Of a DNA stretch of 34,010 nucleotides, positions 1 through 34,010 are shown piece by piece. The notes beneath the pieces are model-generated. The model was not told the DNA's origin. It did no database searches and worked only from the letters and a program-made list of their open reading frames with translations. Position numbers and translations under genes: made by a program. This stretch comes from Actinomycetes bacterium (GTDB taxonomy: Bacteria > Actinomycetota > Acidimicrobiia > Acidimicrobiales > Ilumatobacteraceae): positions 1 to 34,010 of the forward strand of contig JANYDH010000133.1 in assembly GCA_025359865.1 (NCBI GenBank), in the 5' to 3' direction. Numbering within the stretch: position 1 is the stretch's first letter; the number at the start of each line of letters is the position of its first letter.

Positions 1-477
1 ACTCAGTCGTTCACGTTGACCGACAGCACCAACGCCCCGTTGGCTGCGCTCGGTCTCGGCGGTGCGATCACGGCCGCAGCAGGTACCGGTGGAACGTTCC
101 AGATCGGTGCGAACGCGAACGAAACCGTTGGGTTGTCGATCACCAAGTCCGACTCGGTGACGCTCGGTGTGAACGCCTTGGTCGTAACCACCGATGCCGG
201 TGCGGCGGCCTCGATCACGGCACTCGATACGGCTATTGCGAGCGTGTCGACGACCCGTGGCAACCTTGGTGCGTTGCAGAACCGGTTCGAGTCGATGATC
301 AACAACCTGCAGGTCACCACCGAGAACCTCTCGGCGTCGGAGAGCCGCATCCGCGACACCGACATGGCCCAGGAAATGGTCACCTTCACGAAGAACAACG
401 TACTGATGCAGGCCGGTACAGCGATGCTGTCACAGGCCAACCAGGTACCCAACTCGATCCTGTCGCTTCTGCGCTGA
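1..477 (+). CDS. flagellin, C-terminal part (5' truncated by window edge)
   Basis: This is the carboxy-terminal 158 residues of a flagellin, the secreted subunit of the filament. The reading frame is open from base 1, so the true start lies outside the window. The last 85 or so residues form the conserved D1/D0 helical region: a heptad-like segment with LGALQNRFESMINNL, then SASESRIRDTDMAQEM and the C-terminal export and polymerisation helix ending NSILSLLR. Upstream of that is a Gly/Ala/Thr-rich stretch typical of the variable D2/D3 part. A strong hairpin follows at 500-526, so the gene probably ends its own transcript, separate from fliD. FliS and FliW, both flagellin-binding proteins, are encoded further on. 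Identification is secure; total length and 5' control cannot be seen. Confidence 0.95.
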   Translation, partial: TQSFTLTDSTNAPLAALGLGGAITAAAGTGGTFQIGANANETVGLSITKSDSVTLGVNALVVTTDAGAAASITALDTAIASVSTTRGNLGALQNRFESMINNLQVTTENLSASESRIRDTDMAQEMVTFTKNNVLMQAGTAMLSQANQVPNSILSLLR

Positions 478-499
478 TCAAGGAGTCATGTGATCCGAC

Positions 500-526
500 G
501 TGGGGTCCGGCGTTGCCGGACCCCAC
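500..526 (+). terminator. strong hairpin after the flagellin gene
   Basis: A perfect 11-bp stem (GTGGGGTCCGG at 500-510, its complement at 516-526) encloses a 5-base loop, 22 bases after the flagellin stop. No U-tract follows, which is common for actinobacterial terminators. It fits a terminator or 3' stabiliser for the abundant flagellin mRNA. Confidence 0.8.
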
Positions 527-552
527 GAAGGGTTACCGCCCAGACCGACTCT

Positions 553-589
553 CGACCTTGTCACCGTCCTATGGGCGGTGACAAGGTCG
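553..589. terminator. second perfect inverted repeat between flagellin gene and fliD
   Basis: A 14-bp perfect inverted repeat (CGACCTTGTCACCG at 553-566, complement at 576-589) has a 9-base spacer. It follows the first terminator by 26 bases. It could be a back-up terminator. Its position about 80 bases upstream of fliD also allows an operator or an upstream leader structure. Confidence 0.6.
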
Positions 590-634
590 CGAGTAGTCAT
601 CCTCCAGGCTTTTCTCGCGTTTCTTCACACCATC

Positions 635-655
635 CCATGTCTACGCCAGACATGG
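635..655 (+). promoter_or_regulatory. leader hairpin abutting the fliD ribosome binding site
   Basis: CCATGTC (635-641) pairs with GACATGG (649-655) around a 7-base loop. The stem ends immediately before the purine-rich ribosome binding site AAAGGGGG (656-663) and the ATG at 669. The 3' arm overlaps ATGGAA (652-657), which matches the ANGGAN core of CsrA sites. Because csrA and fliW are in this window, post-transcriptional control is plausible but unproven. Confidence 0.45.
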
Positions 656-668
656 AAAGGGGGTAACG

Positions 669-3065
669 ATGTCATCGAATGTCAGTGTCAGCTCTGGCGG
701 TATCGATGTCACCTCGATCGTCGGCAGTCTGATGGACGCGGCGCGTGCCCCACTAGCATCCTTGCGGAATCGCCAGACTGCCGCTACCACTCAGCAGACC
801 GGAATCGCAAGCATCACGGCTGGCCTCGCGACACTGCGGGCGAGTGCCGCCAGTATCGTGAGCGGCGGGATCGCGAAGCTCACGCCGGCCACCACCAGCG
901 CAGCCGTCAGTACGGTCATGTCCAGTGCGGCACGAACCGGATCGGTTTCGTTCACGGTTGACCGACTTGCCTCGACCCACGGCCTGCGAACAGCGGCCAC
1001 CGTCGCTGCGAGCACATCGGTCGTCACGTCAGCGTCGGCGCTTGCCATTTCCAGCAGCGCCGCTCGCTTCGGGATAACCGCACTTAGCCCCGGCGCAGGC
1101 GTCACAGCCGGTCGTTACACCATCAGCGTGCTTCAGGCAACCGCTGGCGCTTCGGTCAGTGGCACGGCAGCCCTCGCAGCTTCGACGCTGGTCGACGGAA
1201 CGAACAACACACTCAACATGACGATCGACGGGGTCGCCGCGGCCGTCACGATTGCGAGCGGCACCTACAGCCGTGATGGGCTCGTCGCCGCGGTCAACGC
1301 AGCCATCGCCACAGCCGGTGGGGGCGCCACAGCCACCCTCGACTCGACCAACCACCTCAAGCTGACGACGACTCATGAGGGCTCGACTGCGACCCTCGCT
1401 CTACCGAGCGGCAGTGCGCTCGCCACGCTTGGCCTACCGGTCACGACTCCGGCCACCATCGGTGTCGACGGGAGCATCAAGATCGGAACGAATGCTGCGG
1501 TGACCGTCACTTCGGCGGCCAAGGGCGAAGTGGTCGCGGTGTCCACCGGGGGTGGCAACTTGAACCTTTCCCTCGGCGGCGGGCTCCGTGTCGGCGATGC
1601 AACCCTTGCAGTTGTATCTACCGGTGATCGCAGCCTCAGCGCAGTCGCCGCGGCGATCAACAACGCCAACGTTGGCGTCTCGGCGTCAGTGGTCAAGGTA
1701 AACGATGGCGCGTGGCTGATGCAGCTCAGCTCGGCCGCGAGCGGAACCGCCAACGCAATCTCGACCGATACCGCAGCCTTTGCGACCGCCGGCGGATTGG
1801 TACAGACGTCAACAGCCCAGGATGCAAAGATCACGGTCGGCTCCGGCGGAGGTGCCTACTCGGTCACCGCATCCGGAAACCAGTTCACCGATCTCTTGCA
1901 GGGCGTGACGATCACCGCGAACTCGCTGTCAGCCACCGCGGTCGGTGTAAGCGTGAGTCGTGACGACAGCGCCACCGCGGATTCGATCGACAAGCTCGTC
2001 GGCCAGGCCAACGACCTCATCACCCAGATTGCGACCCAGACGCTATACAACGCCGGAACCCGCAAGGCTGCACCGCTCGCCAGCGATTACGTGGTTCGTG
2101 GCCTCGCTGCGTCGGTTCGTTCTGCGATGGCCTCAGTGGTCGGCGGTGGCACCCTCACCCTTGGGGGCAACATCGGCATCGACATCCAGCGCGATGGTAC
2201 GGTGAAGTTCGATCGAGCGAAGTTCCTGACAGCGATGGCGAATGACCCGAACGGTGTAGGCACCCTCTTCGACCGTCATGGCAGCGGGGCGACTGGCCTC
2301 CATTTCGCTGGCGCTACGGACAGCACCGCGGCTGGCAGCTATGCGGTCAACATCACGCAGGCTGCAACTCGTGGCACCACGGGGCAGGTGCTCGTCGGAG
2401 GCTCCGTCGCGGGCCAGACGATCGGCGTACGGGTAGGTTCGACCGTGGCCACCTACCAGGCGGGCGCAGGCGCGAGCGCGGCGAGCATCGTCGCTGGGCT
2501 CAACGATGCGCTTGCACAGGCTGGCCTCAAGGTCGGCGCTGAACTGACTGTTGGCGGTGGCGTCAAACTGACCGGCAACGTCTTCGGCGGTTCAGGCGCA
2601 TTCGACTCGAACCTCGACGTCACCGGCGCCGGCATCTGGCAGGCCAACACCGGCACCGATGTAGCGGGCACGATCAACGCGCAGAGCGCGATCGGCGTGG
2701 GTCAGCGACTGTCATTGCTCGACCTTGGGACAACTGCGCCGCGAGGCATCAAGATCGACGTTGACGAAGGCGTCATCGGTGCGATGGGCAACATCGACTA
2801 TCAACCGGGTATCGCCGCGCGCCTGGTGAACATGGGAACACTTCTGACGGGCGTTACCGGTGGCCTCACTACGTCGTCCGCGACCTATGAACGTACGGTG
2901 AAGGACTTCAACACGCAGATCGATGCGTTCAACGCTCGTCTCGTAACGAAAGAGGCAAACCTCCGCCGACAGTGGACCGCGGTGCAAACCGCCCTCACCA
3001 CGCTCGGTAACCAGCAAACGTGGTTGACCAGTCAGTTCAACAAGAGTTCGTCGTCATCGAGTTGA
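669..3065 (+). CDS. fliD: flagellar filament cap protein FliD (HAP2)
   Basis: FliD caps the growing filament and helps exported flagellin fold and insert. The protein has 798 residues, long for the family (usually about 450-700). The N-terminal conserved region is clear: GIDVTSIVGSLMDAARAPLASL, then a coiled segment near residues 35-60. The C-terminal conserved coil (about residues 735-790) contains TYERTVKDFNTQIDAFNARL and ends QQTWLTSQFNK plus a serine run. Between them lie Ala/Thr/Gly-rich beta domains with flagellin_IN-like stretches, for example VAAVNAAIATAGGGATATLD (about 200-220) and IVAGLNDALAQAGLKVGAEL (about 605-625). The ATG at 669 is preceded by AAAGGGGG at good spacing. It sits between the flagellin gene and fliS, the usual filament group. 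The extra length lies in the surface-exposed middle. Confidence 0.93.
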   Translation: MSSNVSVSSGGIDVTSIVGSLMDAARAPLASLRNRQTAATTQQTGIASITAGLATLRASAASIVSGGIAKLTPATTSAAVSTVMSSAARTGSVSFTVDRLASTHGLRTAATVAASTSVVTSASALAISSSAARFGITALSPGAGVTAGRYTISVLQATAGASVSGTAALAASTLVDGTNNTLNMTIDGVAAAVTIASGTYSRDGLVAAVNAAIATAGGGATATLDSTNHLKLTTTHEGSTATLALPSGSALATLGLPVTTPATIGVDGSIKIGTNAAVTVTSAAKGEVVAVSTGGGNLNLSLGGGLRVGDATLAVVSTGDRSLSAVAAAINNANVGVSASVVKVNDGAWLMQLSSAASGTANAISTDTAAFATAGGLVQTSTAQDAKITVGSGGGAYSVTASGNQFTDLLQGVTITANSLSATAVGVSVSRDDSATADSIDKLVGQANDLITQIATQTLYNAGTRKAAPLASDYVVRGLAASVRSAMASVVGGGTLTLGGNIGIDIQRDGTVKFDRAKFLTAMANDPNGVGTLFDRHGSGATGLHFAGATDSTAAGSYAVNITQAATRGTTGQVLVGGSVAGQTIGVRVGSTVATYQAGAGASAASIVAGLNDALAQAGLKVGAELTVGGGVKLTGNVFGGSGAFDSNLDVTGAGIWQANTGTDVAGTINAQSAIGVGQRLSLLDLGTTAPRGIKIDVDEGVIGAMGNIDYQPGIAARLVNMGTLLTGVTGGLTTSSATYERTVKDFNTQIDAFNARLVTKEANLRRQWTAVQTALTTLGNQQTWLTSQFNKSSSSSS

Positions 3066-3084
3066 TCACCCGGCTGATCACCCG
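3061..3084 (+). repeat. two 12-bp direct repeats ending in GATCACCCG
   Basis: GTTGATCACCCG (3061-3072) is followed directly by GCTGATCACCCG (3073-3084), overlapping the fliD stop codon. The rest of the fliD-fliS gap (3085-3227) shows no gene. The shared GATCACCCG core also appears near 5217 (before flgB) and 9061 (before fliI). Confidence 0.5.
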
Positions 3085-3227
3085 ACCAACACCCCGAATC
3101 CTTTGGGCTATTCCAGACGAAGTCCGGACGGTCGTGAGAGCGGAATGGAACTTCAGGTTCGTTGCGTGGTGATGCGGTAATGCACCACCGTCCACTCACT
3201 GCCAGACGAACCATGGAAGGTCACGTC

Positions 3228-3662
3228 ATGCCCTACCCTCAACCCCTGCGCGACAGATTCATCGACGGCGCTCTCGATACGGCATCGGGCCCAAAGGTCG
3301 TAGCGCTCTGCTATGACCGGATGGATCGCGATCTCGCAGAGGCCATCGCGGCTCTCGATTCGGGCCAGGTCGAGCGCTCGCACGAACTGCTCTGCCACGC
3401 GCAAGACATCGTTCACGAGTTGCTGTGCATGCTCGACCTCGACGTGTGGGAACACGCTGGAGGCCTTGCCTCGATCTACCGATACATCATCGACCTCCTG
3501 ACAGCTGCCAATGTAACGAAACATCCACGAGGGGCGATCGAAGCCAAGCGGCTGCTAGCCGAACTCGGCGATGCATTCCGCCAGGCGGCAGTGTCGGTCG
3601 TCGCAGAGCGCTTTGCCACGAAGATCGTCACGCCCGAACGCCAACTGTCGGTGCGGGCCTGA
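3228..3662 (+). CDS. fliS: flagellin export chaperone FliS
   Basis: FliS binds newly made flagellin in the cytoplasm, prevents early polymerisation and delivers it to the export gate. The 144-residue product has the family's length and all-helical pattern. After the N-terminal MPYPQPLRDRFIDGAL come KVVALCYDRMDRDLAEAIAALDSG and a helix containing CHAQDIVHELLCMLDLDVWE, then GGLASIYRYIIDLLTAAN, the usual FliS signature. I chose ATG 3228 because GGAAGG lies 7 bases upstream; an in-frame ATG at 3213 overlaps that ribosome binding site and would add five residues. It follows fliD by about 160 bases. Confidence 0.92.
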   Translation: MPYPQPLRDRFIDGALDTASGPKVVALCYDRMDRDLAEAIAALDSGQVERSHELLCHAQDIVHELLCMLDLDVWEHAGGLASIYRYIIDLLTAANVTKHPRGAIEAKRLLAELGDAFRQAAVSVVAERFATKIVTPERQLSVRA

Positions 3663-3693
3663 TCGAGAAACCGAAAGAACGGCCAGATCCGAG

Positions 3694-4038
3694 ATGAACA
3701 CGTTGCGAACCGAGGGCGACAGTGACGTCATCATGTGGGACGACGTACTTCGTGCGTATGCCGCAGCGCTGGACGAACATCGCGCCTTCCTGCTGTCGGC
3801 GCAGCCAGAAGGTCTGGAGGCTGGATTCGATCTTGTACCAATCGAGTTCGCTCCTCCGGCGTCCATGCCACCGCTGCCCGCCGAGTTTGCCGAGCGGACT
3901 CGGTCTCTGGTAGCCGAGACAGAAGGGTTGAAGGAGCTCGCCCGCGACCTCCTACGCCGACACCAGCCCCAAGCATCACCAAGTCGCGCAGCGGTTGGGT
4001 CATTTAGTGCAGCGTCCCGGTGGGACGGTCGGTTGTGA
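3694..4038 (+). CDS. small acidic helical protein in the fliT position
   Basis: The product has 114 residues and I do not recognise it by sequence. A short helical N-terminal part, MWDDVLRAYAAALDEHRAFLL (about residues 14-34), is followed by a proline-rich linker and a second predicted helix, LPAEFAERTRSLVAETEGLKELARDLLRR (about 62-90). It lies 31 bases after fliS, where many bacteria encode the FliD chaperone FliT, a protein of about 100-120 residues that varies widely in sequence. A FliT-like chaperone role is therefore an inference from position, size and helicity only. The start is uncertain: ATG 3694 is used, with ATG 3733 in the same frame (MWDDV...) as an alternative. Confidence 0.6.
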   Translation: MNTLRTEGDSDVIMWDDVLRAYAAALDEHRAFLLSAQPEGLEAGFDLVPIEFAPPASMPPLPAEFAERTRSLVAETEGLKELARDLLRRHQPQASPSRAAVGSFSAASRWDGRL

Positions 4039-4054
4039 TGATGGAGCGCTCGTG

Positions 4055-4600
4055 ATGGCGCTTTCGGTTCCTGATGACATCCCGACGATCGTGCTCGCCC
4101 TCGGTCTGATCGCATCGCTGATCACCACGGTGGCGATGATCCTCGGTCGGACGCCGTCCAAGAAGCAGTCGGTGTACGTCGAAGCACCGAAGCGGGCGCA
4201 GATGCCGGCATGGGTACCGGTGCCGACCGCGAACGCCGCACGCGAGCGAGCATCTGCTTCGGCGCGGATCAAGGCGGCCGCGTCTGTACGCGAGCGTGGG
4301 CTGCATCTCACCGACGTGCATGAAGTCGATTCCGTCGAGATCGACCCCGCCGACTGCCCACCGTTTGTCGCCTACGCCAGCTATGACCCTGCTACGAGCG
4401 ATCCGGCCGCACACGACCCTGCTGGACAAGGTTCGATCCCCATGGACGGTTACGTCGTACAGCAACCTGCTGCGGTGACTCCGCAGGAGGCGCAGGTGAT
4501 TCTCACCCATGCGGGCCAACACGAGCCAAATAGCGTAGCGGAGGTCATCAGCCAGTGGATCAAGGCAGACTTGAAGAACATGGCTCGCCGAACGCGCTGA
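4055..4600 (+). CDS. unrecognised single-pass membrane protein between fliS and fliH
   Basis: The product has 181 residues and unknown function. Residues 9-31 form one hydrophobic segment (IPTIVLALGLIASLITTVAM is its core). A basic stretch (SKKQSV) follows, suggesting that the rest is cytoplasmic. The tail contains an Ala/Arg-rich helix (NAARERASASARIKAAASVRER), an acidic Pro/Asp-rich region, and a C-terminal helical part (AEVISQWIKADLKNMARRTR). The ATG at 4055 has GGAG upstream; an adjacent GTG at 4052 is equally possible. The 3' end overlaps the fliH start by 46 bases in another frame, so the two are probably translationally coupled. That suggests a flagellar role, perhaps at the membrane face of the export apparatus, but no domain supports this. 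Confidence 0.7.
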   Translation: MALSVPDDIPTIVLALGLIASLITTVAMILGRTPSKKQSVYVEAPKRAQMPAWVPVPTANAARERASASARIKAAASVRERGLHLTDVHEVDSVEIDPADCPPFVAYASYDPATSDPAAHDPAGQGSIPMDGYVVQQPAAVTPQEAQVILTHAGQHEPNSVAEVISQWIKADLKNMARRTR

Positions 4601-5208
4601 GCCAGCGGCCCCGGGCGCTGCTTCGCCCGACCCGGTTCGATCCACCGGTCTTGGTGCAATCGTCGGGTGGCCGCGATGTTCGCGACCAGCACGCCGAACA
4701 ACTCGCCGCGGCGATGTCTGTGGCCCGCGAAGACGGCCTGCGCAAGGCGCGAACCGAGGTCGACGCGACCATTGCCCGGTATGACGCTGCGCAACGAGGC
4801 CTGTTGTCGGTTACCCGGGCGCTGCTCCAGGCGGTCGACCAACTGCAGGCCCACGACGGGGAGGCAATCGAGCGGGTGCAGCACCAGGCCGTGATGTTCG
4901 GTGCCGCGCTCGCCGAGGAACTGATCGGCCGAGAGTTACGCATGTCGGACGACGTGGTGACCGCAACCGTCGATCGCGCAATCGCGTTCGCTCCTGACCG
5001 TGGCGGGATCATCTTGCGCGTGCACCCGAGCGATCTTGCTGTTGCCCGCGAACATGCTGAAGGGATCGACCAGATTGCCGGACGAGTGGATCTCGTCGGC
5101 GACCCGGCTATCGAGCCCGGCGGGTGCGTTGCCACCGTCGGCCCACTGCGGATCGACGCCCAAGTCGGTGTCGCGCTCGAACGGGTGAGAGCGGTGCTGG
5201 CATCATGA
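4555..5208 (+). CDS. fliH: flagellar export ATPase regulator FliH
   Basis: FliH is the peripheral stalk-like regulator of the FliI ATPase and tethers it to the C ring. The 217-residue product has the family layout: a variable N-terminal region, a long charged helix (about residues 45-105, AEQLAAAMSVAREDGLRKAR onward) and a C-terminal globular part. The C-terminal part contains AVMFGAALAEELIGRELRMS, a beta-rich segment with ILRVHPSDLAVAREH, and the closing pattern IEPGGCVATVGPLRIDAQVG, typical of the FliH/YscL family. It starts at GTG 4555 with GGAGG upstream, inside the end of the preceding gene. The location is unusual: fliH normally lies between fliG and fliI, and here it is upstream of flgB, leaving a short gap at fliG-fliI. 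Confidence 0.85.
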   Translation: MDQGRLEEHGSPNALSQRPRALLRPTRFDPPVLVQSSGGRDVRDQHAEQLAAAMSVAREDGLRKARTEVDATIARYDAAQRGLLSVTRALLQAVDQLQAHDGEAIERVQHQAVMFGAALAEELIGRELRMSDDVVTATVDRAIAFAPDRGGIILRVHPSDLAVAREHAEGIDQIAGRVDLVGDPAIEPGGCVATVGPLRIDAQVGVALERVRAVLAS

Positions 5209-5266
5209 CCCGCAGATCACCCGACCACCTACTTGCATCAACGGTGCCTCTCGCACAGTCGGTGAC

Positions 5267-5626
5267 ATGGCAGTAGCAGGAATCTCCGACTCGGTGACCG
5301 CGGCGCTACACCTCGCGATCAACGGCCTCGACACCCGTCAGCGGACCATTACCTCCAACATCGCCAACGTCGAGACACCGAACTACCTCGCCAAAGAGGT
5401 CAAGTTCGAAGACAGCCTCAAGGCCGCCCTCTCCGGTGGCGGTGATCCGATGTCGGCAAGCATTTCGGTCAGCGATTCGACTGCACCGCTCCTTGAGAAC
5501 GGTAACAACGTCAGCATCGACTCCGAGCTGATGGCGAGTTCGGAAAACCTGCTCCGCCAGAAGCTCGTCGTGCAGGCCCTGAACAGCAAGTACGCCCTGC
5601 TGCGTACCGCCATGGCCGGTAACTGA
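5267..5626 (+). CDS. flgB: flagellar proximal rod protein FlgB
   Basis: FlgB is a proximal rod subunit exported by the flagellar type III system. The 119-residue product matches family length. It has the rod/hook N-terminal signature near residues 15-45, LAINGLDTRQRTITSNIANVETPNYLAKEV, and the C-terminal helix LMASSENLLRQKLVVQALNSKYALLRTAM. It begins the flgB-flgC-fliE-fliF-fliG string, the most conserved gene order in flagellar loci. The gap after fliH (5209-5266) holds GATCACCCG (5217-5225) and no gene. The ribosome binding site is weak (GGTGAC directly before ATG). Confidence 0.95.
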   Translation: MAVAGISDSVTAALHLAINGLDTRQRTITSNIANVETPNYLAKEVKFEDSLKAALSGGGDPMSASISVSDSTAPLLENGNNVSIDSELMASSENLLRQKLVVQALNSKYALLRTAMAGN

Positions 5627-5645
5627 GAGCACGAAGGGAGCCGCA

Positions 5646-6053
5646 ATGTCACAAGTGTTCTCGATTCTCGGTGTCGCCCGAACGGGCATGGACGTCTACA
5701 AGACGTGGCTGACCGCCGTGGCCGACAACGTCGCCAACATGGATGACGTGAGCGACACCTCGACCCCCGCCTTTCAAGAGCGGTTCCTCGATGTGAAGCC
5801 GGTTACCGATCCCACCGGTTTCGGGGCGGGCGCCGAGGTGGCCGGCGTGCAGTACGGCGACCCCAACGGGCGGGTGACGTACGAGCCGAACCATCCACTG
5901 GCCGATGCGAACGGGATGGTTCGCCGACCCGACATGGAGCTCACCGACCAAATGGTCTACATGCAGCTGGCTCAGCGCGGCTACCAGGCAAACGTCCAGT
6001 CATTCCAATCGGCCCGCGAGGCCTACGAGACGATCCTTGCGATCGGGAAGTGA
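5646..6053 (+). CDS. flgC: flagellar proximal rod protein FlgC
   Basis: FlgC is a rod subunit that assembles next to FlgB. The 135-residue product is the usual size. The N-terminal motif VARTGMDVYKTWLTAVADNVANM corresponds to the rod/hook signature, and the C-terminal part EANGMVRRPDMELTDQMVYM-like region leads into QLAQRGYQANVQSFQSAREAYETILAIG, the standard FlgC end (SARSYQANVxxxxxAKxM in other bacteria). A good ribosome binding site (AAGGGAG) precedes the ATG, 19 bases after flgB. It is co-transcribed with flgB and fliE. Confidence 0.95.
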   Translation: MSQVFSILGVARTGMDVYKTWLTAVADNVANMDDVSDTSTPAFQERFLDVKPVTDPTGFGAGAEVAGVQYGDPNGRVTYEPNHPLADANGMVRRPDMELTDQMVYMQLAQRGYQANVQSFQSAREAYETILAIGK

Positions 6054-6061
6054 CCTGACCC

Positions 6062-6382
6062 ATGGCAATTCTCCCGATCCCACCCATCCAACCGATCGCG
6101 ATCGGCTCGATGCAACCAGCCACGAGCGGCAACGCGATCGGTGGATCAGGCGGCCTAGGCGGAGCAGGTGGCGGTGGTGGATTCATGGAGGCGCTCGACA
6201 AGGTGTCGACGGCTCAAGCGACCGCCGACAAGCTGGCGATTCAGGCGGCGACCGGTGATCTGCAGGCAGTACAGGATTTTACGATCGCATCCACTGAGGC
6301 ACAGCTCCTCACCCAGATGACGGTGAGTTTCCGCGACAAGGCCATCTCGGCCTTCAACGACATCATGAGGATGCAGATCTAA
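6062..6382 (+). CDS. fliE: flagellar hook-basal body protein FliE
   Basis: FliE links the MS ring to the proximal rod. The 106-residue product has the conserved C-terminal half: FMEALDKVSTAQATADKLAI, then AATGDLQAVQDFTIASTEAQ and TQMTVSFRDKAISAFNDIMRMQI, which matches the family ending in which the last residues are Y/FNEIMRMQV-like. The first 40 residues are unusually Pro/Ile- and then Gly-rich (GGSGGLGGAGGGGG), a low-complexity lead not seen in typical FliE. It sits 8 bases after flgC and 1 base before fliF. Confidence 0.93.
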   Translation: MAILPIPPIQPIAIGSMQPATSGNAIGGSGGLGGAGGGGGFMEALDKVSTAQATADKLAIQAATGDLQAVQDFTIASTEAQLLTQMTVSFRDKAISAFNDIMRMQI

Positions 6383-6383
6383 C

Positions 6384-8024
6384 ATGGCGGGATCCGATAT
6401 GAAGACGGTGATGCGTCGCGGGCAGGATTTTGCCGGACGGATGACACCGCTGCAAAAAATCGCACTCGGCGCCGTCACCGTTACGGTGATCGCGGGCGGG
6501 TTTGTACTCACCCGCGCGGGCACCGGGGTGACCATGGCACCGCTGTACACCGGGCTCGAGGCATCCGACGCCTCGGCAGTGGTGGACAAGCTGAACTCGC
6601 AAGGCGAGCCGTACCAATTGACCGATGCCGGCCATACCGTGCTCGTTCCAAAAGCCGACGTGTACAACATGCGGGTGGCGATGGCCGGTGCCGGGTTGCC
6701 CTCTTCGAACAGCGGCTACTCGATCCTCGACAACCAGGGCATCACCACCTCGGAATCCCGTCAGCGAATCGACTATCAGCGTGCCCTCGAAGGCGAGCTC
6801 CAGATGACCCTGCGGGTGATGGACGGTGTGCAATCCGCCTCGGTGCATCTGGCGTTGCCTGACGAATCCGTTTTCACCGACCAGGTGTCGAATCCGACCG
6901 CTTCGGTGATGATCGTCGCCAAGGGCGCCGGCGGGATCGGCGACGATCAGGTGCAGGCGATCGTGCATCTCGTCGCGTCGTCCGTGAAGAACATGAAGCC
7001 AGAAGATGTCACGGTCATCGACTCGAACGGAACCGTGCTCTCCGCGCCTGGGATGGCCAGCGGCGGGTCGTCGGGCGCCACAGCCCGGTCCAAGGCCGAG
7101 CGCGCGTTCGGCTCGGCGAAGGCCAGCGAACTCTCCGCCCAGATCGCCAGGATCACCGGCGCCGACAAGGTGTCGGTCACGGTCACCGTCGACCTCGACC
7201 TCGATGTGAAGGCCGCGACGATGGACGACTACGGGCCGATCGGTACCGATACTGCGGGCGGTGTCGTGGTCGGTGATTCCACGTCGGCGGAGGTGTATGG
7301 CCCGGGTGTCGGTCCCAACTCTCCAGGTGTGGTCAACGCAGGCACCGTCGTGACCACGCCGGTGCCGTCGACCGTTCCGACTGGGGGCTACCAGAAGGGC
7401 GATAGCCAAAAGACCTATGCGGTCGACCGCACCGTCTCGTCGGTGACCGAGGTGCCCGGCAAGATCGTGAAACTTAATGTTGCGGTGCTGCTGGATGACA
7501 AGGCCGTGACGGCCGCGCAAGCAACAGAGATCCAAGCCCTTGTCACTACCGCGGCCGGGATCGACACCGCACGCGGCGACGTGCTGACGATCACCCGCTT
7601 GCCGTTCGACGTCTCAGCCGAAACGGCTGCAGCCGCCCAGACCGTGGCCGCCACAGCCTTGGCTGCGAAGGCCCGGATGATGGAACTGGTCCGCACGCTT
7701 GCTGTGGTGTTCGTGATCATCATCGCCTTGATCTTGGCCTACCGCAGTACCCGCAAGGCCCGCAAGATCACTGCGGTGCCGATCAGCGCAGACGAGATTG
7801 CATCAGCACAAGGCTCAGGCGTGCTCACCCCCGAACTCGCCTCTGTACCGAGCGGGCAGGGCGCACTCGTGATGGCGGGGCCGAGCACACCCAACAGTCT
7901 GGCTTTAGCGCTGGACCGAGTGGATTCGCCGATGGCGGAAATCTCCGAGATCGCCGAAACCCGACCTGAAGAAGTAGCCAACGTCTTGCGAGCCTGGCTC
8001 GCCGAATCGAAAGGCCGTCGATGA
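6384..8024 (+). CDS. fliF: flagellar MS-ring protein FliF
   Basis: FliF builds the MS ring in the inner membrane, the base on which the rod, export gate and C ring assemble. The 546-residue product has a first membrane segment at about residues 26-43 (IALGAVTVTVIAGGFVL). The YscJ/FliF periplasmic domain follows, with APLYTGLEASDASAVVDKLN, GLPSSNSGYSILDNQGITTS and RQRIDYQRALEGELQMTL. The central region is Gly/Ser/Pro-rich, and a second membrane segment lies near 436-452 (LAVVFVIIIALILAYR). The C-terminal tail EISEIAETRPEEVANVLRAW is the FliG-binding end. The stop overlaps the fliG start (ATGA). An in-frame ATG at 6399 could also be the start. Confidence 0.96.
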   Translation: MAGSDMKTVMRRGQDFAGRMTPLQKIALGAVTVTVIAGGFVLTRAGTGVTMAPLYTGLEASDASAVVDKLNSQGEPYQLTDAGHTVLVPKADVYNMRVAMAGAGLPSSNSGYSILDNQGITTSESRQRIDYQRALEGELQMTLRVMDGVQSASVHLALPDESVFTDQVSNPTASVMIVAKGAGGIGDDQVQAIVHLVASSVKNMKPEDVTVIDSNGTVLSAPGMASGGSSGATARSKAERAFGSAKASELSAQIARITGADKVSVTVTVDLDLDVKAATMDDYGPIGTDTAGGVVVGDSTSAEVYGPGVGPNSPGVVNAGTVVTTPVPSTVPTGGYQKGDSQKTYAVDRTVSSVTEVPGKIVKLNVAVLLDDKAVTAAQATEIQALVTTAAGIDTARGDVLTITRLPFDVSAETAAAAQTVAATALAAKARMMELVRTLAVVFVIIIALILAYRSTRKARKITAVPISADEIASAQGSGVLTPELASVPSGQGALVMAGPSTPNSLALALDRVDSPMAEISEIAETRPEEVANVLRAWLAESKGRR

Positions 8025-9049
8025 ACGAGACATCAACCAAGCCAGCTCCGGCATTGTCGGGCGCCGAGAAGGCCGCGATCCTGCTGTTGAAGTTGGGCAG
8101 CGAAAGCGCATCGCAAGTTCTGAAGCTCCTCGGCGAGAACGAGGTCACTCAGATCACGGCCGAGATCGTGCGGGCCGGAACGGTGAGGAAGGAAGATGCC
8201 GACGCTGCCATCAACGAGTTCGCCACGATGATCGTCGCCAACGACCACTTCGCTACGGGTGGTGTGGCGATGGCGAAGGCGTTGCTCGAAGCGTCTCTCG
8301 GCGAAGTCCGCGCGGCGGAGATTCTGGATGGTCTGCGGGCATCGATGGTGAAGGCGCCGTTCGAGTTCATTCGTAACGCTGACCCGCGCCAGGTGCTGAA
8401 CTTCCTCTCCGCCGAACACCCGCAAACCATTGCGTTGGTTCTGGCGCACATGATCCCCGACCATGCATCGATGGTGCTGGGAGGGCTCGCCGAGGAGATG
8501 CAACGCGATGTGTCGGTACGGATCGCGACACTCGAATCGACATCGCCCGAGGTGATCGCGCAGGTTGAGGCACAGCTCGAAAAGCGGCTTTCATCGGTGA
8601 TGAAGAACCAGACCGAGACGAGCGCCGCCGATGGCGTGCAGACCCTGATCGACATCCTCAACCGATCCGACCGTGCGACCGAGCGGTCGATCTTTGAAGG
8701 ATTGGAGGAGCACGACGAAGAACTCGCCGACGAGGTGCGTTCGCGGATGTTCGTGTTCGAAGACATCGTCACGCTCGAAGACCGGGCGGTGCAGTTGGTG
8801 CTGCGCCAAGTGGACGCCAAGGAACTGGCGACCGCCTTGAAGGGTGTCCGCCCCGATGTGAAGCAGAAGATCGCCCGCAACATGTCGGAACGTGCGGCTC
8901 AGAACCTGGACGAAGAGATCATCATGCTCGGACCGGTCAAGATGAAGACGGTCGAAGAGGCACAGGGTGGCATCGTCCGGGTGATCCGTGCGCTCGAAGA
9001 AAGCGGCCAGGTCGTGGTCTCACGCGGCAACGACGAATACGTGTCGTGA
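8021..9049 (+). CDS. fliG: flagellar motor switch protein FliG
   Basis: FliG sits on the MS ring, contacts MotA and converts ion flow into torque. The product has 342 residues, the typical length. The N-terminal domain begins LSGAEKAAILLLKLGSESAS (FliF-binding). The middle domain carries FIRNADPRQVLNFLSAEHPQ with the EHPQ motif at 132-135, which binds FliM. The C-terminal domain includes FVFEDIVTLEDRAVQLVLRQ and KQKIARNMSERAAQNLDEEI, the charged helix region facing MotA. It is translationally coupled to fliF through a 4-base overlap. In most bacteria fliH comes next; here fliI follows after a gap of about 130 bases. Confidence 0.96.
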   Translation: MNETSTKPAPALSGAEKAAILLLKLGSESASQVLKLLGENEVTQITAEIVRAGTVRKEDADAAINEFATMIVANDHFATGGVAMAKALLEASLGEVRAAEILDGLRASMVKAPFEFIRNADPRQVLNFLSAEHPQTIALVLAHMIPDHASMVLGGLAEEMQRDVSVRIATLESTSPEVIAQVEAQLEKRLSSVMKNQTETSAADGVQTLIDILNRSDRATERSIFEGLEEHDEELADEVRSRMFVFEDIVTLEDRAVQLVLRQVDAKELATALKGVRPDVKQKIARNMSERAAQNLDEEIIMLGPVKMKTVEEAQGGIVRVIRALEESGQVVVSRGNDEYVS

Positions 9050-9055
9050 GTCCCC

Positions 9056-9104
9056 CGCGGGATCACCCGCGAGCTTGCGTGCAGGGTTCCTGAACACCGG
9101 AACC
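9056..9104 (+). terminator. two small hairpins in the fliG-fliI gap
   Basis: CGCGGG (9056-9061) pairs with CCCGCG (9066-9071) around ATCA, and GGTTCC (9085-9090) pairs with GGAACC (9099-9104). They lie where fliH is usually encoded. They may be attenuators or mRNA-processing structures; the stems are short (6 bp), so this is tentative. No gene is seen in 9050-9180. Confidence 0.35.
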
Positions 9105-9180
9105 GTCAAGACAACGGTGCAGCAAGGATGGCGCCGCCTTCGGACCATGGATGGGACCGACCCCAGTACAGGACCCTCCA

Positions 9181-10554
9181 ATGCTCGCTGCTACCCGTCG
9201 ACGCTACGACGACCCGATCACCCGGGATCTCGACGCCACGTTCGGCTCAACGCTTCGCGGTGTGCGCGCGGCGATCTCGCCGGCGATCACCGGCGAGGTG
9301 AGTCGCGTGATCGGGCTGCGCTTCGACGTGGACGGTTTGGATCTGCCGATCGGCGCCACCGTGGAACTGGTCAACCCCACTCGACGCGGTGGCTCGCGGC
9401 TGACGGGCGAAGTAGTTGCCGTTGGTGATGGTGTGGTCAGCTGCATGCCGTTCGGCGAAGTCCGCGGTCTGCGTGTCGGTGCCCGGGTGCGCGGCGATGC
9501 ACGTCCACCGTCGATCATGGTCGGCCCGCAGTTGCTCGGTCGGGTGATCGATGCGATGGGGAACCCGCTCGATGACGGGCCGCCGTTGCGTGACCTGTTC
9601 GAAGTGCCCCTCGATGGCGAAGCACCCCACCCGATGCGCCGCGCTCGGATCGACACACCGATGTCGCTTGGGATTCGCGCCTGGGACACGATGATCCCGG
9701 CTGGACGCGGCCAGCGCGTCGGTGTGTTCGCCGGCTCGGGCGTCGGTAAGTCGACCGTGCTCGGGATGATCGCCCGCAATACGGCAGCCGATGTGAACGT
9801 GGTCGCGCTCATCGGCGAACGCGGCCGCGAGGTGCGTGAGTTCGTGGAAGCTGATCTCGGCCCCGAGGGCCTCGCCCGGTCGGTAGTGGTGGTTGCAACG
9901 TCCGATGCGCCGGCGCTGGTGCGGTTCCGGGCGGCGTTTGTCGCAACCCGGATCGCCGAATACTTCCGTGACGAAGGCCGCGACGTGATGTTGATGATGG
10001 ACTCGCTGACCAGGTTCTGCATGGCGCAGCGCGAAATCGGCTTGTCGGCCGGCGAGCCGCCTACCAGTCGTGGCTACCCGCCGAGCGTGTTCTCCTTGCT
10101 GCCGCGGCTCCTCGAGCGCGCTGGCGCGGCCGAGGTGGGTTCAATCACTGGTCTCTACACAGTGCTCGTGGATGGCGATGACCACAACGAGCCGATCTCT
10201 GATGCCTCCCGCGCGATCTTGGATGGCCACGTCGTGCTGTCGCGGCGCCTGGCGCATGCCAACCACTACCCGGCGATCGACATCTTGGCCTCGGTGTCAC
10301 GCGTCGCGTCCGCCGTCACCGACCGTGACCAGCGAGCGCTCAGTGGTGAACTCCGTCAACTGATGGCGGCCGAGGCCGAGGCGAAGGATCTGATCGAGAT
10401 CGGCGCGTACGTGCCGGGCACGAACTTGATGGTCGACCGTGCGGTCGCATTGCGAGATCAGATCTCTGGCTTCCTGCGTCAGGATGTGGATGATCGTTGT
10501 CCTGCCGATCAGGCATTCAGCCGGCTCGCACAACTGCTGAGGTCACGGCCGTGA
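9181..10554 (+). CDS. fliI: flagellum-specific ATPase FliI
   Basis: FliI is the cytoplasmic hexameric ATPase of flagellar protein export, related to F1 beta and type III secretion ATPases. From ATG 9181 it has 457 residues. The N-terminal barrel is followed by Walker A GVFAGSGVGKST (181-192), the segment ALIGERGREVREF (209-221) and Walker B VMLMMD (269-274). The type III ATPase signature AQREIGLSAGEPPTSRGYPP follows (about 282-301). I chose 9181 because it gives a normal N-terminus (MLAATRRRYDDPITRDL); ATG 9151 in the same frame would add ten residues. The stop overlaps the fliJ start (GTGA). Confidence 0.95.
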   Translation: MLAATRRRYDDPITRDLDATFGSTLRGVRAAISPAITGEVSRVIGLRFDVDGLDLPIGATVELVNPTRRGGSRLTGEVVAVGDGVVSCMPFGEVRGLRVGARVRGDARPPSIMVGPQLLGRVIDAMGNPLDDGPPLRDLFEVPLDGEAPHPMRRARIDTPMSLGIRAWDTMIPAGRGQRVGVFAGSGVGKSTVLGMIARNTAADVNVVALIGERGREVREFVEADLGPEGLARSVVVVATSDAPALVRFRAAFVATRIAEYFRDEGRDVMLMMDSLTRFCMAQREIGLSAGEPPTSRGYPPSVFSLLPRLLERAGAAEVGSITGLYTVLVDGDDHNEPISDASRAILDGHVVLSRRLAHANHYPAIDILASVSRVASAVTDRDQRALSGELRQLMAAEAEAKDLIEIGAYVPGTNLMVDRAVALRDQISGFLRQDVDDRCPADQAFSRLAQLLRSRP

Positions 10555-11006
10555 ACGGCAAGCGGTTGGCAGCGGTGCTACGGATCAGGCACCTGCAAGA
10601 AAGCCGAGCCCGCGGTGAGCTCGCGCTCAGCCATCGTCGCCACCGCTCGGCCGAGATCGAAGAGCGTCGTACGTGGGCATCGATCGACGAGCGCACCACC
10701 GCCGCCATCGGAACTCGTGGTGCACCATCGACGGGTGCGCAGCGCTCGCTACTCGGCGGACGTGCCGTGGTCGAGGCAGCGCAGCTTGCCGCTATCACCC
10801 AGCACGAAGCCACCGGCATCGCGGCCGAGATGGTTGTCGAAACGAATGCAGTCTGGACCATCGCAGCCCGTCGGGTGGAGGGCTTGGAACGTCTGTCCGA
10901 ACGCATCACGGGTCTTGAGCGTGACGAAGAGCACCGCAAAGCGGGCAATGAGATCGACGACCTCGTGCTCGCACGATTCGGCCGTGAACCGGAGGGACCA
11001 ACATGA
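10551..11006 (+). CDS. fliJ: flagellar export protein FliJ-like coiled coil
   Basis: FliJ is a small coiled-coil protein that inserts in the FliI ring and contacts FlhA. The 151-residue product is almost wholly helical and rich in Arg, Glu and Ala, with no catalytic motif. It begins VNGKRLAAVLRIRHLQESRA and carries a second long helix around AAEMVVETNAVWTIAARRVEGLERL, ending in a charged tail. FliJ proteins are poorly conserved, so the call rests on size, coiled-coil pattern and position directly after fliI. GTG 10551 overlaps the fliI stop by 4 bases, and its own stop overlaps the next gene's ATG, so it lies in a tightly coupled operon. Confidence 0.8.
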   Translation: MNGKRLAAVLRIRHLQESRARGELALSHRRHRSAEIEERRTWASIDERTTAAIGTRGAPSTGAQRSLLGGRAVVEAAQLAAITQHEATGIAAEMVVETNAVWTIAARRVEGLERLSERITGLERDEEHRKAGNEIDDLVLARFGREPEGPT

Positions 11007-11257
11007 GCACGATCGCAGCGATGAACCAGGTTCAAGGACGGATCACTCTGCTCCAGAACCGGTTGACGAGCTTCCTCGGCGACGGCCCTGCCGGTGCAGG
11101 ACTCAGTATTGCTGGCCGCCCGACAGGCCCGTCGTTCGCTGACATTCTGAGCAGTTTCGACGGCGCTGGTACCTCGTCGTCGGCTTCACCAACTCCGAAC
11201 CCACCGTTTGACCAGACCACATTCCCGTTCCGTTCCGTTACTGGAGACCGCGCATGA
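11003..11257 (+). CDS. short protein between fliJ and fliK, resembling the leader of flagellar transglycosylases
   Basis: The product has 84 residues. It begins MSTIAAMNQVQGRITLLQNRL, a short amphipathic helix, followed by a Gly/Ala stretch, PSFADILSSFDGA, and a Ser/Pro/Thr-rich end. It overlaps fliJ by 4 bases (ATGA) and fliK by 4 bases, so it is clearly co-translated. In many actinobacterial flagellar loci the fliJ-fliK interval encodes a peptidoglycan hydrolase with a similar N-terminus (a helix with spaced hydrophobics, then an SFA..L patch) and a C-terminal catalytic domain. Here no catalytic domain follows. I infer a reduced relative or a separate export-targeted peptide; the family link is from memory. 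Confidence 0.6.
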   Translation: MSTIAAMNQVQGRITLLQNRLTSFLGDGPAGAGLSIAGRPTGPSFADILSSFDGAGTSSSASPTPNPPFDQTTFPFRSVTGDRA

Positions 11258-13338
11258 GCACGATCAGCCTGTCCACCTCGTCAGCCGCGTCGTCCGCGTC
11301 GTCGAGCGAGAAGATCGCCCGGACCAGCCTCTCTCCTCCCTTGTCACGTTCGGCTTCATCGGCCGCTACCGATGGACACTTCGAACAGCAGCTTGCTGAC
11401 GCATTGGCCGGTCCCGTCGCTGACCGACCGACTGGGCCATCCGCCAGTCGCCAACTCGGCCAGCATGGCATTCCTGATCTCGACCGTCGGTCGAGCGAGT
11501 CGGGCCTTCGCATCGGCAGTGAGCGCCGTACCGAGGAACCTCCGGATCAGACCGAAGCCACCGGCAAGCCCGTGGACCACGCGATGAACCGCTCCAACGA
11601 TGCCACACCGTCTCGGTCGAAACGAGCGAAGCGAGACGACGCCGCAGGTATCGACCAGCACGACAACATGGCATCGGCGGCAGGGCAGGCGAATCGCAAC
11701 GGCCACCACGAGGACATGGCGTCGGTGACCGGCTTGGCACGTCGCGCCGACCAGGCGGGTCACGATGACGCTGGTGCCGACGCCGGCAATGGCAATGGAG
11801 CGGGCAACCCGGATGACGATGCGACAGACGGCTCGGCGATCGGTGCCGTCACGTCGGCCGCTCCCCCCTCCACGCCACCGACGGGCGACACGCTGGCCAC
11901 CGATGTGCTGCCAGTAGCGGCTGATGCCACGGCACCCGATGTCGTACCGGCGACGGTGGTATCGGCGACTGAAGGATCGGCGACTGAAGGATCGGCGACG
12001 GTGGTTCCCGCGACTGAAGGATCGGCGACTGGAGGATCGGCGACTGGAGGATCGGCGAATTTCGGATCGGCGACTGAAGGATCGGTGACTGTGGTGCCAG
12101 TGGCAGATCTACTGTCGGCAGCAGACGGTGTACCGACGGACGTCGTGCCAGACGCAGCAGTGCCGGCGGTCGAAGCGCCGGCCGCACGTGAATCCGCTGT
12201 GTCCACCACGGCTGGGCGCGTTGAAATCGCTGACAGAACGACGGTCGCCGGCGCAGCAATGACCCCGGCTGCCGATTCGCCCGCCGACAACGTACAGGTC
12301 GCGGCAGGCCCCGTTGGAGCAACAACGACGCCTACAACGATGCCTAGGCCCGCATCGCCTGCATCGCCTGCATCGCCCGCATCGCCCGCATCGCCCGCAT
12401 CGCCTGCATCGTCAACGTCAACGTCAACGTCAACGACAACGATGCCAGCGGCAACGAGCCAGGCAGCTCCGGCTGGGGCGACGGCTGACACGCCAACGCC
12501 GGATGTGGCGTCAGCGATGGCCGCACTGTCTGGCGTCGCAGTCACCAACGAAGAATCGGGTGCCGGCCGCGGGGCCCGGCGAACGTCGACGGCGCAACCA
12601 TCGGGCGACCTGACGCCAGCAGGTACCACGCCAGCAGGTACCACGCCAGCAGACACTACGCCAGCAGACACTACGCCAGCAGTAGCAGCACTTGTCGATG
12701 CGCTGGCGGCGGTCGGACGGGCCGGAACCCAGTCCGGCAGCAATCAACGTGAGGGCAGCACGGGCAGACAAGTGCCCGGCGGGACGGCGATGATGGCGAC
12801 CGCTGGAGTGTCCACTACTGCGGCGTTGGGTTCCACCGTCTCCACGCTCGCCACATCGGTGGGCGCCGGCCCCGACACAGCGAAGGCCGGTTCGGCGACC
12901 GCCTCGATGCAAGCGCCCGCACCCGGAACACATCGACCACCGTTGGGTCTCGTCGATACTCGACGGTTGGCGATCGACCTCGGCGATGAGGGCCTTGGAC
13001 CGCTACGGCTGCAGGCGCTCACCCAGGGTGGAACGCTGCACATGAGCCTGTCGGCGGCGGACCCGCTGGTCCGAGAAGCGCTCGTTCGGAACTCTTTCGA
13101 GCTGCGTCGCGATCTGGAGTCGGCGGGCGTCAATCTCGGCTCGCTCGATGTTGGCAACTTCGACCGGGGCCACCAAGGTGGAACGGCCGGCCAGCGTGAT
13201 GGCGACGCCGCTTCCATGCGCAGCAGCGGCGAACCCACTCGTCCGGGCGGCGACGGCGGTAGGTCTGCACGAAGTGGTTCCTCACGGTCGCTTCGGGGCA
13301 GTTCCACGGCCTCCAACAGCCTCGACCTGATGATCTGA
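11254..13338 (+). CDS. fliK: hook-length control protein FliK
   Basis: FliK is exported during hook growth, measures hook length and switches export specificity by contacting FlhB. The 694-residue product fits FliK: a long low-complexity N-terminal and middle part rich in Ala, Thr, Ser, Pro and Asp, and a compact conserved C-terminal domain (about residues 575-635). That domain contains LGPLRLQALTQGGTLHMSLS and VREALVRNSFELRRDLESAG followed by VNLGSLDV. The middle holds three blocks of tandem repeats (listed separately), which account for the size, larger than the usual 400-500. It is coupled to the previous gene by ATGA and followed 14 bases later by flgD. Confidence 0.88.
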   Translation: MSTISLSTSSAASSASSSEKIARTSLSPPLSRSASSAATDGHFEQQLADALAGPVADRPTGPSASRQLGQHGIPDLDRRSSESGLRIGSERRTEEPPDQTEATGKPVDHAMNRSNDATPSRSKRAKRDDAAGIDQHDNMASAAGQANRNGHHEDMASVTGLARRADQAGHDDAGADAGNGNGAGNPDDDATDGSAIGAVTSAAPPSTPPTGDTLATDVLPVAADATAPDVVPATVVSATEGSATEGSATVVPATEGSATGGSATGGSANFGSATEGSVTVVPVADLLSAADGVPTDVVPDAAVPAVEAPAARESAVSTTAGRVEIADRTTVAGAAMTPAADSPADNVQVAAGPVGATTTPTTMPRPASPASPASPASPASPASPASSTSTSTSTTTMPAATSQAAPAGATADTPTPDVASAMAALSGVAVTNEESGAGRGARRTSTAQPSGDLTPAGTTPAGTTPADTTPADTTPAVAALVDALAAVGRAGTQSGSNQREGSTGRQVPGGTAMMATAGVSTTAALGSTVSTLATSVGAGPDTAKAGSATASMQAPAPGTHRPPLGLVDTRRLAIDLGDEGLGPLRLQALTQGGTLHMSLSAADPLVREALVRNSFELRRDLESAGVNLGSLDVGNFDRGHQGGTAGQRDGDAASMRSSGEPTRPGGDGGRSARSGSSRSLRGSSTASNSLDLMI
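11948..12100 (+). repeat. tandem 15-bp repeats in fliK (ATEGS-type)
   Basis: About eight imperfect copies of a 15-base unit, GCGACTGAAGGATCG, encode ATEGS/ATGGS units interspersed with VVPAT. The unit is a multiple of 3, so copy-number changes keep the frame. Confidence 0.85.
12349..12437 (+). repeat. 9-bp (SPA) and 6-bp (ST) tandem repeats in fliK
   Basis: A run of the 9-base unit GCATCGCCY encodes consecutive Ser-Pro-Ala units, followed immediately by about four copies of TCAACG encoding Ser-Thr pairs. Both are in frame and close to exact, which suggests recent expansion. Confidence 0.85.
12612..12682 (+). repeat. tandem 15-bp repeats in fliK (TPAGT/TPADT)
   Basis: Four full copies of a 15-base unit ACGCCAGCAGNNACN encode two TPAGT and two TPADT units. 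The first two copies are identical and so are the last two, pointing to stepwise duplication. Confidence 0.85.
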
Positions 13339-13352
13339 TCGGAGGCGAATCG

Positions 13353-14036
13353 ATGTCTCTCCCACCGCTACGTATCAGTGCTGTCACCACTACCCCTCCG
13401 GGTACGTCGAACTCCGGTGGCACGCTTGGCTCGGGCACCGGCACGAAGACCGTCTTCGGAGCAGGCTCCACGAGTACTGCAAGTGCAGCCGGCCCAGCCG
13501 GGTTGGACCGCGAGGCGTTCCTCAAACTGCTTGTCGCTCAGTTGAGGTATCAGGACCCCAGTAAGCCGATGGATGCCTCGGCGATGATCTCGCAGTCTGC
13601 GCAACTGAGTGTCGTGGACAAGCTCGGCGAGATCTCGACCTCACTGCAGAAGTCGGCGGTGACCGACAAGTTGATCCTGGCAGGATCGGTGATCGGTAAG
13701 CAGATCACGTTCAACGGCACCGACGGCTATCCCGTGAGTCGCATCGTCAACTCGGTGCGCTTCGCTGATGACGGCAGCATGATTCTGAGCGCCACCGACT
13801 GGGATGTCCCGATGGACTCGGTCACCTCGATTTCGTCACCGGGCGGCACACCGCCTCCTACGGCACCGCCGGCGACAGGCACGACGGCACCGCCGGCGAC
13901 AGGCACTACGCCACCGCCGGTTGATCCTCCAACGACACCGCCGGTTGATCCTCCAACGCCACCGGCGGCTGACACGACGACGCCGCCGCCGGTTGACACG
14001 ACGACGCCGCCGACAGGCAGCCCGCCTGGCGTTTGA
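13353..14036 (+). CDS. flgD: hook scaffolding protein FlgD with Pro/Thr-rich tail
   Basis: FlgD caps the growing hook and is lost once the hook is complete. The 227-residue product has the conserved N-terminal region: GLDREAFLKLLVAQLRYQDP (about 50-69), then SKPMDASAMISQSAQLSVVD and KLGEISTSLQKS. Next is a short segment resembling the start of the C-terminal half (LAGSVIGKQITFNGTDGYPV). From about residue 165 the usual FlgD Ig/tudor-like C-terminal part is replaced by repeats such as PPATGTTAPPATGTTPPPV and TTPPVDPPTPP up to the stop. The start has GGAGG upstream, 14 bases after fliK. Low-complexity tails occur on several neighbours too. Confidence 0.92.
   Translation: MSLPPLRISAVTTTPPGTSNSGGTLGSGTGTKTVFGAGSTSTASAAGPAGLDREAFLKLLVAQLRYQDPSKPMDASAMISQSAQLSVVDKLGEISTSLQKSAVTDKLILAGSVIGKQITFNGTDGYPVSRIVNSVRFADDGSMILSATDWDVPMDSVTSISSPGGTPPPTAPPATGTTAPPATGTTPPPVDPPTTPPVDPPTPPAADTTTPPPVDTTTPPTGSPPGV
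13850..14030 (+). repeat. Pro/Thr-coding imperfect repeats at the 3' end of flgD
   Basis: In-frame duplications, for example CACCGCCGGCGACAGGCAC (two near-exact copies) and CCGCCGGTTGATCCTCCAAC (two copies), followed by two related GACACGACGACGCCGCCG units. They encode the proline/threonine tail of FlgD. Confidence 0.8.
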
Positions 14037-14176
14037 CCAACTTGTACACCGGTGGGTGACCCTACCAACCCCCTGCCATGGATGGCACAGACCAGCTCGG
14101 ATGCACGTTTCATCCCTCAACAGTCCTGAGGCATCCGCCTCGACCAGTCCATCCACAACACAGCGGGAGATCGCTC

Positions 14177-15424
14177 ATGATCCGTGCAATGTCCAGTGCC
14201 CTGTCCGGGCTTCGTAACCACCAACTGATGCTCGACGTCGTCGGCAACGACATCGCCAACGTGTCGACCATCGGCTTCAAAGGGTCGAGCACCATCTTTT
14301 CTGATGTACTCACCCAAACCATCCGGGGCGCCGGTGCGCCGACGGCTCTGGTCGGCGGTACCAACTCCTCCCAGGTCGGTCTCGGATCGCGCCTTGCTGG
14401 CACGGTGCAGTCGTTCACCCAGGGCTCGTTGCAGCGCACCGGTCGCAGCAGTGATCTCGCCATCCAAGGTGACGGGTTCTTCGTGATCGACAGCAACGGC
14501 TCGCAGATGTACACCCGTGCCGGTGCGTTTACGCTCGATGCTGCGGGGCACCTGACAACGCAAGACGGTGGGCTGGTGCAGGGTTGGCAGGCCGCTGCAA
14601 GTGGCCAGATCGACACGAACCAGCCGATCGGCCCGATCCAGATTCGGGTCGGCGATCTGTTGGCTCCGGTACAGACGGGCAAGGTCACGGTCGGCGGCAA
14701 CTTGTCTGCCGACGCGACGCTCGTTCCCGTAACCGCGACTACGCTCACCGTGACGGGCTATGACGAGCAGGGTGTAGCCATTCCGATCAACGTGAAGTTC
14801 ACCAAGACCGCTGCGAACCAGTGGACGGCTACTGGAACGTACGGTGCCGCTCAGACCGTGGTGGCGCTGACCGACAACGTGCTCACCTTCGATGGTGCCG
14901 GCGAACTCACCGCGCCAGCTGATCGCGACATGAACATTGCCGCAGGGGCGATCCCCGGGTTCCCCGGCGCCATCACGTTGAGCCTCGGTGGCGCGACCAG
15001 CCCTGGGCGTCTGACCCAGTACGCGGGCAAGGCCACGGTGGCAATCACCGATCAGAACGGGTCGCCCCCCGGATCGCTGCAGTCGTTCAGCATCAGCCAG
15101 GACGGCGTGATCGTCGGCTCGTACTCGAACGGGTTGGCGAAGTCGATCGCCCAGTTGTCGATGGCGGTGTTCACCAACCCGGAGGGCCTGGAGCGCGCAG
15201 GCGGCGCATGGCGCGCATCGGCCAACTCAGGCCTGGCGCAGGTAGGTGTGGCCGGAGCGGGAGGCCGCGGTCTGCTGGCTGCCGGCAACCTCGAGATGTC
15301 GAACGTCGACCTGGCCGAAGAGTTCACCCGGCTGATCGTCGCCCAGCGCGGCTTCCAGGGCAACGCCCGAGTGATCACCACCTCGGACGAGATCCTGCAA
15401 GAAGTGATCAGCCTGAAGCGCTGA
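14177..15424 (+). CDS. flgE: flagellar hook protein FlgE
   Basis: FlgE polymerises into the hook, the universal joint of the flagellum. The 415-residue product starts MIRAMSSALSGLRNHQLMLD and continues NDIANVSTIGFKGSSTIF, the standard rod/hook N-terminal signature. The domain boundary GSLQRTGRSSDLAIQGDGFF (about 90-109) and the C-terminal end LEMSNVDLAEEFTRLIVAQR, then GFQGNARVITTSDEILQEVI, are both characteristic of FlgE. I chose ATG 14177, which has GGGAG 8 bases upstream; longer versions begin in the upstream gap without support. The 140 bases before it (14037-14176) hold no gene. Two hairpins follow the stop. Confidence 0.95.
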   Translation: MIRAMSSALSGLRNHQLMLDVVGNDIANVSTIGFKGSSTIFSDVLTQTIRGAGAPTALVGGTNSSQVGLGSRLAGTVQSFTQGSLQRTGRSSDLAIQGDGFFVIDSNGSQMYTRAGAFTLDAAGHLTTQDGGLVQGWQAAASGQIDTNQPIGPIQIRVGDLLAPVQTGKVTVGGNLSADATLVPVTATTLTVTGYDEQGVAIPINVKFTKTAANQWTATGTYGAAQTVVALTDNVLTFDGAGELTAPADRDMNIAAGAIPGFPGAITLSLGGATSPGRLTQYAGKATVAITDQNGSPPGSLQSFSISQDGVIVGSYSNGLAKSIAQLSMAVFTNPEGLERAGGAWRASANSGLAQVGVAGAGGRGLLAAGNLEMSNVDLAEEFTRLIVAQRGFQGNARVITTSDEILQEVISLKR

Positions 15425-15429
15425 TGCCT

Positions 15430-15510
15430 CGGCGCTGCACGAAAGCGCCGTACCCGGCTGACCGGACGGTGCGACCTGCTGGACCAAACAGGTTCTGGTC
15501 GTACCGTCCG
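15430..15510 (+). terminator. tandem hairpins between flgE and fliM
   Basis: CGGCGCT (15430-15436) pairs perfectly with AGCGCCG (15444-15450). A longer stem follows: 15463-15476 (CGGACGGTGCGACC) pairs with 15497-15510 with a single G-U pair, around a 20-base loop. Together they look like a transcription boundary between the hook block and the fliM-flhB block. The remaining sequence to 15556 shows only a ribosome binding site (GAGG). Confidence 0.6.
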
Positions 15511-15556
15511 CACTCCGCACCATCTCCGACCCATCGCCACTCGTCAACGAGGATTC

Positions 15557-16546
15557 ATGTCCACATCTGCAGCCACGGTCAACAGCGCGAGCAAGACGAA
15601 GGGCCGCAAGCGTGGTGAACCACGCCTGTTCGACTTTCGCCGTCAGAGCAAACTCTCGCGTGAGCACGTTCGCACGATGCAGATCGTGCAGGAGACGTTT
15701 GCTCGCGGCCTGACCACGATGCTGGCCGCGCAATTGCGCAGTGTGACCCAGGTCTCGATCCAGTCGATCGAGCAGCAGACCTACGACGAATACATCCGCG
15801 AACTGCCCAATCCAACGGTGCTGACCCTGCTCAGCCTGGCGCCGTTGTCGGGTGCGGCGATCCTGCAATGGCCACTCGACGTCGCATATGTGGCCGTTGA
15901 GATGATGCTGGGCGGCAAGGGCTATGTCGAGCAACCGAACCGGGCTCTCACGGATCTGGAGTCGCAGTTGATGCGGAGCATCATCGAACGAGCGCTTCCC
16001 GAACTTCGATATGCATTCGAGCCCGTAGTGGTGACCGAACCGAAGATCATGAGCCAGGAGTCGAACCCGCAGTTCGCACAGATCGCCGCGCCGACCGACA
16101 TGGTGATCATCGTTGCGTTCGATATTCACATCGAGGCGATCTCCGGCATCGCCACACTGTGCATCCCGTTCTCCAGCCTGCAGCCCTACCTCGAGGCGCT
16201 CTCGGCCACATCGCTGTATGCCAGCCAGTCGAACGTGAACGCCGAGGAGACCTCCGCCCGGTTGATCTATCATCTCGGTGAGACACCGGTCTCGGTGTCG
16301 GCGCAATTTCGTCCGGTCGAGATGTCAGCGCAAGACATCGTCCGCCTCCGTGTGGGCGACCTGCTACCGCTCAGCCATCCAGTAGATCAACCGTTGACAC
16401 TCGTCGTCGACGACATTCCCACGTTCGAGGCGCGGATCGGTCGGCGTAATCGTCGACTCGCCGTGCAGATCGTGCGTCGAGCCGAACCGGGGTCGCCGTC
16501 GTTGCGGCCAACTCGGTTCCAGCTCGGGCAGCCCGTCGATCGCTGA
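15557..16546 (+). CDS. fliM: flagellar motor switch protein FliM
   Basis: FliM forms the C ring wall between FliG and FliN and normally receives CheY-P at its N-terminus. The 329-residue product shows the CheC-like middle domain, from LFDFRRQSKLSREHVRTMQI through ETFARGLTTMLAAQLRSVTQ and YDEYIRELPNPTVLTLLSLA to GAAILQWPLDVAYVAVEMML. A C-terminal SpoA domain follows (about 245-320) with VSVSAQFRPVEMSAQDIVRL and RVGDLLPLSHPVDQPLTLVV. The first 30 residues (STSAATVNSASKTKGRKRGE) contain no LSQxEIDALL-type CheY-binding motif, the region where most FliM proteins have it. Confidence 0.93.
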   Translation: MSTSAATVNSASKTKGRKRGEPRLFDFRRQSKLSREHVRTMQIVQETFARGLTTMLAAQLRSVTQVSIQSIEQQTYDEYIRELPNPTVLTLLSLAPLSGAAILQWPLDVAYVAVEMMLGGKGYVEQPNRALTDLESQLMRSIIERALPELRYAFEPVVVTEPKIMSQESNPQFAQIAAPTDMVIIVAFDIHIEAISGIATLCIPFSSLQPYLEALSATSLYASQSNVNAEETSARLIYHLGETPVSVSAQFRPVEMSAQDIVRLRVGDLLPLSHPVDQPLTLVVDDIPTFEARIGRRNRRLAVQIVRRAEPGSPSLRPTRFQLGQPVDR

Positions 16547-16597
16547 ACTCGGCTCGGACGCGAACTCGGCGCCCGACCTGCTTTACAAGAGGCGCAA

Positions 16598-16615
16598 GAT
16601 CCGAACCATCGGATC
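16598..16615 (+). promoter_or_regulatory. perfect 7-bp hairpin in the fliM-fliN gap
   Basis: GATCCGA (16598-16604) and TCGGATC (16609-16615) form a tight hairpin with an ACCA loop, midway in the 105-base gap before fliN. It may be a weak terminator or mRNA-processing site. No gene lies in the gap. Confidence 0.35.
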
Positions 16616-16651
16616 AGCCCTCTAGCGGCAACTCGAGACACAGGAGCCCAT

Positions 16652-17392
16652 GTGAGCGATCGCGGTACTTCACGATCCGAACTGATGACGGCCGCTGAAG
16701 CGGCGGCGCTTGCTCTCGCACAGGCCTTTGGCCTAGGTGATGAGGCACGGATCGCGACCGACTGGCCGGTGGACGCGGGTGACGCCGTACTGCGCGCCGA
16801 GATCTCCGGTGAAACCACCGGCTCGATCGTGTTGGCCGTCAACGAAGAAGTCGCCGAACGTCTCGTCGGCAACACATCGGTGCTTGCAGAAGGGTTCACC
16901 AACGCGCTTCAAGCTGCCAGTCGTGCTCTGGGCTTCGACCTGACCGGTGGCGTGCCCGCCCAAGGTGACACGAGCGCACCCGCTGTGATCGTGGAGATTC
17001 TCGACGGCGGGCAACTCACTGCGCTCGCCGGTCTGACGCTGCCGATCGCAGACCCCGCTGCGCTGGCGGAGCCGCAAGGGTACGAGCCGTCGTCGTTCGA
17101 CCCCACGTTCGATGCAAAGGTCCTTTCGTCGGTCGTCGTGTCGGGATCGCTGGCGGTGCTGAACGATGTGGAGTTGGTGGTGACCGCCGAGTTGGGTCGC
17201 ACGACGATGCCTGTGCGAGATCTGCTCGGGCTCACGCCCGGCATGGTGGTCGAGATCGATCGTGCCGCTGGTTCGCCGATCGACCTGTTGGTCAACGGTC
17301 GCCGAATTGCAACCGGTGAGGTGGTCGTGATCGACGAGGAGTTCGGGATCCGGATCACCGAGATCGCCCCGATGGACGAGCGATCCCGTTGA
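16652..17392 (+). CDS. fliN: flagellar motor switch protein FliN with extra N-terminal domain
   Basis: FliN/FliY forms the base of the C ring. The C-terminal SpoA domain is clear at about residues 160-243: VLSSVVVSGSLAVLNDVELV, VTAELGRTTMPVRDLLGLTP, GMVVEIDRAAGSPIDLLVNG and RRIATGEVVVIDEEFGIRIT. The product has 246 residues, longer than short FliN (about 80-140). The N-terminal 135 residues (helical AAEAAALALAQAFG, then alternating strands such as GSIVLAVNEEVAERLVGN) resemble the CheC-like part of FliY, but the CheC phosphatase residues are not obvious to me. It starts at GTG 16652 with AGGAG upstream; the overlapping ATG at 16650 runs into a stop at once. Its 3' end merges into the 14-bp repeat array before fliO. 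Confidence 0.9.
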   Translation: MSDRGTSRSELMTAAEAAALALAQAFGLGDEARIATDWPVDAGDAVLRAEISGETTGSIVLAVNEEVAERLVGNTSVLAEGFTNALQAASRALGFDLTGGVPAQGDTSAPAVIVEILDGGQLTALAGLTLPIADPAALAEPQGYEPSSFDPTFDAKVLSSVVVSGSLAVLNDVELVVTAELGRTTMPVRDLLGLTPGMVVEIDRAAGSPIDLLVNGRRIATGEVVVIDEEFGIRITEIAPMDERSR

Positions 17393-17468
17393 GTGATGCC
17401 ACACATGCGACACCACACATGCGACACCAGATGAGTGACGCCAGATGAGTGACGTCAGATGAGTGACG
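17385..17468 (+). repeat. 14-bp tandem array across the fliN-fliO junction
   Basis: Six contiguous 14-base units: a decayed copy CCCGTTGAGTGATG (17385-17398) overlapping the fliN stop; two identical CCACACATGCGACA (17399-17426); two identical CCAGATGAGTGACG (17427-17454); and TCAGATGAGTGACG (17455-17468), whose ATG is the fliO start. Each unit from 17399 on carries an ATG. Since 14 is not a multiple of 3, successive ATGs fall in different frames. The ATGs at 17431 and 17445 open five-codon reading frames (MSDAR, MSDVR) that end in TGA overlapping the next unit's ATG. Confidence 0.9.
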
Positions 17469-17935
17469 TCGGTGTTGGAGCGCTACTCGTGCGGATGGTC
17501 GTCTCGTTGGCGGTCGTGCTCGCATTGGTGTTTGCGGCCTACGCTATCTTGCGTCGTCGCCAGGGGTTCTCCTCGGGTGGACTCGGTTCTGGACGCGCCG
17601 TGAAGTCCGCCCGCCGTGGCAGTCTGCTCCGGTCGAAGAGCGGCTCGTCGAGCAGCAAGGGCAGGGGACTCCGGGTTGTCGGGCGGATCGGCGTTGGCCG
17701 CACGGCCAGCGTCGTCGCTGTGCAGTTCGCTGATCGTGTGTTCATGCTCGGCGCTTCGGAGCAAGGCCCCCCGACCGTGTTGGCCGAGTTGGATCTCGAT
17801 GCCTGGAACAATGCGACGGAACCCCTTGAAGACCTTGCGCCGATCTCGCGTGCTGTGGGCGGTCCGCTGGCCGAGGGCGGCAAGCGGGCCGGTTTCGTCG
17901 ACGCACTGCGCGAGGCGACGACCCGTCGTGGCTGA
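17459..17935 (+). CDS. fliO: flagellar export accessory protein FliO
   Basis: FliO is a small membrane protein that helps assemble the FliP-FliQ-FliR export gate. The 158-residue product has one membrane segment near residues 8-28 (ALLVRMVVSLAVVLALVFAA), a basic, Gly/Ser-rich linker (residues about 30-65) and a soluble domain. That domain has the typical beta pattern RGLRVVGRIGVGRTASVVAV followed by FADRVFMLGASEQGPPTVLA, like the FliO family's phrase in which a shared property is stored as (V/L)xxxLGxKxxLxLVxVGxxxLLLG. The start at 17459 is the last ATG of the 14-bp array; ATGs in the earlier units are out of frame. It overlaps the fliP start by 8 bases. Confidence 0.87.
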   Translation: MSDVGVGALLVRMVVSLAVVLALVFAAYAILRRRQGFSSGGLGSGRAVKSARRGSLLRSKSGSSSSKGRGLRVVGRIGVGRTASVVAVQFADRVFMLGASEQGPPTVLAELDLDAWNNATEPLEDLAPISRAVGGPLAEGGKRAGFVDALREATTRRG

Positions 17936-18914
17936 CTTCCGCCACCAGGTCCTCCGGGTTGTCTCGGTGCTTGGTCTCGCCATTGCTGCAGCGACGGTGC
18001 TGTCGGTCTTCGCCGGGGTGGGGGAGGCGCATGCGTCACCGCCGACACCGCCGACGCCGATTCCCGTACCGTCGTTCCCTACTCCGTCGATCCCAACGCC
18101 GTCGATTCCCACGTCATCGATTCCGACTGCCGTGAACACGCCTCAGATTCCGGATCGGTTGGACCCGCCGGTTCCGACACCGCCGACGCCCGGCTCATCA
18201 GGTTCATCCGGATCTCCGGGCACTGGTACCGACGGCTCCTCGACTCCGAGCGCCACCTTGGATCTGAACTTGCCGGATGTCACACAGAAGACATCGAACT
18301 CGGTCGTCCTCATCCTGCTGCTCACCGTGTTGGCAGTGGCACCGAGCCTGCTCGTGCTGTGCACTTCGTTCACCCGTATCGTGATCGTGCTCGGCCTGAC
18401 CCGCAACGCGATCGGCATTCCCTCGATCCCGCCGCAACAGGTGATCGTCGGCCTCAGCGTGTTCCTCACACTGTTCGTCATGGGTCCGACCCTCGGTCAG
18501 ATGAAGACGGTGGCGCTCGACCCATTGCTCGACGGCAAGATCACTACCTCACAGGCATTCGAGAGGGTGCAGGTTCCGTTGCGCGGATTTCTACTCCAAC
18601 ACACTCGCGAGTCGGAACTGAAGCTGTTTCTCGACGCCTCCCACACAGCCACTCCTGTCGACCGCGACAAGGTGCCCCTGAACGCGCTGATCCCAGCGTT
18701 CGTACTGTCGGAATTGAAGAGCGCGTTCATCATGGGTTTCGTCATCTTCGTGCCCTTCCTCGTGATCGACCTCGTCGTCTCTGCGGTGCTGATGGGGCTC
18801 GGCATGATGATGCTGCCTCCATCGTTCGTGTCGCTTCCGTTCAAGCTGCTGCTCTTCATCATGCTCGATGGCTGGATGTTGGTCACCGGCATGTTGCTCA
18901 CCTCCTACAAATAG
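17928..18914 (+). CDS. fliP: flagellar export gate protein FliP with Pro-rich insertion
   Basis: FliP is the main subunit of the FliP5-FliQ4-FliR1 export pore. From GTG 17928 it has 328 residues, versus about 245 usually. Residues 1-36 form a signal peptide (LRVVSVLGLAIAAATVLSVF, ending AHA), as known for other FliP proteins. Residues 37-110 are a Pro/Ser/Thr-rich insertion with repeats such as PTPSIPTPSIPTSSIPT. From about 118 the classic FliP core follows: NSVVLILLLTVLAVAPSLLV, LCTSFTRIVIVLGLTRNAIG, IPPQQVIVGLSVFLTLFVMG, then LIPAFVLSELKSAFIMGFVI and MLPPSFVSLPFKLLLFIMLD. The start overlaps fliO by 8 bases, supporting translational coupling. The insertion is the odd part and would lie outside the membrane if the signal peptide works. 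Confidence 0.94.
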   Translation: MADFRHQVLRVVSVLGLAIAAATVLSVFAGVGEAHASPPTPPTPIPVPSFPTPSIPTPSIPTSSIPTAVNTPQIPDRLDPPVPTPPTPGSSGSSGSPGTGTDGSSTPSATLDLNLPDVTQKTSNSVVLILLLTVLAVAPSLLVLCTSFTRIVIVLGLTRNAIGIPSIPPQQVIVGLSVFLTLFVMGPTLGQMKTVALDPLLDGKITTSQAFERVQVPLRGFLLQHTRESELKLFLDASHTATPVDRDKVPLNALIPAFVLSELKSAFIMGFVIFVPFLVIDLVVSAVLMGLGMMMLPPSFVSLPFKLLLFIMLDGWMLVTGMLLTSYK

Positions 18915-18923
18915 GACTTCATC

Positions 18924-19196
18924 ATGACCAGTCAACAAGTGATCGACATCGGTACCCGCGCTCTGCTCGTCTCGGCGAAAGTGGCAGGCCCATTCCTTGC
19001 TGTCGTGCTTGCTATCGGGGTGATCGTCGGGCTGATGCAGTCCGTGACGCAACTTCAGGAACCCACGCTCACGTTCGTCCCCAAGTTGGTCGGCTCGGCA
19101 ATCGTGATTGCCGCGAGTGGCAACTGGATGCTCGCCTCGCTCGTTTCCTTTGGCCATGATCTGGCAGCGAGCGTTCCTGCGTTGTTGAAGGGCTAA
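18924..19196 (+). CDS. fliQ: flagellar export gate protein FliQ
   Basis: FliQ is a two-helix hairpin subunit of the export gate. The 90-residue product matches family length exactly. It begins MTSQQVIDIGTRALLVSAKV, has the first membrane hairpin AGPFLAVVLAIGVIVGLMQS, the conserved VTQLQEPTLTFVPKL link and a second membrane segment before FGHDLAASVPALLKG. It lies 9 bases after fliP and 6 bases before fliR, in the invariant fliP-fliQ-fliR-flhB order. Confidence 0.96.
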   Translation: MTSQQVIDIGTRALLVSAKVAGPFLAVVLAIGVIVGLMQSVTQLQEPTLTFVPKLVGSAIVIAASGNWMLASLVSFGHDLAASVPALLKG

Positions 19197-19202
19197 CTTG
19201 CC

Positions 19203-19964
19203 ATGCAGCTGAACTTCGATCCGGTCACGCTCGTCGGGTTCAGCCTTGTCCTCGTCCGTGCCACGGCATTCGTCATTCTCTGCCCACCGTTCAACAGCCC
19301 GGCGATCCCTACAAGAATCAAGGCGGGGTTCGCGGTTGCATTGTCGTTCGTGTTGGCTCAGCGGGTGGGTGCCGAGGTGGCATCGCTGTCGATGTCGGCA
19401 TACGTCGGCGCGCTTGCCTCGCAACTGGTAGCAGGTCTCGCGTTGGCCGCCTTCGTGTTCGTGATCTTCCAGACGCTGCAAACGGCGGGCGAAATGATCG
19501 ACCTGCAGGTCGGGTTCTCGCTCGGTGGCATCCTGGATCCGTTGTCGGGCAACACGTCGACCCCGATCGGACGGCTGCATCAACTGCTGGGGATCGCCAT
19601 CTTGTTCGCCATCAACGGTCACGTCTTGGTGGTCCGGGCGTTCCTCGAATCGGTGCAAGCGGCGCCACTCGGGCATGTCGACACAACGGCGCTTGCCTCC
19701 GGCTTGGTCAAGTACGTCGGCCTGTTGATGATTGCTGCCATCGAAATCTCTCTACCGATCATCGCCGCGCTGTTCTGTACGGAGGTGGCGCTCGGGCTGT
19801 TGGGTAAGGCCGCCCCACAGCTGAACATCATGGTGATCGGCTTCGGTCTGAAGACCATGATCGCCTTTACGCTGCTCGGCGCGACCCTGGTCATGTTGCC
19901 AGAAGCCACCGAATCGCTGGTGTGGCAGGCCCTCCGCTCCGCAAGTCAGGTATTCCGGGGGTGA
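19203..19964 (+). CDS. fliR: flagellar export gate protein FliR
   Basis: FliR is the single-copy subunit that closes the export pore. The 253-residue polytopic product has about six hydrophobic segments. Landmarks are FSLVLVRATAFVILCPPFNS, IPTRIKAGFAVALSFVLAQR, QTAGEMIDLQVGFSLGGILD with PLSGNTSTPIGRLHQLLGIA, and ALGLLGKAAPQLNIMVIGFG, all standard FliR positions. It follows fliQ and its stop sits 3 bases before the flhB GTG. Confidence 0.95.
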   Translation: MQLNFDPVTLVGFSLVLVRATAFVILCPPFNSPAIPTRIKAGFAVALSFVLAQRVGAEVASLSMSAYVGALASQLVAGLALAAFVFVIFQTLQTAGEMIDLQVGFSLGGILDPLSGNTSTPIGRLHQLLGIAILFAINGHVLVVRAFLESVQAAPLGHVDTTALASGLVKYVGLLMIAAIEISLPIIAALFCTEVALGLLGKAAPQLNIMVIGFGLKTMIAFTLLGATLVMLPEATESLVWQALRSASQVFRG

Positions 19965-19967
19965 GTC

Positions 19968-21152
19968 GTGTCCAACCGTAGCGACAAGACCGAGGCCCCC
20001 ACCGCAAAACGTAAGGCCGACTCGAAGAAGAAGGGTCAGGTCTCGAAGTCGCAGGACCTGTCGGCCTGGGCCACGATGCTCGCTGCCACCTACGCGCTGC
20101 CGGCCACTATCCGTAGCGCCGGTAACGTGACGACCGATGCGCTCGCTTCTGCGCGTCGCATCGGCCAGGCCTCAGACCCGCAAGCCGCCGTCGGCGTTCT
20201 CGGCCACGCGCTTCAGGGCGGATTGATGGCAGCAATGCCGATTCTGCTGGTGTGTATCGTGGTGGGCGTTGGGAGCCAGCTCGGCCAGACCGGTCTGGTG
20301 CTCTCGCTTCATCCATTGAAGCCCGATTTCAAACGGATCAATCCGATGAAGGGGCTGAAGAACCTGCTCTCACCGAAGTCGCTCTGGCAGACGGCGAAGC
20401 AAGTAGCCAAGAGCGCGGTCATTACCAAGCTGGCGTGGCCACATGTGCAGGCCATCAATGACCGCCTGACGATGCATGGTCGGGTGCCAGTAGGCGAAGG
20501 AATCGGTGTCGTCGCCCGAGAACTGATCGCGATGGTGCGTGTGATCGCGTGGGGGGTCATCGGTGTTGCTGCTCTCGACTACATGTACCAGCGGCGGACC
20601 CACCGGGCTGATCTGCGGATGACCAAGCAGCAGGTGAAAGAAGAGATGAAACAAAGCGAGGGCAACCCGCAGTTGAAGCAGCGGATCCGGTCGTTGCAAA
20701 TGGCAGCCTCGCGCAATCGAATGATGAGTGCTGTCGCCGGAGCGACGGTCGTGGTCACCAACCCCACGCACATCGCTGTCGCGATCGTGTACGACCCGGC
20801 AAAGGGTGGGGCACCGAAAGTGGTGGCGATCGGGACCGATGTGATCGCGGGCAAGATCCGCGAGCTGGCCCGATCGGCAGGTGTGCCGGTGATCGAGGCG
20901 AAGCCGTTGGCCCGTGCGCTGTGGCGTTCGTGTGATGTCGGCGATGAGATACCGGTGGTGTTGTACGAAGCGGTGGCCAAGGTGCTGGCGTTCATCCGTC
21001 GCGTGAAGGGCACGCTGTTGGAGTCGGCAGCGATGCTCCCATTGCCGCACAGCTACAACGTCGACCGCTCGATGCTCGACGCCCTGCCCGCCCGCCGAGG
21101 CAAGCGCGGCCTGCGCGCCGAGCCGCGGCCCGGCGCTCGCACCGCAGCCTGA
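19968..21152 (+). CDS. flhB: flagellar export switch protein FlhB
   Basis: FlhB wraps the export gate and switches substrate class from hook to filament after autocleavage. The 394-residue product begins with a basic segment (SDKTEAPTAKRKADSKKKGQ) and has four membrane segments in residues about 30-215. The cytoplasmic domain contains QVKEEMKQSEGNPQLKQRIR and the autocleavage motif NPTH at residues 265-268 (TNPTHIAVAIVYD), intact. The tail after about 360 is Arg/Ala-rich. It starts at GTG 19968, just after the fliR stop. It ends the fliM-flhB block; the reverse-strand RES-like gene stops only 24 bases beyond. Confidence 0.96.
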   Translation: MSNRSDKTEAPTAKRKADSKKKGQVSKSQDLSAWATMLAATYALPATIRSAGNVTTDALASARRIGQASDPQAAVGVLGHALQGGLMAAMPILLVCIVVGVGSQLGQTGLVLSLHPLKPDFKRINPMKGLKNLLSPKSLWQTAKQVAKSAVITKLAWPHVQAINDRLTMHGRVPVGEGIGVVARELIAMVRVIAWGVIGVAALDYMYQRRTHRADLRMTKQQVKEEMKQSEGNPQLKQRIRSLQMAASRNRMMSAVAGATVVVTNPTHIAVAIVYDPAKGGAPKVVAIGTDVIAGKIRELARSAGVPVIEAKPLARALWRSCDVGDEIPVVLYEAVAKVLAFIRRVKGTLLESAAMLPLPHSYNVDRSMLDALPARRGKRGLRAEPRPGARTAA

Positions 21153-21176
21153 GAAATACCTGGAAGGTGCAGCCAG

Positions 21177-21578
21177 CTATCGACGCCCCGGCGGCGGCGG
21201 TGTTGTCGTAGGTATGTCGAACGGGATGGAGGCGACTCGTACACCGAGTCGGCGAGCGATTGAGGCCGCACCCCCCTCGAGATCGGCGAGGGCGAGTACA
21301 TCGCCGGTGCGCGCCGCTGTCACCATGGAACGAACAGCGATGTCCTGCCGGGGAACGACCTGTTGTCCACGAAAAACTTCGAGCCACGCCCCGGCCGGGT
21401 CGTCGGCGAAGTAGCAACTTCCGTTGGGGCGGGGTAGGTCATAACGTACTGGCTGTCCGCCATCCGAACTCGAGAAATACCATGCTGCGGCACTCGAACC
21501 GTTGCGATAGGTCTTCATGATCCGAAACAGGCGCTGCCTCGGGCCAATTCGTCGGACCGGAAAGCCTGAGCCGCTCAC
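21177..21578 (-). CDS. RES-domain toxin-like protein, C-terminally shortened
   Basis: RES-domain toxins (MbcT/ParT type) destroy or modify NAD+ or related targets and are held by an Xre/MbcA-type antitoxin. The 133-residue product has the first RES features: RQRLFRI (Arg 19), Tyr 24, and NGSCYFADDPAGAWLEVF (about 52-69, with Glu 67), comparable with the family's GxxYxAxxPxxAxxE pattern. A strand-turn segment TGDVLALADLEGGAASIARR follows. It then ends in a Pro-rich tail at residue 133, roughly where a normal RES protein still has about 50-60 residues including the conserved Ser. It may be inactive. GTG 21578 overlaps the upstream antitoxin stop (GTGA); ATG 21596 in frame is an alternative. The stop is only 24 bases from the convergent flhB stop. 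Confidence 0.6.
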   Translation of the reverse strand: MSGSGFPVRRIGPRQRLFRIMKTYRNGSSAAAWYFSSSDGGQPVRYDLPRPNGSCYFADDPAGAWLEVFRGQQVVPRQDIAVRSMVTAARTGDVLALADLEGGAASIARRLGVRVASIPFDIPTTTPPPPGRR

Positions 21579-21967
21579 GCAAGAGAACTGGCCCATTGGT
21601 GGGCCGTTGCCACGACAGCATCTCGGCCGCCACGACGGAGTGCATTGATGGGTTTCTCATCGGCGAGATCGGGCTCGGGGCTCACGAGCCACGATGCGAC
21701 TGACCACATTGAGATCAGTCCGTCGTCGAACAGCTTCACTACGTCGGCGACACCGTCGGTGTCATAGACCGGCCCGAGATGCTCGATCCAGACCTCGCCC
21801 GAGTCGACGACATGCTCGGCCGCTCGACGTACCAGACTTGATAGGTCGCTGATGTGCGAGAGCGCCTTCCCATCCGGATCCCGTAGGAGCAGTTCCGCCG
21901 CGAACGCATCCAGCGCCCGGCGGTGGCTGCGTGGAGCCCTCCGGGTAACAATCTCCAGCACGGCCAT
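21575..21967 (-). CDS. Xre/MbcA/ParS-like antitoxin candidate
   Basis: The product has 130 residues. Its C-terminal part (about 80-127, DDGLISMWSVASWLVSPEPD then LADEKPINALRRGGRDAVVA) fits the DUF2384 toxin-binding pattern of RES-linked antitoxins: a helix, W-L-x(2)-P-x-P-x-L, a proline loop, then a final helix starting at a Gly-Arg pair. No clear helix-turn-helix is visible in the N-terminal half, which begins MAVLEIVTRRAPRSHRRALD. It is directly upstream of the RES-like gene and overlaps it by 4 bases, the gene order expected of RES-Xre modules. ATG 21967 has AGGAAG upstream. Repeated TCAAC motifs span its promoter region. The identification is by pattern and partner, so moderate. Confidence 0.55.
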   Translation of the reverse strand: MAVLEIVTRRAPRSHRRALDAFAAELLLRDPDGKALSHISDLSSLVRRAAEHVVDSGEVWIEHLGPVYDTDGVADVVKLFDDGLISMWSVASWLVSPEPDLADEKPINALRRGGRDAVVATAHQWASSLA

Positions 21968-22028
21968 CAACTACTTCCTGTCAACTACGTCAACCATAAC
22001 TGTACCGAAGAAGTCAACGATGTCGACC
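21967..22028 (-). promoter_or_regulatory. repeated GTCAAC motifs upstream of the antitoxin gene
   Basis: On the plus strand, TCAACTAC occurs at 21967-21974 and 21981-21988, then GTCAACC at 21989-21995, GTCAACG at 22013-22019 and GTCGACC at 22022-22028. Read on the minus strand these give GTTGAC half-sites, one of them TTGACA-like, spaced as expected for an autoregulatory operator and promoter. The stretch is visibly AT-richer than its surroundings. No gene is seen in 21968-22093. Confidence 0.5.
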
Positions 22029-22093
22029 CTGGGAGAGTGTGGCCCTGCCGCTAGCAGTGAGGAGCTGTCCCTGCGGTTTGACCGTACAGTGAT

Positions 22094-22348
22094 TTAGCTT
22101 GGCTTGCGGGGGAGATCACCGAACGCGCTCGGGCGTTCAACCGCAACAGGCACCGACTCGGTTGCTGCGGCTGCGGCAGCACGGTTCGACAACAGGATCT
22201 CTTCGTACACCTCTTCGCGGTGCACACTCACCGAGCGGGGTGCGCGGATGCCGATCCGCACCTGATCGCGACTCAACTCCAGCACGGTGATCACGATGTC
22301 GTCGCCAACAAGGATGCTCTGTCCGGTGCGGCGCGTCAGCACCAGCAT
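22094..22348 (-). CDS. csrA: carbon storage regulator CsrA (translational repressor)
   Basis: CsrA is a small RNA-binding homodimer that blocks ribosome binding sites, most notably of flagellin mRNA in FliW-containing bacteria. The 84-residue product begins [20 protein letters not shown] and continues [20 protein letters not shown] and [10 protein letters not shown], an unmistakable CsrA core (about 55 residues). A 30-residue Ala- and Pro-containing tail follows, longer than in Escherichia coli. Start ATG 22348 has GAGG upstream and overlaps the fliW stop (TAATG), so it is co-translated with fliW. In this arrangement FliW sequesters CsrA until flagellin titrates FliW away. Confidence 0.96.
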
Positions 22349-22815
22349 TACTTCACCTCGGCAGGCGATGTAGTTGCGAGTGGCGCACTGACCGGCCATC
22401 TGGTGTCACCAAGGATCACTTGATGCAGTCGCTGATGGCGCAGGTCGACAATCAGCGGGGCGCGCAAATTGGCCGACATCTGGGTGCCGTCGTGGTCGTT
22501 ACGAACCGTGATCAGGCTGAGAATCCGCACGTCGGCGTCGTCGTCGATGCCCAAGCCCTCGGCGTCGATCTCGAAGTCGTACTCGGGAAACGGCACCCAC
22601 GGCACGACGCAGAGAAACGACAGATCACCATCGTCGAGATCTTGAAGCCAGAACAGGGTCGGATCCGTAGTGTCGGGCTCATTGCCCGGCATCGAGGCAG
22701 CGTTCATCAACACGACACGGTGCATGTCGGGAAAGCCGGGGATGCCGCTCGGGATGTCGAGCGCACCGTCCTCGTCCACCTCGATAGCGCCGAAACGCCT
22801 CGTCTCGAGTTGCAT
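22348..22815 (-). CDS. fliW: flagellar assembly factor FliW
   Basis: FliW binds either flagellin or CsrA and so couples flagellin synthesis to secretion. The 155-residue product is typical: [20 protein letters not shown], then [20 protein letters not shown], a segment [20 protein letters not shown], and the strand [20 protein letters not shown] with [22 protein letters not shown] is a hallmark. The start ATG 22815 has GGAGGTCAT directly upstream, so longer versions are not supported. It forms a two-gene minus-strand operon with csrA, divergent from flhA; the 137-base spacer (22816-22952) must hold both promoters, although I see no clear sites. Confidence 0.95.
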
Positions 22816-22952
22816 ATGACCTCCTGTCGTGTCGTCTTGTCGCTCTGAGCGGTTCAACCAAACGGCGGCGAACCCACTGGACAAGTGCCGCTTCCTGCGA
22901 ACTGTTGTGAACGTCCGGAGGAGTTGCGATCACGCAGCAAGGTCACGGGGCA

Positions 22953-25073
22953 ATGGTCGAGAGCGGGGTAGATCGAGTGAAACGCAGCCGGTTCGGCCAA
23001 GTGCTCCTACCTGGTGCCGTCGTGCTCGTCGTGGCCATCATGGTCATCCCGCTCCCGGCAGCGCTGCTCGATTTGATGATCGTTGCCAACTTGTCGACTG
23101 CGATCCTGATCCTGCTCGTGTCGATGAACGTCAAGCGCGCTCTCGAGTTCAGCTCGTTTCCATCACTGCTCCTCGTGGTCACGCTGTTTCGGCTTGGCCT
23201 GAACGTCGCCACATCTCGGGCTGTGTTGTCCAAGGGGCATGCCGGTGAGGTGATCGCGACGTTCGGCTCGATCGTCGTCGGTGGCAGCCTCGTCGTCGGC
23301 ATGGTGATCTTCTTGATCCTCACGCTTGTGCAGTTCGTCGTGATCTCCAATGGTTCGGGTCGCGTCGCCGAGGTGACCGCGCGCTTCACACTCGACGCGA
23401 TGCCCGGCAAGCAGATGGCGATCGACGCCGATCTCAACAGCGGAGTCATCGGTGATGAAGAGGCTCGTCGTCGTCGTACCGAGATCGCCTCGGAAGCCGA
23501 CTTCTACGGCGCGATGGACGGTGCCTCGAAGTTCGTGAAGGGCGATGCCATCGCCGGGTTGGTGATCACCATGGTCAACCTGGTCGGTGGATTCTTGATC
23601 GGGGTGGTGCAGAACGGCATGCCGATCAGTGAGGCCATCACCACCTACTCGTTGCTGTCGATCGGCGACGGACTGGTCGCCCAAATCCCCGCCCTGCTGA
23701 TCTCGATCTCGGCCGGTCTGATCGTGACCCGAGCAGCCGGTGAAGGTGACCTCGGGTCGGATGTGTTCGCCCAGTTCTCGCACCAGCGTCAAGCGCTCCG
23801 TGCCGCCGGCGGCGTGATCTTGATGATGAGCATGATTCCCGGCATGCCGAAGATTCCGTTCATTCTCGTTGGAGCGGGGTTGTTGATCGTGGGCAGCCGG
23901 TTGCCGGCGTACGTCGCACCCGGGCCGATCGTGGTCGAACCTGTGGTCGCTGAGTCCGCGCTGCCACCATCGGCCCAGCAGATGGCGATGGATGCCCGCA
24001 CCGAGCCGTTGGAGTTGGACATCTCCTACGACCTCGTCGAACTCGTCGACGAGGCCACGGGCGGCGATCTGCTCGACCGAGTGTCGGCGCTGCGGCGAAA
24101 GCTCGTCAGCGAACTGGGGTTCGTGATGCCGTCGATCCGCACACGCGACGCCTCGAACCTGCCCGCCAATACGTATGTGATCAAGGTCCACGGTGTGGAG
24201 GTGGGCCGTGGTACTGCGCCCGTCGGCCGGGTGCTCGTGATCGGAGACTCGTTCGCCGGCCTACCCGGCGACGACGTGCGTGAACCGGTGTTCGGGCTCG
24301 CTGCCCGTTGGGTGCCGGCCGAGTTCCGAGTGCAGGCAGAGATCTCGGGCAACACTGTCGTCGATCGCTCGACGCTGGTGGTCACCCACCTGGCTGAAGT
24401 GGTGCGAAGGCGAGCGGGTCGACTGCTCAGCCGGAGCGATGTGAAGAGCTTGATCGATGGGGTTCGTGTGTCCGACCCGCAGGTGATCGATGACCTGACT
24501 GCTGCGAACGTCACGGCCGTCGAGGTGCAACGAGTGCTCTCGTCGTTGCTGAACGACGGCATTCCGATTCGCGACCTGGTCAGGATTCTCGAAGCGGTCA
24601 GTGAGCGGGCCAAGACCGTGCGGTCGCCCGAGGCACTGGTCGAGGCGGCACGGATGGAACTCGGTCCCGCTATCACCAGCGCACTCGCGGTCGATGGTCG
24701 CCTGACTGCGATAACGCTGGCCCCGACCACCGAGTCGTGGCTGCTGACGGGGCTCCGTTCCACCGATGGGATGACGCAGCTCGAACTCCTACCGCACGAG
24801 GCCGACGAACTGATTCGTCAACTGAACGAGTTGGTGGCCGAGTCAGGCCGACGTGGAACCAACGCGGTGCTTGTCTGCTCGGCATCCATGCGAGCCGCCC
24901 TGAGCAGGCTCGTGAAGGTGACCGTGCCCAATATCGGCGTCGTGTCATACGCCGAAATCGGTGACCATCTCGATATCGAGGTGATCGCCAACATTGATCT
25001 GAATGCCCATCGCAGCCCGAATGGCGGCGCTAACCCAGAGGAGTACCACGATGCCTTCGCAGCCAACCGCTGA
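22953..25073 (+). CDS. flhA: flagellar export gate protein FlhA
   Basis: FlhA is the large export-gate protein whose nonameric cytoplasmic ring docks chaperone-substrate complexes. The 706-residue product has eight N-terminal membrane segments (residues about 15-310). Landmarks are VIPLPAALLDLMIVANLSTA, FPSLLLVVTLFRLGLNVATS, and the FHIPEP-type loop region with VTARFTLDAMPGKQMAIDAD and LNSGVIGDEEARRRRTEIAS then EADFYGAMDGASKFVKGDAI. The cytoplasmic domain runs from about 335 to the end, including AANVTAVEVQRVLSSLLNDG and IPIRDLVRILEAVSERAKTV. ATG 22953 has only a modest ribosome binding site; GTG 22977 (VKRSRFGQ) is a plausible alternative. The stop region overlaps the next gene by 23 bases. 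Confidence 0.97.
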   Translation: MVESGVDRVKRSRFGQVLLPGAVVLVVAIMVIPLPAALLDLMIVANLSTAILILLVSMNVKRALEFSSFPSLLLVVTLFRLGLNVATSRAVLSKGHAGEVIATFGSIVVGGSLVVGMVIFLILTLVQFVVISNGSGRVAEVTARFTLDAMPGKQMAIDADLNSGVIGDEEARRRRTEIASEADFYGAMDGASKFVKGDAIAGLVITMVNLVGGFLIGVVQNGMPISEAITTYSLLSIGDGLVAQIPALLISISAGLIVTRAAGEGDLGSDVFAQFSHQRQALRAAGGVILMMSMIPGMPKIPFILVGAGLLIVGSRLPAYVAPGPIVVEPVVAESALPPSAQQMAMDARTEPLELDISYDLVELVDEATGGDLLDRVSALRRKLVSELGFVMPSIRTRDASNLPANTYVIKVHGVEVGRGTAPVGRVLVIGDSFAGLPGDDVREPVFGLAARWVPAEFRVQAEISGNTVVDRSTLVVTHLAEVVRRRAGRLLSRSDVKSLIDGVRVSDPQVIDDLTAANVTAVEVQRVLSSLLNDGIPIRDLVRILEAVSERAKTVRSPEALVEAARMELGPAITSALAVDGRLTAITLAPTTESWLLTGLRSTDGMTQLELLPHEADELIRQLNELVAESGRRGTNAVLVCSASMRAALSRLVKVTVPNIGVVSYAEIGDHLDIEVIANIDLNAHRSPNGGANPEEYHDAFAANR

Positions 25074-26292
25074 GCAAGAGACGATGCGCTTTCGGGCGTC
25101 TACGTTGGAAGAGGCGATCTCGGCCGCCGAACAGTCCCTCGGTGCGCGGGTCGTGGTCAACGAGGCCAACCGCATTCGTCGAGGTGGCATCGGTGGCTTC
25201 TTCGCGTCCGACATGGGTGTCGAGGTGGTTGTCTCGCTGGCTGACGAGACCATGGATCAGGCACTTGAGCGGCTGGTCAGCGAATCAGGCGCAGATGAGC
25301 GCACTTCATGGCAGGAGCGTCGCACGAGCAAGCGCTCCGAGTCGGCGTCGCCGGAGTCGCCAGAGGTGCCGGAGGCGCCGCCATTGGCGCCGTTCGCAGA
25401 AGAAGTCCGTCGCGACGCGATCCGCCGTGAGCTGTCCCGCCGTCTGGCGAATCCGGCCGATGAGTTGGTGGTCGATTCAGTGGACGTCGGCACCGCTGCC
25501 ATCGTCGGAGAGCTCCGGGCCATCGCCGAAGATGAGACCGCGTCGTATCGACGTGTGCAAGAAGCTGCCGAGCGTCTGTCTGCCGACTCGTTCCTGCATG
25601 ACGGAGACACACCTAGGTATTCGGATCAGCCGGAGCAGCGGCCCACGCGACGCCTCGGGTCGCCCTCGGTGGCAACGGCAGCCACGAGCCGGTTGGGAGT
25701 GCCGGCCGCCATGGCCCGAGCCGTAGTGGTCGCACCGCAGCCGACCACGAATCAACCGGTCGCACTCGAGTCGATCATCGCCGAGGTGCTGACCGAGCGC
25801 CTGCCCTCCGAGCGTGCCGTCATCGAACGGATCAAGATCGAGCGGATGCTGGCAGATTGCCCGGCGCCGCGCCTCGTCGAGGAGTCATTCGCCGACCTCG
25901 ACGACCTGTCAACCACCACCGATGTCGAGGAATCCGCTCACGAGCCGGCCGCCCTGCATCTCGTCCGGCCCACCCTGACACCGCCAGTACCGCCTGCCCC
26001 GGTGCCGACAATGGTGCCGACGATGGTGGCGCAGACCACCGTCGAGGTGGTCCCGGTCACTGCTGCCGACGTGTTAGCCACACAGCGTCAGAGAAATTCT
26101 GGCCCGCCGTCGCGACGACATGTTGAGTTGGCGGTTGCAGCTGCCGATCAGTTGATCGACAGTCTTTCCAGGAGTGGCAGCGTTCAGCGCCTGTCCGTGC
26201 GGGTCGTTCTCCGTTCGGGCGATCAGCGCGAGGTCGAGGCCGAGGCCCAATGGGAGGCACGACCGGCAGGGATGCAGGAGGAGGCGTCGTGA
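25051..26292 (+). CDS. FlhF-like protein lacking the SRP-type GTPase domain
   Basis: FlhF normally is a 360-450-residue SRP-family GTPase that sets flagellum position. This 413-residue product, in the usual flhF position after flhA, has an FlhF-like start: MRFRASTLEEAISAAEQSLG then RVVVNEANRIRRGGIGGFFA and VEVVVSLADE (residues 12-66), comparable with the FlhF N-terminal B-domain pattern F-x-A-x(3)-EAL-x(3)-LG...GFFG...VEV. No P-loop (GxxGxGKT) or other G motif is present in the rest. Residues 67-340 are charged and Ala/Pro-rich with possible helices, and the last 80 residues form a small helix-strand region (HVELAVAAADQLIDSLSRSG, then VQRLSVRVVLRSGDQREVE). It starts at ATG 25051 with GAGGAG upstream. 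Confidence 0.65.
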   Translation: MPSQPTAEQETMRFRASTLEEAISAAEQSLGARVVVNEANRIRRGGIGGFFASDMGVEVVVSLADETMDQALERLVSESGADERTSWQERRTSKRSESASPESPEVPEAPPLAPFAEEVRRDAIRRELSRRLANPADELVVDSVDVGTAAIVGELRAIAEDETASYRRVQEAAERLSADSFLHDGDTPRYSDQPEQRPTRRLGSPSVATAATSRLGVPAAMARAVVVAPQPTTNQPVALESIIAEVLTERLPSERAVIERIKIERMLADCPAPRLVEESFADLDDLSTTTDVEESAHEPAALHLVRPTLTPPVPPAPVPTMVPTMVAQTTVEVVPVTAADVLATQRQRNSGPPSRRHVELAVAAADQLIDSLSRSGSVQRLSVRVVLRSGDQREVEAEAQWEARPAGMQEEAS

Positions 26293-26687
26293 GTGGCAAG
26301 AACGACGGCAACAAGGGTGGCAAGAAGAGCGGCAAGAAGAGCGGCAAGAAGAGCAAAGACGAGGTCGTGGTGTTGAGGCGACTTCCGGGCCCGCTTGCCC
26401 CATGGCGTCTCAGCCTGGTGGTCGCGCTTGCAGCTGCCACGACGGGTATGCCACTGCTTCGTGCCGCATCCTCAGGCGAGCAACTCGACTATGCGTTGCT
26501 GCGTTCGTTCGGGATCGCGTTCCTTGCCTGGATCGCCCTTGGCAAGATCAACAAAGTGCTCGGACAGGTCGAGCCCGGTCAAGCCCCGGCGGCATTGTCG
26601 GAGCGACTGACCACCGTCAGCGAGCGGAAAGAAGCTGAGCCATCCGCTGGCCAACTGGCCGCCGATCGTTCCGGCCGCGCCGCCTAA
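26289..26687 (+). CDS. small Lys-rich membrane protein of unknown function
   Basis: The 132-residue product begins with a very basic segment (GKKSGKKSGKKSKDE, built from 12-base DNA repeats). Two hydrophobic stretches follow, LSLVVALAAATTGMPLLRAA (about 46-65) and ALLRSFGIAFLAWIALG (about 76-92), and then a charged tail. It starts at GTG 26289, overlapping the previous stop by 4 bases (GTGA), so it is translationally coupled to the FlhF-like gene. I do not recognise a family. The FlhF-like protein and this one could form a membrane complex, but that rests only on coupling. A hairpin after the stop ends the operon. Confidence 0.7.
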   Translation: MSGKNDGNKGGKKSGKKSGKKSKDEVVVLRRLPGPLAPWRLSLVVALAAATTGMPLLRAASSGEQLDYALLRSFGIAFLAWIALGKINKVLGQVEPGQAPAALSERLTTVSERKEAEPSAGQLAADRSGRAA

Positions 26688-26713
26688 TAGGCTGCAGGCC
26701 AGACCGAGTCGTT

Positions 26714-26750
26714 GTGAGGTTCCGGCGGCTCAGCCTTCGCCGAACCTCAC
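26714..26750. terminator. bidirectional terminator hairpin between convergent operons
   Basis: GTGAGGTTC (26714-26722) pairs with GAACCTCAC (26742-26750), with further pairing of CGGC to GCCG inside across a one-base bulge. It lies between the convergent flhA operon and flgL, the expected place for a shared terminator. The rest of 26688-26788 is non-coding. Confidence 0.75.
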
Positions 26751-26788
26751 GGACCTGAAGCGTTGAGGACCGGGCCGGGGGGTGGGCG

Positions 26789-27679
26789 TCAGCGCAGGTA
26801 GTCGAGTAGCGAGGCTGGTAGGACCTTCGCTGTTACCTGCAGGGCGGCTTGGTAGGCGTTTTCCTGCGACTTTGAGCGCACCAACGCCTCGACGACGTCG
26901 ACGTCTTCGATCTCCGACAGCTGACCCTTCATCCGCAAGGCCTCGTCATCGGCACGGCTCTTGATGTCGAAGATCCGGGCGGCCCGCGAACCGATGTCCA
27001 CGGTGGCCGACATCATCACCGATGAGGCGTTGTCGAGATTGGTGTGCTCGGTGGCGATGCCGACCTCGTTGCCGGTCGCGATGGCGGTAGCCAGACGGTC
27101 GAGCACCTCGAACATGTTGCCGATTGGCCCGCCCTGGGTGCCGAAGATCTGGGGCCCGGTACTGTTCACGGCCATGTTCGTTTGCGGTGCAATATCGCGG
27201 ATCACTGCGGCAGCGTTGCCGAGGTACTGACCGTTCAGGTCGTAGGCGGCGCCGTTGGCCGTACCGTTGAACAGCGATCGGCCGTTGTACTTGGTGTTCG
27301 CCATCGACAACAGGTCATCGCGGATGGCCTTCACCTCGAGGGCGATCGCTTGGCGGGCGCTGGGGTCCGTCAGTCCGCCGCTGTTCGCGGCGCGCACCGC
27401 CAACTCCTTGGCTCTACTCAGTCGGTCGAGGCTGTTCGACATGGTGGCGTCCGCGGTATCAAGCCATCCTTGCGCATCCGTCAACGATCGACTGCGCTGT
27501 GTTGCCCGGTTCATCTGCTGGCGCAGGCCCATTGCAGCCGCTGCAGCGCTGGGGTCATCCGATGCTCGGACCAATTGACGCCCAGTGGTGAGTTGCGTTT
27601 GCGTGTGTTGCAAACTGCGCAGGCCGTAGCTCAGGTCGCGCAACGTGCTGGTCACCATCATCGAACTAGTCACACGCAT
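26789..27679 (-). CDS. flgL: hook-filament junction protein FlgL (HAP3)
   Basis: FlgL joins the hook-side FlgK to the flagellin filament. The 296-residue product is of normal length and flagellin-like at both ends. The N-terminal helix region is RVTSSMMVTSTLRDLSYGLR and LQHTQTQLTTGRQLVRASDD, followed by a helix with AQGWLDTADATMSNSLDRLS. The C-terminal helices are DEALRMKGQLSEIEDVDVVE and SQENAYQAALQVTAKVLPAS, ending LLDYLR. The ATG at 27679 has GAGGAG upstream, so the longer frame to 27727 is not needed. It is the last gene of the flgN-flgK-flgL operon; the terminator at 26714-26750 lies downstream. Confidence 0.94.
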   Translation of the reverse strand: MRVTSSMMVTSTLRDLSYGLRSLQHTQTQLTTGRQLVRASDDPSAAAAAMGLRQQMNRATQRSRSLTDAQGWLDTADATMSNSLDRLSRAKELAVRAANSGGLTDPSARQAIALEVKAIRDDLLSMANTKYNGRSLFNGTANGAAYDLNGQYLGNAAAVIRDIAPQTNMAVNSTGPQIFGTQGGPIGNMFEVLDRLATAIATGNEVGIATEHTNLDNASSVMMSATVDIGSRAARIFDIKSRADDEALRMKGQLSEIEDVDVVEALVRSKSQENAYQAALQVTAKVLPASLLDYLR

Positions 27680-27710
27680 GACGGGCTCCTCATCAAGTCG
27701 GCTGACGCGC

Positions 27711-29093
27711 TCATCGACCGACCACACCGGTGCTGTGGATCAGCGTGCTCAGCATCTCGTCGACGGCCGAGAGCACTCTGGCCGATGCCTCGAACGCGCG
27801 CTGTGCAGCGGTCAATTGCGCCATTTCCTCGTCGATGCTCACCGCGCCGACCGAATCGGCTTCCTTCCGGGTGGCATCGGCAACCTGCTCCTGGATGTCC
27901 GACCGGCGCATCGCCGCGCGTGACTCCACGGCGAGACTGGAGATCAACGCCTGGAACTTGGTGTCTGGCCCCAATAGTCCATCGGCGACCAGCGACATGG
28001 CCCTGGCCTGCTCGCCGTCGAGTGCTCCGGGCGCAACAGGGCCCGGGAACACCGGCGCCCCGGCGGCGACGTTCATCGGCAACCCGGCGACGTCGACGGA
28101 GAGGCTGATCGTCGCGGCGGTCGTGAGGGCCGGGTCGAAGAAGTTGCGACCGGTCACCCCGGCCTGGTCGTAGCCAGCGAAGTGGACGGCATTTACCTGC
28201 GTGACGATCGTGTTGGCGATGTCGTCGAGTGCGGCGAGGTAGCGCGGCACAATGCCGGTGACGGGTGTAATCGTGGCTGCCAACGCCGAGGCCTCACCGG
28301 ACGGGGCGTTCACGACCATGTTGTCGACGGCCCAGCGCAGGGTGCCGCCGGTACCGTCCAGGTCGAACGAAAGCGGGCCGCTGACGATTGCTCGTCCGCC
28401 GATGTACACGTCGATCTGCCCGTTGCCTGCCGGACGAGAGACAGCCCCGGTGAGCGCCGAGAGCTTGGTGACCAGCAGGTCGCGCTGGTCCATCAGGTCG
28501 AGTGCTGCCTCAGGCGCGCCGACGATCTGTTGATTGATGACTGCGATCTCGGCGGCCACACCATTGGCATCTTTCGACAGGGTCACGACACGTGCGGCCG
28601 CCGTGTCCTGGAGCGACTGCAGATCTGCCGCAGTGCGGTGCAACGAGTTGGCCAACGTATCGGCGGCCTGCAGCAGCGCTGTCCGTGTCGCCAGTCCGGA
28701 GGGATTGTTGGCGACGTCGGTCCAGGCACCCCAGAACGCCTGCAGTTGCGTTGCAATACCGGTGTCGCTCGGCTCGGCGAAGATCCCTTCGGTGTGGTCG
28801 AGAACCGAGGTGGTGAGCCTGGCTGCTGATCTGGCGCCCTCCTCGCGAACCGAGCGCGCTTCGAGGAGTTCGTCGAACGAGCGGGTGGTACCGACCACGT
28901 TCACACCGAACTGTCGACCGACACCGGCGAAGATGCCTGCGCCCATGCGGGCACCCGCGGCCTGGAGTTCAGCGCGTTGACGGTGGTAGCCCGGCGTCGT
29001 GGCGTTGGCCACGTTGTGCGCCGTCACGTCCATCACCCTGCGTTGGGCCTGCAACCCCGACAGCGAGGAGTAGATAGCGGAAATGTTCGGCAT
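27711..29093 (-). CDS. flgK: hook-filament junction protein FlgK (HAP1)
   Basis: FlgK forms the first junction zone on the distal hook end. The 460-residue product starts MPNISAIYSSLSGLQAQRRV and continues TAHNVANATTPGYHRQRAEL, the rod/hook-type signature of FlgK. GIFAGVGRQFGVNVVGTTRS and a helix with FEASARVLSAVDEMLSTLIH close the protein. The conserved middle strand ALDLMDQRDLLVTKLSALTG (about 205-225) is a well-known FlgK landmark. It follows flgN by 3 bases and precedes flgL by about 30 bases on the minus strand. Confidence 0.95.
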   Translation of the reverse strand: MPNISAIYSSLSGLQAQRRVMDVTAHNVANATTPGYHRQRAELQAAGARMGAGIFAGVGRQFGVNVVGTTRSFDELLEARSVREEGARSAARLTTSVLDHTEGIFAEPSDTGIATQLQAFWGAWTDVANNPSGLATRTALLQAADTLANSLHRTAADLQSLQDTAAARVVTLSKDANGVAAEIAVINQQIVGAPEAALDLMDQRDLLVTKLSALTGAVSRPAGNGQIDVYIGGRAIVSGPLSFDLDGTGGTLRWAVDNMVVNAPSGEASALAATITPVTGIVPRYLAALDDIANTIVTQVNAVHFAGYDQAGVTGRNFFDPALTTAATISLSVDVAGLPMNVAAGAPVFPGPVAPGALDGEQARAMSLVADGLLGPDTKFQALISSLAVESRAAMRRSDIQEQVADATRKEADSVGAVSIDEEMAQLTAAQRAFEASARVLSAVDEMLSTLIHSTGVVGR

Positions 29094-29096
29094 CGT

Positions 29097-29594
29097 TCAC
29101 ACCGTCCGATCAAGACGCAAGGCGGCGGCGGGCGACAGCGAACTGGCCAGACCGTGTGGGTCGTACACATCGACGCCGTGCTCGCCGAGCGAGGCGAGCA
29201 TCTCGCGCGTGCGGTGCACGCCACGGCGGGCGAGCTCATGGTTCGATCTGGAGAGCTCTTCGATTTCGGCTTGCAACGACAGTAGGTGCAGCCGGTGTTG
29301 ACCGAGCAGGCTCGCCCATGGCGCACCCAGATGATCGATGATCTGGTTCAATGAGGTTCCAGCAGGAAGGCCACGCGATGCGGTCACACGCGCAGATGCT
29401 TCAGCGCGAGAGCGGTCGACATCGGCGATGGCATCGATGATCGCCTCGATCTCAGCGCTGATGAACGGCATCCAGCGCGCCCGCCCAGCACCCAGCAACA
29501 GCCCCTGCACCTCGAGCTTGAACACGAGCTGTTCCAGCAGCTCGCGCATTGTCCACAGCTCGTGCGACAGATCCTCCGTGGCATCCACAGACAC
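29097..29594 (-). CDS. flgN: FlgN-like chaperone for FlgK/FlgL
   Basis: FlgN chaperones keep FlgK and FlgL soluble and export-ready. The 165-residue product is almost wholly helical, with LSHELWTMRELLEQLVFKLE and VQGLLLGAGRARWMPFISAE at the front, and later IIDAIADVDRSRAEASARVT and LHLLSLQAEIEELSRSNHEL, matching the FlgN pattern of an L-x(3)-E-x(2)-L start and a W/L-x-E-x(2)-N-x-L end. FlgN is poorly conserved, so position directly before flgK is part of the argument. The start is uncertain: GTG 29594 (VSVDATEDL) is preferred, GTG 29588 and a longer version to 29666 are open. Confidence 0.75.
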   Translation of the reverse strand: MSVDATEDLSHELWTMRELLEQLVFKLEVQGLLLGAGRARWMPFISAEIEAIIDAIADVDRSRAEASARVTASRGLPAGTSLNQIIDHLGAPWASLLGQHRLHLLSLQAEIEELSRSNHELARRGVHRTREMLASLGEHGVDVYDPHGLASSLSPAAALRLDRTV

Positions 29595-29763
29595 GACAGT
29601 CCGGTTTCTTTGAAATCGGCACGGATACCCCGCGGGTGACTGTTCAGGGAATCCGGTCGAGATCATGGCATTCGAGGGAGTCCGTCAGGACAGTCCTTCA
29701 GGTGAGCAAGGACGCTTTCGCACCGACACCCGATCATGGGGCACCAAGGATGGAGCAAACACC
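29595..29763. promoter_or_regulatory. divergent spacer between flgN and flbD operons
   Basis: This 169-base stretch separates two divergent operons and must contain both promoters. I see ACAGTCC at 29596-29602 and again near 29690 in ACAGTCCTT, and CCGCGGGTGAC near 29630 (minus-strand GTCACCCGCGG). I find no reliable consensus promoter. The flbD ribosome binding site (GGATGGAG) lies at its right end. Confidence 0.4.
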
Positions 29764-30087
29764 ATGATCCGTCTCACACGGCTACGTAATTCCAATCCGC
29801 TGTTTCTGAACCCTGACCACATCGAACGGCTCGAGCAATACCACGAGACCACCGTGCACATGTTCAATGGTGACGAGTTCGTCGTCACCGAGTCGGCAGA
29901 GCAGATCGTCGACCTGATCACCACCCAGCGCGCCAACGTACTCTCGTTGGCTTCTCGGCTCGCCACGCAGGCCAAAAAATCAGAGACTACCCAGCCGAGC
30001 CTGGACGTGATCGCAACATCGGGTGATAGCGGTGCCGGTTCGGTGAGCGCGATCATCGCCCTCGCCGATCAGGACGAGGAGGGCTGA
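29764..30087 (+). CDS. flbD: FlbD-family flagellar protein
   Basis: FlbD proteins of Gram-positive flagellar loci are small cytoplasmic proteins of about 60-80 residues encoded before motA. The 107-residue product has the family core at 1-55: MIRLTRLRNSNPLFLNPDHI, then ERLEQYHETTVHMFNGDEFV and VTESAEQIVDLI, matching MIxLTRLNGxxFxLNxxxIE...TxVxLxxGxxxxVxE. The C-terminal 45 residues are an unrelated Ser/Thr/Ala-rich tail. It is not the Caulobacter transcription activator of the same name. It lies one base before the motA GTG, so it is co-transcribed with the stator genes. Confidence 0.88.
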   Translation: MIRLTRLRNSNPLFLNPDHIERLEQYHETTVHMFNGDEFVVTESAEQIVDLITTQRANVLSLASRLATQAKKSETTQPSLDVIATSGDSGAGSVSAIIALADQDEEG

Positions 30088-30088
30088 C

Positions 30089-30871
30089 GTGCCGGCAACA
30101 CTGGTTGGCATTGTGTTCGCGCTCGTCTGCGTGATGGTCGGCGCCATCACCCACAGCGTTGACCCGGTGTTCCTTGTCAGCAATGTGACAGCCCTGTTGA
30201 TCGTGATCGGTGGAGCACTCGGCGCCACGATGGCGAGTTTCGAGTTCGAGGCAACAACGGGTGTGTTCAAGGTGATCATACGCGCCCTCCTGCCGAAGAA
30301 GCTGCCCGACGGCGCAGCCAGCATCAAGATCCTTGTCGAGTTTGCGCGAAGTGCCCGCCAAGAAGGCCTGCTCTCGCTCGAGTCGCAGATCAACACCCTG
30401 GAAGACCAGTTCATGCGCCGTGGCCTGCAACTCGCGATCGACGGCAGTGACCCGGAGGCGGTCGCGCAGGTGATGCGTACCGACATCAAAGCGATGAAGG
30501 CTCGACACAAGGTCGGCTCGGACTGGTGTCAGGCGTTCGGCATCTTCGCCCCGACGTTCGGGATCATCGGCGCCGTCATCGGTCTCATCGCCACGCTCGC
30601 TGAACTCGACCATCCGGAAAAGTTGGGTGCGGGTATTGCCGCCGCATTCGTGGCCACGTTCCTCGGCGTGTTCATGGCCAACGGCGTGATGTTGCCACTG
30701 TCTAGCCGGTTGAAGCGGTTGTCGTTCCAAGAGGTACAGGCCCGCGAGATGGTGATGGAAGGTGTGCTCGCGATTCAAGGCGGCCAGAACCCGCGGGTGA
30801 TCGAAGAGACACTGATGAGCTACCTCTCGCCGGCCGAGGCCGATGTGCTGCGGGCAGCGAGCAATGAGTAG
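30089..30871 (+). CDS. motA: stator protein MotA
   Basis: MotA with MotB forms the ion channel that drives rotation. The 260-residue product has four membrane segments: about 4-22, 30-50, 150-172 and 183-205. The conserved pore segment APTFGIIGAVIGLIATL contains Pro 155, equivalent to the essential channel proline. The cytoplasmic loop carries charged residues (for example VEFARSARQEGLLSLESQIN) that face FliG. Start GTG 30089 has GAGGAGGG just upstream, overlapping the flbD end. Its last codons overlap the motB start by 8 bases. Confidence 0.95.
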   Translation: MPATLVGIVFALVCVMVGAITHSVDPVFLVSNVTALLIVIGGALGATMASFEFEATTGVFKVIIRALLPKKLPDGAASIKILVEFARSARQEGLLSLESQINTLEDQFMRRGLQLAIDGSDPEAVAQVMRTDIKAMKARHKVGSDWCQAFGIFAPTFGIIGAVIGLIATLAELDHPEKLGAGIAAAFVATFLGVFMANGVMLPLSSRLKRLSFQEVQAREMVMEGVLAIQGGQNPRVIEETLMSYLSPAEADVLRAASNE

Positions 30872-31916
30872 CGCGCGCGGACACAACCGGCATGTGGAAC
30901 ACGAGGAGCACGAAGAGCACGTGAACCACGAGGCGTGGGTGATTCCTTATGCAGACATGCTCACGTTGTTGATGGCGTTGTTCCTCGTGCTGTTCGCAAT
31001 TGGGCGGACAGACTTGGAGAAGTTCAAGAAGATGTCGCTGTCGTTCAAACAGGAGTTCGGCAACTCGAATTCGGCGCAGGTCGTCACGCTCGGCGGCGCT
31101 GGAGACAACCCTGCCGGAGATGGCGGCTCAGGAATCGTCAGCGAAAACATCAGCCCAGTGGCACCCGCACCGACGACCACTAGCCCAGCCGACCAGGCGC
31201 TGGCCGAGAAGCAGGCGACCGAAGCGGCAGCGCAGGCCGAGGCGACCTCGCTCGATGGGGTGCAACAGACACTCGAGCAGCAGGCGGCGCTGGCCGGTCT
31301 CGGCGCCAATCTCGGCTTCAAGCTCGAGGCACGTGGCCTGGTGGTCACGATCGTCACCGACCAGGTGCTGTTTCAGGCCGGTTCGGCCGACCTGCAGGCA
31401 GGCGGAGTGTCGATTCTTGACGTCGTGGCTCAAGCGCTCACAAAGGTGCCCAATGATGTGGTGATCGAGGGCCACACCGACAACCGGCCGATCTCGAGCG
31501 CCCGCTATCCATCTAACTGGGAGCTCTCGAACGCTCGTGCGACATCGGTGTTGCGGTACATGCTCGACCACGACGGCATCCCCGCCTCTCGGCTGTCGGC
31601 CACCGGATATGCCGACACCAAACCGGTCGCCGACAACTCCACACCCGAGGGGGCAGCGAAGAACCGTCGCGTCGAAATCGTCGTGGTGGCCGAAGTGCCG
31701 CTGAGTCCTGCATTGAACGTGGACGGCACCCTGACCGCCGAGACAACCGGGGCCACGGTGATCACCGAACCGGCGACGGCCCTCGCCCCGGGGACAGCAG
31801 CAAGCGACCCGGTTGTACCTGGCGTTCTGCCCGACCTGCACATCACGCCGGACGCGACACCGAACCTCAGCCCAGGACCGGATACGACAGCAGTTGCGGG
31901 CACGGGCGCACCGTAG
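30864..31916 (+). CDS. motB: stator protein MotB with His/Glu-rich N-terminus
   Basis: MotB anchors the stator to peptidoglycan and carries the ion-binding aspartate. The 350-residue product has a His/Glu-rich start (HNRHVEHEEHEEHVNHE, residues 7-23). The single membrane helix WVIPYADMLTLLMALFLVLF (25-44) has the essential Asp 31. A plug/linker region with Ala/Gln-rich helix follows, then an OmpA-like peptidoglycan-binding domain (about 150-285) with VVIEGHTDNRPISSARYPSN and WELSNARATSVLRYML, and ATGYADTKPVADNSTPEGAA then KNRRVEIVV. The last 65 residues are a Pro/Thr/Ala-rich tail not normally present. The TM context (no clear sodium motif) suggests but does not prove proton drive. Confidence 0.93.
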   Translation: MSSARGHNRHVEHEEHEEHVNHEAWVIPYADMLTLLMALFLVLFAIGRTDLEKFKKMSLSFKQEFGNSNSAQVVTLGGAGDNPAGDGGSGIVSENISPVAPAPTTTSPADQALAEKQATEAAAQAEATSLDGVQQTLEQQAALAGLGANLGFKLEARGLVVTIVTDQVLFQAGSADLQAGGVSILDVVAQALTKVPNDVVIEGHTDNRPISSARYPSNWELSNARATSVLRYMLDHDGIPASRLSATGYADTKPVADNSTPEGAAKNRRVEIVVVAEVPLSPALNVDGTLTAETTGATVITEPATALAPGTAASDPVVPGVLPDLHITPDATPNLSPGPDTTAVAGTGAP

Positions 31917-31976
31917 ACCGGACAGTAATCAGCGACGACCCCCCACGGATGGGGAACACCAGGGACACGGACGATC

Positions 31977-32492
31977 ATGGCGAAGAAAAAGGAAGTCAAA
32001 GCCGAAGGCGACGACGAAGCCGACGAGAAGAAGTCGGGTAAGTCGAAGATCATCATTGGTGTGCTTGCTGTCGGCCTAGGCGTTGGCGGGTACATGTTGG
32101 GTGGTCAAGGGGCGGCTGGGCCGGTGTCTATCGAATCGACGACGACCACCACCCTCGTCCAGAAACTCGGGTGCAAGGACAAGTCGATCGAGGAGGGCCC
32201 GAAGACCGTTGTCGACCTGACGTCGATGAGCATCAACCTTACCGACGGTCACTATCTGCGGGTCGCCGCCTCGCTCGGCCTGTGTGATGACGTGGTCGTG
32301 GTCGAGGCGGATCCGTTCAAGACGGCCCAGGCAAAAGATGTCATCATCGGGTTGCTGTCGGGCAAGACGATGGATGAGTTGTCCACCGAGGCCGGTCGCG
32401 ATGAAGCCAAGAAGAAGTTGATCGAGGGCATCACCGAGGCCTACCCCGGAGTGGTCTACACCGTACTGCTGACCGAATGGGTCATGCAGTAA
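31977..32492 (+). CDS. fliL: flagellar basal body-associated protein FliL
   Basis: FliL surrounds the stator and boosts torque or assists recruitment. The 171-residue product has a Lys/Asp/Glu-rich cytoplasmic head (1-22), one membrane segment at about 24-42 (KIIIGVLAVGLGVGGYML) and an extracytoplasmic domain. That domain has VVDLTSMSINLTDGHYLRVA as the FliL strand pair, AKDVIIGLLSGKTMDELSTE and GRDEAKKKLIEGITEAYPGV, ending VYTVLLTEWVMQ, close to the family end YFTxFVxQ. It follows motB by 60 bases that hold only a small CCCCA/TGGGG hairpin (around 31940-31954). Confidence 0.93.
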   Translation: MAKKKEVKAEGDDEADEKKSGKSKIIIGVLAVGLGVGGYMLGGQGAAGPVSIESTTTTTLVQKLGCKDKSIEEGPKTVVDLTSMSINLTDGHYLRVAASLGLCDDVVVVEADPFKTAQAKDVIIGLLSGKTMDELSTEAGRDEAKKKLIEGITEAYPGVVYTVLLTEWVMQ

Positions 32493-32540
32493 CGCCGTTT
32501 GTCCAGGTCTCGTACAGCCGGCCCCCACGCCCCATGCTGT

Positions 32541-32561
32541 GCGGGTAGCGGCTTACCCCGC
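32541..32561 (+). terminator. small hairpin after fliL
   Basis: GCGGGTA (32541-32547) pairs with TACCCCGC (32554-32561) across one bulged C. It lies about 50 bases after the fliL stop and may help end the flbD-fliL transcript. Confidence 0.45.
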
Positions 32562-32581
32562 CGTCCGGGGTGAGCCAGGCT

Positions 32582-32629
32582 GACTCTTGGCGTTTGGTTG
32601 CTGCATACAGCAACCAAACGCCAAAAGTC
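32582..32629. terminator. long hairpin made from inverted copies of a dispersed repeat
   Basis: A 17-bp perfect stem (32587-32603, complement 32608-32624) with a CATA loop is extended by GACT/AGTC (32582-32585, 32626-32629) past one mismatch. It lies between convergent fliL and the DUF559-like gene, a place for a bidirectional terminator. Its left arm matches sequence at 33636-33657 (21 of 22 bases) and 33923-33944, so it is also part of a repeat family. Confidence 0.8.
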
Positions 32630-32630
32630 G

Positions 32631-33569
32631 CTAGCGAGCCGTCCTCAGGCCGCCGGTGCAGACCGCTCGGCGGAGCGCAACCGCGTGCGTGACGTCGGCC
32701 AACACCTCCGTTGGCCTGGCCAGGTCGACCCACCACAACTCGATGATCTCCCATCCGAGTCGTCGTAGCCGCCGTTTGCGGAGTGCACCGGCGGCGCGCG
32801 TCGACGGCGTGGAGTGCCACTTCCAGCTCTGGCATTCGATGCCGATCATCAGTTCCGGTGCTGCCAGGTCGAGCTCTGCAAGCAACCGCCCGGTGTCCGG
32901 ATCGGTGACCGGGTACTCGTCCATGAGCTGAAGCCCCGTCACCGCGACGACCCGCTTGGCGAGGCGTTGGAACCAGCTGCGGGGGAGTCGTCGCTCGGTT
33001 TCGGAGAGCAGATCGAGCACCGGCGCGGGACCTTTGACGCCTGGACGGCGCCACTGTTGCACCGTCTGGCGAATCCACTCGGGCGATTCGCCGTCACGCA
33101 ACAGGCCGTCGAGCGCCTGGCGCGTTGCATCGCGTCGTCGCGTGCCGGCGATTTGCAGCAACGCAATCGGTTTGCTGACCACGCGCATGCCGTCGATCTC
33201 GGTACAGCCATCGGCAGTGAGCAACGTCGACCGATGGAACGTAGTTCCCGGCAACGGGGTGTAGTGAGTGGATCCGCACACGGTGACATGAACCGTCTGT
33301 TCATGGGCGAACCCGTCGAAGCCGTGCAGTCGTGCTGCCGTTGCATGCGAAATGGCAGCATCGTCGCCAGCCGACAGCAGGGCGGCACGAACGTGTCGTC
33401 GCCAGGTGACGGGTGCGCCGGCGAGGCCGACGACAACCCGGTCGAAGTGCTCCCACTCACCGCTGGCGAGCCGCTGTCGCCGCAACGAGTCGGACACGCC
33501 GACACGGCGGAGTTGGTCGAACGTGGCGAGGCCGTCTTGCACGGCGAAGAGTCGAGACACCAGATACAT
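32631..33569 (-). CDS. AbiEi-like / DUF559-type protein (putative Vsr-fold nuclease)
   Basis: The 312-residue product resembles an actinobacterial family often annotated as type IV antitoxin AbiEi-like or DUF559 proteins. The N-terminal part (MYLVSRLFAVQDGLATFDQLRR, VSDSLRRQRLASGEWEHFDR) looks like the AbiEi-type winged-helix region in which a gene product starts with a 'threshold of transcription' helix. The middle includes AISHATAARLHGFDGF. The C-terminal part (about 230-295) has the DUF559/Vsr-like pattern: LLAELDLAAPELMIGIECQS, WKWHSTPSTR, then RKRRLRRLGWEIIELWW, with Asp/Glu and the E-x-Q equivalent of the usual E-x-D/x-H motif. A nuclease activity is a family inference. The start ATG 33569 has AGGGG very close (1-2 bases), so it may differ. 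Copies of a repeat flank the gene on both sides. Confidence 0.72.
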   Translation of the reverse strand: MYLVSRLFAVQDGLATFDQLRRVGVSDSLRRQRLASGEWEHFDRVVVGLAGAPVTWRRHVRAALLSAGDDAAISHATAARLHGFDGFAHEQTVHVTVCGSTHYTPLPGTTFHRSTLLTADGCTEIDGMRVVSKPIALLQIAGTRRRDATRQALDGLLRDGESPEWIRQTVQQWRRPGVKGPAPVLDLLSETERRLPRSWFQRLAKRVVAVTGLQLMDEYPVTDPDTGRLLAELDLAAPELMIGIECQSWKWHSTPSTRAAGALRKRRLRRLGWEIIELWWVDLARPTEVLADVTHAVALRRAVCTGGLRTAR

Positions 33570-33635
33570 ACCCCTGTGATGGACGGTGAGTCCCCGTCAG
33601 CGGAACGAAAACCCCGATTCTCTGCCTGAATCCCC

Positions 33636-33657
33636 GACTCTTGGCGTTTGGCTGCTG
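33636..33657 (+). repeat. dispersed repeat copy 2
   Basis: The core CTTGGCGTTTGGCTGCTG sits here, upstream of the DUF559-like gene, in the same orientation as the left arm at 32582-32603 and differing at one base. Similarity to the copy at 33923 extends about 40 bases further (shared CTGTCGCA and GTG-rich sequence). Confidence 0.75.
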
Positions 33658-33922
33658 TAGACGGCCTGTCGCAAAGTGTGGGTGCGGTGTGGCGGCACCC
33701 CGGCCCGACCTCGCTGATGTGAGTGGTGTGGCGAGCTCCACGTGTCGCCGCGATCAGCGATTCGAACTCGCCACGGCGTAGACCCGGTCCCCAGCTGACT
33801 TCCTCTCAGCCGCGCGTACCACCACCTCAGCCCGCCGATGTGCAGCCACGGGCGAAGTGACGAACACACCGCGCGAAAATGCCATCTCGTTCTGCACTTC
33901 GCGACTCCACGTCGCACCACCT

Positions 33923-33944
33923 GATCTTTGGCGTTGGGCTGCTG
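33923..33944 (+). repeat. dispersed repeat copy 3
   Basis: TTTGGCGTTGGGCTGCTG is a related copy in the same orientation, followed by AACAGGCTGTCGCACA, which parallels GACGGCCTGTCGCAAA after copy 2. The similarity seems to run into the GTGTGGTG sequence near 33970. Confidence 0.65.
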
Positions 33945-34010
33945 TCAACAGGCTGTCGCACAATGCTGTGTGGTGGTGTTAGCGGCCTGATTGTGTGAGG
34001 TTGGCCGTCT

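Follow-up and report, generated by a model that had tools for sequence, protein, structure and literature searches.

A 14-bp tandem array between fliN and fliO and a putative ladder of ATGA stop-start overlaps in an Ilumatobacteraceae genome

The closest known counterparts of the array described here are the mycobacterial MIRUs, repeats at gene junctions carrying a small ORF with a 4-nt overlap between its stop and the start of the following gene, so that insertion need not break expression (PMC12548453). In the available text of the sources they are 40-100 bp long, interspersed and apparently mobile, with 41 sites in one strain (PMC2734929, PMC12548453). The fliN-fliO array resembles them in that its small ORFs, MSDAR and MSDVR, close in the next ATGA with a 4-nt overlap, but its unit is only 14 bp, outside the size range given for MIRUs (PMC2734929). 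MIRUs are also homologous, interspersed units, whereas most arrays sampled in the present genome have unrelated units, each apparently born in place, and the core of the fliN-fliO unit is common to two other loci while the remaining arrays that touch a stop codon are unrelated to it. Termination-reinitiation (TeRe) at gene pairs overlapping as ATGA (PMC6728339) is a further relative; the ancestral fliN/fliO junction was such a pair, and the present array differs in repeating the overlap to give a series of minicistrons. Like the M. tuberculosis fpg1 VNTR, it is a tandem array just upstream of a gene and is proposed to affect the expression level of that gene; that VNTR, however, has 55- and 79-bp units and an mRNA difference measured between strains, as far as the source is available (PMC2734929), while the fliO array is known from sequence alone.

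The window, which is the whole 34,010-nt stretch of DNA analysed, is contig C217 of a 4.99-Mb, 219-contig assembly (G000), and Pfam identifies FliM, FliN and FliO in it. As the original prediction proposed, six contiguous 14-bp units (17385-17468, 84 bp in total) run from the fliN stop to the fliO ATG (Table 1). TRF calls the array with scores of 62, 78 and 79, and identity at lag 14 over 17385-17472 is 57/74 (0.77), above the best lag (7-30) in every one of 5000 dinucleotide shuffles (mean 0.38, maximum 0.55). The array was identified from assembled sequence; an assembly artefact is nonetheless unlikely because 84 bp fits within single reads. The last five units carry ATGs at 17405, 17419, 17431, 17445 and 17459, the last of which is consistent with the starts of the sister FliO proteins (MTDVSFVDLVVRM...) and is the fliO start on which the prediction had depended.

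Table 1. Features of the fliN-fliO junction (window coordinates) and the other ATGA ladders; minicistrons are computed frames with putative translation.
Feature	Position	Strand	Description
fliN	16652..17392	+	ORF, Pfam FliMN_C 9e-25; start codon uncertain; stop TGA 17390-17392 inside first repeat unit
Unit 0	17385..17398	+	CCCGTTGAGTGATG, degenerate; contains fliN stop and TTG 17389
Two A units	17399..17426	+	CCACACATGCGACA; at 17399 (ATG 17405) and 17413 (ATG 17419)
Two B units	17427, 17441	+	CCAGATGAGTGACG; each with ATGA
B' unit	17455..17468	+	TCAGATGAGTGACG; ATGA is the fliO start
Minicistron MPHMRHHTCDTR	17396..17434	+	TGA overlaps ATG 17431
Minicistron MSDAR	17431..17448	+	TGA 17446-17448 overlaps ATG 17445 as ATGA
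Minicistron MSDVR	17445..17462	+	TGA 17460-17462 overlaps fliO ATG as ATGA
fliO	17459..17935	+	158 aa; Pfam FliO 1e-05; start in last unit
Ladder, G000:C22	L164:3924-3995		Four 17-bp units; frames MILTSL, MILTSP, MILTSP, MILTSP; enters 625-aa two-domain ABC-ATPase gene
Ladder, G000:C110			Period 8; MNR frames; between two GFO/IDH/MocA genes
Ladder, G004:C6			Period 11; MTAA frames; between MoxR-type AAA gene and TgpA-like transglutaminase gene

Recomputing the frames bore out the description of MSDAR and MSDVR as B-unit frames whose TGA overlaps the next ATG, forming a ladder into fliO. The frames opened by GTG 17393, ATG 17396 and ATG 17405, just past the fliN stop, all end at the TGA of the first ATGA (17432-17434), and the frame ends at 17432, 17446 and 17460 each lie within an ATGA, which is the stop-start overlap of a TeRe pair. 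At the fliN stop itself the candidate partners for a hand-off are GTG 17393 or ATG 17396 nearby, or the TTGA at 17389; an unbroken stop-start chain from fliN to fliO can be drawn on paper. SD-like pairing is -4.7 kcal/mol ahead of 17445 and of 17459, weak and near the sampled median of -4.1, and ranges from -3.7 to -8.7 kcal/mol at the sister fliO starts. Ahead of the first B ATG at 17431 it is 0.1, i.e. none, and this missing pairing could weaken the chain at that step. An RNA switch or attenuator was considered and rejected, since folding of the 149-nt junction RNA does not surpass that of shuffled sequences (z -0.13; as good in 88 of 200), and a Rfam search of 17000-18200 up to an E of 0.1 gave zero matches.

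The original prediction saw in the rotating ATGs a possible phase-variation device. The rotation is real among the copies, but fliO takes its frame from the last unit, whatever the copy number, and at a period of 14 the gain or loss of B units neither shifts that frame nor breaks the chain. Phase-variable simple repeats, such as those of the H. influenzae lic genes, are alike in being short, in standing in tandem and in placing ATGs in several frames close to where a gene begins. Repeat number shifts the frame of the target in repeats of that type, whereas at fliO the frame stays the same at any copy number. Because the fliO ATG sits in the last unit and the period is 14, there is no support for an on/off switch; a graded effect of the array on FliO dose is possible.

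Comparison with relatives points to where the array came from. A scan of the fliN-fliO junction in named genomes covered ten loci. In three genomes of the same genus, G003, G002 and G004 (loci L153, L154 and L158, respectively), the fliN stop and fliO start share an ATGA and there is no array. The next ORF begins at the ATG of an ATGA in all of L153-L158 (ATGATG in L157), and the same holds for L160 and L161, which are more distant. At L159, which carries the label of another phylum, an ATGA precedes an unassigned ORF, and in L162 a fliO-like frame was not found. Looking at the junction in relatives had been proposed with the original prediction, and this comparison, run between species, found the array absent in 6/6 of the closest loci covered, all with a plain ATGA. 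Because these six related loci have the overlap without the array, the ancestral junction appears to have been copied in this lineage: a CGATGA fliN/fliO junction, 14 bp around the 4-nt overlap, would have been tandemly duplicated several times. TTG-AGT-GAT at 17389, in the unit with the fliN stop, aligns with ATG-AGT-GAC at the present start (17459), and unit 0 may thus be a relic of the ancestral fliO start (ATGA to TTGA), the ATG of this first copy having presumably been lost through a CGA-to-CGT substitution that leaves the Arg codon of FliN synonymous. The origin of the A units from B is less certain, since the two would have to be related through only 8/14 identical bases. Junctions of the ancestral kind are common raw material, because 143 of 624 co-directional gene pairs in the G000 sample overlap by 4 nt, 82 of the 143 as ATGA.

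Whether such arrays are peculiar to this junction was addressed in samples of 1.16 Mb of G000 (of 4.99), 0.36 Mb of G003, 0.31 Mb of G004 and 0.2 Mb each of G016 and G022, with a filter of period 7-34, at least 2.4 copies and at least 90% match. Contigs were sampled by number, non-randomly, with C37, C50, C81 and C110 of G000 and several G003 contigs chosen for pattern matches, and genes were called by a codon log-odds script whose starts are uncertain. In the G000 sample the filter retains 36 arrays whose period is not a multiple of 3, and 34 of these are non-coding. Thirteen of the 34 touch a stop codon where random allowed placement predicts 2.2 (p 8e-8), and three touch a start, with 2.4 expected. 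The stop-touching number stays at 13 (of 33 or 34; p 7e-6 to 6e-10) when the gene threshold is varied between 6 and 25. The fliN-fliO array was counted as start-touching only, as its stop-bearing unit is degenerate, and an array at a PPK2 gene on C110, just below the match filter, is excluded from the 34. The 13 have periods of 7-19, involve TGA, TAG or TAA, and begin between -13 and +1 from the end of the stop; downstream of them lie a convergent gene (6), a co-directional gene (5) or, nearby, the end of the stretch (2). One array of this genome (L199:1782-1879, G000:C216) consists of nine copies of a TAG-holding 11-bp unit, the first at a TAG stop codon, and another (L063:1755-1855, G000:C30), lying between called genes, consists of 6.3 perfect copies of a 16-bp unit.

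The sister samples are smaller and equivocal: non-coding arrays touch a stop in 2/7 cases in G003 and 2/2 in G004, both small samples, and G016 and G022 have one non-coding array each, neither at a stop. Seven of 14 G003 arrays were classed as coding; at a genomic G+C content of 70%, false gene calls may account for some of these. Occupancy by exact repeats within 45 nt after stops versus before starts is 3.0% vs 1.3% in G000, 2.6% vs 2.8% in G003, 0.9% vs 0.9% in G004 and 0.5% vs 0.0% in the outgroups; at the level of bases, the bias is thus seen in G000 only and is absent in G003 and G004. Arrays within genes have periods of 0, 1 and 2 mod 3 in 72, 1 and 1 cases, and therefore frame-breaking arrays are purged there. 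Stop-touching arrays (5, 5 and 8) show no preference, and non-coding G000 arrays at large include 16 of 1 mod 3 and 18 of 2 mod 3. Selection for stops in three frames was rejected as a cause: 9 of the 13 stop-touching G000 arrays have them, yet they are uninformative because any stop-containing array with a period not divisible by 3 has them by arithmetic alone, and there is no mod-3 preference.

Period acquires a meaning once the repeated unit contains ATGA. If ATGA recurs with period p, an ATG shares its frame with the TGA lying k units further along whenever k*p+1 is a multiple of 3. A period of 2 mod 3 gives k = 1, and each frame closes in the following unit regardless of copy number; with p = 1 mod 3, k = 2 and closure skips to the unit after that one, which makes it dependent on parity; for p divisible by 3 no k closes the frame, and copies yield an N-terminal extension. 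A period of the last kind occurs in G003 (L082:1452-1516, C133), where a 15-bp ATGA repeat lies ahead of a gene and at its start, lengthens the N terminus by MSRNS repeats and makes no minicistrons. Three further ladders were found, with units unrelated to the fliO array (Table 1), and all 4/4 arrays that enter a gene start as ATGA ladders, fliO included, have p = 2 mod 3. Directly upstream of the G000:C22 ladder is a GC-rich hairpin followed by TTTT, terminator-like, with no called gene within 150 bp before it; the 625-aa protein encoded downstream is ABC-F-like by layout.

Searching five genomes of the genus for three ATGAs yielded 349 matches. Among near-identical, equal-period ATGA arrays, at least 42 have p divisible by 3, 17 have p = 2 mod 3 and 6 have p = 1 mod 3; the excess of 17 over 6 has a one-sided p of 0.017 at equal odds. 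The neighbouring genes are known for 6 of these 23 arrays with a period not divisible by 3. Of the five among them with p = 2 mod 3, four enter a gene and the fifth, at G003:C21, lies at the end of a gene whose neighbour is convergent; the sole 1 mod 3 array with known context (G003:C64, period 7) enters no gene. In G022 and G040 there is one array with a period not divisible by 3 (period 16) among the matches listed. A scan for start duplications recovered 2 of the 4 ladders as well as protein-extending arrays whose period is a multiple of 3, and no 1 mod 3 array. Titles and abstracts of the literature searched, with subscription papers mostly outside the search, contained MIRUs and VNTRs and neither stop-anchored minisatellites nor a 2 mod 3 rule.

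In sum, the fliN-fliO array probably reflects minisatellite growth at an ATGA junction that is tolerated where the frame arithmetic keeps translational coupling intact. The raw material would be a high load of short minisatellites that start preferentially at stop codons in the sampled part of G000. Ribosomes ending at fliN would reinitiate stepwise along the chain (termination-reinitiation) and still reach fliO, a use of the chain that we infer because coupling is known at such junctions in the available sources (PMC6728339, PMC12548453), and expansion would be tolerated for that reason, with a net effect that is neutral or a modest change in FliO dose. Against this reading stands the G003:C21 array, which coupling cannot explain. 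A selectively empty minisatellite, in which growth at the stop is harmless, FliO has an independent start at a weak SD of its own and the ladder is a by-product of arithmetic, is rather unlikely in our judgement. It would accommodate the near-median pairing ahead of fliO, the lack of a period preference among stop-touching arrays and an RNA structure not beyond chance, but not readily the 2 mod 3 periods of all four gene-entering ladders and of 17/23 ATGA arrays, given the chance probability above. A bolder extension of the coupling reading, which we offer tentatively as possible though short of probable, is that the genus carries self-perpetuating stop-start ladders, born at ATGA junctions and selected before genes only if the period is 2 mod 3; such ladders would be kept because only then does coupling survive any copy number.

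Two other accounts give the unit itself a role. If the array were a dose-tuning device, unit number would set FliO output through ribosome loss at each hand-off, and slippage would give heritable, selectable variants. The exact neighbouring units permit slippage, repeat length upstream of M. tuberculosis fpg1 is reported to track expression (PMC2734929), and Salmonella FliO supports FliP levels (PMC2947984), hence FliO dose could matter, as far as the available text of these sources goes. The original prediction placed such a device in the export-gate operon in particular, a specificity that did not hold up: arrays of the same make occur at unrelated genes in this genome and a sister genome, a distribution that points to a process at work across the genome, not to a flagellar device, and makes dose tuning improbable. 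We give still less credence to a dispersed repeat family, in which a 14-bp unit with the core GATGAGTG-CGCC- was copied between loci of the genus. Nearly the same core does occur in tandem at the 3' ends of the PPK2 gene (G000:C110:5022-5072) and of a FAD-linked oxidase gene (G003:C21:77850-77930), both with a convergent neighbour, and the exact period-14 GATGAGTG pattern is found at three loci in these two genomes and in none of the other 219 of 221 family genomes, 16 of which have scattered one-mismatch matches. Yet the unit at fliN is accounted for by the gene's own ancestral junction, and the other stop-touching arrays have unrelated units, with periods of 7-19 and TGA, TAG or TAA stops; a common mobile unit was rejected as a general cause on this ground. 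A crude comparison of 45 arrays found 15 pairs sharing an 8-mer (mean 4.0, maximum 8 in 30 shuffles that ignored dinucleotide bias), and the fliN-fliO array is absent from the 12 of these 15 pairs listed. Four single near-copies of the 14-mer lie elsewhere in G000, three within called genes and one (L003) across a called stop. The core shared by the three loci may reflect chance, a slippage-prone sequence or transfer.

If the frame rule holds, translational coupling leaves its footprint in the repeat periods at operon junctions, where sequence alone suffices to read it, and the naturally occurring series of hand-offs from stop to start would allow the efficiency of each reinitiation step to be measured. 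Should the reading of these ladders as a class be true, coupling would show itself as a mutational filter, and minisatellite birth would have its hot spots at stop codons. Elsewhere in the window, arrays with periods divisible by 3 encode repeat-rich protein segments inside fliK (11948-12441; Pfam Flg_hook) and in the 3' part of flgD (13860-14012).
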